Assembly (NCBI RefSeq): GCF_005145025.1
Contig: NZ_CP039695.1
Location: forward strand, 3,457,501-3,521,500
Source of the DNA: Novosphingobium sp. EMRT-2
GTDB lineage: Bacteria > Pseudomonadota > Alphaproteobacteria > Sphingomonadales > Sphingomonadaceae
DNA: 64,000 bases
Direction of reading: 5' to 3'
This document shows, piece by piece, positions 1-64,000 of this stretch (position 1 is its first letter; every line of letters begins with the position of its first letter). The notes under the pieces were generated by a model. It made no database searches, was not told the origin of the DNA, and was given only the letters and a program-made list of their open reading frames with translations. Position numbers and translations under genes: made by a program.

Positions 1-176
1 TCGCCGAAGGGCTGGCGTCCGCGCTATCCGGTCCATTGATCACGGGAGGAGTCGGTGGCACCATTCTCGGCAACGCGGTGGCCGCGCTGATGGCGGTGGG
101 CGGAACCGCGCTCACGCTCGCGCTCTACCGGCTGCTGGGTTATTCGGGCGAGCGGCTGGCCGAGGTTTTCGGCTGA
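1..176 (+). CDS. C-terminal fragment of an unidentified membrane protein
   Basis: A reading frame enters from the left edge (first full codon at base 3) and stops with TGA at 174-176. The 57 visible residues are rich in Gly, Ala, Leu and Val. They contain one clear hydrophobic stretch (about residues 25-45) followed by a short amphipathic tail ending in GERLAEVFG. Codon use is that of a real GC-rich gene. I do not recognise the family from this piece. It reads in the same direction as topA, 121 bases upstream of it, but a short inverted repeat (CGCGTA-caca-TACGCG, 261-276) lies between, so the two may be transcribed separately. Confidence 0.55.
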   Translation, partial: AEGLASALSGPLITGGVGGTILGNAVAALMAVGGTALTLALYRLLGYSGERLAEVFG

Positions 177-297
177 CGGTTTCTGTCGCGGTGATCAAGG
201 CAATGGGATGATTGTCGCAAGGCAAGGCTTGACGATCGGCGTGCGGCATCGCCACCCTCGCGCGTACACATACGCGTAAGGTCACGATATACCCGTC

Positions 298-2889
298 ATG
301 CAGCTTGTCATTGTTGAATCGCCGGCCAAGGCCAAGACCATCGAGAAGTACCTTGGCCCCGGCTACAAGGTCCTCGCCTCCTACGGCCACGTCCGCGACC
401 TGCCCGTGAAGGATGGCTCCGTCCGCCCGGATGAGGACTTCGCGATGGACTGGGAGCTTTACGGCGACAAGCAATCGCGCGTGAAGGCGATCACCGACGC
501 CGCGAAGGAAGCCGACCGTCTGATTCTCGCCACCGACCCTGATCGCGAGGGCGAGGCGATTTCCTGGCACGTGCGCGAACTGCTGTCGAAGCGGCGCGCG
601 CTGCCCAAGGAGGTGGAGCGAGTCACCTTCAACGCCATCACCAAGGCCACCGTGACCGAGGCGATGCAGCACCCGCGCGCGCTCGATCAGGACCTGATCG
701 ACGCCTATCTGGCCCGCCGCGCGCTGGATTACCTGTTCGGCTTCACGCTCTCGCCCGTGCTGTGGCGCAAACTGCCGGGCGCCAAATCCGCCGGCCGCGT
801 GCAGTCCGTGGCGCTTCGCCTGATAGTGGAGCGCGAGCGCGAGATCGAATCGTTCCGCGCGCAGGAATACTGGTCGGTCGTCGCGCGGCTGGAGCAGGGC
901 GGCACCGAGTTCCAGGCCCGTCTGGTGCGCTTCGACGGCGACAAGCTCGATCGGCTGAGCCTGGGTGACGAAGGCGTGGCGATGCGCGCCAAGGCGGCGG
1001 TGGAAGGCGCCACGTTCCGCGTCGAGGAGGTCGAGACCAAGCCGGCCCGCCGCAATCCCTATCCGCCGTTCACCACCTCCACGCTGCAGCAGGAAGCGGC
1101 GCGCAAGCTGGGCTTTTCGGCCAGCCACACCATGCGCGTGGCACAGACGCTCTACGAAGCCGGCGCGATCACCTATATGCGGACCGACGGCGTGCAGATG
1201 GATCCCAGCGCCATCAGCATGGCGCGCAAGGCGATCTCGGACCGCTATGACGGGCATTACCTGCCCGAAAAGCCCCGGCACTACGAAACCAAGGCCAAGA
1301 ACGCGCAGGAAGCGCACGAGGCGATCCGCCCGACCGATTTCGCCAAGGACCGCCATGGTTCGGGGGACGAAGCGCGGCTCTACGACCTGATCTGGAAGCG
1401 CGCGATCGCCAGCCAGATGGCGTCGGCCAGTCTGGAACGCACCACGGTCACGCTGCGCGAGGGCACCGGGCGGCACGAATTGCGCGCCACCGGGCAGGTG
1501 GTGAAGTTCCCCGGCTTCCTGGCGGTGTACGAGGAAGGGCGCGACCAGAAGCAGGATGCGGAGGACGACGATTCCGGCTTGCTGCCTATGATGAACAAGG
1601 GGGATACCCCGGCGAAGCGCGGGGTGGACGCCACCCAGCACTTTACCCAGCCGCCACCGCGCTATTCGGAAGCCAGCCTGGTCAAGCGGCTGGAGGAACT
1701 CGGCATTGGCCGGCCTTCGACTTATGCCGCCACGTTGCAGGTGCTCAAGGACCGTAACTACGTCCGCACCGAGAAGAACCGTTTCTTCGCCGAGGAATCG
1801 GGGCGGATGCTGACGGCGTTCCTCGAACGCTTCTTCGATCGCTACGTCGCCTACGATTTCACCGCCGGCATGGAAGACGAACTGGACGACGTCTCCGGTG
1901 GCCGGGCGGCGTGGAAGCAGGTGCTGGCCGCGTTCTGGCGCGATTTCAAGCCGAAGTCCGACGAGGTGATGGAGAAGAAGCCGAGCGAGGTAACCGCCGC
2001 GCTCGACGTCTTCCTTGAGGACTATCTGTTCCCGCCCAAGGCGGACGGCAGCGATCCGCGCCTGTGCCCCAAGTGCGGGGAAGGGCGCCTCTCGCTGCGC
2101 GGCGGACGCTATGGCGCGTTCATCGCTTGCTCGAACTATCCGGAGTGCAAGTTCACCCGCAAGTTCGCCCAGCCCGGCGGGGCCGATGGCGAAGGTGGAG
2201 ACGAGGACGGCGCGCTGGGCAAGGACCCGGCCACCGGTCTGGAGGTGGTGCGCCGGTCGGGCCGGTTCGGTCCCTACATCCAGCTGGGCGAAGGCAAGGA
2301 AGCCAAGCGCGCCTCGATCCCCAAGGACATTCCCGAACTCGATCTGGAATGGGCGCTGAAGCTGCTCAGCCTCCCGCGCGAGATCGGGGCGCATCCGGAA
2401 AGCGGCAAGCCGATCACGGCCAGCATCGGGCGCTATGGCCCCTATCTGGCGCATGACGGCAAGTACGCGCGGCTGCGCTCCACCGCCGAAGTGTTCGAGA
2501 CCGGCATGAACGCCGCCGTGGTCAAGCTGGCCGAAGCGGCCAATGGCGCGGCCGCGCGGGGATCGCGCGCGCCGGCCGAACCGCTCAAGACCTTCGGGCC
2601 GCATCCGACCTCGGGCGGCGAGATCAAGCTGATGGCGGGCCGCTATGGGCCTTACGTTACCGACGGCACCACCAACGCCACGCTCCCGCGCGACAAGCAG
2701 CCCGAAGCGCTGACGCTGGAGGAAGCGATCGTCCTGATCGACGAGCGCGCCGCCAAGGGGCCTGCCAAGGGCAAGAAGAAGGCTCCTGCCAAGAAGGCGG
2801 CACCAAAGAAGGCCGCGCCGAAGAAGGCGGCTGGCGAGAAGAAAGCAGCGGCGAAGAAGCCTGCGGCAAAGAAGGCGGCTGCCGAGTAG
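298..2889 (+). CDS. topA: DNA topoisomerase I (type IA)
   Basis: Type IA topoisomerase, 863 aa, which relaxes negative supercoils through a covalent tyrosine-DNA intermediate. The Toprim domain opens with VESPAKAKTIEKYLG (from residue 5) and carries the metal-binding ATDPDREGEAISWH motif. The catalytic tyrosine is Tyr293 in AITYMRTDG. A four-cysteine zinc ribbon lies near residues 590-615 (CPKC...CSNYPEC). After it come at least three GR[FY]GPY repeats typical of the alphaproteobacterial C-terminal domain, then a Lys/Ala/Pro-rich basic tail of about 40 residues that probably binds DNA. The ATG at 298 matches the usual N-terminus of the family. It converges on the Sel1 lipoprotein gene with a 24-base gap. 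Confidence 0.97.
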   Translation: MQLVIVESPAKAKTIEKYLGPGYKVLASYGHVRDLPVKDGSVRPDEDFAMDWELYGDKQSRVKAITDAAKEADRLILATDPDREGEAISWHVRELLSKRRALPKEVERVTFNAITKATVTEAMQHPRALDQDLIDAYLARRALDYLFGFTLSPVLWRKLPGAKSAGRVQSVALRLIVEREREIESFRAQEYWSVVARLEQGGTEFQARLVRFDGDKLDRLSLGDEGVAMRAKAAVEGATFRVEEVETKPARRNPYPPFTTSTLQQEAARKLGFSASHTMRVAQTLYEAGAITYMRTDGVQMDPSAISMARKAISDRYDGHYLPEKPRHYETKAKNAQEAHEAIRPTDFAKDRHGSGDEARLYDLIWKRAIASQMASASLERTTVTLREGTGRHELRATGQVVKFPGFLAVYEEGRDQKQDAEDDDSGLLPMMNKGDTPAKRGVDATQHFTQPPPRYSEASLVKRLEELGIGRPSTYAATLQVLKDRNYVRTEKNRFFAEESGRMLTAFLERFFDRYVAYDFTAGMEDELDDVSGGRAAWKQVLAAFWRDFKPKSDEVMEKKPSEVTAALDVFLEDYLFPPKADGSDPRLCPKCGEGRLSLRGGRYGAFIACSNYPECKFTRKFAQPGGADGEGGDEDGALGKDPATGLEVVRRSGRFGPYIQLGEGKEAKRASIPKDIPELDLEWALKLLSLPREIGAHPESGKPITASIGRYGPYLAHDGKYARLRSTAEVFETGMNAAVVKLAEAANGAAARGSRAPAEPLKTFGPHPTSGGEIKLMAGRYGPYVTDGTTNATLPRDKQPEALTLEEAIVLIDERAAKGPAKGKKKAPAKKAAPKKAAPKKAAGEKKAAAKKPAAKKAAAE

Positions 2890-2913
2890 GTACGGAAGAT
2901 CCTTGCGCGCCGG

Positions 2914-3537
2914 TCAGTTGATGATCGGCGCGTGGTCCTCCTCAAGCACGGCGGCCACGTTCGCCTGGACGGTGCCGGGGCGGGCGTTCTGCGCCAGCCA
3001 GGCTCGGAAGCCGTGCAGCTTCGCGGGCTGGATGCGTCCCAGCTTGTAGGCACGGGCAATGGCCAGCGCGGCATCGCCATTTCCCTGCCGCGCGGCTTGG
3101 ATGTACCAGTCGAGCAGGTTGTCGTGCAGCGGCATGTAAGGATGCCGATCGCCTTCGCTCGCGACAAGAAACTCGCCGCGTTCGGAACCGCGTTTGGCGG
3201 CTTCCCGATACCAATGCGTTTCGCGCCCGAAGGTATCGATCCGATCCCAGGCGGGGTTGGGGTGCGCGGAGGCGGCGCGGTAGAAGTCGCCCAGGAAAAG
3301 CGCCGCCTGAACGCTGCCACCGTCCGCTGCCTTGACCACACAGGCGCCCGCCGGCGTATCCTCTATCGGCTTGCCTTGCGTCAGCACGGTTTGCGAAAGG
3401 CCGGCGGTGGTGCAGGCGGCAAACGCGCGCTCGGCTTGCGCATCGAGGCCCGCCGCGGGGGCGTCACCATGCTGTGGTGCGCAGGAAGCCAGCGCGGCGC
3501 AGGCCATTGCCAATGGGGGAAGGAACCGGCCCGTCAA
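2914..3537 (-). CDS. Sel1-repeat lipoprotein
   Basis: 207-aa exported protein. The N-terminus has a basic start, a hydrophobic core and a lipobox (LASC) near residue 19, so it should be a lipoprotein. The rest contains alpha-helical Sel1-like repeats: segments with Ala/Gly spacing such as WYREAAKRGSERGEF and WYIQAARQGNGDAAL. Sel1 repeats are generally protein-interaction scaffolds in the envelope; the partner is unknown. The start codon overlaps the stop of the upstream GT22-type glycosyltransferase (ATGA, 3534-3537), so the two are probably translationally coupled and may work together on an envelope glycan. Confidence 0.75.
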   Translation of the reverse strand: MTGRFLPPLAMACAALASCAPQHGDAPAAGLDAQAERAFAACTTAGLSQTVLTQGKPIEDTPAGACVVKAADGGSVQAALFLGDFYRAASAHPNPAWDRIDTFGRETHWYREAAKRGSERGEFLVASEGDRHPYMPLHDNLLDWYIQAARQGNGDAALAIARAYKLGRIQPAKLHGFRAWLAQNARPGTVQANVAAVLEEDHAPIIN

Positions 3538-5045
3538 TGCCCCAGCCTTCGCAGCACGGTGTTGTAGTCGAAGTCGCCCGGGCCGCCGGTGCAGATGCCC
3601 GGCCGCACAAACAGGCAGAACTTCTGCTTCTCAGGCGCCTTGTGCTGTTGCAGGCATTCCACCTGCCGATAGGATGGTGGCAATTCGGGCGCGGACAGGC
3701 GCGGCGCGATGATCACGTTGAAGGCCGGCTCCATGGCCTGCGCCGATGCCGCCGAGCGGCGCCCTTCCAGCAGCGCGACGGGAACGGAGCGGTTGAGGTA
3801 GGTGTAGTTGGCCATCGGCAGGTCCGGTTCCTGGAAAAGCGCCAGGCCGCAGATGCCCGGCACCCTGCCTGCCTTGGCCAGCATAGTGTTGGCCGCGCGC
3901 CCATTGCCCCAATAGGCGCTGAACGGCTTGGTCGCGCCGACAACGGCGGACAGCAGGAACCACAGCACACACAGGGTGATGGTCGGATTGAGCCGCCCCG
4001 CCGCCCTCCAGCGCCCCGCCAGCGCCTTCCACAGGTCGACAGACCCGATCGCCGCCAGAAACACGGCCAGCGCGATGGCGAGGATGACGAAGCGGTATTC
4101 CTTGTGGGGGATCAGCGAGTGGCTGGCGATGACGACCAGCGCGATGATCGCCACGAACGGAAAGCGGCGCGCCCCGGCTACGAGCGACGGCAGCAGGGCA
4201 AGCGCGGCGACGTGCCAGGTGGTGCCGATCTGCGTCACGAACCACCACGGTGGCTGGGTGCCGAACGACGCGCTGCGGTTTTCGCCCAGGTTGATCGCGA
4301 AATTACGCCACAGCCACAGCAAGGGCGGCGCGCCGGCCGCCATGTCGGCGAGCGCGCCAAGGGCGATCGCCGCAAGGCTGCCACCGGCGAGCGGCACGAG
4401 CGTGCGGCGCGGATCGCCGCTGACCGCGAGCAGACCGATCAGCGCCAGCGCGGGCGCGTACTGGAAGCGGACGATGAAGGTCAGGCCAAGGAGCAGGCCG
4501 AGTATGCCGGCCAGCCTGATCGACGGGCGCTCACGCAGCCGCATCGCCAGATAGAGCGCGGGCACGGCCAGCGACAGCGCGATCCCTTCGCCCGACGGGC
4601 GCGCGGCGAAGTAGAAGATTTCCACCCATACCGCGCCGACCCAGCCGGCGACGATCGCGTGCTGCCGGCTGATCCGTTCGCCCATGGCGAAGAAGCTGGC
4701 GACCACGCCCAGCGACAGCAGCCCCAGCAGACCCCGCGTCAGCCACAGGTGCAGCATCGTGTCCGGCGCGATCGCGTGCCCGAGCGCGAGCGAAGGGGTG
4801 AGCAGCATCGGCACCAGCCAACCGCGGATGCCTTCGTGAAACTCCCACGCCACGATCCAGTGACCGGTCAGGCGGCCCCAGGCGGGCTCCAGATACTGCC
4901 AGATTTCATCCGGCTGATGGACGATGGTCTGGCTCGCCATGGCGAGCCGGAACACCAGCGCCACGCCAAGGATGGGCACGAGCGCGCGCCAGGGCGTCTG
5001 TTCGGGGCGCCCGGTGGCTCGGACAGGATCGCGCGGGGCGGGCAT
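3534..5045 (-). CDS. Alg9/PIG-B-like (GT22) membrane mannosyltransferase-type protein
   Basis: 503-aa polytopic protein with roughly ten hydrophobic segments. The first loop has the GT-C acidic motif HQPDE (residues 43-47) followed by IWQYLEP. A later HKEYRFV motif is the second signature of family GT22, whose eukaryotic members (Alg9, Alg12, PIG-B) transfer mannose from dolichol-phosphate-mannose. That combination makes GT22 more likely than GT39/ArnT. By family analogy the donor would be a polyprenyl-phosphate sugar and the reaction periplasmic; the acceptor is unknown. It lies 52 bases downstream of another GT-C gene and overlaps the Sel1 lipoprotein gene, suggesting one envelope-glycosylation operon. 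Confidence 0.75.
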   Translation of the reverse strand: MPAPRDPVRATGRPEQTPWRALVPILGVALVFRLAMASQTIVHQPDEIWQYLEPAWGRLTGHWIVAWEFHEGIRGWLVPMLLTPSLALGHAIAPDTMLHLWLTRGLLGLLSLGVVASFFAMGERISRQHAIVAGWVGAVWVEIFYFAARPSGEGIALSLAVPALYLAMRLRERPSIRLAGILGLLLGLTFIVRFQYAPALALIGLLAVSGDPRRTLVPLAGGSLAAIALGALADMAAGAPPLLWLWRNFAINLGENRSASFGTQPPWWFVTQIGTTWHVAALALLPSLVAGARRFPFVAIIALVVIASHSLIPHKEYRFVILAIALAVFLAAIGSVDLWKALAGRWRAAGRLNPTITLCVLWFLLSAVVGATKPFSAYWGNGRAANTMLAKAGRVPGICGLALFQEPDLPMANYTYLNRSVPVALLEGRRSAASAQAMEPAFNVIIAPRLSAPELPPSYRQVECLQQHKAPEKQKFCLFVRPGICTGGPGDFDYNTVLRRLGH

Positions 5046-5097
5046 GTACGGGCTGGTCGATGCTATCGGAGGAGCTAACGGCGACGATCGGCGCGCG

Positions 5098-6696
5098 TCA
5101 ACGGTCGATGAGGGCGCGCGCGGGCACCGGAGGCAGGGCGGGCTTGAGGCGATACAGCCGGAACTGGCGGGTGCCGATGGCGACAGTGGCGTAAGTCTCG
5201 TAATCGCGATCGAGCAGCCGCATCAACAGCGCGCGCGAAGACTGGTTGGCCGGCCGCGACAAGGGCTTGACGCCCACCATCACCACACTGGGACGCCGCG
5301 CCATGATCCGCCGCATCTCGTCTTCCACGTCGATGCCCAGCGAACGGCTTTCCACCGCCCCGGCAAGGTGCGTCGGGAAAATGTAGCTCGTCGCAAGGCA
5401 GGCGTTCGTGGTCTGGTAAAGCACCGGATCGCCTTCGTTCATGTAGAAGCAGCCATCGCCCAGTTCGGCCCGGATCAGACTGGTGGCGTGCTCCACGTCA
5501 CCCAGCGTGCCGTGGTGATAGAACTGGTAGGCCGGGACGACCACGCCGCCGATCGCGCCCAGCCCCAGCAGGAACCGCGCATACCACTTCTCGCTGCGGA
5601 TCTGCCGCCCTAGCGCGGGCGCGGCCAGAATGCACAGGGGCGCCAGCAGAGGCCCGACGTAGTGATCGTACCAGGTGCCGAACGCCAGGAATCCGGCGAA
5701 GGCCGCCACGCCCCAGGCCCGCAGCACATGCCGCGCGCGGGGATAGGAACCGCCGGTCATCGCCAGATGGTGCGGGGCATTGAAGATCGCGAACCAGAAC
5801 GGCGCGAGGACCAGCATTTCCTTGGTCAGCCGCCACCAGGCTTCGCCATCTGACTGGCGCGACATGATCGAGAAGAAATTGGCCTGCATGAATGCGCCGG
5901 CATGGCCCATCGCGCCATAGATGCCGAGCGCCAGCGCCGTCGGCGCCAAAGCGGCTCCTACCCACAGCAGCGCGGCGGCGCCGAGCTTCTTCCACGACCA
6001 GACATCGGCATAGGCGCGGCCGAGCAGCAGGGCGCCGAAAGCGACGCCTTCGAACACCACCGTGTACTTGATCTGCATGGCGATGCCGACCAGCGCCATG
6101 ATGCCCGCGCCGCGCCAGAGCAGTTGCGGGTCTTCCAGGCGCTTGAGCGTATCGACCACGGCCCATGCGGCAAGCGCAACGGGCAGGTTGAAGAACACCG
6201 GCGCCTGTCCCAGCACGCAGTTGAACACCGGCATGAACAGGATGTAGGCGAACCCGGCCTGCCACGCCCCGGCCCGTGGCGCGATCTCGCGCGAGAGCCG
6301 TTCGATCACCATCGCCGTCGCCACCGTGCTGAGCACGCCCGCCAACTGATAGGTGACGACGCCATCGCCCGGGAACAGGTGAAACAGCTCGAACAGCAGG
6401 AACAGGCCGATCGGCTTGCGGTCCCAGATGTCCACATAGGGCACCGCGCCGTGCAGCATCCGGTCGCCGACGAGCAGATAGAACTGTTCGTCGATGTGGA
6501 TCACCGGATTGCCGATCAGCAGCGCGCGCAGCAGCAGCGTCAGCGTAAGGTAGCTCAACGCCAGCGTCAGCCAGTCCGGCAGGTGCAGCTGTCGCCATGC
6601 GGCGGCGGCCCGGACCGGAAGCGTGGCCGAGAGCAGGGGCGGTGCATCCTGGGTTCGGACCGACGTCGTCCGGACGGCACCGACGCTTTCGACCAT
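5098..6696 (-). CDS. GT-C fold membrane glycosyltransferase (GT39/ArnT-like)
   Basis: 532-aa polytopic membrane protein. After a cytoplasmic N-terminus of about 45 residues and the first membrane span comes HIDEQFYLL, with the acidic pair Asp69-Glu70 expected for polyprenyl-phosphate-sugar-dependent GT-C enzymes. A DRKPIGLF segment follows, typical of the PMT/ArnT-like group. About ten further hydrophobic segments follow, then a soluble C-terminal domain of about 150 residues. Donor and acceptor cannot be told from sequence. It is the first gene of a minus-strand group with the GT22-like gene and the Sel1 lipoprotein. The 204 bases upstream (6697-6900) contain no gene and probably hold the promoter. 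Confidence 0.72.
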   Translation of the reverse strand: MVESVGAVRTTSVRTQDAPPLLSATLPVRAAAAWRQLHLPDWLTLALSYLTLTLLLRALLIGNPVIHIDEQFYLLVGDRMLHGAVPYVDIWDRKPIGLFLLFELFHLFPGDGVVTYQLAGVLSTVATAMVIERLSREIAPRAGAWQAGFAYILFMPVFNCVLGQAPVFFNLPVALAAWAVVDTLKRLEDPQLLWRGAGIMALVGIAMQIKYTVVFEGVAFGALLLGRAYADVWSWKKLGAAALLWVGAALAPTALALGIYGAMGHAGAFMQANFFSIMSRQSDGEAWWRLTKEMLVLAPFWFAIFNAPHHLAMTGGSYPRARHVLRAWGVAAFAGFLAFGTWYDHYVGPLLAPLCILAAPALGRQIRSEKWYARFLLGLGAIGGVVVPAYQFYHHGTLGDVEHATSLIRAELGDGCFYMNEGDPVLYQTTNACLATSYIFPTHLAGAVESRSLGIDVEDEMRRIMARRPSVVMVGVKPLSRPANQSSRALLMRLLDRDYETYATVAIGTRQFRLYRLKPALPPVPARALIDR

Positions 6697-6900
6697 TCAT
6701 TCGCTCCGTTGCTGCTGCACGCTAGACCTGTAACGGGCGAGCAAATCGATACCTTCGCGCTCGCGAACGCGATAATGGCCGACGCCCCTCATTTGGCGCC
6801 ATAACCTGTATCGCCAGTGAACGACAATCGGAAACCGCAAGGCGGCGCGATGGCGCGAACCGCCCGTGCGCCGGGATCCTGCGGGATACCGCCGTGCCGG

Positions 6901-7794
6901 TTAGCGTGTTGGAGTCCGCGGGGTTACGATGAACACCGGCGGAGGCGGTGTCGTGCCTGGCTCCGGGGCCAGCCGCCGCACGATTTCGTCGGCAATGGCG
7001 GCGTGGCCCAGCGCGGTCGGGTGCCAGGCGGGGCCTGTTCCAAAACCCGGATAGCCGGAGGCCCAGGGGATGACGGAACAGGGCGTGTGCGACCGGGACA
7101 TGCGGGCAGCCTCGATCAGCAGCGCTCCTTCCTGCCCGGCGACGCGCGCGATCACTTCCCGCAGCCGGTCACCCACCGCGCGCCGGTCGGCGGCTTCGGC
7201 GGGGGTCAGGGGCGTGCGATCGCACAAGACCAGACGGGGCAGGAGCGCCAGATAATCGACGAACACCAGCCGCGCGGCCGGCGCGCGTGTCCGCACTTGC
7301 GCGGCGATCAGCCGCAGGTTGGCTTCCAGCGCGGTCCACGTGGCCTGATCGGGCAGTGGAGGCGGCACGGCGCATTCGGGCTTGCTGCGAGTTTCCGTGG
7401 AAAGGCGGCACAGCCCCGCGAAGAAATCGCTGACATAGCGCACGTCGTTGGCGCCGATGGTCACGGTGACGAGCCGGGTGTCGGGCGTGACGGCATCGAT
7501 CTGCGGCGGCAGTTCGTCCCACTTGCCCAGGACGTGCTCCGTCTTCGCCGAACTGCACGTCGCGTCCGCCAGCGCCAGTTTCAGGCGCTGGGCGACGAGA
7601 TGGGCATAGCTGGGGGCCGTGCGCGAACAGCGCGGCGGCGTGCCGGGGTCGGGCGGGCCAAGCTGGAGGCCGGACGCAAAGGAATCGCCGATGGCGACAT
7701 AGCGCGCACCGGCTGGCAGACCCTGCGCCAGCGCACCCGACGGGAGGGCGAGAGCGAGCGCAAGGGCAGGGAGAACCGCCCGCAAGGCCTTCAC
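6901..7794 (-). CDS. Secreted SGNH/GDSL-type hydrolase
   Basis: 297-aa protein with an export signal (hydrophobic stretch to about residue 23, ending GALAQ). It has all SGNH blocks: IGDSFASG with the nucleophilic Ser, the conserved Gly region, GAND with the Asn, and HPTALGH with the catalytic Asp-His pair near the C-terminus. Such enzymes hydrolyse esters of lipids or sugars in the periplasm or outside; the substrate is unknown. The start is GTG at 7794, overlapping the era stop in a GTGA tetranucleotide, so it is the last gene of the lepB-rnc-era unit. Being coupled to era is probably positional rather than functional. Confidence 0.8.
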   Translation of the reverse strand: MKALRAVLPALALALALPSGALAQGLPAGARYVAIGDSFASGLQLGPPDPGTPPRCSRTAPSYAHLVAQRLKLALADATCSSAKTEHVLGKWDELPPQIDAVTPDTRLVTVTIGANDVRYVSDFFAGLCRLSTETRSKPECAVPPPLPDQATWTALEANLRLIAAQVRTRAPAARLVFVDYLALLPRLVLCDRTPLTPAEAADRRAVGDRLREVIARVAGQEGALLIEAARMSRSHTPCSVIPWASGYPGFGTGPAWHPTALGHAAIADEIVRRLAPEPGTTPPPPVFIVTPRTPTR

Positions 7795-8726
7795 TTCACC
7801 CAGTCCAGCCCGATTTCCTCATAGATCTCGCGGCTGTCGGCCCAGCCTTCCTCCACCTTCACATGCAGGAACAGGTGGACTTTCACGCCCAGCAACGCCG
7901 CCAGTTCCTTGCGCGCGGCCTCGCCGATCGCCTTGATCCGGGCGCCGCCCTTGCCCAGCACGATGGATTTCTGGCTGTCGCGCGCGATCACGATCTGCTG
8001 GTGGATTTCCACCGATCCGTCGGCCTTGTGCTGGTAGCTTTCGGGGCGCACCGCGCTGTCATAGGGCAGTTCGTCATGCAACTGGCGGTAGAGCTGCTCG
8101 CGCGTGATCTCGGTCGCCAGCAGGCGTTCGCTGGCATCCGAAACCTGATCTTCGGGATAGTGCCACACGCCTTCGGGCATCAGCGTGGCCAGCCGCCGCT
8201 TGAGTTCGGGCACGCCATCGGCGGTGAGCGCGGAGACGAAGAACACCTCGTCGAACGCCCCTTGCGCGCTGAGTTCCTCCGCCATGACCAGCAGCGGTTC
8301 CTTGGGCGTGGAGTCCACCTTGTTGAGTACCAGGATCTTCCGTTCCTTGCGATCGGCCAGCGCGGCGAGGATCGGTTCGAGGTAGTCGCGCTTCTTCTTG
8401 CGCGCATCGACCACCAGCAGGATGGCATCGGCTTCGACCGCGCCTTCCCACGCGGCGCTGACCATCGCGCGGTCCAGCCGGCGGCGCGGTTCGAAGATGC
8501 CGGGTGTGTCGGCGAGGATGATCTGCACCCTGTCCACCCCGCCCGCATCGGTGGGCAGATCCTCCAGCGCGATCCCCATCAGCCGCGCGCGCGTGGTCTG
8601 CGCCTTGGACGATACGATGGCGACCTTCTGGCCCACCAGCGCGTTGACCAGCGTGGACTTGCCCGCGTTGGGCGCCCCGATCACCGCGACGAGGCCGCAG
8701 CGTTCCCTTGCGTTGGTTTCTGTCAA
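7791..8726 (-). CDS. era: GTPase Era, 16S rRNA maturation
   Basis: 311-aa GTPase that binds the 3' end of 16S rRNA during 30S assembly. G1 is GAPNAGKST (17-25), G3 is DTPG (73-76), G4 is NKVD (135-138) and the G5-type VSAL follows near 164-167. The C-terminal KH domain shows its GxxG loop as GKGG (258-261). The start is taken as TTG at 8726: a GGAG lies six bases upstream, the N-terminus then has the normal length, and no ATG fits. It sits 125 bases downstream of rnc and overlaps the SGNH hydrolase start. The lepB-rnc-era order is the classical arrangement. Confidence 0.95.
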   Translation of the reverse strand: MTETNARERCGLVAVIGAPNAGKSTLVNALVGQKVAIVSSKAQTTRARLMGIALEDLPTDAGGVDRVQIILADTPGIFEPRRRLDRAMVSAAWEGAVEADAILLVVDARKKKRDYLEPILAALADRKERKILVLNKVDSTPKEPLLVMAEELSAQGAFDEVFFVSALTADGVPELKRRLATLMPEGVWHYPEDQVSDASERLLATEITREQLYRQLHDELPYDSAVRPESYQHKADGSVEIHQQIVIARDSQKSIVLGKGGARIKAIGEAARKELAALLGVKVHLFLHVKVEEGWADSREIYEEIGLDWVK

Positions 8727-8851
8727 AATAACTCCAATCGCCCCAAGCCTGCCGGGGCTGTTTTCTGTTTAGCGTGAAGCGCCGGTTGCCGGAAGAAGGC
8801 AAGCTGCCCGGTGGGCATTCTTTCCGCAGGCAACTCTTTCCGGCGGGCCTT

Positions 8852-9550
8852 TCAGGCGAACCGGTTCATGAATTCGCGGGCGGCGGAGGTTTCCGCTTCC
8901 TGCTTGCTCGATCCGCGCGCTTCCATCACGCCCACGCCCTTCACTTCGACGCTGACGGTGAAGCTGGCGGCGTGATCGGGTCCATCGCGGCGGACCAGCG
9001 TATAGACCGGGGGCTTGCGGCGGTTGCCGGCCGCCCATTCCTGCAACGCAGCCTTGGGGTGCTTGCGCTGGCCCGCGCCGCCCGCCATCGGCTTGTCCCA
9101 CGCGCGACGCACGAAGGCCTGCGCAACGTCGAAGCCACGGTCGACGAACAGCGCGCCGATCAGCGCCTCCATCACGTCGCCCAGGATGTTGTCGCTGTCC
9201 GCGCCGCCATCGTCGCGCGCCTGCTTGCCGAGGCGGATGTGCGCGGGCACGCCCAGCGTGCGCGCCACGTCGGCGCAGGTCTCGCGGCTGACCAGCGCGT
9301 TGAGCCGCTGCGAGAGCTTGCCTTCGGCGGCATCGCTCTTTTCGTGCAGCCAGTCGGCGATGGCGAGGCCGAGCACGCGATCGCCAAGGAATTCGAGCCG
9401 CTGGTAATCACGCGCCTCGCCCATTGACCCATGCGTCAGCGCCTCGCGCCACAGGTCGTCGCGCAAGGGCGCATGGCCGGTCAGGGCGGTCAGGAAGGCA
9501 ATCGTATCATCGGCCAGCGGTGCGGCCGGCACGGGCTGGGGCTTGCTCAG
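8852..9550 (-). CDS. rnc: Ribonuclease III, probably CTG-initiated
   Basis: Double-strand-specific RNase that processes rRNA precursors. The signature RLEFLGDRVL (51-60 from the start used) carries the catalytic acids, the second acidic helix is DVMEALIGALFVDRG, and a dsRBD follows starting with HPKAALQEWA. No ATG, GTG or TTG lies in a sensible place: the only upstream ATG (9634) would add 28 residues that merely mirror lepB in another frame. A CTG at 9550 overlaps the lepB stop as CTGA, is preceded by a run of six G, and gives 232 aa, the usual RNase III length. I therefore use CTG; the exact start is uncertain. Confidence 0.88.
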   Translation of the reverse strand: MSKPQPVPAAPLADDTIAFLTALTGHAPLRDDLWREALTHGSMGEARDYQRLEFLGDRVLGLAIADWLHEKSDAAEGKLSQRLNALVSRETCADVARTLGVPAHIRLGKQARDDGGADSDNILGDVMEALIGALFVDRGFDVAQAFVRRAWDKPMAGGAGQRKHPKAALQEWAAGNRRKPPVYTLVRRDGPDHAASFTVSVEVKGVGVMEARGSSKQEAETSAAREFMNRFA

Positions 9551-10446
9551 AACAGCCCCCCAAGCCGGTTCCAGCGCGCGGCGGTGAACCAGGTCCAGGG
9601 CAGGAACCAGTTGGCCGAACCGTCGGTGGACCACATGACGATGGTCGCGCGGCCGATCAGGTTGTCCATCGGCACCAGCCCGATCCCTGCGCCCTCTACT
9701 GCCGGGAAGCGGCTATCCATCGAATTATCGCGGTTGTCGCCCATCAGGAACAGCCGGTTCTCGGGGATGACCACGGGCGGCGTATCGTCCTGCGGGCGAT
9801 AGCCGAGGTCCAGCACGTTGTAGCTTTTGCCTTCGGGCAGCGTCTCGCGGTACTGCGGATAGTGGCAGCTCGGCGAACCGTCCTTCTCCACCGCCTCGAA
9901 CTCGGGCGAGATGCAGTTGGTGTTGGCCGATACGTGGATCACGAAATCCTCGATCCTCTGCTTGGGCACCGGCTTGCCGTTGAGATGCAGCACGCCGCCC
10001 ACCATCTGCACGGTATCGCCGGGAAGACCGATCACGCGCTTGATGTAGTCCACGTCGTTGCCCGGGGGCGCCTTGAAGATCACCACGTCGCCGCGCTTGG
10101 GCGTGCCGGCCAGGATGCGGTGGGGCAGCAGTGGCACGCCGAACGGCAGCGAATAGCTCGAAAAGCCATAGGGCCACTTGGCGGCGAGCAGGTAATCGCC
10201 GTTCTCCAGCCGCGGCAGCATCGATTCCGACGGGATGTTGAACGGCGAGAAGATGAAGCTGCGGAAAATCGCGACCACGAGCACCAGCTTGATGAGGAAG
10301 ACGGCGAAGCTGTCCTCCTCCTTCTTCTCCTTTTTCGGCTTGCCCGCGATTGGTGGCAGGCCTCCCGAACCCGGCGTTCCGGCGGGGGAGGCGGCGCCTT
10401 CGGAGGCGGCTGGAGTCTCGGGTGTTTCGCTCATCGTCGCGGTCAT
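9547..10446 (-). CDS. lepB: Signal peptidase I
   Basis: Inner-membrane signal peptidase, 299 aa from ATG 10446 (a second ATG at 10434 would give 295 aa; neither has a clear ribosome-binding site). A Pro/Ser/Lys-rich cytoplasmic leader of about 45 residues precedes one membrane span (about 46-68). The catalytic Ser75 is in IPSESM and the general base Lys136 in DYIKRVIGLPGD. The C-terminal GDNRDNSMDSR box is also present. It is the first gene of the lepB-rnc-era-SGNH unit, running divergently from pgi. The C-terminal stop overlaps the proposed CTG start of rnc. Confidence 0.95.
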   Translation of the reverse strand: MTATMSETPETPAASEGAASPAGTPGSGGLPPIAGKPKKEKKEEDSFAVFLIKLVLVVAIFRSFIFSPFNIPSESMLPRLENGDYLLAAKWPYGFSSYSLPFGVPLLPHRILAGTPKRGDVVIFKAPPGNDVDYIKRVIGLPGDTVQMVGGVLHLNGKPVPKQRIEDFVIHVSANTNCISPEFEAVEKDGSPSCHYPQYRETLPEGKSYNVLDLGYRPQDDTPPVVIPENRLFLMGDNRDNSMDSRFPAVEGAGIGLVPMDNLIGRATIVMWSTDGSANWFLPWTWFTAARWNRLGGLF

Positions 10447-10472
10447 GTGGAGGGGGCGCGCTTTCGTCAAGT

Positions 10473-10492
10473 GTGTTGTGCATGCAATACAC
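10473..10492. promoter_or_regulatory. 20-bp near-palindrome in the lepB/pgi divergent promoter
   Basis: The 159-base space between the divergent lepB and pgi starts holds a near-perfect palindrome centred on TGCATGCA with GTGT and ACAC at its ends (two mismatched pairs). It has the size and symmetry of a dimeric repressor site. The cognate regulator is unknown; this is seen in sequence only. Confidence 0.4.
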
Positions 10493-10605
10493 TGTGCCGG
10501 AATACGTCTGCGCACCCGTACCGGAGATGAACGGGACGCTTGGCGGACGGCCCGCGAGCGGGCATGAGGGGTTTCGCAACTGCGAAGAAAAGGGATACCG
10601 GCGCG

Positions 10606-12126
10606 ATGAGTGGACAGGATCTTGCGGGCTGGAACGCTCTGGAAGCGCTGGCGCGGCCTTCCCTGAAGGACCTGTTCGGCGATTCGGAGCGTATTGCGCG
10701 CTACAGTACTGAACTGGAACTGCCGGGCGGGCCGATCCGCTTCGACTGGTCGAAGACGCACCTTTCGCCGGACGTGGAACGGGTGCTGGGCGAGATCGCC
10801 GGCACGATGGACCTTGCGGGCAAGCGCGAGCAGCTTTTCGCCGGCGCACGGATCAACAACACCGAAGGGCGCGCCGCCGAACATGCCGCCCAGCGTGGCG
10901 TGGGCAGTGATGCCAGCGTCGAGGAAGCCGGCGCCCTGCACGCGCGGATGCGGGCGCTCGTCGACGCGATCCACGCGGGCGTGCTGGGTGAGGTCAAAAG
11001 CCTGATCCATATCGGCATCGGCGGCTCCGCGCTTGGACCGGCGCTGGCGATCGACGCGCTAGCGCGTGAAAGCGCGCTGGTCGACGTGCATGTCGTCTCG
11101 AACATCGATGGTTGCGCGCTGGAAGCCGCGATGGCGGCCTGCGATCCGGCGACGACGCTGATCGCGGTCGCCTCCAAGACCTTCACCACCACCGAGACCA
11201 TGACCAACGCCGCCAGCGCGCTGGAATGGCTGCGCGAAGGCGGGCTGGACGATCCCTATGGCCGCGTGGTGGCGCTGACCGCCGCGCCGGAGAAGGCTGT
11301 CGAATGGGGCGTGGATGAAACCCGGGTCCTGCCGTTCGCCGAAACGGTGGGCGGGCGTTATTCGCTGTGGTCGTCGATCGGCTTTCCCGTGGCGTTGGCT
11401 CTGGGCACGCAGGCCTTCGGCGAGTTCCTGGAAGGCGCGGCGGCGATCGACCGGCATTTCATCGAAGCCCCGCTGGACCGGAACGTGGTCGTTCGCGCGG
11501 CCTTCGCCGATCTTTACTACACGCAGGCGCGCGGGTGCCAGACACGCGCCGTCTTCGCCTATGACGAACGGCTGCGCCTGCTGCCCGATTATCTCCAGCA
11601 GCTGGAGATGGAATCGAACGGCAAGCGGGTGACGGCCGACGGCCAGCCGCTCGCCCGGCCCAGCGCGCCGGTTACGTGGGGCGGGGTGGGCACCGACGCA
11701 CAGCACGCGGTGTTCCAGCTGCTCCATCAGGGCACCCATCTGATCCCGGTGGATTTCCTCGCCGTGAAAGTGCCGGGCCACGATCTTGATCCCGCGCACC
11801 ACCGCATCCTGCTGTCGAACTGTTTCGCGCAAGGCGCGGCGCTGATGGCGGGCAAGGCTTCCGACGACGGCGCGCGCGCCTATCCGGGCGACCGGCCTTC
11901 GGCCACGATCTTCTGCGACGATCTGAACCCGGCAACGCTGGGCGCGCTGATCGCGTTCCACGAACACCGCACCTTCGTTTCGGCGATGCTGCTGGGGATC
12001 AATCCCTTCGACCAGTTCGGCGTGGAACTGGGCAAGGCGATCGCGAAGCAGATCGAGTCCGGCGGCGGGGAGGGCTTCGATCCGTCCACCGAGGCGCTGC
12101 TGGCGGCGGCCGGTATCGGCGAATAG
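10606..12126 (+). CDS. pgi: Glucose-6-phosphate isomerase
   Basis: Interconverts glucose-6-phosphate and fructose-6-phosphate in the cytoplasm. The 506-aa protein has the PGI signature GGRYSLWSSIGFPVAL, the catalytic block EMESNGKRV, the region WGGVGTDAQHAVFQLLHQG and the C-terminal QFGVELGKAIAKQIE. The start is taken at ATG 10606 (SGQDLAGWNALEAL), which aligns with the usual N-terminus; upstream in-frame ATGs at 10540 and 10564 would add residues of no family character. It is transcribed away from lepB. A 12-bp inverted repeat follows 12 bases after the stop. Confidence 0.95.
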   Translation: MSGQDLAGWNALEALARPSLKDLFGDSERIARYSTELELPGGPIRFDWSKTHLSPDVERVLGEIAGTMDLAGKREQLFAGARINNTEGRAAEHAAQRGVGSDASVEEAGALHARMRALVDAIHAGVLGEVKSLIHIGIGGSALGPALAIDALARESALVDVHVVSNIDGCALEAAMAACDPATTLIAVASKTFTTTETMTNAASALEWLREGGLDDPYGRVVALTAAPEKAVEWGVDETRVLPFAETVGGRYSLWSSIGFPVALALGTQAFGEFLEGAAAIDRHFIEAPLDRNVVVRAAFADLYYTQARGCQTRAVFAYDERLRLLPDYLQQLEMESNGKRVTADGQPLARPSAPVTWGGVGTDAQHAVFQLLHQGTHLIPVDFLAVKVPGHDLDPAHHRILLSNCFAQGAALMAGKASDDGARAYPGDRPSATIFCDDLNPATLGALIAFHEHRTFVSAMLLGINPFDQFGVELGKAIAKQIESGGGEGFDPSTEALLAAAGIGE

Positions 12127-12138
12127 GGCAGGGTCGGT

Positions 12139-12179
12139 GCGCAAGAGTTTCGTTAGTCTGGCAAACAAAACTCTTGCGC
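12139..12179 (+). terminator. Inverted repeat after pgi, possible terminator
   Basis: A perfect 12-bp inverted repeat (GCGCAAGAGTTT at 12139-12150, AAACTCTTGCGC at 12168-12179) with a 17-base loop. It lies 12 bases after the pgi stop and 58 bases before gor. There is no following T-run, so it may be a non-classical terminator, an mRNA-stabilising hairpin, or a protein-binding site. Confidence 0.5.
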
Positions 12180-12237
12180 GCCGCCATTGGCAATCCGTCA
12201 CCGGCTCGCCATATGCATCGCTCGACAGGAGCAGATC

Positions 12238-13593
12238 ATGGCTGAGCAGGAATACGACTACGATCTTTTCGTCATCGGCGCAGGCTCGGGCGGCGTGCGG
12301 GCCAGCCGGATCGCGGCATCGCACGGCGCGCGCGTGGCCGTGGCGGAGGAATACCGGGTCGGCGGCACTTGCGTGATCCGGGGCTGCGTGCCCAAGAAAC
12401 TGCTCGTGTACGGTTCGCACTTCGCCGAGGAACTGCAGGACGCCGCCAATTACGGCTGGACGGTCGAGAAGATGCATTTCGACTGGCCAACCCTGCGCGA
12501 CGCGGTGCTCAAGGATGTCGATCGCCTGAACACGGCCTACACGACCACGCTGGAAAACAACAAGGTCGAACGCTTCCTCGAACGCGCCACGATCACCGGG
12601 CCGCATGGCGTGCGGCTCGCTTCGGGGCGGGAAATTTCAGCGAAGTACATTCTCGTCGCCACCGGCGCCTGGCCGGTGATGCCCGAATTTGAAGGCAACG
12701 AACACTGCATCACCTCCAACGAGGTGTTCCATCTGCCCGAACTGCCGCGCCGCATCGTCATCCAGGGTGCGGGTTACATCGCGCTGGAGTTCGCCGGCAT
12801 CTTCAACGCGCTGGGCAGCGCGGTGACCGTGGTGAATCGCAGCGACGCGATCCTGCGGGGTTATGACGAGACGCTGCGCGACCGCCTGCTGCAGATCACC
12901 ATGGCGCGCGGCATCACCTATCGCTTCAACTGCCCGATCACCAAGGTGGAAAAGCAGGCGGACGGCTGTCTGCACGTGTGGGTGAAAGGCGCGCAGGACC
13001 CGATTCCGGCCGATGCCGTGCTGGTCGCCACCGGTCGCCGGCCGAACGTTGCCGGGCTGGGGCTGGAGACTGCCGGCGTCGAACGGGGCGAACGGGGCGA
13101 GATCCGGGTCGACGATACCGCGAAGACCACCTGCGACAGCATCTATGCCGTGGGCGACGTGACCGATCGCGTGCAGCTGACGCCCGTGGCCATTCGCGAA
13201 GGGCACGCGTTCGCCGACCGGGTGTTCGGCGGCAAGGATGTGCGGATCGATTACGCCTGCATCCCCAGCGCGGTGTTCTCGCAACCGCCGCTGGCGGGCG
13301 TCGGCCTGACCGAAGGGCAGGCGCGCAACGCCTATGGCAACGTGAAGGTCTATTCGTCCGATTTCCGGCCAATGAAGAACATCTTCGGCCAGCGTCCCGA
13401 GCGCGGGCTCTACAAGATGATCGTCGATGCCCAGACCGACCGCGTGCTGGGCATCCACATGATCGGCCCGGATTCGCCCGAGATCCTGCAGGCCGCGGCG
13501 GTCGCGGTGAAGGCGAGGCTGACCAAGGCCGATTTCGATGCCACCGTCGCGCTGCACCCGTCGATGGCGGAAGAACTCGTCCTCATGCGATAA
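12238..13593 (+). CDS. gor: Glutathione-disulfide reductase
   Basis: FAD/NADPH-dependent reduction of oxidised glutathione, 451 aa. The FAD-binding GxGxxG is GAGSGG (14-19). The redox-active disulfide is Cys45/Cys50 in GGTCVIRGCVPKK. The second Rossmann motif is GAGYIALEFAG. The C-terminal HPSMAEE (His440, Glu445) supplies the active-site base of the partner subunit. The start ATG 12238 follows AGGAG at a good distance; the earlier in-frame ATG (12187) has no such site. The glutathione-reductase-type 'VIRGCVPKK' makes mercuric reductase or lipoamide dehydrogenase unlikely. Confidence 0.93.
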   Translation: MAEQEYDYDLFVIGAGSGGVRASRIAASHGARVAVAEEYRVGGTCVIRGCVPKKLLVYGSHFAEELQDAANYGWTVEKMHFDWPTLRDAVLKDVDRLNTAYTTTLENNKVERFLERATITGPHGVRLASGREISAKYILVATGAWPVMPEFEGNEHCITSNEVFHLPELPRRIVIQGAGYIALEFAGIFNALGSAVTVVNRSDAILRGYDETLRDRLLQITMARGITYRFNCPITKVEKQADGCLHVWVKGAQDPIPADAVLVATGRRPNVAGLGLETAGVERGERGEIRVDDTAKTTCDSIYAVGDVTDRVQLTPVAIREGHAFADRVFGGKDVRIDYACIPSAVFSQPPLAGVGLTEGQARNAYGNVKVYSSDFRPMKNIFGQRPERGLYKMIVDAQTDRVLGIHMIGPDSPEILQAAAVAVKARLTKADFDATVALHPSMAEELVLMR

Positions 13594-13600
13594 AAGTTGC

Positions 13601-13612
13601 AAGTTGCAACTT
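13601..13612. promoter_or_regulatory. 12-bp palindrome between gor and the SDR gene
   Basis: Perfect palindrome AAGTTGCAACTT, preceded by a direct copy of the half-site (AAGTTGC, 13595-13601), so three half-sites are packed into 18 bases. It is 37 bases upstream of the next start codon, in the position of a promoter operator. A TetR- or MarR-type regulator is the likely reader; none is next door. Confidence 0.45.
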
Positions 13613-13649
13613 ATGTGATAGTTTTCCCACACCAACGGGGAGGCAGAAC

Positions 13650-14372
13650 ATGCGGTTGCAGGGCAAGGTTGCGCTGGTCACGGGTGGCACCGACGGGATA
13701 GGCGCCCGCCTGGTTCGCCAGTTGCGCGACAAGGGCGTTACCGTCATCACCACCGGGCGCACGGCGGACAGGATCGCCGCCGCCCGGGCCGATGGGTTCG
13801 AGGTGATCGAGGCCGACCTGTCCCTGCCCGAAGGCGTGGACGCGGTGCTCGCGGGTCTTGCCGGGCGTGAGATCGCCATTCTGGTCAACAACGCCGGGGC
13901 GGGGACCGACCATGATTTCCGCAATGGCGCGCCTGATCTCGCGTCCACCGACCGCACCATCTTCCTCAACCTTCATGCCCCGATCCACCTGATCGCGCGG
14001 TTGATGCCGGTGCTGCGCGCGCAACCCGAGGCGATGATCGTCAACGTCACCTCCGGCCTCGGCATCGCGCCCAACGGGGGCGGGGCGGTCTATTGCGCCA
14101 CCAAGGCAGGCTTGCGCAGCTATACCATGGCGCTGCGCTACCAGTTAAAGGATACCGCGATCCACGTGCTGGAAGCGCTGCCGCCGGTGGTCGATACGCA
14201 GATGACGGCCGGACGCGCCAACCGCAAGATGCCGCCGGAAGAATGCGCGCGCCAGATCATCTCGGCGATGGAGCGCAACGCGGACGAGGCCAGCGTGGGC
14301 ATGGTCAAGCTGCTGCAACTGGTGCATTCCATCTCGCCGGCGCTGGCGCGCAGGATCATGATCCGCTTCTGA
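13650..14372 (+). CDS. Short-chain dehydrogenase, DltE-like
   Basis: 240-aa classical SDR. The cofactor motif TGGTDGIG is at 11-18, NNAG at 80-83, the catalytic Ser135 lies in VNVTSG, and Tyr148/Lys152 in YCATK. The C-terminal half resembles the DltE-type oxidoreductase group of uncertain substrate. ATG 13650 is preceded by GGGAGG at a proper distance. A gap of 25 bases separates it from the next SDR gene in the same direction, so they probably form an operon reading from the palindromic site at 13601. The substrate is unknown. Confidence 0.85.
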   Translation: MRLQGKVALVTGGTDGIGARLVRQLRDKGVTVITTGRTADRIAAARADGFEVIEADLSLPEGVDAVLAGLAGREIAILVNNAGAGTDHDFRNGAPDLASTDRTIFLNLHAPIHLIARLMPVLRAQPEAMIVNVTSGLGIAPNGGGAVYCATKAGLRSYTMALRYQLKDTAIHVLEALPPVVDTQMTAGRANRKMPPEECARQIISAMERNADEASVGMVKLLQLVHSISPALARRIMIRF

Positions 14373-14397
14373 AAGCGGGCAGGCGGGGAGAAGAGGA

Positions 14398-15414
14398 ATG
14401 ACGGGCAAGGTTCTGGTGACCGGCGCAAGCGGCTACATCGCCGGCTTCGTGGTGCGGCAGCTTCTCGAACAGGGCTGGACGGTCCATGCCACCGTCCGCA
14501 ACCTGTCGCGCGAGGCGGAACTGCGCCCGCGTCTCGGCGGAACGCCCGAGACCCTGCGCTTCTTCGCGGCGGACCTGATGGCGGATGCGGGCTGGGCGGA
14601 TGCGGTGATCGGCTGCACGCACGTGTGCCACGTTGCCTCGCCGTTCAGCACCAACGCGCCGAAGCACGAGGACGACCTGATCGTGCCCGCGCGCGAAGGC
14701 GTGCTGCGCGCCTTGCGGTTCGCGCGTGCGGCGGGCGTCACCCGCTTCGTGCAGACATCGTCCGTCGCCGCGATCGCCTATGGCCACGGCAAGGGCCAGC
14801 ATCGCTTCACCGAAAGCGACTGGACCGACGTGGACGGGCCGGACGTCTATGCCTACGTCAAGTCCAAGACCATTGCCGAACGCGCCGCGCGCGATTGGGT
14901 GGCGGCCAACGGCGGCGCGATGGAGTTCGTGTCGGTCAACCCCGCCGCCGTGCTGGGGCCGGTGTGGAGCGATGATTTCTCGCCCTCGATCGAAGTCGTG
15001 CGCCAGTTGCTCGCCGGTGCCCTGCCGGGGTGCCCGGACCTTGGGTTCGGCATCGTCGACGTGCGCGATTGCGCGGACCTGCACGTCCGCGCGCTGACCG
15101 AACCGGGCCTGGCCGGCGAACGCTTCATCAGCGCGGGGCCGTTCCTGAAACTGGTGGACGTTGCCCGCGTGCTCAGGGACAACCTGGGCAATCAGGCGCG
15201 CAAGGTGCCCACGCGCCGGCTGCCGGACTGGCTGGTGCGCTTTTCCGCGCTGTTCAATCCGATGATCCGCCAGATCACCGGCGAACTCGGCAACGTGCGC
15301 GATGCGAGCGCCGCCCACGCGCTCGAACGGCTCGGCTGGCGCACGCGGCCCGTGGAGGAATCGATCCTCGATTGCGCGCGCAGCCTGATCGAGCGGGGCA
15401 TCGTGAAGGCTTGA
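14398..15414 (+). CDS. Extended SDR, dihydroflavonol-reductase-like NAD(P)-dependent epimerase/reductase
   Basis: 338-aa extended short-chain dehydrogenase. The N-terminal cofactor motif is TGASGYIA (8-15). The catalytic serine region is VQTSSVAAI (119-126) and the YxxxK pair is Tyr151/Lys155. The pattern HVASPF and the overall length fit the dihydroflavonol-4-reductase/cinnamoyl-CoA-reductase-like subgroup common in sphingomonads, where the true substrates are mostly unknown. A purine-rich AGAGGA precedes the ATG. It is probably cotranscribed with the upstream SDR. Confidence 0.83.
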   Translation: MTGKVLVTGASGYIAGFVVRQLLEQGWTVHATVRNLSREAELRPRLGGTPETLRFFAADLMADAGWADAVIGCTHVCHVASPFSTNAPKHEDDLIVPAREGVLRALRFARAAGVTRFVQTSSVAAIAYGHGKGQHRFTESDWTDVDGPDVYAYVKSKTIAERAARDWVAANGGAMEFVSVNPAAVLGPVWSDDFSPSIEVVRQLLAGALPGCPDLGFGIVDVRDCADLHVRALTEPGLAGERFISAGPFLKLVDVARVLRDNLGNQARKVPTRRLPDWLVRFSALFNPMIRQITGELGNVRDASAAHALERLGWRTRPVEESILDCARSLIERGIVKA

Positions 15415-15482
15415 GGAGGCCCGCTTGGGGGCTGGACCCTTGGGCGCGTGAACGATCCGCTGTGGAGGGAGCCCACTAATCT

Positions 15483-16295
15483 ATGAGTCTGGACCGAGAA
15501 GACCCTTGTGAAGCTGTGCCCGTGCCGGCGAGTTTGTCCGCATCCTTGGAAGGTTATGGATGGGCGCGCGATAATGTCGGGGGATCAGGCGGTGCCGTTT
15601 ATCGGTTGCACGGTAAGACCGATGCGCCTGACCTGTTCCTCAAGCAAGGTGAAAGCTCTGTCGCTGACGACATAATCGATGAAATGGTCAGGCTGCGTTG
15701 GTTGGCGAGGTACATCCCTGTCCCGATCGTCAAAGGCTTCTTCGCGACGCAGGACGAGGCATGGCTTCTCATGACGGCGTTGCCGGGACACACCGCATAT
15801 CAGCTTCTGGAAGCACAGTCCGATGATCGCGCCGGGATAGTTGATGCGCTTGCGACGTTCCTGCAGCGTCTTCATGCGATCCCGATCAGCGAATGTCCCT
15901 TCACCAGCGATCACGCCTACCGTCTCGCGAAGGCGCGCGAACGAATCGACGCGGGTCTTGTCGAGGAAGATGATTTCGACGATGAGCGCGAAGGTTGGAC
16001 TGCAGAACAAGTGTGGGAAGCGATGCAGCGCCTGCTGCCTATGCCCTCCGATTCCGTCGTCACGCATGGCGACTTTTCGCTCGACAATATTCTGATGCTT
16101 GAAGGTGAGGTGGTCGGCTGCATTGATGCAGGACGAGTTGGCATCGCGGATCGCTATCAAGACCTTGCCATACTGTGGCGTTGCCTCGGCGAGTTTGACC
16201 CTGCGCTTCAAGAGAGACTTCTGACGCAATATGGCGTGACCGACTTAGACCGGCGCAAGCTGCAATTTCATCTGATGCTTGACGAGCTATTCTAG
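15483..16295 (+). CDS. Aminoglycoside O-phosphotransferase, APH(3')-I-like
   Basis: 270-aa kinase that by homology would phosphorylate the 3'-OH of kanamycin/neomycin-type aminoglycosides with ATP. It resembles APH(3')-Ia (as I recall that sequence) along its whole length, e.g. WARDNVG.SG near residues 27-36, DFDDER.GW, and the C-terminal KLQFHLMLDE. Active-site residues are intact: ATP-contacting Lys54, catalytic Asp197 in HGDFSLDN (195-202), and metal-binding Asp215 in CIDAGRVGIADRYQD. The gene is visibly less GC-rich than the SDR genes before it, consistent with acquisition, but no transposon flanks it. A GGAGGGAG lies upstream of the ATG. Substrate range cannot be told from sequence. Confidence 0.9.
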   Translation: MSLDREDPCEAVPVPASLSASLEGYGWARDNVGGSGGAVYRLHGKTDAPDLFLKQGESSVADDIIDEMVRLRWLARYIPVPIVKGFFATQDEAWLLMTALPGHTAYQLLEAQSDDRAGIVDALATFLQRLHAIPISECPFTSDHAYRLAKARERIDAGLVEEDDFDDEREGWTAEQVWEAMQRLLPMPSDSVVTHGDFSLDNILMLEGEVVGCIDAGRVGIADRYQDLAILWRCLGEFDPALQERLLTQYGVTDLDRRKLQFHLMLDELF

Positions 16296-16420
16296 CTGCT
16301 TCGCCACAATCAGGTGTTTTCCTTCAACATCCGTCATCGCGTCGTGCCCGGTCAGGCCGCTCCCACGGGAAAACGACGGAGAGCTGCCACTCCAGCCGCG
16401 CGCGATCCCGTCCACGCGGC

Positions 16421-17170
16421 CTAAATCCCTGCATACCACTGGTAATCGTGGTGGTCCTCCCAGTAGCCGCCCTTGCCGCCGTAGATGTCGGCCAGGCTGC
16501 TCACGGCCTGGATGCGCATCACGTACTTGGCCTGCTTGTACCCCAGTTGCCGTTCCACACGCAGCCGCAGGGGCGCGCCGTGGCCGATCGAGAGCGATTG
16601 CCCGTTCAGGCTGTGCGCCAGGATAGTCTGCGGGTGGAAGGCATCGACCAGATCGATGCTCTCGTAATAGGGCGCGCCGTCATAAAGATCGGCGCAGTGG
16701 AACACGATGTACTTCGCGTTGCCGGATAGCCCGGCGCGGCGCAGCAGCAGACCCAAGGGTAGCCCGGTCCACTGGCCGATCGCGCTCCACCCCTCCACGC
16801 AATCGTGCCGCGTGATCTGCGTGCGCTGGGGCGCGGCGAGGATTTGCGGCAGGCCGATCGCCAGCGGCTGGGCGACCATGCCGTCCACCACCAGGCGCCA
16901 ATTGGCGAAGCGTTCGGCCACGTGCGCCGCATAGTCCGGCGATCCGGGATTGCGCGTGCCGTTTTCGCGGAACACGGGCGAAAGATCGGCGCGGGTGAAC
17001 TCGCGGGCGAGCGCGTTGCGATCGGTGACGAGCCGTTGCGCGGTGCGCGTGGCCTTTTCGCCCAGCGTCAGCACTTCGCGCACCGAGGGTGAAGCGGCGA
17101 TGCGGTCGCAGCCCGAAAGCAGCAATCCGGCGCCGCCGATCAGCGCGTTGCGGCGGGTGATGATGGTCAT
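16421..17170 (-). CDS. Tat-exported molybdopterin oxidoreductase, sulfite-oxidase-like
   Basis: 249-aa protein of the sulfite-oxidase/YedY (MsrP) molybdopterin fold. The N-terminus has a twin-arginine pair (TRRNALIGG, Arg6-Arg7) followed by a lipobox-like LLLSGC with Cys21. The Mo-ligating cysteine is Cys124 in TRHDCVEGWS, and the downstream HCADLYDGAPYYESID and GHGAPLRL segments are typical of the fold. It should act in the periplasm with electrons passing through the membrane cytochrome encoded just upstream (starts overlap as ATGA, 17167-17170). The natural substrate is unknown; protein methionine sulfoxide is one option by analogy with MsrPQ. Confidence 0.85.
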   Translation of the reverse strand: MTIITRRNALIGGAGLLLSGCDRIAASPSVREVLTLGEKATRTAQRLVTDRNALAREFTRADLSPVFRENGTRNPGSPDYAAHVAERFANWRLVVDGMVAQPLAIGLPQILAAPQRTQITRHDCVEGWSAIGQWTGLPLGLLLRRAGLSGNAKYIVFHCADLYDGAPYYESIDLVDAFHPQTILAHSLNGQSLSIGHGAPLRLRVERQLGYKQAKYVMRIQAVSSLADIYGGKGGYWEDHHDYQWYAGI

Positions 17171-18018
17171 GCCGCGTCCTCCGTCATCGTGGTTGCCGGC
17201 GCCTTTGGCTGCGGCAGGCGGTACCAGCCCGTAATCATCGAGCGCAGTTCGTTGACCGGCCCAGCCAGCAGCACCATCGCCAGATGGACCGCGATGAAGG
17301 CCGCGAACCCCAGCGCGCAGAGAAAGTGAATCGAGCGCGCCGATTGCCGCCCGCCGAACAGATCGAGCAGCCACGGCCATGCCGCGTTCATTGTGGGCGA
17401 CATGGTGAGGCCCGACAGGATCACGGTGGGGATCAGGATCAGGATCACCGCCAGATAGGCGATTTTCTGCAAGGGATTGTAGCGCCGCGCGGCTTCTCCG
17501 GTGGGAAAGCGCAGGCGGGCGTGCTCCTTGATGTCATGCCACAAGTGCGAAGGGCGCATTTCCGCGCGGGTGAGGGCAAGATCGCGCTGCAAGTGGCGGG
17601 AAACCAGCGCGTAGAGCAGGAACAGCGTGGCCGAGATCGCCAGCACCCACGCGAAGAAGAAGTGCCATTCGCGGCCGCCGGCCAGATCGTAATGCGAAGG
17701 GATCGTCAGCAGCGGCGGAAACGCCCGCGCCCCTTCGGACGAGACGCCCAGCAGGCCGCCGGCGGGCAGTTCCACGCCCAGCAGGTTCACGAAACCGCTA
17801 TCCCCGTGGTTGCCGATCACCAGCCACGGCTGGTCGAAGTTCGCGCCGTACTGGCCCCAGTAGAGGCGGGGGTGGGCGTTGAAGATCGACATGCCGCTCA
17901 TCAGCATCACGAAGATGCTGAAGGCGTTGATCCAGTGCCAGATGCGTACCGGCAGTTTCGTGCGGTAGATCAGCGGTGCTTCCGGTTGCGTCCGGTTGTC
18001 CGCGTCCGCGTGTTCCAT
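17167..18018 (-). CDS. Membrane cytochrome b (b561/thiosulfate-reductase type)
   Basis: 283-aa di-heme-type integral membrane protein with about four to five hydrophobic spans. Histidines suitable as heme ligands lie in IWHWINAF, REWHFFFAW and CALGFAAFIAVHLAM. Start ATG 18018 follows AGGGGAGA. It is coupled to the molybdopterin oxidoreductase gene by a 4-base overlap, so the pair is most simply an electron-transfer unit linking the quinone pool to a periplasmic Mo enzyme. This is the b561-like partner rather than the YedZ/MsrQ type normally seen with MsrP. Confidence 0.85.
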   Translation of the reverse strand: MEHADADNRTQPEAPLIYRTKLPVRIWHWINAFSIFVMLMSGMSIFNAHPRLYWGQYGANFDQPWLVIGNHGDSGFVNLLGVELPAGGLLGVSSEGARAFPPLLTIPSHYDLAGGREWHFFFAWVLAISATLFLLYALVSRHLQRDLALTRAEMRPSHLWHDIKEHARLRFPTGEAARRYNPLQKIAYLAVILILIPTVILSGLTMSPTMNAAWPWLLDLFGGRQSARSIHFLCALGFAAFIAVHLAMVLLAGPVNELRSMITGWYRLPQPKAPATTMTEDAA

Positions 18019-18134
18019 CCCGCTCTCCCCTGTCAGCCCGAAGGCAGCATGACACAGCTTTGCGTGCGCGCAACGAGCTATCTGCACCACGACGATGACA
18101 TTCGCATGAGCCGTGCGGACGGTTACGGGAAATG

Positions 18135-19130
18135 TTAAAGGGGCCGCGTCATCGCGATCAGGTCGCGGCGGGTGAAGCGCCGCGCCTCCGCGTCGGCATG
18201 GCAGTGGCGGGGCACGGGCAGCAGCGCCTGCGCGGCCGCCTTGCCGATCCACGCGATCTTGCGCCCCTTGCCAACCACCGTGCGGCTGTCCCACGCCTTC
18301 GCGCCGCGTCTCGCGACCTCCACGGCGATCTCGCCATAGATGCCCGCCGCCGCCAGGATTGCCCAGCGCTGGCGGGGGGCGAGCCTTGCCGCGCCGATCC
18401 GCGCCGAACAGCGGTGGGCCTGCGCCCGTTCGCACAGCCGCGCGGCCAGCCGGGCCATCGTCGCGCGGTAGGGTGGCTTCATCTGCTCACCCGGCGGAAT
18501 ATCGTGCTCCGCCAGCCATTCGGCGGGCAGGTAGCAGCGCGCCGCCGCGTCATCCTCGGCCAGATCGCGCGCGATGTTGGCAAGCTGGAAGGCCAGCCCC
18601 AGATCGCAGGCGCGATCGAGCGTATCCTCGTCGTCCGGCGCCACGCCCATGACCACCGCCATCATCACGCCCACCGCCCCGGCGACATGCCAGCAATAGC
18701 GCATGAGGTCTGCTTCGCTGCGGGGGTGCCAGTCGGCGGCATCGAGCGCGAAGCCGGCGATCACGTCTTCGGCCATCGCCGGTGTAAGGCCTGTTTCGCG
18801 CGCGACCACGCCCAGCGCGTCGAACGCCGGATCGCCGGTTGCCTCGCCCGCGAAAGCGCGCGCGGTCAGGGTGCGGATCTTGGCGAAGCTTTCCTCGCCG
18901 CCGTCTTGCGCGCCCAGCGTACCGCCATGGTCCTGCGCGTCGGCTATGTCATCGCACCGCCGGCACCAGGCGTAGAGCAGCCAGACCCGTTCGCGCGTGG
19001 CCGGATCGAACAGGCGGCTGGCGGCGGCAAAGCTTTTCGATCCGCGCACGATCGATTGCCGGGCGTGGGCGACGAGGGCGTCTCTCACGCCGCGGTCGTG
19101 AAAAGTTCCGGCCTCGCGACCTTCCGTCAC
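18135..19130 (-). CDS. crtB: Phytoene synthase
   Basis: Condenses two geranylgeranyl diphosphates to phytoene. The 331-aa protein carries the first Asp-rich motif DDIAD (60-64) and the second one in NIARDLAEDD (185-194) followed by CYLP. The trans-isoprenyl-synthase region YCWHVAGAVG is also present. The start is GTG 19130, overlapping the LOG stop as GTGA, making it the fourth gene of the crtY-crtI-LOG-crtB unit. Squalene synthase is less likely given the crtI and crtY neighbours. No crtE is present in the window. Confidence 0.93.
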   Translation of the reverse strand: MTEGREAGTFHDRGVRDALVAHARQSIVRGSKSFAAASRLFDPATRERVWLLYAWCRRCDDIADAQDHGGTLGAQDGGEESFAKIRTLTARAFAGEATGDPAFDALGVVARETGLTPAMAEDVIAGFALDAADWHPRSEADLMRYCWHVAGAVGVMMAVVMGVAPDDEDTLDRACDLGLAFQLANIARDLAEDDAAARCYLPAEWLAEHDIPPGEQMKPPYRATMARLAARLCERAQAHRCSARIGAARLAPRQRWAILAAAGIYGEIAVEVARRGAKAWDSRTVVGKGRKIAWIGKAAAQALLPVPRHCHADAEARRFTRRDLIAMTRPL

Positions 19131-19708
19131 AAATCGGCGGCTTTCATCGCGAAGATCGGGGTGTGCGGCACGTGCGCCGCCATCCGCGCCAGCAGCAGAT
19201 CGAGATCGGGCTCCGCGATGATGATGTCACGATGGGCTTCGCGGATGAAGCCCACGTCGATCATATGGCGGTTGAAGGCGATCAGATGGTCGTAGAACCC
19301 GAAGGCGTTGAGCAGCCCCACGGGCTTGGTGTGGTAGCCAAGCTGCGCCCAGCTTACCGCTTCCCACAGTTCATCCATCGTGCCCACCCCGCCGGGGATG
19401 GTCAGAAAGCCGTCCGAAAGGTCGGTGAACGCCTGCTTCCGCTGGTGCATGTTGGCGACGACGTGCAGTTCGGTGCAGTCGGTATTGGAAACCTCGGCGC
19501 TGACCAGCGCTTCGGGGATCACGCCGATCACTTCGCCGCCGGCCTCCAGCGCACCGCTTGCCACCGCGCCCATCAGGCCCAGCCTGCCGCCGCCATAGAC
19601 CAGCCCGATGCCGCGCCGGGCCAGCGTGGTGCCGACGTCGCGGGCAAGTTCGACGTACCGGGAATCGGCGGGCGAGGCGGAGCCGCAATAGACGGCAAGG
19701 CGTTTCAC
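19127..19708 (-). CDS. LOG-family nucleotide 5'-monophosphate phosphoribohydrolase
   Basis: 193-aa protein of the LOG (TIGR00730) family. The motif PGGVGTMDE is at 105-113, GGGRLGLMG at 39-47, and MHQRK at 87-91. Family members cleave the N-glycosidic bond of nucleoside monophosphates, including cytokinin riboside 5'-phosphates to active cytokinin. The start is GTG 19708. It overlaps crtI upstream and crtB downstream, each by a GTGA tetranucleotide, so it is locked into translation of the carotenoid genes. The reason for that linkage is unknown; the product does not act in carotenoid synthesis by any known reaction. Confidence 0.9.
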   Translation of the reverse strand: MKRLAVYCGSASPADSRYVELARDVGTTLARRGIGLVYGGGRLGLMGAVASGALEAGGEVIGVIPEALVSAEVSNTDCTELHVVANMHQRKQAFTDLSDGFLTIPGGVGTMDELWEAVSWAQLGYHTKPVGLLNAFGFYDHLIAFNRHMIDVGFIREAHRDIIIAEPDLDLLLARMAAHVPHTPIFAMKAADL

Positions 19709-21183
19709 TTCATATCCTCCAGCATGAGACGGGCGGTCGCCTTCGCGCTGCCGACAACGCCGGGAATGCCGGCGCCCGGATGCGTGCCCGCGCCGACCAG
19801 ATAGAAATTGGGAATCGCGTCATCGCGGTTGTGCGCGCGGAACCACGCGCTTTGCGTCAGCAGCGGCTCCAGGCTGAACGCGCTGCCCTGATAGGCGGAA
19901 AGATCGGTGGCGAAGTCGGTCGGGGCGTAGTGGAACTTGGTCCGGATGCGATCGTGGATGTCCGGGATCAGGCGGCGTCCGACTTCGTCGAGTATCCGCT
20001 TTTCCAGCACCGGCCCGATCTCGTTCCAGTCGACCGGCAGCTTGCCCATGTTGGCCACGGGCACCAGCGCGTAGAACGTGCTCATGCCTTCGGGCGCCAT
20101 CGACGGATCGGTCACGGTCGGGTGGTGCAGGTAGATCGAGAAATCCTGCGGCAGCACGCCGTGCTGGTAGATGTCGTCGAGCAATCCTTTGTAGCGCGGA
20201 CCGAACAGGATCATGTGGTGCGGAATGCCGGGCCAGGTGCCCTCCACCCCGAAATGCACCACGAACAGGCTGGGCGAGAACCGCTTGCGCGCCAGCGACC
20301 GGGCCTGCTGTTTCCCACGCGGATTGTCGGACAGAAGATCGCGGTAGGTGTGCATCAGATCGGCGTTGGAAGCGACCGCATCGAACGGGGCATGCCAGCC
20401 GCTGCGGGTCAGGACACCGGTGACCCTGCTGCCCAGCGTTTCCACGCGCGCTACGGGATCGCCCAGCCGCACTTCGCCGCCCAGCCGTTCGAAGTGGCGG
20501 ACCATGCCGGCGATCAGGCGGTTGGTGCCACCCCTGGCCCACCACACGCCCCCATCCTTTTCCAGCTTGTGGATCAGGGCATAGATCGCGCTGGTGTTCA
20601 TCGGGTTGCCACCGACGAGCAGGGTGTGGAAGCTGAATGCCTCGCGCAGCTTTTCACTTTCGACGAAGCTCGATACCATCGAATAGACCGACCGCCACGC
20701 CTGATAGCGTGCCAGCGCGGGGGCGGCCTTGATCATGCTGGAAAAGTCGAGGAACGGCACCGCGCCCAGCTTGACGTAGCCTTCCTCGAAGACGCCCGCC
20801 GAATAGCGCAGGAAATCCTCGTACCCCACGACGTCACCGGGTGAGATGCGCGCGATTTCGGCGCGCAGGTGGGCTTCGTCGTTCGAATAGTCGAATATCG
20901 TGCCATCCGGCCAGTTCAGCCGGTAGAACGGGGATACCGGCATCAGGTCCACGTCGTCGGCCAGGCGATGTCCGCTGAGGTTCCACAGCTCCTCAAGGCA
21001 CGGCGGATCGGTGATGACCGTCGGTCCGGCATCGAACGTGAAGCCATTGCGTTCCCAGTACCAGGCGCGCCCGCCCGGCTTGTCGCGTGCTTCGATGACG
21101 GTGGTCTGGATGCCGGCCGACTGCAGGCGGATGGCCAGCGCCAGTCCGCCAAAGCCGGCGCCGATGACACAGGCTCGTTTCAC
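19705..21183 (-). CDS. crtI: Phytoene desaturase
   Basis: FAD-dependent desaturase converting phytoene to lycopene, 492 aa. The N-terminal dinucleotide-binding motif is VIGAGFGGLALAIRLQ followed by GGRAWYW. The C-terminal CrtI signature is YLVGAGTHPGAGIPGV. The start is GTG 21183, overlapping the crtY stop (GTGA); upstream in-frame codons belong to crtY in another frame. It is the second gene of the carotenoid unit. Which number of desaturation steps it carries out cannot be read from sequence, although four-step lycopene formers are usual beside crtY. Confidence 0.95.
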   Translation of the reverse strand: MKRACVIGAGFGGLALAIRLQSAGIQTTVIEARDKPGGRAWYWERNGFTFDAGPTVITDPPCLEELWNLSGHRLADDVDLMPVSPFYRLNWPDGTIFDYSNDEAHLRAEIARISPGDVVGYEDFLRYSAGVFEEGYVKLGAVPFLDFSSMIKAAPALARYQAWRSVYSMVSSFVESEKLREAFSFHTLLVGGNPMNTSAIYALIHKLEKDGGVWWARGGTNRLIAGMVRHFERLGGEVRLGDPVARVETLGSRVTGVLTRSGWHAPFDAVASNADLMHTYRDLLSDNPRGKQQARSLARKRFSPSLFVVHFGVEGTWPGIPHHMILFGPRYKGLLDDIYQHGVLPQDFSIYLHHPTVTDPSMAPEGMSTFYALVPVANMGKLPVDWNEIGPVLEKRILDEVGRRLIPDIHDRIRTKFHYAPTDFATDLSAYQGSAFSLEPLLTQSAWFRAHNRDDAIPNFYLVGAGTHPGAGIPGVVGSAKATARLMLEDMK

Positions 21184-22391
21184 TTGCGCACTCCCGATGG
21201 CGATTGGCTGGAATGATGCAGCGGCTGGGGCCTGGCGCCCAGTCCGGTCAGCACGCCGATGGCCTTGCTGATCGCGACCGGAGGACGCCCCGCGAGAATG
21301 CGCATCTTGTCGAGCGGGGTCGACCGTCCGGCGTAGAACCGTTCGATCAGGCGCTGGTCCAGACCGTAGAAGCGTTGCAGCACGCGATAGCGGTCCCGTG
21401 GCTCCGCAGCGGCGAACAGCATGGAGGAGAGCGCCCGGTCGAACCGTCCGCGCTGCCAATGGCGTCTGGCCCATTCCTCGCTGAACACGGCAAGCGCCTG
21501 GCCCGAGAGATCGTCCTGCCGCGCCAGCGCCAGCGCGAAGCGCACGGCATCGGGGACCGAGTAGCTGGTGACCGCGTGGAACAGGCCGGCGCGGCTGCCG
21601 GCGCGGGCGATCTGCCCACCGGTCGCGCGCCAGAACCCGTCGAAATCGCCGCCGGCGACAACCGGCAGCACGCCGGTTTCCTCGTCGAGCACGGCTTCCA
21701 CGCGCCAGCCGCGCGCCAGCGCATAGGCTTCGATCCGGGCGTGGATGGCGGAGATGTCGAGATGGGGGCCGTCCGCATAGTAGGTGTCCTCGATGAACAC
21801 CTCGTCGGGCGCGAAGGGCAGGCAATAGAGGAAACGGTAGCCATCGATCTGCTCGACCGTGGCGTCCATGATGACGGGCCGCTCCAGCCCGTGCGGGGCT
21901 TTCAGTTTCAGCCGCTGGCCCACGAACTTCTGCCAGCCGCCGGTGAGGTGCCCGGCCAGCCGCACCCCGCGTGCGTCTATCACCGCACGAGCCTCAAGCC
22001 GGGTGCCGTCGGACAGCGTGACCGCCGTTTCGCTGCACGCCAGCGCGCGCCGGTTGCACAGGATTGCGTCTGCCGGCAGCGCGGCGCGCAGCGCGGCGTC
22101 CAGACGGGCCGATGTCATCGCGTAGTAGCTCGTATCGAGCTGGCGATCGTATTGCGGAAAGCGGACCGTGTATCCCGGCCACGCCGCTTCGACGAGCGGC
22201 GCCAGCAGCTCGCGCCCGGCCTTGCCCACGTCGCTGCCGAAGAATGACCAAAGATGGTGGCCGCCCAGCGTTTCGCCCTGTTCGACCAGGCACAAAGACA
22301 GGTCCGGCCGAGCGCGCGCGAAGGCAAGCGCCGCCAGACCGCCCGCAAGGCCGCCGCCAAGAATAACGATGTCGCAAGTTCGCGAACTCAT
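21180..22391 (-). CDS. crtY: Lycopene beta-cyclase
   Basis: 403-aa flavoprotein-fold cyclase that forms beta-ionone rings on lycopene. The N-terminal nucleotide-binding motif is ILGGGLAGGLAA (10-21). The conserved internal blocks WPGYTVRFP, FLYCLPF, FIEDTYY and RRHWQRGRFDRALSSMLF are present, as expected for CrtY. ATG 22391 follows AGGTGA. It is the first gene of crtY-crtI-LOG-crtB, so the carotenoid promoter should lie in the 91 bases between it and the divergent DUF2585 gene. Products should be beta-carotene or derivatives; modifying genes such as crtZ or crtG are not in the window. Confidence 0.94.
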   Translation of the reverse strand: MSSRTCDIVILGGGLAGGLAALAFARARPDLSLCLVEQGETLGGHHLWSFFGSDVGKAGRELLAPLVEAAWPGYTVRFPQYDRQLDTSYYAMTSARLDAALRAALPADAILCNRRALACSETAVTLSDGTRLEARAVIDARGVRLAGHLTGGWQKFVGQRLKLKAPHGLERPVIMDATVEQIDGYRFLYCLPFAPDEVFIEDTYYADGPHLDISAIHARIEAYALARGWRVEAVLDEETGVLPVVAGGDFDGFWRATGGQIARAGSRAGLFHAVTSYSVPDAVRFALALARQDDLSGQALAVFSEEWARRHWQRGRFDRALSSMLFAAAEPRDRYRVLQRFYGLDQRLIERFYAGRSTPLDKMRILAGRPPVAISKAIGVLTGLGARPQPLHHSSQSPSGVRK

Positions 22392-22482
22392 CCCGATTCA
22401 CCTAGGCGTTCGACCGGAACGGCGCAACTGCACCATGGGGCCTATCAAGGGTTTGGCAATTCCGTGAGGCTAAGGGGTAGCG

Positions 22483-23091
22483 ATGAAGGCCGATTTTGCA
22501 TCCCCTCTGCCGCTGACGCCCGACCGGGCAAGGACCGTCGTGGCGCTGCTTATCGCGGCGCTGATCGTCGGCATCCTGCTGGGGGAAGGGCGGCCGCCGA
22601 TCTGCCCGTGCGGCGTGGTGCGCCTGTGGCAGGGCGTGGTGGAATCGCCCGAAAACAGCCAGCAGGTTTCGGACTGGTACAGCTTCAGCCATCTTATCCA
22701 CGGAATGCTGCTCTATGGCGCGGCGCGGCTGCTGTGGCGCGTGCCCGCGCTGGCACGGCGGGTTTCGTCGCGCTGGGCCTTGCCATTCGCCGTGCTGATC
22801 GAGGGATCGTGGGAACTGCTTGAAAACTCGCCGATCATCATCGATCGCTACCGGTCGGTTACGGTATCGTGGGGCTATTCCGGCGACAGCGTGCTCAATT
22901 CGGCAAGCGACATCGGTTTCATGACCCTCGGCTTTCTTGTCGCCTCGCGTCTGCCGGCACGGGCCACCATCGCGCTGGCGATCGCGTTCGAACTGTTCAC
23001 GCTGGCAATGATCCGCGACAACCTGACGCTCAACGTGCTGATGCTGGCGTGGCCGATCGAGGCGATTCGCCACTGGCAGGCCGCTGCCTGA
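22483..23091 (+). CDS. DUF2585/UPF0314 integral membrane protein
   Basis: 202-aa membrane protein with about five hydrophobic segments. The family signature is clear: CGVVRLWQGVV, ENSQQVSDWYSFSH, IEGSWELLENSPIIIDRYR, GDSVLNSASDI and RDNLTLNVLML. The family is widespread in alphaproteobacteria and has no assigned function. The several invariant charged residues within or next to membrane segments suggest an enzyme or transporter rather than a simple anchor. It is transcribed away from crtY, sharing a 91-base promoter region, and is followed by a strong GC hairpin. Confidence 0.85.
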   Translation: MKADFASPLPLTPDRARTVVALLIAALIVGILLGEGRPPICPCGVVRLWQGVVESPENSQQVSDWYSFSHLIHGMLLYGAARLLWRVPALARRVSSRWALPFAVLIEGSWELLENSPIIIDRYRSVTVSWGYSGDSVLNSASDIGFMTLGFLVASRLPARATIALAIAFELFTLAMIRDNLTLNVLMLAWPIEAIRHWQAAA

Positions 23092-23139
23092 CCGCATTCC
23101 GGCCGGTTTTGGAATTTTTCCGGGTGACCGGAAAGATTT

Positions 23140-23176
23140 CCGGGGGCGGGATGAAGGGTGGTCTGCCCGCCCCCGG
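23140..23176 (+). terminator. GC-rich hairpin after the DUF2585 gene
   Basis: Perfect 11-bp inverted repeat (CCGGGGGCGGG at 23140-23150, CCCGCCCCCGG at 23166-23176) with a 15-base loop, 48 bases after the stop codon. There is no U-run, as is common in GC-rich alphaproteobacteria. A second smaller G-rich repeat follows at about 23177-23213. The gap 23092-23475 holds no gene: it contains this hairpin, an FNR-like box and repeated GCCGGC tracts (23433-23460). Confidence 0.6.
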
Positions 23177-23379
23177 AGCGGGAGCGGGTCCGGGGGGGCC
23201 GCTCCCAAGGCTGGAAATTCGAGAGATCAAATTCCGCTACGGCATCGGACCGTCCTTGCGTCGGTTCGGTCTACCGTTGCGAGCGGTTCTTGCACGGCTG
23301 CACATGACGCAGGATGATCCGGCGCATGAACGTTCGTTAATTCTTGGGCCGATCGTGCGCGGCGCGTGACGCGATGTTC

Positions 23380-23393
23380 TTGATCCCAGTCAA
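23380..23393. promoter_or_regulatory. FNR/Anr-like box upstream of the flavin monooxygenase
   Basis: TTGATCCCAGTCAA matches the FNR/CRP-family consensus TTGAT-N4-ATCAA at nine of ten positions. It lies 82 bases upstream of the monooxygenase start, a normal operator or activator distance. By family knowledge this suggests oxygen-dependent control; no FNR gene is in the window. Confidence 0.5.
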
Positions 23394-23475
23394 TGCGCAA
23401 GGCACTCTTCTGCCGAAGCAAGGCAGGTGAACCGGCAAAAGCCGGCATCCATAAGCCGGCTCATGGAGAGGTATG

Positions 23476-25002
23476 ATGGCTCAGGAAGCGAAGACGGATC
23501 ACGTTGACGTGCTGATTGTCGGCGCCGGCATTTCCGGCATCGGATCGGCCTATCACTTGCAGGACCAGTGCCCCGGCAAGAGCTATGTCGTGATCGAGGC
23601 GAAGGATACGTTCGGCGGGACGTGGGAAACCCACAAGTACCCCGGCGTCCGTTCGGACTCCGATCTCTACACCTTCGGGTACCGCTTCAAGCCCTGGATC
23701 GGCGCGCCGATCGCCAGCGCCGATGAAATCCTCAAGTACATGGGCGAGGTGATCGACGAGAACGGCATCGGCGAACACATCCGCTATGGCCACCGCATCA
23801 CCGGCTGCCACTGGTCCAGCGCGGACAACCTGTGGACGGTGGAAGCCACGCGCAAGGCGGACGGGGCGAAGGTGACCTTCACCGCCAATTTCCTGTGGAT
23901 GTGCCAGGGCTATTACGATCACGAGAAGCCCTATGTGCCCGACTGGACCGGCCTTTCGGACTACAAGGGCACGTTCATCCACGCCCAGTTGTGGGACCCG
24001 GCGATCGACGTCAAGGGCAAGCGGGTGCTGGTGATCGGCTCGGGCGCGACCGCCGCCACGGTCGTTCCGGCGTTTTGCGATGCCGGCGCGCAGGTGACGA
24101 TGCTCCAGCGTTCGCCGACCTATTTCTTCTGCCACCCCAACCAGAACGAACTGGCCGATCGTCTGCGCCAGATCGGCATCGACGAACCGACCATCCACCG
24201 TGTCGTGCGCGCGCAGGTCATGCACGATCAGGACGTGCTGACGAAGCGCTGCCAGACCGAACCGGACGTGGTGTTCGAGGAGCTGAAGGCGCTGGTGCGC
24301 GCCTATGCAGGTGAAGACTTCACGTTCGAGCCGCATTTCACCCCCAAGTATCGCGTGTGGCAGCAGCGCCTAGCCTTCTGTCCCGATGGCGACCTGTTCC
24401 AGCATGCTGCGGCCGGTCATGTGCGGGTGGTGACCGACACGATCGACCGCTTCACCGAAAAGGGCGTGCGGACGGCCTCGGGCGAGGAACTGGAGGCCGA
24501 TATTGTGGTCGCCTGCACCGGCTTCCGCCTGTCCGTGATGGGCGACATTCCCTTCGCCGTCGATGGCAAGGCGGTCAACTGGCACGATACAGTCAACTAT
24601 CGCGGCATGATGTTCACCGGCGTTCCCAACCTCGTCTGGGTCATGGGCTATTTCAGGGCGAGCTGGACGCTGCGTGTCGACATGCTGGGCGATTTCGTGT
24701 GCAAGCTGCTCAACCACATGGATGCGCGCGGTGCGAAGCGGATCGACGTGGCGCTACGGCCCGAGGACGAGGGGATGGAGCTTGGGCCGTGGATCGAGCG
24801 CGACAACTTCAATCCCGGCTATCTCATGCGCGGACTGGATGAGTTGCCGCGCGGAGGCGACAAGCCGGAATGGCGGCACAATCAGGACTATTGGGCCGAA
24901 CGCGTGGAAATCCCGGCGATCGATCTGGAAGGCACGGAATTCGTCTATGATGGCGTGAAACGGACGGCCTCGGCGAAAGCGGAGGAACCGGTCGCGGCCT
25001 GA
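23476..25002 (+). CDS. Flavin-containing monooxygenase, Baeyer-Villiger type
   Basis: 508-aa class B flavoprotein monooxygenase (FAD, NADPH, O2). The FAD motif GAGISG is near residues 15-20. The BVMO-like fingerprint reads YKGTFIHAQLWDP, a variant of FxGxxxHxxxWP with Asp before the Pro. The NADPH Rossmann motif is VIGSGATAAT, and ACTGF is present near residue 350. It should oxidise ketones or similar lipophilic substrates; the substrate is unknown. Of two adjacent ATGs (23473, 23476) the second is better spaced from GGAGAG. A separate transcript from thiC is likely because a riboswitch intervenes. Confidence 0.85.
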   Translation: MAQEAKTDHVDVLIVGAGISGIGSAYHLQDQCPGKSYVVIEAKDTFGGTWETHKYPGVRSDSDLYTFGYRFKPWIGAPIASADEILKYMGEVIDENGIGEHIRYGHRITGCHWSSADNLWTVEATRKADGAKVTFTANFLWMCQGYYDHEKPYVPDWTGLSDYKGTFIHAQLWDPAIDVKGKRVLVIGSGATAATVVPAFCDAGAQVTMLQRSPTYFFCHPNQNELADRLRQIGIDEPTIHRVVRAQVMHDQDVLTKRCQTEPDVVFEELKALVRAYAGEDFTFEPHFTPKYRVWQQRLAFCPDGDLFQHAAAGHVRVVTDTIDRFTEKGVRTASGEELEADIVVACTGFRLSVMGDIPFAVDGKAVNWHDTVNYRGMMFTGVPNLVWVMGYFRASWTLRVDMLGDFVCKLLNHMDARGAKRIDVALRPEDEGMELGPWIERDNFNPGYLMRGLDELPRGGDKPEWRHNQDYWAERVEIPAIDLEGTEFVYDGVKRTASAKAEEPVAA

Positions 25003-25106
25003 TCGCGCGGCTTCCCGTCGTATTTGACCGTCCGCTTGCCGTTGCGGCGGCGCATCCGGCGTTCCTTGGCTGGACGCGCCGCCGCAATGCGCCTAATGCT
25101 GGCTCA

Positions 25107-27111
<2,005 letters not shown>

Positions 27112-27187
27112 GCGGCGGTTCCGTACAATCGGCCGCGCCCATTTCCTGTTAGGCTTCCTGTCCTGATGGATGGGGAGCCTGACAGCC

Positions 27188-28141
27188 ATGTTTCACGGGA
27201 ATGTAAGCCTTGAAATCGCGCAAGGGCTGCAACTGCTCAAGAAGCGGATCGACGCCGCGCGCATACCGCCCTCGAAGCTTGACGAGACGCTGAACATCGC
27301 CACCTGGAACGTCCGCGAATTCGGGAAGAAGCGGCGTAGCGAGGCGGCGATCCATTATATCGCGGAAATCATAGGCCAGTTCGATCTGGTCGGGCTGGTC
27401 GAACTGCGTGACGACCTGACCGATCTCCATCGGGTGCTTTGCATCCTCGGGCCTTATTGGGATGCGGTCTATTCCGATGCGGTTCTCGATGCGGGCGGCA
27501 ATCGCGAACGGATCTGCTATCTGTTCGACAGCCGGACGGTACGTTTCAACGGCATGGCGTGCGAGGCCAGCCCCCCGCGCAAGAAGCGCGGGACCGAATA
27601 CATTGCCGAGGATTCCTGGTGGCGATCGCCCTATGTGGCCGCGTTCAAGGCCGGAAACTTCGATTTCCTGGCCTTCACCACGCATGTCCGCTGGGGTGAT
27701 AGCGACGCAGCGCGGCTGAAGGAAATCCAGGGCCTTGCCGATTGGGTGAAAGCCAAGGCTGCCGAAAAGCACGCCGAGGACAAGGACATCATCGTGATGG
27801 GGGATTTCAACATTCCCAGCCGCCAGGACCCGATGTTCGCGGCGATCACGTCGGGCGGGCTGAAACTGCCCACGGCCCTGCTCGATGACAGCTTCGGCAC
27901 CAATCTCGCGCGTGACAAGCGCTATGACCAGATCCTGCACATGCCGCGCTTCGAGGACAATTTCACCAACGCGGGCGGCGTGGTTGATTTCTACGCCAGC
28001 GATCACAAGCCGCTGTTTCCCGATATCGACAAGCAGGCCTTCACCTACCAGATGTCCGATCACCTGCCGCTGTGGATACAGATCAATACCGATATCGACG
28101 GCATGTTACTGGAGCAGATCATTCAGCGGAAATCGCGTTGA
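27188..28141 (+). CDS. Endonuclease/exonuclease/phosphatase (EEP) fold hydrolase
   Basis: 317-aa Mg2+-dependent phosphoesterase-type protein without a signal peptide. EEP motifs appear in order: ATWNVREFG (metal/catalytic Asn), GLVELRDD (Glu), VMGDFNIPS (Asp-Asn pair) and SDHLPLWI (catalytic His). The substrate (nucleic acid, phosphoinositide-like or other) is unknown. The start at ATG 27188 is favoured because GGGGAG lies ten bases upstream; an ATG at 27170 overlaps that site. It is 76 bases after thiC and 97 bases before the secreted-protein cassette, all in the same direction. Confidence 0.8.
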   Translation: MFHGNVSLEIAQGLQLLKKRIDAARIPPSKLDETLNIATWNVREFGKKRRSEAAIHYIAEIIGQFDLVGLVELRDDLTDLHRVLCILGPYWDAVYSDAVLDAGGNRERICYLFDSRTVRFNGMACEASPPRKKRGTEYIAEDSWWRSPYVAAFKAGNFDFLAFTTHVRWGDSDAARLKEIQGLADWVKAKAAEKHAEDKDIIVMGDFNIPSRQDPMFAAITSGGLKLPTALLDDSFGTNLARDKRYDQILHMPRFEDNFTNAGGVVDFYASDHKPLFPDIDKQAFTYQMSDHLPLWIQINTDIDGMLLEQIIQRKSR

Positions 28142-28238
28142 CGGCGCTTCGGCCGCTTGTCCGAAGCGCCCGAAAGCGATTGCCATCCACGGCGCTTTGA
28201 CTACTCTTCCAGGCTCGGGGATTTGTCATGGGGGCAAG

Positions 28239-29012
28239 GTGATCTTTCTTCGACGTTTGCAATGGCGCGGTGTCGCAGCGTTCGTTTGTGCGCCCGCGCT
28301 GGCGCTCATTTTGCCATCGCCGGCGGCGCACGCGTGCCCGCGATCGGATGCCTTGGCGCCCAAGAATGCAAAAACGCAGTACCGGCAGCGGGAAGATCGC
28401 TGCGAAGGGATCTACGCCACGCCGGTATCGACCACGTCGCGTCCCCGCATTGTCGGCTTTCACCGGAAAGCGTTTCCCGGCGTCGCGTTCTCGACCATAC
28501 CGTCCACCTCGCTCAGCCTTCTCGTTGGATCGCAATCGCGTCCGGTGAGCATCAGGGCCATATCGCTGCGGCCGCGGACCTATTACGCAATGGATACGGA
28601 CCTTGCGGCGGGGCGGTCCGGCTATTCCTGGAAAACGTCCATACTGTCGTCGCCGGAACTGGCGTTGCGCGCCAATGAACTGGGCGTGCTGGCCTGCGAC
28701 AACATGTGCCTTCCGCAGGCCACGACTTCGTATTTCCCCGTCGAGCTTGCGATCCCCGCCTCGCCCGCGCAGGCGGTGGGATATGTGCTGATCTTCCAGT
28801 CGGATGTCAGCATAGAACGCGCGGCGGTCACGCTACAGGATGCGAGCGGCGCCACCGTGCTGCAGCGCCAGCTTAACGGCCGTTACGTGGGGTCATGGCC
28901 GATAACGGCCGCGATCGGGCAGCCGCGTGCGGGTACCTATCGGGTCAGGCTGACGGCCGAGGCAAGCGACGGCACCCGCCTCAACGCCGCTTATTCGATC
29001 GTGATTCCCTGA
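28239..29012 (+). CDS. Secreted protein of unknown function
   Basis: 257-aa exported protein. The N-terminus is RLQWRGVAAF... with a hydrophobic core and an Ala-rich cleavage site ending AAHA before CPRSD. The mature part is about 225 residues with four cysteines and a C-terminal third rich in beta-strand pattern (GYVLIFQ, AAVTLQDASG, GTYRVRLTAEA), resembling an immunoglobulin-like fold. I do not recognise a family. The start is taken as GTG 28239, close behind a run of five G; it is uncertain. The stop TGA 29010-29012 is two bases from the next ATG, so it is coupled to the bitopic membrane protein. Confidence 0.6.
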   Translation: MIFLRRLQWRGVAAFVCAPALALILPSPAAHACPRSDALAPKNAKTQYRQREDRCEGIYATPVSTTSRPRIVGFHRKAFPGVAFSTIPSTSLSLLVGSQSRPVSIRAISLRPRTYYAMDTDLAAGRSGYSWKTSILSSPELALRANELGVLACDNMCLPQATTSYFPVELAIPASPAQAVGYVLIFQSDVSIERAAVTLQDASGATVLQRQLNGRYVGSWPITAAIGQPRAGTYRVRLTAEASDGTRLNAAYSIVIP

Positions 29013-29014
29013 GG

Positions 29015-30028
29015 ATGACCGCCGGGACGCCAACACCGGCGCCTGCCCGGCGCTGGTTCGGGCGATGGCATGCCCTGGCCATCGCGGGGCTGTCGCGCGT
29101 GACGGTCGCGATCTGGCTGTTCGTCTTGCTCGTGCTCGCGGCAATCGTGCTCAACTTTGTCGCCAAGCCGACGGTGGAATTTTCGCTATACGCGCAAGTG
29201 GAGGGATTCAGCTTCGTCACCCGCGGCAGGATGTCCACCAATACGATCAAATTGCGCAGCGCCGAAATCCTGTCGGCCGGGCAGGTGACAGTCGATGACC
29301 GGCCGGTTCCGATCGCCGGGGCCAGCCGGGTGAAGATCGTAGGCGTCGACGGCGATCTCACGCTTTCCGACGTCAGCGTCGGCAAGGGCTGGACCGTTTC
29401 CGTGCAGGGGCAGGAAAGCCGCCATCTGCTGATCAACGCAAACCCGGCGCAAGCGGCGGAACCGGGGGCGCAGGCGGAGGCGAGCTTCGTGGCCGGCACA
29501 GGGGCGGAACTGCGCTACGTGGCGCAGGATGGCAGCGAGAAAGCGCTGCCGCTGCAGGAAAACGCCGAAGTGGCGATCCGCACTGGCACGCTGTCGATCG
29601 ATCTGGACACCGATGCCGCCAAGATACTGCAATCGGCTGAAGTGAGCGCGCTTTCTTTGACCCGCGACACGGCGACCGTGGATGAATCGGGGCGCGGGAG
29701 TATCGTCGTCGAGGGAACCGTCGCGTCGGGAAAATTGTGGCGCGAATACGCCGCCGGGGAAACCGAACTCGGCCCCCTCGATCAACTGACCGCAACGGCG
29801 ATCGAAGGCGGCGTGTTGCGCAATGTCGTGTGGCGGGACGGCGCGATCGGGCTGGCGGCGCACGGCGATGCGGGCAGATTGAGCAATAGGATCGGCGAAA
29901 CCGCGCGCGACCTTCGCCCCAGCATCCTGACGGTGTTGCGGGAACTGGGCCTTTTCCAGGTCATCCTCGCGATCTTCACGTTCGTAAGCGGCCTCGAACT
30001 GACCGCATTCATCGGCCGGCGAAAATGA
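29015..30028 (+). CDS. Bitopic membrane protein with a large beta-rich outer domain, unknown function
   Basis: 337-aa protein. A short basic cytoplasmic N-terminus is followed by one membrane span (about 31-52, IWLFVLLVLAAIVLNFV), a long beta-rich region (about 55-300) and a second hydrophobic segment near the C-terminus (VILAIFTFVSGLELTAFI). The topology suggests a periplasmic domain held at both ends. No enzymatic motif or known family was recognised. It starts two bases after the upstream secreted-protein gene and its stop overlaps the protease start (ATGA, 30025-30028). The three genes are therefore one translational unit. Confidence 0.65.
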   Translation: MTAGTPTPAPARRWFGRWHALAIAGLSRVTVAIWLFVLLVLAAIVLNFVAKPTVEFSLYAQVEGFSFVTRGRMSTNTIKLRSAEILSAGQVTVDDRPVPIAGASRVKIVGVDGDLTLSDVSVGKGWTVSVQGQESRHLLINANPAQAAEPGAQAEASFVAGTGAELRYVAQDGSEKALPLQENAEVAIRTGTLSIDLDTDAAKILQSAEVSALSLTRDTATVDESGRGSIVVEGTVASGKLWREYAAGETELGPLDQLTATAIEGGVLRNVVWRDGAIGLAAHGDAGRLSNRIGETARDLRPSILTVLRELGLFQVILAIFTFVSGLELTAFIGRRK

Positions 30029-32094
30029 AGCGGTGGCTGCTCCGTCGCTTCCTTGCGATCGGCGTGTGGGGCGCGCTGGCGGCGGCTGGCCCGGTGGCGG
30101 CCCAATCGCCAGGCGGCACGCAAAACGATCTCGTCGCAATGCTGCACTCGGTCGATGCCACGGGCCAGTTCGATGGAAGCTTGTGCGGCTCCGCCCTGGT
30201 TCTCTCCCAGTCGGACGGCAGGACACTGCTGTTGACGGCGAAGCATGTGCTGGCGCAACTCGACGAGGAAAACGACAGCCGGAAACTTTCCGGTGATCCG
30301 CCGGTGCGGCTGGGGGCGCAGTTTTTCGGTGCGGTGGGCACGTTCCACGAAGTCCGGCCGTTGCCGGGCGTGTTCAGCGAATCGCTCGATTATGCAGTCG
30401 TCGAGGTCATTCCGCGTCCCGGTACGACGATTGCCCCGCCCGGCTCTTGGAACAGGCTGGGAGCACTCGATGGTGACGATGCGCAAGGCGACAAGCCGGG
30501 GTATCAGGATGTGAGAGCCGTCGGCTACAGCCGTTGTCGGCCGTGGGCCGCCTCGGCGTCGCCGGAAAAGGTCATCGCTGTCGGCGGCACCGACATAACC
30601 TTTGAAACGCGGTTTGTGGACCACGGCAGTTCGGGCGGCGCGCTATTCGCCGTGGATGGCAGGCTGGTGGGAATGGTCGTCAAGACCGACGGGGATGAGG
30701 GCACCGCGCGATCGATCGATGTCATTCTGTCCGACCTCGCGCTCAAGAACGTCAGGACAGACCTGACCTACGGCGTATCCGCGGCAATGGATGCGGCGAT
30801 TCGCGGACAGGCGGTCCCGACTTATGCCAGTCAGGTAAAGGCTACGAGCGTTTCGGCGCGCATCGAACGAACCGGTGGGAAGGGGGTGCGATTTCGCGCC
30901 GACCTGGATGACCTCGGCGCCCCTGCGCACGAGCTAAAGCTCGTCGGCGGTCCGGACGATCGCGACGTGAAGTATGGTATCGATCTCGATATTGCCGATG
31001 CGTTGACCCGCAGCTACCAGGTTCGGATCGGGTTCTCCGACGGCAGTTCCGTGACCTTGCCGATCGACTTCAAGGCGCCGTTGACCGCACGGATCAAGGC
31101 CCTTGCCGATAGCGACGTTGCCTGGCTGTACCATCGCCCGGGTGGTGCGGTCGTTATTGGTTCGCCCAGTTATGACGTGGTCGGCCTTGTCAGGTATATT
31201 GATGTCGGGTGGTCGCCCGATCTTATGGCCCATCGTGCGGTGTTCCGCTATTCGGGTTTCGAACCGCCCAAACTCACCGGGACGGCAGCGCTGAATGCCG
31301 TCCCGGAGAATCGCGTGATTGTCGGCCCGGCTGGTGCCGATCGCGCGTGGTATAGGCTGACCTTCGCCGATGGATCGGTAACGCCGCCGCGTGCGCTGGC
31401 TTTCACCCCCGAGGACATCAACCTCGATCGGGGCCAATACGGATTCGCGCGATTGTTGACGACGCCCGAAGGCGTGGTTTTTTCCTATCGATACAAGCAG
31501 GACGACGTTGGCGCATTCCAGACCGGGGGAAGCATGGCCCTGTCGCGCCCCTACGGGCTTAGCGGCGATTACACGATGCAATACGATCTCGACGGCAAGG
31601 GCTTTCTTGAGGCCGGGCAAGACAGGCTTCCGTGGATGAACGCGCCGTTCAAGGTGCGGTTCGTGGAGAAGGCGACCGGTATCGCGACCCAGGTGTTTTC
31701 CTTGCCGGCACCCGATAGCGAGGCAGTTGGGGACGATGCCCCTTCGACTTTCCCCGAGGTCACCTGCCGTCGGTCAACCGCGCGGGAAGGGGCGGCGTGC
31801 TGGTTTCGCGATTTCCGAGCGATCGGTCATGTCAAGACGTGGCGCATGTCCTTCGTGTCGGAAGCGCGATTGCAGAACGCTGCGCTTGCCGATCTGCGGC
31901 CGGTATGGCGATCAGCCGAAGGTCGTGCGCGGATTCGTGAGTGCCGCAACAGCTATAGTCCAGCTTGCCTTGAGTGGCGGCGCAATCTTGGCGGATGGTG
32001 GGACGCACCGGCTGGCGCGACGGACTTTTACTATTCCGTCACGATGAAGGACGGGCGCACTCTCCCCGCGCAGCGGGTAAGCCTTGCGCAATAA
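30025..32094 (+). CDS. Secreted trypsin-like serine protease with long beta-rich C-terminal part
   Basis: 689-aa exported protein. The signal peptide ends near residue 26 (AGPVAAQ). The first 230 residues form a chymotrypsin-type fold with a complete triad: His74 in LLTAKHVL, Asp122 in SLDYAVVE and Ser203 in DHGSSGGALF. From about residue 260 to the end come roughly 430 residues of beta-rich sequence (repeated Tyr/Gly/Asp strands) with four to six cysteines and no recognised domain. It is the last gene of the three-gene cassette and probably acts on a surface or periplasmic target. Substrate unknown. GC content is visibly lower than in the housekeeping genes around it. Confidence 0.75.
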   Translation: MKRWLLRRFLAIGVWGALAAAGPVAAQSPGGTQNDLVAMLHSVDATGQFDGSLCGSALVLSQSDGRTLLLTAKHVLAQLDEENDSRKLSGDPPVRLGAQFFGAVGTFHEVRPLPGVFSESLDYAVVEVIPRPGTTIAPPGSWNRLGALDGDDAQGDKPGYQDVRAVGYSRCRPWAASASPEKVIAVGGTDITFETRFVDHGSSGGALFAVDGRLVGMVVKTDGDEGTARSIDVILSDLALKNVRTDLTYGVSAAMDAAIRGQAVPTYASQVKATSVSARIERTGGKGVRFRADLDDLGAPAHELKLVGGPDDRDVKYGIDLDIADALTRSYQVRIGFSDGSSVTLPIDFKAPLTARIKALADSDVAWLYHRPGGAVVIGSPSYDVVGLVRYIDVGWSPDLMAHRAVFRYSGFEPPKLTGTAALNAVPENRVIVGPAGADRAWYRLTFADGSVTPPRALAFTPEDINLDRGQYGFARLLTTPEGVVFSYRYKQDDVGAFQTGGSMALSRPYGLSGDYTMQYDLDGKGFLEAGQDRLPWMNAPFKVRFVEKATGIATQVFSLPAPDSEAVGDDAPSTFPEVTCRRSTAREGAACWFRDFRAIGHVKTWRMSFVSEARLQNAALADLRPVWRSAEGRARIRECRNSYSPACLEWRRNLGGWWDAPAGATDFYYSVTMKDGRTLPAQRVSLAQ

Positions 32095-32188
32095 ATCTGC
32101 ATATGCGCGAGCGGGCCGCGTGGCTGGACCTGGCAAGATATAGAACACATAGTGAACAAATGAGTCGCCGTCACGGTCGGAGCCTGTC

Positions 32189-32758
32189 ATGCGTCCCTTT
32201 ATCGACCGGTTCTTCTTCGCGCTGTTGCCGCCACCCGATCTCGCGGGCGATATCGTCGCCTTCGGTCGAGGCCTGGGCCTGCGACGAAGCGCGGTACAGG
32301 CTGAGCGGCTTCACCTGACGCTTGCCATCACCGACGATTTCCCGTTCGGCGCCGACGGCGATGTGACGCAGCGGCTGCTGGAGGCGGGCGCGCGCGTGGC
32401 CGTCGCGCCGTTTGTGGTGCGGCTGGACCGCATCGTTCAGGGACCGCGCTCGGTCATGCTGTTGCCGGGCAAGGGGCGGCGCGATGGCAAGGGCGTGTTT
32501 GCCGCACTCGCACCTGCCATGGCCGGCCTGAACGTGCCGCTGCGTGCGGGCTGGGGCTACAGCCCGCACATGACGCTGTCCTACGATCTGGACCACCGGT
32601 TCGGCAGCAAGCCGGCGGGAGGCCCTGCTCCTGCGTTCGAATGGATCGCTACCGAGCTGGCGTTGGTGCGCAGCCTTGTGGGGCTTCACCGGCATCAGGT
32701 GCTGGCGCGCTGGCCCCTTGTGGCGGCACCGGCGGCGCAGATGTGCCTGCCGTTGTAA
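32189..32758 (+). CDS. thpR: 2'-5' RNA ligase/cyclic phosphodiesterase, LigT/ThpR-like
   Basis: 189-aa member of the 2H phosphoesterase superfamily. The two HxTx motifs that define the family are HLTL (about residue 45) and HMTL (about residue 129), about 84 residues apart as usual. Family members hydrolyse 2',3'-cyclic phosphates on RNA and can join 2'-5' ends in vitro. The physiological role is unclear. It ends 28 bases before a strong hairpin shared with the convergent small secreted protein gene. Confidence 0.85.
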   Translation: MRPFIDRFFFALLPPPDLAGDIVAFGRGLGLRRSAVQAERLHLTLAITDDFPFGADGDVTQRLLEAGARVAVAPFVVRLDRIVQGPRSVMLLPGKGRRDGKGVFAALAPAMAGLNVPLRAGWGYSPHMTLSYDLDHRFGSKPAGGPAPAFEWIATELALVRSLVGLHRHQVLARWPLVAAPAAQMCLPL

Positions 32759-32786
32759 CGCGCGGCGCATCGCCGCAAACGAAAGC

Positions 32787-32812
32787 GGCCCCTTTCCGCT
32801 GGGAAAGGGGCC
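32787..32812 (-). terminator. Strong hairpin between convergent genes
   Basis: Perfect 11-bp inverted repeat (GGCCCCTTTCC 32787-32797, GGAAAGGGGCC 32802-32812) with a 4-base loop. On the minus strand it is followed by a T-rich stretch (GCTTTCGTTTGC), so it is best read as an intrinsic terminator for the small secreted protein gene, and it may also serve thpR from the other side. Confidence 0.75.
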
Positions 32813-32860
32813 GGCTTCAGATAGCCTCTACGGCGGAGAACCGCCGTGCGCGCCGGGAGA

Positions 32861-33148
32861 TCAACGCTCGCCGAGGAGGCCGAGCTTCTGCACGTCGCGC
32901 AGTTCGAAGTGAACGGGGCGGTTGTTGAACGTGCCGTCGACGCTCTTGTTCTTCACGCGCAGTTCGAACGGGACCTTGCCGGCATAGGCGGTGCCGCGAA
33001 CGATCTTCGTGTCGCCCTTCATTTCGGTCGTGTAGCTGTAGTCCACGCCCTTGTGGGTGAAGTTTTCCGCGTTGGCGATTTCGTCGGCCTGCGCCACGGC
33101 GGGAACGAACGCGAGCGCGGCGGCGAGAGCGAAAGTGGTCTTGATCAT
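32861..33148 (-). CDS. Small secreted protein of unknown function
   Basis: 95-aa exported protein with a clear signal peptide (MIKTTFALAAALAFVPAVAQA, cut before DEI). The mature 74 residues are polar with Tyr/Thr beta-strand pattern (GVDYSYTTEMKG) and no cysteine. It looks like a small periplasmic protein of the kind often found in sphingomonads and has no assigned function. It stands alone, with its own terminator downstream and 268 bases of non-coding sequence upstream that should hold the promoter. Confidence 0.75.
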   Translation of the reverse strand: MIKTTFALAAALAFVPAVAQADEIANAENFTHKGVDYSYTTEMKGDTKIVRGTAYAGKVPFELRVKNKSVDGTFNNRPVHFELRDVQKLGLLGER

Positions 33149-33333
33149 GGCAATATCCCCTGTCTCAGGAAGGAAAGATTGCCTCGGGCACCCGTTATCT
33201 TGTTGTTAGTGGAGATAATGATTGTGCGTGTGCGAGCAAGTGTATTTGCGGAACGCCCGATTGCAAATTGCGCAATTCACGCCGCATTTATAACGAAAAC
33301 ATGGGGATGTCGGCGGCGCGGGTTGCCCATATT

Positions 33334-33367
33334 GCATCATGGAATCGGGTGGCGGATTCCATGATGC
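33334..33367 (-). terminator. 13-bp perfect inverted repeat after the PhnA-like gene
   Basis: GCATCATGGAATC (33334-33346) and its exact complement (33355-33367) flank an 8-base loop. On the minus strand it lies 50 bases after the PhnA-like stop, in terminator position, but lacks a T-run. It could equally be a processed or regulatory stem in the leader of the small secreted protein gene. Confidence 0.5.
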
Positions 33368-33416
33368 GCATGTGAGCAGGCCCAATGGCTCCCTATGCTG
33401 CGACGCGGTATCGCGC

Positions 33417-33719
33417 TCAGCGCTTGCGAACGAACTCCGCACGCAGCACGAGTCCCTTGATGCCATCGAACTTGCAGTCGATTTCCTGCGGATCGCCGGT
33501 CAGCCGGATCGATTTGATCAGGGTTCCGCGCTTCAGCGTCTGCCCCGCGCCCTTGACGTCCAGATCCTTGATCAGCGTGACCTGATCGCCATCGGCCAGA
33601 AGGTTCCCCACCGCATCGCGTACTTCGATGGAGCTTTCCGCCGCGCGCTTCGCCGCAAGATCAGCCGCGGTCATCCATTCGCCTCTGTCTTCGTCATAGA
33701 CGTATTCGTCGTCGCTCAT
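33417..33719 (-). CDS. PhnA/YjdM-domain protein lacking the zinc ribbon
   Basis: 100-aa protein matching the C-terminal PhnA (YjdM) domain: DAVGNLLADGDQVTLIKDLDVKG is followed by LKRGTLIKSIRL, DCKFDGIKG and the ending EFVRK. The usual N-terminal CxxC zinc ribbon is absent; instead a 30-residue acidic leader begins with DDEYVYDEDRGEW. The old name 'alkylphosphonate utilisation' is not well supported by function. Start ATG 33719. It is divergent from the MFS transporter with 138 bases between them. Confidence 0.85.
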   Translation of the reverse strand: MSDDEYVYDEDRGEWMTAADLAAKRAAESSIEVRDAVGNLLADGDQVTLIKDLDVKGAGQTLKRGTLIKSIRLTGDPQEIDCKFDGIKGLVLRAEFVRKR

Positions 33720-33857
33720 GTCCGGCTTCCTGTTGCAAGGGGATCGCCGGTGCCCATGGCAGCCCGTTGGCGCTCTGGCCAGTGTTTCCGGTTTGCTGCC
33801 GTCATCATGGCGCATGCATTTCTTTTGTTCCCGCCCGGAATCAGGCAAGCAGGCCCG

Positions 33858-35072
33858 ATGTCTTCGCCGAACCGCCACACCGTCACCTTCATCGCCATCA
33901 CCATCTTCATCGATGCCATGGGCTTCGGCCTTGTGATGCCGGTCTTGCCGCGCCTGCTGATGGGCGTGGGCGGGCTCGATCTGGCGGATGCGATCGGCGT
34001 TGGCACCTGGATGGGGCTGGCCATGGCGGTGGCGAGCTTCATTGCCGCCCCGGTGTTGGGCAATCTCAGCGATGCGGTGGGGCGGCGGCCGGTCCTGCTG
34101 GTGGCGCTTGGCGGGCTGGCGGTCGATTATGCGCTGCTCGCGCTGGCGCACACGCTGCCGCTGATCTTCCTGGGGCGCGTGCTTTCCGGCCTGTTCGGCG
34201 GCAGCTACGCCCCGGCGCAGGCGGCCATCGCCGATGTCACCGCGCCCCAGGATCGCGCGCGCAACTTCGCCATGGTCAGCGCCGGCTTCGGCGTGGGCTT
34301 CGTGGTGGGGCCGGCCCTGGGCGGGCTGCTGACGGGATGGGGCGATCGCGCGCCCTTCGTCGCGGCAGGCGTACTCGCGGGCCTGAACTTCCTTTACGGG
34401 CTGACGGTGTTCCCCGAGACGCTCGCGCGCGTGAACCGCCGTTCGTTCACGCCCTCGCGCGCCAACCCGCTCGGGTCATGGCGCGTGCTCCGCGCGCAGC
34501 CGGGGATGCTGAACGTCGCGCTGGTGCTGCTGTTCTGGCAGCTTGCCGGTCTTGTCTATCCGCTGACCTGGAGCTTCTACGGCATTGCCCAGTTCGGCTG
34601 GTCGGACCGGATGATCGGCCTCAGCCTCGCCGCGGTGGGCGTCACCATTGCCCTGGCCCAGATTTTCCTGACCGGCCGCGCGGTGCGCCGCCTCGGCGAA
34701 CGCGATGCGGCGACGGTGGGGATCATCGGCGCGGCGATCGGCTTCGTGACGTATGCCTTCACCACCTCCACGCTCGTCGCGTTCGCGGTCCTTGCCGCCG
34801 TGGCGGTGCAATCGCTGGTGCAGCCGAGCGTGATGGCCATGCTCTCGTCCCGCGCCACCCCGGAAACGCAGGGGGAAGTGCAAGGCATCGCCTCCATGAC
34901 GACCGGGATCGCTGGTGTGATCGCGCCGATGGTGCTGACCTGGCCGATGGCGTGGTTCACCGGACCCGCCGCGCCGGTCCATTTTCCCGGCGTGCCGTTC
35001 CTGATCTCGACCGGGTTCGCGCTGATCGCGCTAGTGCTGCTGCGTCGCCTGCCCGCCGGCGTGCGCGCCTGA
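33858..35072 (+). CDS. MFS transporter, TetA/DHA1-like
   Basis: 404-aa protein with twelve predicted membrane spans of the major facilitator superfamily. The first loop has a good DHA1 motif (GNLSDAVGRRPVLL) and the fifth span has motif C (GFGVGFVVGPALGGLL). It resembles the Tet(A)-type drug-proton antiporters, but TetA-like MFS proteins of chromosomal origin often export other compounds and no TetR gene lies next to it. The start is taken at ATG 33858. It converges on the TSUP gene with only three bases between the stops. Confidence 0.85.
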   Translation: MSSPNRHTVTFIAITIFIDAMGFGLVMPVLPRLLMGVGGLDLADAIGVGTWMGLAMAVASFIAAPVLGNLSDAVGRRPVLLVALGGLAVDYALLALAHTLPLIFLGRVLSGLFGGSYAPAQAAIADVTAPQDRARNFAMVSAGFGVGFVVGPALGGLLTGWGDRAPFVAAGVLAGLNFLYGLTVFPETLARVNRRSFTPSRANPLGSWRVLRAQPGMLNVALVLLFWQLAGLVYPLTWSFYGIAQFGWSDRMIGLSLAAVGVTIALAQIFLTGRAVRRLGERDAATVGIIGAAIGFVTYAFTTSTLVAFAVLAAVAVQSLVQPSVMAMLSSRATPETQGEVQGIASMTTGIAGVIAPMVLTWPMAWFTGPAAPVHFPGVPFLISTGFALIALVLLRRLPAGVRA

Positions 35073-35075
35073 TCT

Positions 35076-35828
35076 TCAGAACAGGCCCGACCAGACCAGC
35101 TTCGCGCCCAGGAACACCATCAGCCAGTAGGTGATGTGGTAGAACCGGTCGGGCTTGAGCCGGCGCAGCATCCGGATCGAGACCAGCGTGCTGGCGGCGG
35201 CCAGCGGCAGCAGCATCAGCGCGGCCACCAGCACTTCGTGCGTCATCACCCCCAGAGCGATGTAGCTTGGCAGCTTCAGCCAGTTGATCGCGGCGAACAG
35301 GATCGAATTGGTGCCGACGTACGTCACGTGCGGCAGCTTGCGCGGCGCCACCCAAATCTGGAACGGCGGGCCGCCGGCGTGCGCGATCTGGCTGGTAAGG
35401 CCGGTCGCCGCGCCGAACAGCAGGCCGACCCAGCCCGGCGAGGTCGAGGCGGCGACCACGCGATGGCCGCGCTCCAGCCACAGCCGGTAAAGCCCGAAGC
35501 CCAGCGTGATGAGGCCCAGCGCCGCCATCAGCACGCTCTCGTCCACCCAGGCGGCGAAGGCCCAGCCGATGCCGATCCCCACCACCGCGCCCGGCAGCAT
35601 CCAGGCCACGATCCAGCGGTCCCAGCTATGCCGGAACGACCACACGCTGATCACGTCCTGCGCGATCAGGATCGGCAGGATGATCGCGGCGGCTTCGGAC
35701 GGGGGTAGCGCCAGCGCGACCAGCGGCGTCGCCAGCACGCCAAGCCCGGCGAAACCGCCCTTGGCCATGCCCACGAGCACGACGGCCAGCGCGCAGACGA
35801 ACAGGGTGAAGGGATCGGCCAGCAGCAT
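35076..35828 (-). CDS. TSUP-family (TauE/SafE) anion permease
   Basis: 250-aa membrane protein with seven to eight hydrophobic spans and the family motif MAKGGFAGLG near the N-terminus, mirrored by GLTSQIAHAGGPPFQ in the second half. TSUP proteins move organic or sulfur-containing anions such as sulfite or sulfoacetate. ATG 35828 is used; a much longer open frame exists upstream but only because it overlaps DoxX and cupin genes in another frame. It follows the DoxX gene by eight bases and is probably cotranscribed with it. Confidence 0.85.
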   Translation of the reverse strand: MLLADPFTLFVCALAVVLVGMAKGGFAGLGVLATPLVALALPPSEAAAIILPILIAQDVISVWSFRHSWDRWIVAWMLPGAVVGIGIGWAFAAWVDESVLMAALGLITLGFGLYRLWLERGHRVVAASTSPGWVGLLFGAATGLTSQIAHAGGPPFQIWVAPRKLPHVTYVGTNSILFAAINWLKLPSYIALGVMTHEVLVAALMLLPLAAASTLVSIRMLRRLKPDRFYHITYWLMVFLGAKLVWSGLF

Positions 35829-35836
35829 CGCGGGAT

Positions 35837-36256
35837 TCAGCCCTTGCGCCGCGCGAACGGCCAGTCGATCACGTCGGCAACCCACAGCGCCAGCCAGACC
35901 AGCACCGGCTGCGCAACCATGCGGGGAATATGATAGGCGAGGCCGAAGCCGTGATCCGCTTTCGCCATGTCCAGCGCGAAATGGTGGATGTTTGCCGGGA
36001 ACACGCAGACCGCGTAGAGCGCCAGCCCGATCCCGGCGGCGCGGCGCAGGCCGCGCGAGACGGGCTGGACGAGGCCGATGGCGCCCAGCAGTTCGGCCCA
36101 TCCGGTCAGCATCACGACCAGTTCGGGCGCGGGAACCCACGCCGGCATGATCGACAGGAACGGCGCGGGGTGCGCGATATGGAGTACGCCGGCCAGCGCA
36201 TAGAACGCCGCCAGCACGAAGCGGGAGGCGATGCGGTTGACGCTGTCGTTCTTCAC
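35837..36256 (-). CDS. DoxX-family membrane protein
   Basis: 139-aa protein with four hydrophobic spans and the DoxX pattern RFVLAAFYALAGVLHI, ELLGAIGL and PANIHH. Family members are small membrane proteins with links to quinone or redox homeostasis, but no agreed activity. The start overlaps the cupin gene stop (ATGA, 36253-36256). Confidence 0.82.
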   Translation of the reverse strand: MKNDSVNRIASRFVLAAFYALAGVLHIAHPAPFLSIMPAWVPAPELVVMLTGWAELLGAIGLVQPVSRGLRRAAGIGLALYAVCVFPANIHHFALDMAKADHGFGLAYHIPRMVAQPVLVWLALWVADVIDWPFARRKG

Positions 36257-36693
36257 GCGCCCGGCTCCCAGCCCGGCGGGGCAAGCGTGAAGCCGGAGAA
36301 CTCGAAGGCGGGGGCGACCACGCAGGACACCAGCGTATAGCCGTGCGGCCCGTCGGGCACGGGGGAGGCCGCCTGCCAGTGCTGTTCGGGCACCACCGCC
36401 TGCACGCTTTGCCCCGCCGCGACATCGGAGCCGAGCCGGAACGTTTCCGGGGTGGCCCGGTCATCGGCCGCCATGCGCAGGTCCAGCGCGTCGCCGCCGT
36501 GCCACAACCAGATTTCCGCCGCGTCCACCCGGTGCCAGTACGACGATTGCCCCGCTTCCAGCAGGAACAGGATCGCGGTAGCCGCACCGCGCGTGCCCGG
36601 CTCTGCCGGCGCGCGCCAGGTCTCGCGATACCAGCCACCTTCCGGGTGCGGGGACAGCCCCAGCGTGGCGATGAGAGAGGGGGCGGAAGCCAT
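36253..36693 (-). CDS. Cupin_5 (DUF985) protein
   Basis: 146-aa soluble protein of the DUF985 cupin family. Typical features are LGLSPHPEGGWYRET at the N-terminus, SSYWHRVDAAEIWLWHGGD in the barrel core, and a C-terminal PGFEF/WEPG-like ending. It is likely a sugar- or ligand-binding cupin of unknown role. It heads a minus-strand group cupin-DoxX-TSUP with 4-base and 8-base junctions. Confidence 0.85.
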   Translation of the reverse strand: MASAPSLIATLGLSPHPEGGWYRETWRAPAEPGTRGAATAILFLLEAGQSSYWHRVDAAEIWLWHGGDALDLRMAADDRATPETFRLGSDVAAGQSVQAVVPEQHWQAASPVPDGPHGYTLVSCVVAPAFEFSGFTLAPPGWEPGA

Positions 36694-36732
36694 GGCGCTG
36701 CCTTGCCGGGGCGGCTGCCCGCCGTCAACGCT

Positions 36733-37084
36733 CTACCAGAGCGCGGGGACCAGCCCGAGCGGAAAGGGTTCGACGGACGACCAGCCGAGCGTGGCGATGG
36801 CTGCGTTGCTTTCCCGTGGCGCGCCCATCGGCCAACGACCAGGTGACGTGCCAGACCAGCCCGTCCGGCCGCGCGGTCGAACCGTCTATCCGCACGACCA
36901 GCGCTTCCACGCCGGCATCATCGTCGCACCGGCCGATGACCTGCGCTGCGCCAACTGGGGGCGGCGGCACGCGATCCTGCAGGTTGAGCGTGACATGGTC
37001 GGCGATCACGCGCGGATAACGCGGCGGGAAGCGGAGAAGCAGCGCCGCGCGGCAGCGTTCCTCCAGCTTCCAGCCGACGGGCAT
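36733..37084 (-). pseudogene. Frameshifted gene for a conserved hypothetical protein
   Basis: The N-terminal part starts at ATG 37084 (MPVGWKLEERCRAALL...) and reads sensibly to HVTWSL (36833-36850). In that frame the remainder becomes Arg-rich and looks artificial, ending at 36725. Shifting one base gives a natural ending: RESNAAIATLGW...LVPALW with a stop at 36733. I recall the same layout (a TWSL-type segment, then ESN and a short Gly-Trp/Pro-Leu tail) in related hypothetical proteins. So there is a one-base insertion (or two-base loss) between about 36813 and 36833, or a sequencing error. Function unknown. It starts 13 bases after dapD. Confidence 0.6.
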
Positions 37085-37097
37085 GATCCGTGCGAAC

Positions 37098-37934
37098 TCA
37101 GTCGCGCAGCAGTTCGTTGATCCCGGTCTTGCTGCGCGTCTGCGCGTCCACCGTCTTGACGATCACGGCGCAGTAAAGCGAAGGGCCGGGCGTGCCATCG
37201 GGCAGGGGCTTGCCGGGCAGCGAACCGGGGACGACCACCGCATAGGGCGGCACGCGGCCGATGTGGACCTCGCCCGTCGCGCGGTCGACGATCTTGGTCG
37301 ATGCGCCCAGGAACACGCCCATGGACAGCACCGCGCCCTGGCCCACGATCACGCCTTCGGCCACTTCCGAACGCGCGCCGATGAACGCGCCGTCCTCGAT
37401 GATGACCGGGCCGGCCTGCAGCGGTTCCAGCACGCCGCCGATGCCGGCACCGCCCGAAATGTGCACGTTCTTGCCGATCTGCGCGCAGGAACCGACGGTG
37501 GCCCAGGTATCGACCATCGTGCCTTCATCGACGTAAGCGCCGATGTTGACGAAGCTGGGCATCAGCACCACGCCCTTGGCGATGTGCGCGCCACGGCGGG
37601 CGACGGCGCCGGGCACCACGCGGAAGCCCGCGTCGCGGAAGCGGTTCTCGCCCCAGCCTTCGAACTTCGACGGCACCTTGTCGAACGCGGGCGCGCCCGC
37701 CGCGCCGCCGTCGATCACGGCGTTGTCGTTGAGGCGGAACGAGAGCAGCACCGCCTTCTTGAGCCATTGGTTGACGCGCCATTCGCCGTCGATCTTTTCC
37801 GCCACGCGGGCCTTGCCGGAATCGAGCAGTTCCAGCGCCTGTTCCACCACGGCGCGCACGTCGCTGCTGGCGGGCGTCACGCCGTCACGCGCTTCCCATG
37901 CGCTTTCGATGGCAGCTTCGAGCTGGGCGGTCAT
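37098..37934 (-). CDS. dapD: Tetrahydrodipicolinate N-succinyltransferase
   Basis: 278-aa left-handed beta-helix acyltransferase in the succinylase route to diaminopimelate and lysine. Hexapeptide repeats are visible from about residue 105, including [37 protein letters not shown] and [20 protein letters not shown] 37934 is preceded by GGGGAGA. It follows the HAD phosphatase gene in the same direction after 77 bases. Confidence 0.96.
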
Positions 37935-38011
37935 CTTGGTCTCCCCACTGTTGGATTGCCCGCAAGTGCGGGCGGCGCCTGCGGAACAGGCCTGAAATGC
38001 AGGAGCGCCGC

Positions 38012-38689
38012 CTAGCCCAGCACACCGTCGCGGGCAAGCGCGTCGAGCCATTCGGAAAAGTCATCGATGACCAGGTCGATCGCGGCGGGGTCCATTGCGC
38101 GGTCGCCCCATTCGGTCGCGAGATCGAGCCACACCGTCTGCATGCCCAGCGCCTTGGCCGGGGCGAGATTGCGGGCCGAATCCTCGACGAAGACCGCGCG
38201 CTCGGGAACGATGCCGAATGCCTCGATCACGCCGTGGTAGGCGGACGGTTCCGGCTTGGGCCGGTAGTTCATGGCGTGGATGTCCCACATGCCGTCGAAG
38301 CAATCCGACAGGTCGAGCGCGGCCAGCACCTTTTCGGCATAGGGCGCATCGCCATTGGTGAACACGATCTTGCGGCCGGGCAGGCGCGTGATTCGGTCCG
38401 CCAGCCGGGGCGCGGAGGCCAGAGGAGTCATGTCGATGTCGTGGACGAACTCGAGGAATTCGTAAGGCGAAACCTCGTGATAGTGCATCAGGCCCGAAAG
38501 CGTGGTGCCGTGATCGTGGAAGTAGAGCTTCTGCACGCGCCGCGCCTCGTCGTCGTCGCAGCCCAGCAGGTTGGCGATATACGCGCCCATGCGATGATCG
38601 ATCTGGTCGAACATGCGGGTGGTGGCCGGGTAAAGCGTGTTGTCGAGATCGAACAACCAGCAATCGACGATGGAGGGATCGAAAACCAT
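38012..38689 (-). CDS. HAD-family pyrimidine 5'-nucleotidase-like phosphatase
   Basis: 225-aa HAD-superfamily hydrolase. Motif I is DLDNTLYP (about residues 14-21), motif II is FTNGD, the Lys of motif III lies in RPKPEPSAY, and motif IV is FVEDSARN. The DLDNTLYP version is typical of the Sdt1/Phm8-like pyrimidine 5'-nucleotidase group, so UMP or CMP are plausible substrates. It lies upstream of dapD on the same strand. Confidence 0.85.
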
Positions 38690-38721
38690 GGCGCCGCTCT
38701 AACAGCGAAGCACGTTGGCCC

Positions 38722-39885
38722 CTAGGGTTTTGGTGAGAGCTTGCGCAGTTTCGCGTCCTTGCCGTCCTCCAGCAGCCAGATCGTGCCGTCCGGCGCTTCC
38801 CTTATCTCGCGCAGGCGGTGGTCCAGCGGATAGCGCTCCACTTCGCGGGCGCTTTCGCCATCGATGGCCACGCGGACCAGCGCTTCCGACCCCAGCGCCG
38901 CGATCAGTGCCTGGCCCTTCCACGCCGGGAAGGCCTTGCCCGAATAGAAGATGAAATCGCCCGGCGCGATCACCGGGTTCCAGCTGACCGCCGGGGCGGC
39001 GAACTCGGGGCGCGTGGCATGGCGCGGGATCGGGCGGCCGTCATAGTGATCGCCGTTGGACACGATCGGCCAGCCATAGTTCTGCCCCGGCTTGATGAGG
39101 TTCAGTTCGTCGCCGCCGGCCGGGCCGTGTTCGAGATCCCACAGCCGGCCCTGCGCATCGAACTGCAGGCCCAGCACGTTGCGGTGGCCGTAGGACCATA
39201 TCTGCGCGGAAACGCCACCACGGTCGGCGAACGGGTTGCCGGGGGCGGGCGAGCCATCGGGCAGCAGGCGGATGATCTTGCCCAGATTGACGCCCAGGTC
39301 CTGCGCCGGATCGAACTTCTGCCGTTCACCCGAGGAGAGGAACAGGTACTGGCCATCGGGCGAGAAGGCGATGCGGTGCGAATAGTGCCCCCGGCCGGTC
39401 ACCTTGGGCGCCTGCCGCCAGATCACCTGCAATCCTTCCAGCCGGGGCTTGCCGCCTTCGGTCACCAGCTTCGCCCGCCCGACCGCCGCGCCGCGCGTGT
39501 CGTTGGTGCCGGCTTCGGCCCAGCTCAGGTAGATCATGCCGGTGGTGGAGAAATCGGGCGCCAGCACCACATCGCCCAGGCCGCCCTGTCCGCCGTAATC
39601 GACCGCGGGAACGCCGGCGACGTCCAGCACCGACCCGCTCGCCTGCCACAGCTTAAGCTTGCCCGCGCGTTCCGTAACGAGCGCCGAAGCCGCGCCGGGC
39701 AGGAAGGCCATGGCCCAGGGTTCGTCGAACGTGGCAACGTCTGTCACCGTGAACGGCTCCGACCCGGCGGGAACCTCGTGCGGCGCGGGATCGTGCGTCG
39801 CATCTTTCTGGGCCGAAATCGGCGAACCGCAGCTTGCGAGGACGAGGGCGAGGGGCGATAGGGCGGAGAGGATCGTTCTGCTCAT
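38722..39885 (-). CDS. PQQ-dependent aldose sugar dehydrogenase-like lipoprotein
   Basis: 387-aa exported beta-propeller. The N-terminus has a lipobox (LVLASC, Cys19). The core has the soluble-glucose-dehydrogenase/YliI features: GGQGGLGDV, HYSHRIAFSPDGQYLF, NLGKIIRLLPDGS, SYGHRNVLGLQFD and ELNLIKPGQNYGWP. Related enzymes oxidise aldoses in the periplasm with PQQ. No PQQ synthesis genes are in the window, so whether it is active as holoenzyme is unknown. The start is taken at ATG 39885; ATG 39903 is an alternative. Its start lies within a few bases of the divergent rnhB start. Confidence 0.85.
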   Translation of the reverse strand: MSRTILSALSPLALVLASCGSPISAQKDATHDPAPHEVPAGSEPFTVTDVATFDEPWAMAFLPGAASALVTERAGKLKLWQASGSVLDVAGVPAVDYGGQGGLGDVVLAPDFSTTGMIYLSWAEAGTNDTRGAAVGRAKLVTEGGKPRLEGLQVIWRQAPKVTGRGHYSHRIAFSPDGQYLFLSSGERQKFDPAQDLGVNLGKIIRLLPDGSPAPGNPFADRGGVSAQIWSYGHRNVLGLQFDAQGRLWDLEHGPAGGDELNLIKPGQNYGWPIVSNGDHYDGRPIPRHATRPEFAAPAVSWNPVIAPGDFIFYSGKAFPAWKGQALIAALGSEALVRVAIDGESAREVERYPLDHRLREIREAPDGTIWLLEDGKDAKLRKLSPKP

Positions 39886-39895
39886 GCCGTCATCA

Positions 39896-41858
<1,963 letters not shown>

Positions 41859-41890
41859 GGCGCGGATCGGGCTGTCCTAGGGCGTAAGCC

Positions 41891-43000
41891 ATGGTCCAGA
41901 AGCTCTATATCCGTCCGATCGCGTTCGCTGAGAGTCCGCAGAGCGAGGAGGGCGAGGCTGTCCGGCTGGCCGGCGGGCTGGTCTATGCCAGCCGTTTCGC
42001 GCTGCTGGTGCGCGAGGGAGCGCGGCTGGTATCGCGGCGGCGGCTGTCCGTGCCGGAAATGGCGGACGCGCTGACGGCGCTGCCCGATGCACTGGCGCGC
42101 GAAGGCGAAGCGCAATGGGCGGCCTTGCGGCAGGCCCACGCGCCGCTCCAGTGCGGGGTGCGCACGATCCGGCTCGATCAGCCGCAGGTCATGGGCATTC
42201 TCAACGTCACCCCCGACAGCTTTTCGGACGGCGGCAAGTTCCTCGACAAGCCCGATGCGGCGATCGAACACGCATCGGCCATGCTCGAAGCGGGTGCGGC
42301 GATCATCGACGTCGGCGGGGAATCCACCCGCCCCGGCGCGGCGGCGGTGTGGGAAGGGGACGAGGCCAAGCGCGTGGTCCCGGTGATCGAGCGGCTGGCC
42401 GGATCGGGCGCGGCGGTCTCCATCGACAGCCGCCGTTCCACCGTGATCGAGGCGGCGCTGGCCGCTGGCGCGCATATCGTGAACGACGTGTCGGCGCTGC
42501 GTCACGATCCCCGCTCGATCGAGATCGTCGCGCGCAGCGGCGTGCCCGTGGTGCTGATGCACGCGCCGGGCGGGGCCGACGATCTTCACGCCGATGGCGC
42601 TTATGCGGATGTCGTGCTCGACGTGTTCGACGATCTGCGCGAACGGCGCGATGCGGCGCTGGCGGCGGGCATCGCGCGCGAGAAAATTCTGCTCGATCCG
42701 GGCATCGGCTTTGGCAAGACGCTGGCGGAGAACCTTGCGCTGATCAACGCGCTGCCGCTGTTCCATGCCCTGGGCCAGCCGATCCTGTTCGGCGCCAGCC
42801 GCAAGCGCATGATCGGCGCCCTGTCGAACGAGGCACCGGCGCACCAGCGCATGGGCGGTTCGCTGGCGGTTGCGTTGAAGGCCATCGATGCCGGCGCGCA
42901 ACTCGTGCGGGTGCATGACGTGGCGGAAACGGCGCAGGCCTTCCGCATCTGGCGCGGGCTGCGCGATGCCGCGCTGACCGATTTTTCGCAGATGATCTGA
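41891..43000 (+). CDS. folP: Dihydropteroate synthase with N-terminal extension
   Basis: Joins p-aminobenzoate to dihydropterin pyrophosphate in folate synthesis; the target of sulfonamides. The pterin-binding signatures are GILNVTPDSFSDGG (102-115) and GGESTRPGA, with the later SIDSRR, VNDVSAL, DPGIGFGKT and GASRKR. At 369 aa it is longer than the usual 270-290 because of about 95 N-terminal residues with their own secondary-structure pattern, a layout I associate with sphingomonads. It lies 32 bases after ccrM and probably shares its transcript. Confidence 0.93.
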   Translation: MVQKLYIRPIAFAESPQSEEGEAVRLAGGLVYASRFALLVREGARLVSRRRLSVPEMADALTALPDALAREGEAQWAALRQAHAPLQCGVRTIRLDQPQVMGILNVTPDSFSDGGKFLDKPDAAIEHASAMLEAGAAIIDVGGESTRPGAAAVWEGDEAKRVVPVIERLAGSGAAVSIDSRRSTVIEAALAAGAHIVNDVSALRHDPRSIEIVARSGVPVVLMHAPGGADDLHADGAYADVVLDVFDDLRERRDAALAAGIAREKILLDPGIGFGKTLAENLALINALPLFHALGQPILFGASRKRMIGALSNEAPAHQRMGGSLAVALKAIDAGAQLVRVHDVAETAQAFRIWRGLRDAALTDFSQMI

Positions 43001-43078
43001 ACCGGCGGGCAGGGGCGGGGCGTCCGGGCTGGCGATGCGCCCTTGCGCTTGCCGCACACGGCGGTCCAAGGGAGGATG

Positions 43079-43639
43079 ATGGCCCTGATCCTGTTCAACA
43101 AGCCCTATGGCGTCCTGTGCCAGTTCACCGATGAAAGCACCGGCCCCGAACGGCCGACGCTGGCCGTCTATATCGACCGGCCGGGCTTCTACCCGGCGGG
43201 CCGGCTCGACCGCGACAGCGAGGGGCTGTTGCTGCTCACCGACGATGGGCGACTGCAGGCGCGGATCGCCGATCCGCGTTTCAAGATGCCCAAGACCTAT
43301 CTCGTCCAGGTGGAAGGCGAACCCGACGCGGCGGCGCTGCAGGCGTTGCGCCGTGGCGTGCGGCTGAAGGACGGCCCGACCTTGCCGGCCGAGGTCGAAC
43401 GCATCGATGACCCTGCCCTGTGGCCGCGCGATCCTCCGGTTCGCTTCCGCAAGAGCGTGCCCGATTGCTGGCTACGCCTGACGATCCGCGAAGGGCGCAA
43501 CCGCCAGGTGCGCCGCATGACGGCCGCGGTCGGACATCCAACGCTGCGTCTGGTGCGCTGGCGGATCGGCGATTGGACGCTCGACGGTCTGGCGCCGGGG
43601 CACTGGCGCGATGCCGCCATGCCTGAAAAGGGAAGGTGA
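43079..43639 (+). CDS. rluE: 23S rRNA pseudouridine synthase, RluE-like
   Basis: 186-aa RsuA/RluB/E/F-type pseudouridine synthase without an S4 domain. The catalytic aspartate is Asp44 in [16 protein letters not shown] and GRNRQVRRM follow. The short form lacking S4 points to RluE (U2457 of 23S rRNA in E. coli numbering), an inference by length. ATG 43079 and 43076 are both possible, closely behind GGGAGG. Confidence 0.87.
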
Positions 43640-43691
43640 CCTTCGCGATCCCGAACGCGCCTGAACCGGACGGCAGGCGCGAATTTGAACG

Positions 43692-44541
43692 TCAGGCTGC
43701 TCTTGCCAGCCTGCGCAGGGTCTGCGGGGGTTGGCCATATTGGCGCATGAACGCTTCGCGCATGCGGCGAATGTCGACGAAGCCGGCCTCCCGCGCGATC
43801 TGGTCCATGGGGTGCCGCGTCTCCTCGATCATCAGCCGCGCCGACTCCAGACGCATCTGTTCGACCGCCTTGGCCGGAGTCTGGCCGGTTTCGGCACGGA
43901 AGGCGCGCGCGAACTGGCGGGGCGAGAGGGCTGCGACCTCGGCCAGCTCCTCCACTGTCAGCGGATTGGCGAGATTGGCCTTGGCGAAGATCACCGCCTT
44001 CTGGATGCGGTCGCTGCTGGGGGCGAGCTCGAGCAGTTCGGAGTGCTGTGACTGCCCCCCGGCGCGGCGGTGGTGCATGACGAGCCGGCGGGCGATGGCG
44101 CCTGCCACGTCACGCCCCAGATCCTTCTCGATCAGCGCCACCGCAAGATCGAGCCCGGCGGTGAGGCCGGCTGATGTCCAGACTGCGCCCTCGTTGATGA
44201 AGATGCGATCGTCCTCGACGCGGACGTTCGGGAAGTCCTCGCGCATCTGGCGGGCATAGGACCAGTGCGTGGTGGCGCGGTGGCCATCGAGCAGGCCCAT
44301 CTGCCCGAGCAGGAACGCGCCGGTGCAGAGCCCTGCCACGCGGCGTGATTCGCGGGCCATCGTGCGCAGCGTTTCGAGCGTCGCTTCGTCCTGCCGTGGC
44401 GGGGGCGTAAGCCCGGCGAGCAGCAGCAGCGTATCGACCTGTCCGACTTCGGCAAGCGGCACCGTGGGCACGGCAAAGCCGCTGGACGAGGTGACCGGGC
44501 CGCCACGCACCGAGGCTATCGAGAGCGTGTAGTAGTCCTCT
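43692..44541 (-). pseudogene. GlxA-type AraC regulator, 5' end lost at the IS21-type element
   Basis: The gene encodes the later part of a DJ-1/PfpI-like domain (LLLAGLTPPPR..., CTGAFLLGQMGLLDG, THWSYARQM, AGLDLAVALIE) followed by an AraC helix-turn-helix region (LTVEELAEVAALSPRQFARAFRAETG and RRMREAFMRQYGQPPQ). The reading frame continues leftward into the insertion boundary at 44541 as EDYYTLSIAS, so roughly the first 50-60 residues of the sensor domain are missing. A GTG at 44510 could start a shortened protein with an intact DNA-binding domain, expressed by read-through from the element. Such regulators usually sense amides, aldehydes or amino-acid-like signals. Confidence 0.85.
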
Positions 44542-44570
44542 TGTTGAGTTGCACTGAGAAGTGACCCGGG
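44542..44570. repeat. IS21-type terminal inverted repeat, istB-side end
   Basis: 29 bases beginning TGTTGAGTTGCACTGAG and ending GACCCGGG. They match the other end (47002-47030) exactly as the reverse complement. Confidence 0.95.
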
Positions 44571-44630
44571 ATTTTCATTGAGAAGTGACCCGGGTGGGCG
44601 TGGATGATGTGCTGCCTGCGACGAGCAGGG

Positions 44631-45410
44631 TCAAGCGGGTGATTTGTCCTTTCTGGATTTTGGGGCGGCGGAACTGGCTCTGAAGCGGAAGCTGTCATTG
44701 CCGGTTTCAAGGATATGGCAATGATGCGTGAGGCGATCCAGCAGGGCGGTGGTCATTTTGGCATCGCCAAAGATACTGGACCACTCGCTGAAGCTCAGGT
44801 TGGTGGTGATAACAACGCTGGTCCGCTCATAGAGTTTGCTGAGCAGATGGAACAGCATGGCCCCGCCTGAAGGGCTGAAGGGTAGATATCCCAGCTCATC
44901 AAGGATGACGAGGTCGAGGCGCAACAGACGCTCGGCCAACTGGCCCGCTCTGTTTGCGGCCTTTTCCTGCTCCAACGCATTGACCAGATCGACGGTGGAG
45001 AAGAAGCGGATCTTTTTGCGGTGATGCTCAACCGCCTGGACGCCCAAAGCCGTCGCGATGTGGCTTTTGCCGGTGCCTGGTCCGCCGATCAGTACGACGT
45101 TGTCGGCGCTATCCATAAAGTCACCACGGTGAAGTTGACGCACGAGCGCCTCGTTGACCTCACTGACGGCAAAGTCGAAGCCTGCCAGATCCTTGTAGGC
45201 CGGGAACCGGGCTGCCTTGATCTGGTAAGCAATGGACCTGACCTCCCGCTCGGACATCTCCGCCTTGAGAAGCTGTGAGAGGATCGGAACGGCAGCATCA
45301 AAGGCTGGCGCGCCCTGCTCGATCAGATCACCAGCGGCTTGCGCCATGCCATACATTTTGAGGCCACGTAGCATGACAACCACAGCGGCGCTGGCCGGAT
45401 CATGACGCAT
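44631..45410 (-). CDS. istB: IS21 helper ATPase IstB
   Basis: 259-aa AAA+ ATPase that helps the IstA transposase choose and join target DNA. The Walker A motif is GGPGTGKS (109-116) and Walker B is [13 protein letters not shown]. The arginine-finger region [25 protein letters not shown] is present. ATG 45410 overlaps the istA stop by 11 bases. Full length and apparently intact. Confidence 0.95.
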
Positions 45411-46929
45411 GGCGTAACGCCCTCAGCGTGTCGTAGCGTTCGACATCGGCAACAGGCTCCTGGGCGAGGCGCAGGGCCTGCGGGGCATCGATTGGGGATG
45501 CCGGTGGAGCCTTGCCATCGATCAGGCGGTGCAGAACATTGAGGATGTGGGTTTTGGTCGGCACCCCAGCTTCGAGGGCCAGTTCGACGGCGCTGAGCAC
45601 AGCCTGTTCGTTATGCTGTAGAACAAGGGCGAGGATTTCGACCATCTCCCTGTCACCACCGAGCCGCTTGAGCAGATGCCCCTGCAGTTGCCGGAAGGCT
45701 TCGGGCATTTCGAGGAATGGCGCCCCATTGCGCAAAGCGCCAGGCTTGCGCTGAACAACTGCCAGATAGTGCCGCCAGTCATAGATCGTCTGCCCCGGCT
45801 TCTGGTGAGAACGGTCGATAATCCGGTTGTGCTCGCACAAGATTTGCCCCTCGGCCGCGATGACCAACCGATCAGGATAGACCCGCAGGCTCACTGGCCG
45901 GTTCGCAAAGGATGCAGGAACGCTATAGCGATTGCGCTCGAACGCGATCAGGCAGGTCGGCGACACGCGCTTGGTATGTTCGACAAAGCCATCGAAGGCC
46001 CGCCCCATCGGCATCAGGCTGATAATCTCAACGGCGTGCACATCGGCAACTGTGCCGGGGAGGACGCCATGCTGGATTTCTCCCCATTGTGCGATGCACC
46101 GCTCTTCCAACCAGGCATTGAGGGCATCAAGATCTGGGAAGTTGGGCATTGGCTGCCATAACCGTCGACGCGCATCCTGAACGTTTTTCTCGACCTGACC
46201 TTTCTCCCAGCCTGAGGCCGGATTGCAAAAATCCGTTTCGAACAGGTAGTGGCTGGCCATGGCAGCGAACCGCGCATTGACCTGTCGGACTTTGCCCTGG
46301 CCGATCCGGTCTACAGCCGTCTTCATATTGTCGAATATTCCACGCTGAGGCACGCCGCCCAGCACCCGGAAGGCCTGCGTCAGTGCGTCGAACAACATCT
46401 CGTGCGTTTGCAGCAGATAGGCTCGCGTGATGAACGCCCGACTGTGGGAGAGCTTGGTATGGGCCACCTGCAGCTTGGTAGGCCGGCCATTCAGAAGGGC
46501 GTAATCTTCACTCCAATCGAACTGAAAGGCCTCACCGGGCTGGAAGATCAGCGGTACGAATGTGCCGCGCCCACTGGTTTGCTTTTCATATTGGCGTTCG
46601 GTCTTCCACGAGCGGGCGAAGGCGGCAACACGGCTGTATGATCCCTCGTAGCCCAGCTTAACCAGATCTGCATGTAGCTGCTTGGCTGTTCGCTTCTGTT
46701 TGCGCGACTTGCCAGATTCCACCCGCAGCCACGTCGTCAGTTTTTCTGCAAACTGATCAAGCTTGCTCGGCCGTTTGGGAACCTTGAACGTCGGCTCCAC
46801 CGCGTCATCGCGCAGATATTTGCGGATCGTGTTGCGCGATAATCCAGTCCGCCGCCGGATCTCGCGAATGGGGATGCCTTGCCGAAAATGCCAGCGGCGG
46901 ATCACACTGAGTAGGTCCATGTCGATCAC
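45400..46929 (-). CDS. istA: IS21 transposase IstA
   Basis: 509-aa DDE transposase. An N-terminal helix-turn-helix ([19 protein letters not shown]) is followed by the RNase H-like core, with [10 protein letters not shown] for the first acid, [11 protein letters not shown] for the second and [14 protein letters not shown] for the third. GTG 46929 is chosen because AGGAGG lies seven bases upstream; ATG 46920 is in frame. No internal stop or frameshift is visible, so the element may still be mobile. Confidence 0.95.
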
Positions 46930-47001
46930 TCCGATGCCTCCTGACTGTCAGCCAGGGGCGAGGAAAACATGGGTCAATTCTCAGTGAAAACTTATAACCC
47001 T

Positions 47002-47030
47002 CCCGGGTCACTTCTCAGTGCAACTCAACA
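47002..47030. repeat. IS21-type terminal inverted repeat, istA-side end
   Basis: Exact reverse complement of 44542-44570. The sensor gene reading frame is cut directly at base 47031. Confidence 0.95.
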
Positions 47031-49144
47031 GCTTGGCGATCCCGGCCAGCATCGACCCAATCATTGTCACCCGGAGAGAGCCGGTAGCGATATCGATTGG
47101 CGTTGGTGTCGGTCAGGCTGAGCGCGCTGTAGTCGATTTCAATTCGCGTTGTGCCAACCGGTAGCCGAATTGCACCGCCGCGCGGATCGTATCGTACCCC
47201 GCTCGAAGCGAGGGAGCGGATCACTATCGGCGGTGGCAGGCGGTTATGGCGCAGACGCTCGGGGTCGATCCAAGCCAGGCCGTGATTGGTCGCGAACCAC
47301 AACCGTCCGCTCGCATCCTGCACGATGTCGTTCGTGTCGAGCGTGTTCGATCGCGCGGCAAGTCCAACCTCATAACCGAACCTATCAAAGTCGAGAGGTA
47401 TTCCCGGTTTGCGAAAGGCTTCGTCGAGATTGGCGTCGGCAAAGCGGGCTATCCCTTGCGTGCCGATCACCCAGGTGAAACCGTCGCCCGCACGGCGAAT
47501 GCCGGTCAGCCCGGCGAAGATCGGATACGTTTGCTCGGTAAGTGCCGAGAGCCGACCGCCTTGATATCGACCAAGCCCCTTTTGGGCCGCTTGAAAGAGG
47601 ATGTCTCCCTGCGGGATCAATCCGTTGATGACGCCGATGCGGCCCTTGGACGTTGGCCAGAGCATGGCTTCTTTGCCGTCCTGAAGGTGGATCACCCCAT
47701 AAAAGGTGCGAGCAGCGAAAAGTCCCCCCTTTGGATCAGCGGCCAGATGGACAAAGCGTCCGACCTCCTTGGCGCCCGCACCGGTTGCCGACACCAGGTG
47801 CGAGCCATCGACACGGTATAGGTGGTCCATACCGCTCCAGAACGTTCCGTCCTTCTCACGCGCGCACGTGATCGTAAGCGGCCCCGAAACCGGCTGGACA
47901 CGCGCCACTCTGCCGGCGCTTGTGAGCGTCAGATGGAAGGCGCCAGCCATCGTCACGACGAAGAGTTGCTGTTCATCTCCGCAGATCACGCCGATCGAGG
48001 GTTTGCGGAAGATGAGCTCTGGTTCGGCAAGATCCCGGCCTGCGCGGTAGACCCCTGAGAGACCGGCGAAAAATACGTGGTGGGTCAGTGGGCCACCTGC
48101 AAAACCGGTAACCATCGGTTCCCTTGATTTCGGCTGCACGACATTGCTCGGCGCAAGACGCTCAAGGCCAAACTCGGTGCCAATCCAGATGTTGCCCTCT
48201 CGGTCCTCGAATATGCAGAGCGCAATTGGGGCTGGAACGCCTCCTGGGCCATGCGCGCGTTCGGCGGGAGCGAACCCCCCGTCTGACAGCTGCCTAAAGC
48301 GTGCGACGCCCTGATCCTCGCCGGCCAGCCAGAACGATCCGTCCCTGTCGCGCAGCATGGCCCGATGGATATGTGGCGTGTTTACGCCGCCAACTTTGAT
48401 CGCCGCCTTGTTGCGTGAGCGATCAAGGGGTCTCAAGCCATGATCGTCGCCCAGCCAGAGCGTCCCATTTCTACTCAAGGCGATCACCGAGAATTCAGTC
48501 GCCGGCAGATTCGTCGGCTCGAACTGCTTTGCCCCGGGCGCCAGTCGAAGGATTTGCGGCGTAGTGGCGAGATATATGCTCCCGTCCGACGCGGGGAAAA
48601 GGACGCCCGATTCCACGGTCCTGATTCTCTCATTTGCCCCCAGTTTAGACCAGCGGCCGTTGGCGTAGCGGGACACAATCGCGAAGCCATTGCTGTCGAC
48701 GGAAACCCAGATTGCTCCGTCGCGTCCCTCGACGATGTTGACTACGCCGCCAACCGGTTTCGAGGGATTGGCGTTGCGCAATCGCCCTCCACGCACCACG
48801 CCAACGCCACCATAATCGTATCCGACCCATATTTCGCCGTTTCGCGCTGCCAGAAGAGCGGTCACCTGAAGCGAGCGCAGGGGATCGACGTCTGCGGGCT
48901 TGATCCGCTCGAACCGTACGCCATCGAAGCGATAAAGGCCGGTCGAGGTTCCGAGCCACAGAAACCCGTCGGGACCTTGCGCAATGGCACGGATGTTCCC
49001 TGGCGCGCCGTCGCCCAAGCCCCAGGTGGTGTGCCGATATTGATCGATGGCCCGGGCAGGATCGAGTGCGCAGGCAGGCGTGGGCATCAACAGGAGAAGT
49101 AATGGAAGCAGCAGCGCCAGGCCCAGTCCGCAACACCGGCGCAT
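47031..49144 (-). pseudogene. Beta-propeller sensor (histidine) kinase gene, 3' part lost at the IS21-type element
   Basis: About 704 native codons remain. A signal peptide (LALLLPLLLLLMPTPACA) is followed by two-component regulator propeller repeats such as GPDGFLWLGTSTGLYRFDG and ARNGEIWVGYDYGG, a full propeller, and the start of a Y_Y_Y domain (NRYRYRLSPGDNDWVDAG). Here the gene hits the IS, which adds five codons and a stop (frame ends 47015). In this family a membrane span and a histidine-kinase region, or a GGDEF or HTH domain, should follow. They are gone, so signalling is almost surely lost. The start (ATG 49144 or TTG 49183) is uncertain. Confidence 0.85.
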
Positions 49145-49376
49145 CCAGTTCGTGATTGCTTTTACTCCGACCGGTTTACCCAAACGAGCACCAACGTGCC
49201 CTTCGCAACCCCCAAACCCGTTGATTCAACAGCGAAGCGCGAACTGCGTCAAGCCCTACTCGTTCGAGTGAAACTCACCCCACTTTTGGGGGGGCGATAA
49301 TCTTCCGATCCGGGCTACCGTCGGCACGCTAACGGCTCCATCCTCACCGCGACCAAACTCGCCCTGGGACGTAAAA

Positions 49377-49958
49377 ATGTACCAGAATGTGCGGATCATA
49401 CCGATACAGCGACAGGTTTCGCTGGAGACCATGTCTTCCATCGTGCGTGAAATTCGCCAGACTCTCGAAGGGAATCCAGCACTGGCGCGACTTCATTTGG
49501 ACAGGCTCAGCGCTGCGCTGAAACTCAACCTGTCCCGCGATCCGATCGAGGATGCGTTGCTTGCCGCGCGGCCGCCATTACCCGCTGGCCCGGCGAGACG
49601 GGGGTTGGCGGATTGGCAACTTCGGCGCGTAACCGAACATATCGAGCAACACCTCGACACACCAATAACGAGCGACGCTCTTGCCGGATCGATCAACGTA
49701 AGCACGGGGCATTTCTTCCGCGCCTTCAAAGCAGCGGTCGGTGAGACTCCTCACCATTATGTCATCCGCCAGCGGCTTCGTCGCGCGCAGATCCTTATGC
49801 TGGAGACGGATGACCCTTTGTCGAATATCGCTTCGGCCTGTGGGCTCACCGACCAAGCGCACCTGACCCGCCTGTTTCGGCGCTTCATCGGAACCACACC
49901 GCTGGCCTGGCGCCGCAAATGGCACTGTCTCGGTGATGATCGTCGGCTGAATAATTGA
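49377..49958 (+). CDS. AraC-family transcriptional regulator
   Basis: 193-aa protein with a C-terminal AraC/XylS double helix-turn-helix: ITSDALAGSINVSTGHFFRAFKAAVG and DDPLSNIASACGLTDQAHLTRLFRRFIGTTP. The N-terminal 80 residues do not match a known ligand-binding domain and are rich in Arg and Leu. ATG 49377 is used; ATG 49431 is possible. The upstream 190 bases are non-coding. Because it sits between the cut sensor gene and a response-regulator gene, it may belong to the same regulatory group. Confidence 0.82.
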   Translation: MYQNVRIIPIQRQVSLETMSSIVREIRQTLEGNPALARLHLDRLSAALKLNLSRDPIEDALLAARPPLPAGPARRGLADWQLRRVTEHIEQHLDTPITSDALAGSINVSTGHFFRAFKAAVGETPHHYVIRQRLRRAQILMLETDDPLSNIASACGLTDQAHLTRLFRRFIGTTPLAWRRKWHCLGDDRRLNN

Positions 49959-50119
49959 TAGCCTGATCCAATTTCAGTCACACCTCGACATGATAGGCCG
50001 CGCGTCCACTGCAATATCCGACCACACGATCCGGCGAAGGGTGGACCCGAAGGTACGGCACGAGAGAGTAGAGAACGTGTCGTCATACGAGCAGGCTCCA
50101 TCGTAACGTAAACTTCCCC

Positions 50120-50472
50120 ATGGTGAACGTCGATGCCACGTGCGCGAGCCTCGATCTGCTTGTCGTGGGCATCTTTGAGGACATGCCCACGAACCGCGCT
50201 TGCGGCGGCGCGCACAAGGTTGATGAGCTGCCGGGAGGAACGCTGGCACTCTGCGCGCCGGCGGCGTCTTCAATGGCAAAGTCGGTGAGACGCTGACTTT
50301 GACGAAGACGCCGCTTCTCTTGCATGCGCGCGCCATTCTTCTGACGAGTCTGGGTTCCGGACCAGAGGTCTGTCGAGACCATAGCGAGGCCCTGGGTGAG
50401 GCGGCTGTCCGTCACGCGATGCGGCTCGAAGCGAGTTCGGTTGCATCCTTGTTGGGCCGATTTGAGCGATAG
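50120..50472 (+). pseudogene. Frameshifted M17 leucyl-aminopeptidase N-terminal-domain gene
   Basis: Two frames together give one recognisable domain. From ATG 50120: ASLDLLVVGIFED...VDELPGG (to about 50240). From about 50245, in another frame: LRAGGVFNGKVGETLTLTKTP...ARAILLTSLGSG, ending at the stop 50470-50472. This mirrors the N-terminal domain of PepA-type leucyl aminopeptidases (ACIVVGVFE..., RRGELEGKPGQTLLL..., ERILLIGCG). The catalytic C-terminal domain is absent, so it was probably a stand-alone N-domain protein before the frameshift. It is a decayed gene; the stretch 49959-50119 before it holds nothing recognisable. Confidence 0.6.
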
Positions 50473-50686
50473 CCCGCAACGCACACGATTGCGGATCCGG
50501 TGCAGGGAATGGTGCTAGTCGCCCTTCAAGCCGTGGATCAGGCTGAAAAGCGAGGAGTTGCGCTGGATTGGTACTTCGATGCTCGCCCAGCTGATGTCAG
50601 GCAAATGGCGGCCAACCTGCGTAGAGATTCGAACGCGTCGGCGTAACGAATTGAGGCTTTGCGATTCGTCCGCTAGAAGCGCAACC

Positions 50687-51346
50687 ATGATGGCCATGGC
50701 GGTTTCCGAGGCGCGCGGCGAACGAAAAGAGTGGATCTCCATTCTGCTGGTCGATGACCATGTCCTTCTCCGAGAAGGCGTGCGCGCAGTTGTTGAAACG
50801 CAAGACGACATCAAGATCGTCGGCGAGGCAGGGAGTGGCGAGGAGGCCCTGGCCGAATATCGACGCCTGCAGCCCGACATCGTCCTGATGGACCTGCAAA
50901 TGGGGCAGATGTCCGGGCTCGAGGCGATCAAGGCAATCCGCGCAGAGGCGCCTGATGCCAAGATCCTCGTGCTGACCACCTATTCCGGCGACGGCAGGGC
51001 GATGAAGGCTTTGCAACTCGGTGCCGCCGGCTATCTCCTGAAAGCGAGCCTGCGCAAGGAACTGCTCGATGCGATCCGATCCGTACGCCTTGGGGGAAAG
51101 CATCTCGACGCATCGATCGCGTCGGCAATCGCCATGCATGTGCTCGATGAGCCGCTCACCGAGCGGGAGGTTTCAGTCCTGTCGCTTGCGGCGTGGGGCA
51201 ACAGCAACAAGCAGATAGCCTCCCGGCTCGGCATCGGGGAGGAGACAGTCAAAGGTCATATGAGGCAGATCTTCGCGAAACTGGGTGCATCTGACAGGAC
51301 GCACGCCGTCACGATCGCGGCAAAGCGCGGCTTGATCGATCTGTAG
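50687..51346 (+). CDS. NarL/LuxR-type response regulator
   Basis: 219-aa two-component regulator. The receiver domain has Asp23-Asp24 and the phospho-acceptor Asp69 in IVLMDLQMG, with the conserved Thr and Lys in VLTTYSG and GYLLKAS. The C-terminal LuxR helix-turn-helix is LTEREVSVLSLAAWGNSNKQ with IGEETVKGHMRQIFAKLGASDR. No histidine kinase remains next to it; the natural partner is most likely the propeller sensor cut by the IS at 47.0 kb. It may thus be an orphan, depending on phospho-donors or another kinase. Confidence 0.9.
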   Translation: MMAMAVSEARGERKEWISILLVDDHVLLREGVRAVVETQDDIKIVGEAGSGEEALAEYRRLQPDIVLMDLQMGQMSGLEAIKAIRAEAPDAKILVLTTYSGDGRAMKALQLGAAGYLLKASLRKELLDAIRSVRLGGKHLDASIASAIAMHVLDEPLTEREVSVLSLAAWGNSNKQIASRLGIGEETVKGHMRQIFAKLGASDRTHAVTIAAKRGLIDL

Positions 51347-51505
51347 AGGACGGCGGCGTTCGCGCCCCGGCCGGTCGGCTCGAAAATCGGCGTTCCGGTG
51401 CGGTCGCCTGCTCCGTCGATGAATCCGCCGAAGCCCGAGGGTGGGGCGAACGCAGTCGGGGCAGGGGGCTCTCGCCACCCTGCCCAGAGCTAACGAGGCC
51501 GAAAT

Positions 51506-52045
51506 TCAGGCCTTTGCCAGTGCCTTGCGCGCGATGCTTGCGGCAAAGAACGGCGTTTCGCGGCGATTATGGTCGCCACCGGCCGACTGACGTGCCGCAG
51601 CTGCGTCTTCATAGGCGATGCCGTGCTCCTTGATGAAGTCCATGAAGGCATCGGTCGGGTGCGCCGTCACGCTGTTCGAATAGCGCGTGCGGCCATCCTC
51701 GATTCCCTCGGCGCGAAGCTCCCAGATCACATTGACCTGCGTGCGGCCGGCCGCGGTGAACACGTCAGAGATCGAGTTCATTCGGCAATAGGTGGGGGTC
51801 ATTTCCTCGGCGACATAATGCTGCACGACGAGGCCGGTGCCGATCATCTCGACGTTGATCATCATCTGCTGTCCGTCGTCCGACTTGGTGAGACCGCACG
51901 AGACGTGGTCCGGAACGCAGCAGCGTTGATACTCGGCCTCCGATACGGTGAGCAGCCAGTCGGCAATATCGATCTTCCCGATCGGGGCATCGACTTCGGC
52001 TGAATAGGTCGATTCCGATAGAATGGTGTCCTTGAGAACCTTCAT
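51506..52045 (-). CDS. Conserved hypothetical protein, SRPBCC/START-like
   Basis: 179-aa soluble protein. The segment from SAEVDAPIGKIDIADWLLTVSEAEY to about residue 150, with alternate beta strands (YVAEEMTPTYCRMNS, GRTQVNVIWELRAEG, RTRYSNSVTAHPT) and a C-terminal helix, fits the SRPBCC ligand-binding fold, but I cannot name a family. The start at ATG 52045 is favoured by AAGGAAAAGG just upstream; ATG 52060 is possible. It converges on the response regulator with a 159-base space containing no gene. Confidence 0.55.
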   Translation of the reverse strand: MKVLKDTILSESTYSAEVDAPIGKIDIADWLLTVSEAEYQRCCVPDHVSCGLTKSDDGQQMMINVEMIGTGLVVQHYVAEEMTPTYCRMNSISDVFTAAGRTQVNVIWELRAEGIEDGRTRYSNSVTAHPTDAFMDFIKEHGIAYEDAAAARQSAGGDHNRRETPFFAASIARKALAKA

Positions 52046-52443
52046 CGCCTTTTCCTTCATACGGGAAGAAATTGCTTCGGTTGCTTCCGAAAAACGAGGG
52101 TATGACCGATCCGATGACAGGCTCCGGCAAAAGCCGGCTCGATCAAATGGGTCGCTGGTTCTGAGCCTCGAAATCGCCGTCAGTCTAGGCGGTGGGCGGA
52201 GGCCGGAAATCACACCTAGGTTTGCGCGGACCCGTATCAAATGAGCCGCCGGGATGCTTTCCCGGCTAGACCACTGTGAGATATCGGGGGCGGGGCCGGG
52301 CGATCATACTTTGTTATGCCTGTCTCAGGACCTGAGGGCTCCGTACCCCTTCACCATCTCAAATCGGTTCATCGCCTCGACCATGTCTGGCGTCCCCTCA
52401 TGGGCAAATCGCCGGTCGAGACTATCGTCAAGGAGATCGTGTT
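52046..52443. other. Non-coding divergent region before fumC
   Basis: 398 bases with no convincing gene. A compact palindrome CTCAGG-a-CCTGAG lies at 52324-52336, about 108 bases before the fumC start, and could be an operator. Short open frames here only extend the fumC upstream sequence and have no family character. Confidence 0.4.
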
Positions 52444-53844
52444 ATGGCCAATCGCGTGGAATCGGACAGCCTGGGAAAGGTGGAAGTCCCCGCTGATCGT
52501 CTTTGGGGTGCGCAGACGCAGCGCTCTTTGGAGCATTTCTCCATCGGTCAAGACCTGATGCCGCGAGAGATGATCCACGCCTATGCGGTGCTCAAACGTT
52601 GCGTTGCTGTGGTCAATTATGGCGGCGGTCGGCTCGGGCAGAAGCAGCACGACCTCATCGCCGCGGTCTGCGACGAGATCCTTGGTGGCAAACATCAGGA
52701 CATGTTCCAGCTTCACGTCTGGATGACAGGCAGTGGGACGCAGTTCAACATGAACGTGAACGAGGTGATCTCGAACCGCTGCTGTCAGCTCGCGGGAACC
52801 GAACTGGGCTCGAAAAGCCCGGTTCATCCCAATGACCATGTGAACATGTCGCAATCGTCGAACGACAGCTTCCCGTCCGCGATGTATATCGCGGCTGCCG
52901 TTGGCGTGACCGACCGCCTCATCCCCGCCGTGACGGCGCTTCGGGACGCGATTGACGCCAAGTCCAAGGAGTGGAGCGGCATCGTCAAAATCGGCCGCAC
53001 CCACATGCAGGATGCGACCCCGCTCACTCTCGGTCAGGAATGGTCCGGGTACGTCGGACTACTGAGCGATAACCTTGAGCGCGTCCAGGATGCGCTGAAG
53101 GGCGTCTATCACCTCGCGCTGGGTGGCACGGCGGTCGGGACAGGCATCAATGCTGCACCCGGATTTGCCGAGGCTGCTGCCGCAGAGATCGCGCGCTTCA
53201 CGTCCATCCCGTTTGTCAGCGCGCCGAACAAGTTCACGGTCCAGGGCTCGCATGACGCGCTGGTCCATCTTTCGGGCGCGCTCCGTACGGTCGCGACATC
53301 GCTCTACAAGATCGCCAATGATATCCGCATCCTGTCCTGTGGACCTCGCGCCGGCTTCCATGAACTGCTCATCCCGGAAAACGAGCCCGGCTCGTCGATC
53401 ATGCCCGGCAAGGTCAATCCGACCCAGGCGGAGGCTCTCGCGATGCTGGCCGTGCAGGTGATGGCGAATGACGTCGCCGTGGGGTTCGGTGGCGCCAGCG
53501 GCTATCTGGAAATGAATGTCTACAAGCCCTTAATCATTCAGAACATCGCACAGTCCATCACATTGATCACCGATGGGTGCACCAATTTCCGAAAATTCCT
53601 CGTTGAGGGCACGAAGCCTAACCTGAAGAAAATTGGCGAATATGTCGAACAGTCGCTGATGCTTGTGACGGCGCTGGCACCGGTCATCGGCTACGACAAG
53701 GCCTCCCAGATCGCCCATCACGCGATGGACCATGACCAGACGCTGAAGCAAGCGGCGCTCGAGCTGGGCTTCGTATCGGAGGAGGAATTCGAGCGCGTTG
53801 TCGATCCCGCGAAGATGACCAAGCCCTATGTGGCCGCTGGCTAA
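52444..53844 (+). CDS. fumC: Class II fumarate hydratase
   Basis: 466-aa iron-independent fumarase converting fumarate to malate in the citrate cycle. The aspartase/fumarase signature [11 protein letters not shown] is at 316-326 on the mobile loop. Upstream are [35 protein letters not shown] and [23 protein letters not shown] 52444 follows AAGGAG. No truncation is seen. It sits between accessory and mobile remnants. The oxidant-resistant type (no Fe-S) suggests a backup for a class I enzyme, an inference. Confidence 0.95.
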
Positions 53845-53996
53845 GGCCCGCTGTCAAATTCGCTCGAAGCGAGCATAGCGACACGGGCCTGGGCTCAATG
53901 CCGCATCCGGTGTCGCCGATGCATCATCGCCAGTGACGCGCGCCCCGGAACTGTGACCGAAATTTGGTTGAGTTCGACGCAAGGATTCGGACGGAC

Positions 53997-54474
53997 ATGA
54001 AGCGCAGCAGGTCCAACGTAGAGCAGATCATCGGGATATTGAAGGAGCAGGAAGCGGGATGGCGACGACGGAGGTATGCCGCCGCCATGGCATCAGCACT
54101 GCCACGCTCTACACATGGAAGCCGAAGTATGGCGGCTTGGAGGTTTCCGAGGCTCGACGCCTGCGAACGCTTGAGGAAGAGAATGCCCGGCTGAAAAACA
54201 CGTTGGCCAAGGCGATCCTCGACAACGCGGTGCTGAAGGATCTGCCGCAAAGAATGGTGACGTCCAGCGCGAGGCGGGAAGGCGCCGCCCGTGCCTGTGA
54301 GCATCATGTGCTAAGCGAGCGTCGGGCATGCCAACTGGTTGGCGTGAGCCGCAGAGTCGTTCGGGATCGTTCCAAGACGCCGGCTCGGCCCGTCTGGGCT
54401 ACCTGCTGACGCGCAAGGGGATGTCGCCCCGCCACGGGAAACTGCTGCGCATGTATCGAGAGGAAGCGAGATAG
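53997..54474 (+). pseudogene. IS3-family element remnant (orfA and fragments of orfB)
   Basis: orfA is recognisable in two frames: MKRSRSNVEQIIGILKEQEAG (from 53997, one base shift near 54056) then ATTEVCRRHGISTATLYTWK and YGGLEVSEARRLR...DNAVLKD (from 54059). orfB start follows (MVTSSARREGAARACEHH, SERRACQLVGVSRR). A later piece, LTRKGMSPRHGKLLRMYREE, belongs to orfB but has lost the intervening sequence and ends in a stop at 54474. The catalytic DDE core is missing, so the element is dead. Confidence 0.8.
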
Positions 54475-54480
54475 CGGCTC

Positions 54481-54832
54481 TTGGACGAAGCAGACAAGCT
54501 GCAGAGGCGATTGGACATGATCTGCCTCGACGGGATCGAGGGAAGGATCACCGCGGAACGATATGACCGCATCATCGCTCCCTGGCGCGAAGAGCGGGCA
54601 CAGGGGTTTTTCCGCCACTCTTCCGAAACACAAGCGCCGTGCCCTCGGCTTGGCTCTATCGAACTGCACGTGGGTTAAAAGATCACTGATTGCCGAATTC
54701 CGCCAACCATTTGAGATGTTGAGGAGTTTTGCACGTCGGGCGCCCAGCCATGAAATCTCGAATTTGGCCGATTCTGCCGAATTCCGAGATTTGGTGACCC
54801 CTACGGGAATCGAACCCGTGTTTCAGCCGTGA
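54481..54832 (+). pseudogene. C-terminal remnant of a large serine recombinase
   Basis: Two overlapping frames carry pieces of the C-terminal coiled-coil region of resolvase/invertase-type recombinases: LDEADKLQRRLDMI..DGIEGRITAERYD (from 54481) and, one frame over, KHKRRALGLALSNCTW followed by FRQPFEML (about 54626-54718). The catalytic N-terminal domain is absent. The second frame runs on through the complement of tRNA-Glu(CTC), giving the tail TPTGIEPVFQP and a stop inside the tRNA. This suggests the tRNA 3' end was an integration site. Confidence 0.6.
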
Positions 54833-54866
54833 GAGGGCCGCGTCCTGACCGCTAGACGAAGGGGCC
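54792..54866 (-). tRNA. tRNA-Glu, anticodon CTC
   Basis: 75 bases including an encoded CCA (54792-54794). The acceptor stem starts GGCCCCT; the anticodon loop is C-T-CTC-A-C; the T arm shows GGTTCGATTCC. It differs from the neighbouring copy in the anticodon first base. It lies 60 bases downstream of tRNA-Glu(TTC) on the same strand, and its 3' end is overrun by the recombinase remnant. Confidence 0.95.
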
Positions 54867-54926
54867 GATGTTGGTCGGGCGGGCGATGAAAAAGCACCAT
54901 GCCGCGCCTGATCGGGCGGAAGCTAG

Positions 54927-55001
54927 TGGTGACCCCTACGGGAATCGAACCCGTGTTTCAGCCGTGAAAGGGCCGCGTCCTGACCGCTAGACGAAGGGGC
55001 C
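54927..55001 (-). tRNA. tRNA-Glu, anticodon TTC
   Basis: 75 bases including an encoded CCA (54927-54929). Almost identical to the adjacent copy but with TTC in the anticodon loop (C-T-TTC-A-C). It lies 80 bases after the recJ stop on the same strand. Confidence 0.96.
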
Positions 55002-55081
55002 ACTGGGCTAGCGCCGCTGGGCAGGACCGCGCCTCTACGGGGGTGAGGCCGGTCCGTCAAGCGCCGATTTCATCATTTTCC

Positions 55082-56857
55082 TCAGTCGGCGAATGCCGCA
55101 TCCTCGACGTGCAATTCGGCGGCGGGGCGGCTACCCCAGTCATCGGTCCGCGCGCGCCCGGCAAGCCAGAGCTGGCGGCCCCTGACGCCATGCAGCAGCG
55201 TCTGCCCCAGCTCGCTGGCGGCGGCGCGGAAGGCGATGGCCTTGAACGACCGGCCATCGGCCCCGCTTGCCACCATGCGGACGTGATCGGTGCCGACGAG
55301 GTCGCACTTGACCAGCCGCACCGGCCCCACGGCGATGCGCGGCCCCGGCCAGCCCACACCGTAAGGCCCGCCGGCTTCGAGCGTGGTGACGAGATCGGGC
55401 GTCAGTCCGCCGGGGTTGAGCGACAGGTCCAGCAGCAGTGATTGCGAGGCGCGCGCCGAAGCGACATCGCGCGCCAGCCGTTCGTCCAGCCAGTCGGCCA
55501 GCCGGGGCAGGGCCGCCGGGTCGATAGTGAGGCCGCAGGCCATGGCATGCCCGCCGCCCGCGACCAGCAGCCCGTTCTCGCGCGCGGCGATGATCGCAGC
55601 GCCCAGGTCCACACCCGCAATCGAACGGCCCGATCCCTTGCCGTTGCCGGCGTCGTCGGCGTCGAGCGCGATGACCAGCGTGGGCTTGCCGGTCTTTTCC
55701 TTGATGCGGCCGGCCACGATTCCGATCACGCCGGGGTGCCAGCCTTCGCCGGCAAGGACATTGACCGCGCGGTTGTGCTGGCCATCGACCTGCATCTCGG
55801 CCGCTTCCTGCACCGCCTGTTCGATGGCCCGCCGTTCGTCGTTGAGCATCGACAACCGCGTCGCGATGTCGCGCGCCTCGTCGGCATCGTTGGTGGTGAG
55901 GAGCCGCACGCCGAGCGAGGAATCGCCGATGCGCCCCGCCGCGTTGATGCGTGGGCCGAGCGCGAAGCCGAGATCGCTGCAGGTGGGCGCGCGATTGAGA
56001 CGGCTGGCGTCGATCAGCGCGGCCAGGCCCGTGTTCTCGCGCCTGGCCATGACCTTGAGACCCTGCGCCACCAGCGCGCGGTTGAGCCCCTTCAGCTGCG
56101 CCACGTCGGCCACGGTGCCCAGCGCGACCAGATCGAGCAGGCGCATCAGGTCCGGCGCCGGGCGGCTCTCGAAATAGCCGCGCGCGCGCAGCGTGCGGAC
56201 CGTGGCGACCGCCAGCAGGAACGCGACGCCGACGGCGGCAAGATGGCCGTGCAGGGCGGCCTCGTCGCTCTCGTCCAGCCGGTTCGGATTGACCAGCGCG
56301 GCGGTGATTGGAAGCTCGGGCGGACATTTGTGGTGATCGACCACGATCACGTCCACGCCTTCGGCATGGGCGGCGGCCAGCGCTTCGTGCGCCATCGCCC
56401 CGCAATCGACCGTCACGATCAGCGAGGACCCTTCGCGCGCCAACCGGACCAGCGCCTCGCCCGATGGGCCATAGCCTTCGAGCAGGCGATCCGGGATATA
56501 GGCGCGCGCCTCCACGCCAAGGTCGCGCAGCAGGCGGATCAGCAGCGCGGCGCTGGTGGCGCCATCGACGTCGTAATCGCCATAGACGGTGATCGCCTCG
56601 CGCGCGGTGACGGCGGAGGCCAGCCTTTCCGCCGCCGCGTCCATGTCGCGGAACAGCGAGGGGTCGGGCATGAAATCGCGCAGGGTGGGGCGGCGGTGGC
56701 GCTCCAGATCCTCGCGCGCGACGCCGCGCGACAGGAGAAGCTGGTTGACGAGATCGTCGGCCAGGCTGCCGTGCCAGCCGCCAAGGTCCATGTTGCCGCC
56801 GCGCCAGCGCCAAGCGAGGCCGGAGAAGGAATGGGTGACAGCGGAAATCGGGATCAT
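55082..56857 (-). CDS. recJ: Single-strand DNA exonuclease RecJ
   Basis: 591-aa DHH-family 5'-3' exonuclease for recombination and mismatch repair. Motif I is VYGDYDVDGATSA (91-103), motif II VTVDCGA, and motif III VVDHHKCP with DHH at 174-176. GPRINAAGRIGD and GGGHAMACGLTI mark the DHHA1 region. The length is normal. Start ATG 56857; 198 bases separate it from the divergent secreted protein gene. Confidence 0.95.
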   Translation of the reverse strand: MIPISAVTHSFSGLAWRWRGGNMDLGGWHGSLADDLVNQLLLSRGVAREDLERHRRPTLRDFMPDPSLFRDMDAAAERLASAVTAREAITVYGDYDVDGATSAALLIRLLRDLGVEARAYIPDRLLEGYGPSGEALVRLAREGSSLIVTVDCGAMAHEALAAAHAEGVDVIVVDHHKCPPELPITAALVNPNRLDESDEAALHGHLAAVGVAFLLAVATVRTLRARGYFESRPAPDLMRLLDLVALGTVADVAQLKGLNRALVAQGLKVMARRENTGLAALIDASRLNRAPTCSDLGFALGPRINAAGRIGDSSLGVRLLTTNDADEARDIATRLSMLNDERRAIEQAVQEAAEMQVDGQHNRAVNVLAGEGWHPGVIGIVAGRIKEKTGKPTLVIALDADDAGNGKGSGRSIAGVDLGAAIIAARENGLLVAGGGHAMACGLTIDPAALPRLADWLDERLARDVASARASQSLLLDLSLNPGGLTPDLVTTLEAGGPYGVGWPGPRIAVGPVRLVKCDLVGTDHVRMVASGADGRSFKAIAFRAAASELGQTLLHGVRGRQLWLAGRARTDDWGSRPAAELHVEDAAFAD

Positions 56858-57055
56858 GATCCGGATGCGCTAGCCTATTGCCAAACGACCGCAAAGCGGT
56901 TGACTGTAATCAATGGCGGACAATGCCTTGAGTCACATAATCCGGCGCAAAAGAACGCCATGATGGTCGCACTGGATCACACGCGGGTTGCCGGCTTTTC
57001 CCGGTTCTCGCCCTGCCACCATAGATGACCACGACGGATGACCACGGGGGATGAC

Positions 57056-58297
57056 ATGGGCAATCTGATGACGACGAAGCGGATGCTGGCCTGCTGCGGC
57101 CTGTTGCTGATCGCCGGTGGCGGCGTGCTGACCGCGCAGAACGCGGCCGCCCCGGTCGCGCGCTACGAGATGCGCGCCGGCACTATATCCGGCATGGCGG
57201 GGATGCGCGGCGGTGGCATGGGCGCCGCGCTGGGCATGGCCTTTGGCGGCGGCGGTGGCGCGCAGCACGAACTGTGGCTGGAACTCGGCTCCAGCCGCAC
57301 CGCGCCCGATGGCAAGCCCAAGGCGGACCATTTCATGCCGGCCGGCGCGCGGCTGGGCAAGTCGGTGGCGCTGAAGACGCCGGAGCGCACGCCAACCGCG
57401 CCGGGCGAGACGCATTTCGAGCGGCCCACCGGACGGATGCTGATCTTCTGGGGCTGCGGGGAACACGCGCCCAAGGGGCAGCCGGTCATTATCGATTTCG
57501 CCAAGGTCGCGGCGGGGCAGATGCCGCCGGGCCTGTGGTCCAGCGCGGTGCCGCTCGATCGCTATGTCACGCCGGCCAACAGCCGCACCTATGGCCAGTG
57601 GCCGTCGGATGATGGCAAGTCGGCCCGGCCCGACAGCTCGCTGATCGGCGCGCATCGTATCGCTGGCAATTACGCGCCCGACATCAACTTCACGCTGACC
57701 AAGGATTTCATGGGAGCCTTGCAGGGATCGTCGGCCACGCAGCCGAGCGGTGCCACGCTGCTGCGCTGGAACGCCTTGCCCGGCGCGACCGGTTATCACG
57801 CCTCGATCATCGGGGGGAAGCAGGGCGGGCGTGGCAGCAACCAGCCGGTGGATATCGTGTGGTGGTCGTCCAGCGCGACGCGCGAGTTCGGTGGCGGTCT
57901 GGCGGACTGGCTGGCGCCGGCCACCGTCGCGCGGCTGGTCGCCAACCGCACCGTGCTGTCGCCACAGACGACGACCTGCACCGTGCCGGCCGAGGTCAAG
58001 CAGGCCGCGCCCGACTATATGTTCGGTTCGATCTACGCTTATGGTCCGGAGGAGGACTTCGCCTATCCGCCGCGTCCCGCCGATCCCAAAATCGCGTGGA
58101 AGCCGGAATGGACCGCGCGTATTCGCCACCGTTCGATGACGGGATTCCTTGTCGGCATGGAAGGCCTTGGCGCGGCGAACGGGGCGCAGCCGCAGCGCGA
58201 ATGCCCAACCAAGCCGAAGAAGCGTGGCCTTGGCGGGCTGGGTGGGCTGATCGGCGGCGCGCTGGGCGCACCCACGGGCGGTCAGGACGGCTGCTGA
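57056..58297 (+). CDS. Secreted protein of unknown function with Gly/Met-rich segment
   Basis: 413-aa exported protein. The signal peptide (LACCGLLLIAGGGVLTAQNA) is followed by a short Gly/Met-rich stretch (SGMAGMRGGGMGAALGMAFGG) that could be flexible or membrane-seeking. The rest is beta-rich, with segments like RMLIFWGCGEHAPKGQP and LRWNALPGATGYHASIIG, and the end is Lys/Gly-rich (KKRGLGGLGGLIGGALG). ATG 57056 is preceded by five G at a proper distance. No family is recognised. It is followed six bases later by the flavodoxin-like gene. Confidence 0.65.
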   Translation: MGNLMTTKRMLACCGLLLIAGGGVLTAQNAAAPVARYEMRAGTISGMAGMRGGGMGAALGMAFGGGGGAQHELWLELGSSRTAPDGKPKADHFMPAGARLGKSVALKTPERTPTAPGETHFERPTGRMLIFWGCGEHAPKGQPVIIDFAKVAAGQMPPGLWSSAVPLDRYVTPANSRTYGQWPSDDGKSARPDSSLIGAHRIAGNYAPDINFTLTKDFMGALQGSSATQPSGATLLRWNALPGATGYHASIIGGKQGGRGSNQPVDIVWWSSSATREFGGGLADWLAPATVARLVANRTVLSPQTTTCTVPAEVKQAAPDYMFGSIYAYGPEEDFAYPPRPADPKIAWKPEWTARIRHRSMTGFLVGMEGLGAANGAQPQRECPTKPKKRGLGGLGGLIGGALGAPTGGQDGC

Positions 58298-58303
58298 CCG
58301 CGG

Positions 58304-58783
58304 ATGCTGGCGATCGTATGGCATAGCAGGACCGGCGCGGCGCAGGCGCTGGCACAGGCCGCCTGCGATGGTGCCGCGCGCGGCGGGCCGGTTCGCATGG
58401 TTGCCGCTGTTGATGCCGGGCCGGAATTGCTGCTCAACGCCGACGGCTATCTGTTCTGTTGCCCGGAGAACCTCGGGGCGATGACCGGGGCCATGAAGGA
58501 GTTCTTCGATTGCGCCTACTACCCGTTGCTGGGGCGGATCGAGGGGCGGCCATATGCGACGATCATTTCCGCCGGATCGGACGGGGAAGGCGCGCTGAGG
58601 CAGATCGACCGGATCGCCACCGGCTGGCGGTTGCGCCGCGTGGCCGATCCTTTCACTGTCCTGCTCGATGCGCAGACGCCGGAATGCATCCAGGCGACGA
58701 AGACCGTGCCGCCGGAACACCTCGAAGCGGCCGGGGCGCTGGGAGAAGCGCTGTCGCGGGGGCTGGAGATGGGGATATTCTGA
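58304..58783 (+). CDS. Flavodoxin/FMN-reductase-like protein
   Basis: 159-aa protein of flavodoxin fold. The phosphate-binding loop is VWHSRTGAAQALA (5-17). CPENLGAMTGAMKEFFDCAYY resembles the FMN-contacting loop of NADPH-dependent FMN reductases and WrbA-like proteins. It is likely an FMN-binding redox protein; the partner is unknown. It starts six bases after the secreted protein stop. Confidence 0.75.
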   Translation: MLAIVWHSRTGAAQALAQAACDGAARGGPVRMVAAVDAGPELLLNADGYLFCCPENLGAMTGAMKEFFDCAYYPLLGRIEGRPYATIISAGSDGEGALRQIDRIATGWRLRRVADPFTVLLDAQTPECIQATKTVPPEHLEAAGALGEALSRGLEMGIF

Positions 58784-58893
58784 AGGCCGCCCGCCATGCC
58801 GGGACGTTGTTCAAGTCGGTCCAAAGTCGGGATGGACCCGCCGTGGTGCGGTGATACCATCGGTTTGGTGCAGGGTGTGCGGGAGAGCAGGCA

Positions 58894-59634
58894 TTGACGG
58901 GTGAGCGAACGAAGGGCCAAAGCCGGCTTGCCGCGCTGCTGTTCGACCCGGAAGCACGGCCCGACGCGGGGCAGATCGCGGATCTCTCGGCACTGCACGG
59001 GCGTTTTTCCGTTTCCAACTGGTCCGATGAGCATGCCGGCATCGTGGAACTGCTGCACGAGGGGCTGACCTTCGACATGGGGCATTTGTGCCCAGCCCAG
59101 GCGCTCCACATTGACGGGTTGGCGCATCGGGTGGAACTGCCGCAAGGCCTTGACGTGGATGCACTGTGCGCCGTCGATCTGCTGCCGGCGCCGCACCTCG
59201 CGGGTGCTGGCAGGTTGTTGCCCGTGCTTCGGGTACTGGCGGACCTGCTCATCGATCTGACCGCCCTGCCGGGATTGCGGGCCGTGGCGTGGTGTCCCGC
59301 CCGCACGGTCATGTCGCCGGCATGGTTCACCGAGGCTTGTGGCGCGTGGCTTGCGGGTGGACCGTTCCCGGCGCTGGCGTTGACGGCGCTCTTCCGGGGA
59401 CGGGATGGCGGCATCGCCAGCGAGGGGCTGGCGTTCCTGACAGGGCAGGAGTTCGCGTTGCGTCCGCGACCTGGCGTTTCGCCCGATCAGGATGCGCGCG
59501 TGGCGGTGCGGCTTACGGACTGGCTGGTCGCGCACGGGCGCGTGGACGCGCCTTGCGATGCCTTGCTGCCCGGTGGTGGCGCGGTGCGCATCGAGCCTGA
59601 CGACAACGATACGCTTCTGGTCCGGTGCCGCTGA
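58894..59634 (+). CDS. Unknown protein paired with the AHH nuclease gene
   Basis: 246-aa soluble protein starting at TTG 58894, with GGGAGAG upstream. It has no signal peptide. Its middle and C-terminal part (AWCPARTVMSPAWFTEACGAWL, LTALFRGRDGGIASEGLAFLTGQEFAL) faintly recalls the DUF4261-type domain found among candidate immunity proteins, but this is a weak impression. The stop overlaps the AHH nuclease start by ten bases, so the pair is translationally coupled. If the second gene is a toxin, this one would be a natural immunity or chaperone candidate. Confidence 0.55.
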   Translation: MTGERTKGQSRLAALLFDPEARPDAGQIADLSALHGRFSVSNWSDEHAGIVELLHEGLTFDMGHLCPAQALHIDGLAHRVELPQGLDVDALCAVDLLPAPHLAGAGRLLPVLRVLADLLIDLTALPGLRAVAWCPARTVMSPAWFTEACGAWLAGGPFPALALTALFRGRDGGIASEGLAFLTGQEFALRPRPGVSPDQDARVAVRLTDWLVAHGRVDAPCDALLPGGGAVRIEPDDNDTLLVRCR

Positions 59635-60131
59635 CGCGTCCAGGATTGCCGTTCCGTCTGGTCAACGCACCGGGGCGTCCCGGCTATGCGCCTGGCCTTC
59701 AGCGCCATCATCTTCTGCCCCGCCAGTTGCTGGGGCAGCGATCGTTGGAGGGCATGATCCGGTATCTGGGAGCAGACAGGTTGGGCTTTGAGGATTTCCG
59801 CCGCAACGGCTTGCTATTGCCTGCGACGGAACGCGCCGCGCGCAGGATTGGCCTTCCGCTCCATCGGGGGCCGCATCGGCGCTATAACGAGGTGGTGGTC
59901 GATCGGGCTGGCCAGATCGAGTTGCATTGGCGCAAGGTGCGTGCCCGCAAAGGCGACCGGGCGGATATCGAGGCGCTCATGCGTTTCGACCTGTTGCAGC
60001 GCGCATTGCGTCGCCGTCTGCTCGAACCGGCGCGATGGCGCGGGCCACCGCTCAATCGCCGCGATCCCGCGCTGGATTTCAGCCACCTCGACAGGATGGC
60101 GGATTTCCTGTGGAGCGGGACCGCTGCGTGA
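59625..60131 (+). CDS. AHH-type HNH/Endonuclease VII superfamily nuclease
   Basis: 168-aa protein from GTG 59625. The motif RHHLLPRQLL (His28-His29), then GFEDFRRNGLLLP and LHRGPHRRYNEVV (His80, His84, Asn88) form the pattern of the AHH nucleases, a predicted toxin domain in the HNH/Endo VII group. Arg-rich helices after residue 100 may bind nucleic acid. No export signal is present and there is no large polymorphic-toxin frame around it, so it is a stand-alone domain. It overlaps the upstream partner gene by ten bases and converges on the nitronate monooxygenase gene. Confidence 0.7.
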   Translation: MPLTRPGLPFRLVNAPGRPGYAPGLQRHHLLPRQLLGQRSLEGMIRYLGADRLGFEDFRRNGLLLPATERAARRIGLPLHRGPHRRYNEVVVDRAGQIELHWRKVRARKGDRADIEALMRFDLLQRALRRRLLEPARWRGPPLNRRDPALDFSHLDRMADFLWSGTAA

Positions 60132-60134
60132 AGG

Positions 60135-61115
60135 TCACGACAGGAACGGCGCGGTGTTCGCGGCCAGTGCGCCGACCGCGGCCTTGTATTGTTGTTCCAG
60201 CCTGGCGACGCGCTCGGCCACGGACTCGATGGCATCGACCGCGCCAATGCCCTGGCCCGAACCCCAGATATCCTTCCATGCCTTGGCGTCCGTGTTCCCA
60301 CCCGAACCGAAGTTCATCTTCGACGGGTCGCTGACGGGGAGGTTGTCGGGGTCGAGACCGGCGTTCTGGATCGAACTGCGCAGATAGTTGCCGTGCACGC
60401 CGGTAAACAGGTTGGAATAGACGATATCGCCGGCTGAACTGTCGACGATGGCCTGCTTGTAGGCATCGATCGCGCGGGCTTCGTGCGTGGCGATCCAGGC
60501 CGACCCGATATAGGCGAAGTCGGCACCCAGCGCCTGCGCGGCCAGCACCGAATTGCCGTGGGCAATCGCGCCCGACAGCGCAATCAGGCCATCGAACCAG
60601 GAGCGGATTTCGCGCACCAGCGCAAAGGGAGACTGCGCGCCGGCATGTCCGCCAGCGCCGGCCGCCACCGGGATCAGCCCGTCGGCGCCCTTTTCGATCG
60701 CCTTGCGCGCGAACATGTCGTTGATGACGTCATGCAGCACTATGCCGCCCCAGCGGTGCGCCGCCTGATAGACGTCCTCGCGCGCGCCGAGCGAGGTGAT
60801 GAGCATCGGCACCTGCCACTTTTCGCACAGCGCCATGTCTTCATCGAGCCGGTTGTTGGTGCGGTGGACGATCTGGTTGACCGCGAACGGCGCGGCCGGA
60901 CGATCGGGATGGGCGCGGTTGTGCGCGGCCAGTTCCTCGGTGATCTGGTGCAGCCATTCGTCAAGCTGGCTGATCGGCCGGGCGTTGAGCGAGGGGAAGC
61001 TGCCGACGACGCCGGCCTTGCACTGCGCGATGACCAGTTCCGGCCCGGAAATGATGAACAGGGGCGAAGCAATGACAGGCAGGCGCAGGTTCTGGAACAG
61101 GGCGGGCAACGGCAT
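60135..61115 (-). CDS. Nitronate monooxygenase family flavoprotein
   Basis: 326-aa FMN-dependent TIM-barrel oxidase of the 2-nitropropane dioxygenase family. GAGGHAGAQSPFALV matches the family flavin-binding site, followed by LSGAIAHGNSVLAAQALGADFAYIGS. It would oxidise alkyl nitronates or related compounds; members with this N-terminus are common in sphingomonad degradation clusters. ATG 61115 is used. A perfect 16-bp palindrome sits 24 bases upstream of it. Confidence 0.88.
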   Translation of the reverse strand: MPLPALFQNLRLPVIASPLFIISGPELVIAQCKAGVVGSFPSLNARPISQLDEWLHQITEELAAHNRAHPDRPAAPFAVNQIVHRTNNRLDEDMALCEKWQVPMLITSLGAREDVYQAAHRWGGIVLHDVINDMFARKAIEKGADGLIPVAAGAGGHAGAQSPFALVREIRSWFDGLIALSGAIAHGNSVLAAQALGADFAYIGSAWIATHEARAIDAYKQAIVDSSAGDIVYSNLFTGVHGNYLRSSIQNAGLDPDNLPVSDPSKMNFGSGGNTDAKAWKDIWGSGQGIGAVDAIESVAERVARLEQQYKAAVGALAANTAPFLS

Positions 61116-61138
61116 GGATCAGCTCTCTCGCAATGCGT

Positions 61139-61154
61139 TTAATCGATCGATTAA
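61139..61154. promoter_or_regulatory. Perfect 16-bp palindrome, probable TetR-type operator
   Basis: TTAATCGATCGATTAA lies 24 bases before the nitronate monooxygenase start, an ideal place to block transcription or translation start. It resembles the 62344-62361 site upstream of the next gene. Confidence 0.65.
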
Positions 61155-61208
61155 GGTCTGCATATGCAGTCGCGCGCGCCAAGTCAAAGGTTCGCGCGGG
61201 TGCGGCGC

Positions 61209-62258
61209 TCAGCCGGTCGGCAGGACGTCTTCGATCCCGTAAACCCGCGCGGCGGTTTCGGCAAAGAGCGCGCGCTTTTCCGCCGCCGAAGCGCCGGCGG
61301 ACAGGCGCTTGAACGCGTTCCAGAGGGTCACGTAGTCAGCGCCCCATTTGTCGACCGGGAAGTTGCTTTCGAACATGGCGCGGTGCGGCCCGAACGCATC
61401 AATGCAGGTTTCGATATAGGGCCGCCACATCGCCGCGAGCGCGATCGAGGAAAAGCCCTTGGCCGGTCCTTCCTCGGGCATGCCGCAGAAGGCCATGGCA
61501 AGGCCGCCGAGCTTGATGGACACGTTGGGGCATTCGGCCAGCGTGCGAATGGCCGAGCGCCAGGCATCGAACCGGTCCGGCAGCTTGCCGCGATAGCTGG
61601 CGATGTTCAGCGGCGTGCCGCAGTGATCAAGCACGATGGTGGTATCGGGAAAGGCGCGCGCCAGATCGATCACGTCCTGCAATTGCGGTTCCAGCACCCA
61701 GGCATCGAACGTCAGCCCCATCGGGGCGAGGTGGCGGAAACCGGCGCGGAAGGCATCGCTGGCGAGCAGGCCGGGCGGGGCGTGGAACGGCGGCCCGAGT
61801 ACGTCGGGATCGGCATCCCAGGCGCCCTGGTGGCGGATGCCGCGGAAGCGGCCGTTGCCGGCGGCCTTCAGCGCTTCGAGCACCGGTTGCGCCGCATCGC
61901 CCAGCGTCAGGTCGGCGTGGCCGATGATCGCCGCGCAGGCGCGCAGATCGCCGTAGATGCCGCTGGCGCTTTGCGCGGCGACGCCGTTGACGAATTCCAC
62001 TTCGCCCACCGGACGCATATCGGCGCTGGCCCCCGCGCGATAGAACGCGCCGCATTCCATATAAACGGTGCCGACCACGCGGTGCCCGCTCTGTGCATCG
62101 GCGCGCAGATGATCGAACACGTATAGCGGGGAAAGCGCCGCCGCCTGAATGAACGGGTGATGCGGTTCCGGAAAGGCGGCCAGAAGCGGCGACAGATCCC
62201 ACAGATGATGGTGCGGGTCGATGATCGGAAGATCAGGTTCCAGAATCGCTTCAGGCAT
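61209..62258 (-). CDS. Amidohydrolase-2 family metal-dependent hydrolase
   Basis: 349-aa TIM-barrel hydrolase of the amidohydrolase_2 (2-pyrone-4,6-dicarboxylate lactonase-like) family. The metal motif IDPHHHLWD is at about residues 12-20. VLDHCGTP and FESNFPVDK supply the later metal or substrate residues. It would hydrolyse a lactone or related ester in an aromatic or xenobiotic pathway; the substrate is unknown. ATG 62258 follows GGGAG at a good spacing. It lies upstream of the nitronate monooxygenase gene on the same strand, 93 bases apart. Confidence 0.87.
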   Translation of the reverse strand: MPEAILEPDLPIIDPHHHLWDLSPLLAAFPEPHHPFIQAAALSPLYVFDHLRADAQSGHRVVGTVYMECGAFYRAGASADMRPVGEVEFVNGVAAQSASGIYGDLRACAAIIGHADLTLGDAAQPVLEALKAAGNGRFRGIRHQGAWDADPDVLGPPFHAPPGLLASDAFRAGFRHLAPMGLTFDAWVLEPQLQDVIDLARAFPDTTIVLDHCGTPLNIASYRGKLPDRFDAWRSAIRTLAECPNVSIKLGGLAMAFCGMPEEGPAKGFSSIALAAMWRPYIETCIDAFGPHRAMFESNFPVDKWGADYVTLWNAFKRLSAGASAAEKRALFAETAARVYGIEDVLPTG

Positions 62259-62343
62259 GTCGGCTCCCAAATACACGGCCTCTTGCGGGCCTGCACCGAA
62301 CTATGGAGCAGGCCACACAAGAAGCAAGTGTGAGAGCGGGGAA

Positions 62344-62361
62344 TTTAACCGATCGGTGAAA
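62344..62361. promoter_or_regulatory. Second palindrome of the same type, probable operator
   Basis: TTTAACCGATCGGTGAAA (palindromic core ACCGATCGGT at 62348-62357) lies about 86 bases upstream of the amidohydrolase start, also just after the leuA 3' end. It shares the layout TTTAAyCGATCGrT with the palindrome at 61139. Confidence 0.6.
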
Positions 62362-62366
62362 CGCGA

Positions 62367-64000
62367 TCAGCGCGCGGTGTTGGCGGCGCTGAGAATGGCG
62401 CGGACGCTGGCGGTGGCCACGTCCTCGTCGATGCCCACACCCCAGATCACGCGCCCGTCGGGCAGCGCGCATTCGACATAGGCCGCTGCGCGCGCATTGG
62501 TGCCGCTGCCCATGGCGTGTTCCGAATAATCGCGAATCTCGATGTCCACGCCGAACCCCTCGCGCAGCGTCGCCACGACCGAGGAAATGAGGCCGTTGCC
62601 GCGCCCGCTGACGGTCTGGATCTGGCCGTCGATCTCGATCTTGCCGGCGAACACGCGGGTGCCGTCGGGCGCGCGCGATTCCTCGTAGTCGACGAGCTGG
62701 AAGTGCTGCGGGGATTCAAGGCGATAGACCTTGCGGAACACGTCCCAGATATCGCCGGCCTGCAGTTCGCGGCCAACCTCGTCCGCCAGTTCCTGCACGT
62801 GCCGGCTGAAATGCGCCTGCATCTTCTTGGGCAGCTTGAGGCCCTGGTCCTGTTCCAGCACCCAGGCGAAACCGCCCTTACCGGACTGCGAATTGACGCG
62901 GATCACCGCTTCGTAGCTGCGGCCGAGGTCGGCCGGGTCGATCGGCAGGTAAGGCACGGCCCAGAGTTGGTCGTTGCGCGCGTCCTGCGCGGCGAAGCCC
63001 TTCTTGATCGCATCCTGGTGCGAACCGGAGAACGCCGTGAACACCAGTTCGCCGCCATAGGGATGGCGCGCCGGCACGGGCAGTTGATTGCAATATTCGA
63101 CCGTCTGGATCACCTGGTCGATGTCCGAGAAATCCAGTTCCGGATCAACGCCCTGCGTGTACATGTTGAGCGCGACGGTGACGAGGCAGCAGTTGCCGGT
63201 GCGCTCACCATTGCCGAACAGGCAACCTTCCACGCGGTCGGCGCCGGCCATCAGGCCCAGTTCCGCCGCCGCGACACCGGTGCCGCGATCGTTGTGGGTG
63301 TGCAGCGAGATCACCGCGCATTCGCGATTTGGCAGGTTGCGGCAGAAATATTCGATCTGATCGGCGTAGATGTTCGGCGTCGCGGCTTCCACCGTCGCCG
63401 GCAGGTTCAGGATGATCGGCTTTTCGGGCGTCGGCTTCAGCACGTCCATCACCGCTTCGCAGCAGGCGATGCTGAAATCGAGTTCGGCGGTGGAGAAGGT
63501 TTCCGGGCTGTATTCGAAATGCCAGTCCGTCTGCGGAAAGCGCGCGGCCTGATCGCGCAGGTTCTTTGCCCCGGCGATGGCGATGTCCTTGATCTGCGCG
63601 GGTTCCATGCCGAACACCACGGTGCGCCACAACGGCGATACCGCGTTATAGACATGGACGATGGCCTGCTTGGCCCCGGCGAGGCTTTCGAACGAGGTCT
63701 TGATCAGGTCCTCGCGCGATTGGGTCAGCACCTGGACGAACACGTCATCGGGAATGTGGCCGCCGTCGACCAGACCGCGGATGAAATCGTATTCGGTCGC
63801 GCCGGCGCTGGGGAAGCCGACTTCGATTTCCTTGAGGCCCACCTTCACCAGCAGATCGAAGAAGCGCTGCTTCTTGTCGGCATCCATCGGATCGATCAGC
63901 GACTGGTTGCCATCGCGCATGTCGGTGGAAAGCCAGCGCGGCGCCTTGGTGATGGTGCGGCTGGGCCATTGGCGGTTGGGCAGGTCGATCTGCGGAAATG
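62367..64000 (-). CDS. leuA: 2-isopropylmalate synthase, 5' end outside the window
   Basis: First committed enzyme of leucine synthesis. The visible part (about 543 residues) starts within [15 protein letters not shown] and includes [22 protein letters not shown], the metal-binding HTHNDRG and the GNGERTGN loop. The C-terminal LeuA regulatory domain is complete to the stop at 62367. The RTITKAPRW and DMRDGNQ version is the longer LeuA2-type form found in many proteobacteria and actinobacteria. The start codon lies beyond base 64000. Confidence 0.95.

Follow-up and report, generated by a model that had tools for sequence, protein, structure and literature searches.

Analysis of a 64,000-nucleotide stretch of the genome of Novosphingobium sp. 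EMRT-2 (contig NZ_CP039695.1, positions 3,457,501 to 3,521,500 of the forward strand; hereafter the window) and of related loci revealed three genes, g1, g2 and g3, that form a conserved, co-directional and closely packed module in six loci of distant bacteria. The module is very rare among genomes, and no description of it was found in the open-access literature searched. Its patchy spread, together with the differing ends of its proteases, points to a mobile device for sensing or defence at the cell envelope. The features of the cassette, in window coordinates, are as follows:

28239..29012, + strand: g1, small exported protein, 257 aa, GTG start
28239..28334, + strand: g1 signal-peptide-like N-terminus, residues 1-32, with presumed cleavage
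28401..28403, + strand: codon of g1 Cys55, invariant together with Cys33 (n=14 sequences)
29015..30028, + strand: g2, membrane protein, 337 aa
29105..29161, + strand: g2 span 1, residues 31-49
29906..29920, + strand: g2 membrane-proximal motif before span 2, RDLRP in the window
29960..30016, + strand: g2 span 2, residues 316-334
30025..32094, + strand: g3, exported trypsin-fold serine protease, 689 aa
30187..30675, + strand: g3 protease core, Trypsin_2, residues 55-217, E 7.4e-11
30244..30246, + strand: codon of catalytic His74
30388..30390, + strand: codon of catalytic Asp122
30631..30633, + strand: codon of catalytic Ser203, within GxSGG
30829..32091, + strand: g3 C-terminal region (tail), about 420 residues (269-689), similar among six other tails to that of P0016 only
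31327..31401, + strand: g3 internal repeat, copy 1, residues 435-459
32008..32082, + strand: g3 internal repeat, copy 2, residues 662-686

The three coupled genes of the first-pass annotation were reproduced at 28239-32094, with a gap of 2 bases between g1 and g2 and a four-base ATGA overlap between g2 and g3. Its division into two exported products and one held in the membrane also stood: by-eye inspection and hydropathy, on which the signal-peptide calls for both proteins rest, showed signal-peptide-like N-termini in g1 and g3, and g2 has two spans. Strictly, g2 is a two-pass protein, and only the term “bitopic” had to be given up.

At all seven loci (the window, two in Acidobacteriota and four in Myxococcota) g1 was followed by g2, adjacent and on the same strand, and at six of them the protease gene was located downstream of g2. 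Intergenic gaps ranged from -38 to +21 b, except for the locus L015, where g2 and g3 are separated by a protease-like gene. Leave-one-out profiles recovered g2 at seven of seven loci, g3 at six of seven and g1 at seven of seven, the last being expected, since the loci were found via g1. Among Myxococcota, matches to the g1 profile occurred in 4 of 195 genomes and to the g2 profile in 5 of 189, and both converged on the same four places; the fifth g2 match (G758, E 2.2e-4) spanned 67 positions of a frame of 1189 aa and was discounted as unrelated. In the family of the host, g1 was detected in one of 397 genomes, that of the host itself. It should be added that L003 had g1 and g2 and no protease within its 16.6 kb stretch, and could be a decayed copy. 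Single window proteins used with tblastn against the six other loci detected g1 in five (not in L016), g3 in L002 only and g2 in none; the kinship of g2 and of most g3 proteins therefore rests on profiles. Strict co-divergence of the three proteins was not supported, as rank correlations of pairwise identities across six modules were weak (g1-g2 0.50, p 0.058; g1-g3 0.19, p 0.49; g2-g3 0.23, p 0.41). The set is kept together in distant genomes, and the pattern of genes lying mostly apart, named in the first-pass annotation as refuting its proposal, did not occur.

Neither g1 nor g2 of the window reached a Pfam or NCBIfam cut-off, or had a PADLOC or PHROGs match at E 0.1, and each is a new protein family. 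The g1 family is characterised by the motif YRxRGDRCEGxY, and its two invariant cysteines, Cys33 and Cys55, probably form a disulfide. The C-terminal half of g1 is weakly CopC/PcoC-like: with E values up to 1 admitted, CopC matched 5 of the 11 members (best E 0.0014), the window g1 (P0001) scored 13.3 bits, under the curated cut-off of 23.3, and the comparison of g1 with PcoC (1ix2) gave E 0.0049. Apart from this weak resemblance, the two companions matched no well-studied family, the other outcome that the first-pass annotation had named as refuting. In g2, a domain of about 266 residues sits between the two spans and is predicted to face the extracytoplasmic side; several relatives carry a RSLMPTWLEWL-type motif at the position of RDLRP, and the second span of the L015 protein is weakly hydrophobic (0.98). 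Weak matches to Cupin_2 and Spectrin appeared in Pfam, for one g2 member each, at E 0.028, and phrog_15178 weakly matched the L014 protein (E 0.021). No anti-sigma or RseA domain was detected by Pfam scans in eight g2 members. Likeness of g1 to g2 and of g1 to g3 was considered and discarded, with hhalign E-values of 0.53 and 0.38 only, respectively.

The complete catalytic triad ascribed earlier to the g3 core was corroborated by its 37% identical relative P0016, which also has H74, D122 and S203. By sequence comparison, the core appears to lie near HtrA and Spl/V8 proteases, with an HtrA link that is not firm. An eight-row g3 profile matched the HtrA1/DegP/DegQ/DegS cores best (E 3.6e-10); the profile without L002 had SplE as its best solved match (E 5.2e-8), followed by HtrA1 (3.5e-7), the pair of the window protease (P0003) and P0016 gave E 0.4 only, and P0003 alone had no match at E 0.1. 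These three results weakened the case for firm HtrA membership. NCBIfam HtrA/Deg models matched the L002 protease far under cut-off, and neither P0003 nor the L004 protease had such a match. No PDZ domain was present in the Pfam tables of the window protease, P0016, L002, L004, L014, L015 (two genes) and L016. Furthermore, the core of the L002 protease (residues 94-251) matched PADLOC RT-Protease_XI (E 2.2e-6), and the L004 protease is devoid of the aligned Asp. The additional L015 gene (5975-7102) has no triad residue and no Pfam match and resembles g3b in short pieces only; it is labelled protease-like by alignment only, being absent from the leave-one-out protease profile list.

Beyond the core, about 430 residues of g3 were without a Pfam match, which bears out the earlier description of about 430 additional residues of no known domain. 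These beta-rich residues fall in the part that varies between modules: the seven proteases compared fell into five tail classes mutually without detectable similarity, with similar tails in 2 of 21 pairs. Across lineages the tails comprise RCC1 repeats, Ig-like repeats, barrel-like and tandem-repeat kinds.

In the window, the lower GC content reported by the first-pass annotation was not confirmed, as the cassette had 0.640 vs 0.654 in the remaining window. The individual values (g1 0.641, g2 0.651, g3 0.632) were near the mean of 0.653 for window ORFs (sd 0.038, n=49; called by a simple script, some possibly miscalled), and low GC was rejected there as a mark of acquisition. GC3 was modestly low (g1 0.748 and g3 0.723 vs a mean of 0.786, sd 0.074). 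The accompanying notion of an acquired module thus found no compositional backing in the window and was strongly favoured in three of the four Myxococcota loci, where the module lies 9-17 GC points under its flanks; combined with its rarity, this indicates that the module moves horizontally.

The genomic context was also inspected. An IS66 transposase gene adjoins L014, and a sub-threshold SMI1_KNR4 match lies beside L015. Carriage by phages was discarded, none of the 28 and 4 pattern hits among viral contigs having been confirmed, as were carriage by plasmids (no relatives in the plasmids searched) and a toxin-immunity pair beside L004, the genes concerned being without a Pfam family. The EEP-fold gene immediately upstream, which the first-pass annotation had left as a possible member, does not belong to the module: it occurred in 1 of 12 relatives, a 73% identical copy is present in G091 where the module is absent, and tblastn (E 1e-3) found none at the six other loci (stretches of 11-16.6 kb each).

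By analogy with DegS-RseA-RseB, we tentatively favour, at less than even confidence, a rare mobile envelope proteolytic relay with g1-g2 as a fixed core and the g3 tail as an exchangeable reader of cues. All three products would act on the outer face of the inner membrane, where g1 would bind the large g2 domain; the tail, a swappable domain in place of a PDZ sensor, would recognise a cue or target that differs from lineage to lineage and then activate the protease, and cutting of g2 (or g1) would release or re-shape the membrane protein as the output. The earlier suggestion of an envelope proteolytic pathway with a membrane partner is supported in part, in that the gene set is conserved and the companions, the weakly CopC/PcoC-like end of g1 aside, match no well-studied family. 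Because the window g2 has only about 30 residues ahead of span 1, the output would more probably act at the membrane or in the periplasm than on transcription. The same count bears on a housekeeping relay for envelope stress or quality control, in which g2 cleavage would signal to the cytoplasm via the g2 N-terminal part. The apparent closeness of the g3 core to HtrA/Deg enzymes and the 50-133 or so residues ahead of span 1 at the six other loci speak for it, but only 30 such residues in the window g2 and 27 in P0006, and the occurrence of g1 in a single genome of the host's family, make it quite unlikely.

Sporadic occurrence over distant groups, foreign GC in three of the seven loci, and constant parts carrying differing presumed sensors would fit an envelope conflict (immune) system, where the tail senses a phage, predator or competitor at the cell surface and proteolysis frees g2 from inhibition by g1 to damage the inner membrane. 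The IS66 and SMI1_KNR4 neighbours point the same way, as does the presence of trypsin-like proteases in published conflict systems (PMC7159879). On the other hand, g1, g2, g3 and the EEP gene of the window had no PADLOC match at E 0.1, relatives were not confirmed in viral contigs and were absent from plasmids, and the NTPase, EAD, Trypco and NucA partners named in the cited sources were not found in the module; we regard this reading as somewhat unlikely. Its more specific form, a mobile immune-like system for extracytoplasmic threat detection in which a lineage-exchanged g3 sensor activates a two-span effector g2 restrained by g1, we deem unlikely. The direct precedence of g1 and g2 over the gene of an exported protease would also suit a protease, secreted or at the surface, that is encoded with helpers of its own, g2 acting in the membrane as a foldase or export factor and g1 shielding the producer as an inhibitor; yet both presumed helpers occur in L003 where no protease was found, the proteases served differ greatly in their tails, and inhibitor or foldase families were absent from Pfam scans, which renders it rather improbable. 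That the genes are chance neighbours with no common function draws on the low number of loci (seven); it is contradicted by the gene order and strand shared among six loci from distant bacteria, by leave-one-out detection and by g1 and g2 profiles reaching the same places, and is highly improbable.

Two protein families that lack a library name are thus neighbours at all seven loci, joined in six of them by an exported protease whose presumed recognition part differs between lineages. If the tails are sensors, the module offers a natural series of proteases that respond to different inputs and share a single output, which makes bacterial detection of extracytoplasmic damage or attack testable.

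Several known systems resemble the module in part. CopC/PcoC is a periplasmic Ig-like copper protein; g1 differs from it in scoring under the curated cut-off and in having a distinct N-terminal part that carries the DRCEG motif. Bacterial gasdermin operons encode a protease beside a membrane-acting protein, to which the pairing of g3 with a membrane protein is similar by analogy only, whereas g2 is integral to the membrane, with two spans, and had no gasdermin match in Pfam scans. Trypco models exist in Pfam, and no NTPase, EAD, Trypco or NucA domain was returned by Pfam scans of g1, g2 and g3, with neighbours partly scanned. VMAP/iSTAND ternary and NucA-trypsin conflict systems are described as combining trypsin-like peptidases with NTPase, EAD, Trypco or NucA partners (PMC7159879, PMC8195603, PMC10907252), and some conflict-system sensors are predicted to be periplasmic or secreted (PMC10907252). 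As described there, such systems share with the module a trypsin-fold protease with variable, presumably sensing, domains and a scattered spread, and differ in that two products of the module look exported.

The comparison with DegS-RseA-RseB concerns the layout as a whole. This sigma-E envelope stress pathway consists of an HtrA-family protease, a membrane substrate and a periplasmic regulator, and the module likewise has a presumably periplasmic trypsin-fold protease, with a core that appears to lie near those of HtrA/Deg enzymes, alongside one membrane protein and one soluble exported protein. However, the module has no detected PDZ or anti-sigma domain, its g2 has two spans, its partners are without a family match, its tails differ and its presence is very patchy. 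On the favoured reading, the module would work like DegS-RseA-RseB while being no member of that system.

The three genes of the module are complete in the window:

28239-29012, + strand: g1, small exported protein
29015-30028, + strand: g2, two-span membrane protein
30025-32094, + strand: g3, exported trypsin-fold protease

As proposed in the first-pass annotation, they are coupled, with 2 bases between g1 and g2 and an ATGA overlap between g2 and g3. Signal-like N-terminal stretches were recognised by eye and hydropathy in g1 and g3, in agreement with the two export signals claimed, and the two spans thought to hold g2 in the membrane were located at hydrophobic residues 31-49 and 316-334.

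The proposed check of whether the genes are kept together in other genomes came out in favour of a module. Seven loci were compared, the window, L002 and L003 (Acidobacteriota) and L004, L014, L015 and L016 (Myxococcota); in all of them g1 was followed by g2 on the same strand, and in six a protease followed g2. The g1-g2 gaps were +2 (window), -4 (L002), +5 (L003), +21 (L004), -38 (L014), +5 (L015) and +4 (L016), some gene starts having been picked among alternatives and the L016 g2 start being approximate (the chosen codon, GTT, is not a start). No protease was found within 16.6 kb in L003. In L015, g2 and the triad-bearing protease are separated by an extra protease-like gene (L015:5975-7102) in which each position of the triad is substituted; it stands immediately before the intact one, and the pair is possibly an inactive/active tandem.

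A leave-one-out control was performed, with profiles from the other loci and database relatives run against every open frame of 60 aa or more. It recovered g1 at 7/7 loci, as expected from loci chosen by g1, g2 at 7/7 (E 1.9e-15 to 3e-63) and g3 at 6/7 (E 1.1e-6 to 1.8e-35, about equal in the window). Each match stood where expected and was the only one listed up to an E of 10. Searching 189 genomes of Myxococcota with a g2 profile, built on loci that g1 had located, returned the same four places as g1; one additional short match was discarded.

Relatives were scarce. Protein searches yielded eight clusters for g1 and two each for g2 and g3 at E 1e-3, scoring for the latter two being restricted to about 8,000 candidates that had the most words in common with the query; every search included one cluster of 98-99% identity, that for g1 (P0007) being flagged as encoded by the window itself. 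Scanning contigs of 84,980 species with the g1 alignment and two peptide patterns gave 30 stretches, of which three were confirmed, all in MAGs: L002 (Acidobacteriaceae), L003 (Solibacteraceae) and L004 (Myxococcaceae). Profile search detected g1 in 4/195 genomes of Myxococcota, adding L014, L015 and L016; since three of these four genomes escaped the contig scan, the latter underestimates the spread of g1. Among Acidobacteriota g1 was found in 1/347 genomes. In the overlapping genome sets of the window's family (1/397), class (1/289) and phylum (1/160), only the own genome carried g1, as was the case for g2 in the family (1/249) and g3 in the genus (1/154).

Residues C33, Y48, C55, E56, G57, Y116, D119, W131 and P167 of g1 are common to 14 sequences, and because C33 and C55 are among them a disulfide is likely. 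The window protein showed only sub-threshold Ig-like matches in Pfam, and its C-terminal half a weak CopC/PcoC likeness. For g2, the Pfam scan of the window protein gave no match, no Pfam family exceeded the cut-off, and the eight-row profile found no solved relative at E 1. In most of eight g2 sequences the second span is preceded by a motif close to the membrane, of the RDLRP or RSLMPTWLEWL type; the hydrophobicity of this span is weak in L015 (0.98 vs 1.59-2.28 in others).

The His74, Asp122 and Ser203 triad assigned to g3 is retained in P0016, a relative with 37% identity listed under Novosphingobium sp. AP12; the aligned Asp is absent from the L004 protease. Pfam gave a Trypsin_2 match at residues 55-217 (E 7.4e-11) and a sub-threshold Trypsin match, and no PDZ domain was found in Pfam scans of the g3 proteases. 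The eight-row g3 profile best matched HtrA/Deg cores (94 sequences at E 1e-3, top 3.6e-10). Because SplE ranked first and HtrA1 second once L002 was removed, and the window protein alone matched nothing at E 0.1, g3 is best described as a predicted bacterial protease of trypsin fold, close to the HtrA and Spl/V8 proteases. Asp six residues before the catalytic Ser is the rule for trypsin specificity; the alignment places Phe there in the window protein, and trypsin specificity would therefore not be expected.

The C-terminal tails were compared in 21 pairs among seven regions, with 200 shuffles each and the triad-less L015 gene left out. Only two pairs were similar, window-P0016 (z 98.8) and L014-L016 (z 27.4), the next best reaching z 1.8 and 1.7; five tail classes were therefore distinguished, although dissimilar tails may share a fold beyond the reach of sequence comparison.

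Tail classes of g3
Class 1: window type (window, P0016)
Class 2: L002, RCC1 repeats
Class 3: L014/L016, internal repeats (0/200 shuffles each), Ig-like by eye
Class 4: L004, barrel-like, by eye only
Class 5: L015

The window tail repeats residues 435-459 at 662-686 (0/500 shuffles for this pair, chosen by eye; 3/200 in free search), and the corresponding repeat is present in P0016 (3/200).

Lower GC than in flanking genes, previously taken as a sign of acquisition, was not upheld in the window (g1 0.641, g2 0.651, g3 0.632 vs mean 0.653, sd 0.038, 49 called ORFs). Across the loci, three of seven modules are clearly foreign to their surroundings by GC.

GC of module/flank
L004: 0.557/0.676
L014: 0.584/0.677
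L016: 0.519/0.684
L015: 0.678/0.688
L002: 0.569/0.572
L003: 0.698/0.650
Window: 0.640/0.654

In L014 an IS66 transposase adjoins the module upstream, and no relative was confirmed in the viral contigs and plasmids searched. Other neighbours include a DUF5953 gene downstream in L014 (6416-7186, E 7.3e-114), two genes upstream in L004 (5074-7429; by eye an HNH-ended protein and a companion, with no Pfam family) and a gene near the L015 module (10104-10877) with a sub-threshold SMI1_KNR4 match (E 0.088). The EEP-fold gene just upstream of g1 (27170-28141; Exo_endo_phos, E 5.4e-11), considered as a possible further member, occurred in one of 12 tested relatives (G091, 73% identity), where the module is absent; it is an independent, patchy gene. 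Elsewhere in the window, an IS21 element (ISRsp3, 44600-47041), 99.9-100% identical to plasmid copies in Sphingobium, Sphingomonas and Rhizorhabdus, lies at the edge of a possible island, a stretch of reduced GC (0.57-0.63) at about 45-55 kb. Together with P0016, this element points to a sphingomonad as the host.

Across the loci, g1, g2 and the protease core are the constant parts and the tail the variable one; where the protease is missing (L003), g1-g2 is still present. A role in conflict is a serious rival, because the module is rare and mobile. However, trypsin-like proteases of bacterial conflict systems are accompanied by NTPase, EAD, Trypco or NucA partners in the accessible text of the published accounts (PMC7159879, PMC8195603, PMC10907252), whereas none of these was found in the module, and PADLOC gave no match for the window genes. 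Among the matches listed, the accessible open-access literature contained no description of a g1-g2-g3 module. The simplest reading would be that g1-g2 acts as a core in the envelope with the protease as an exchangeable input, by analogy with the working mode of DegS-RseA-RseB, albeit with other sensors.
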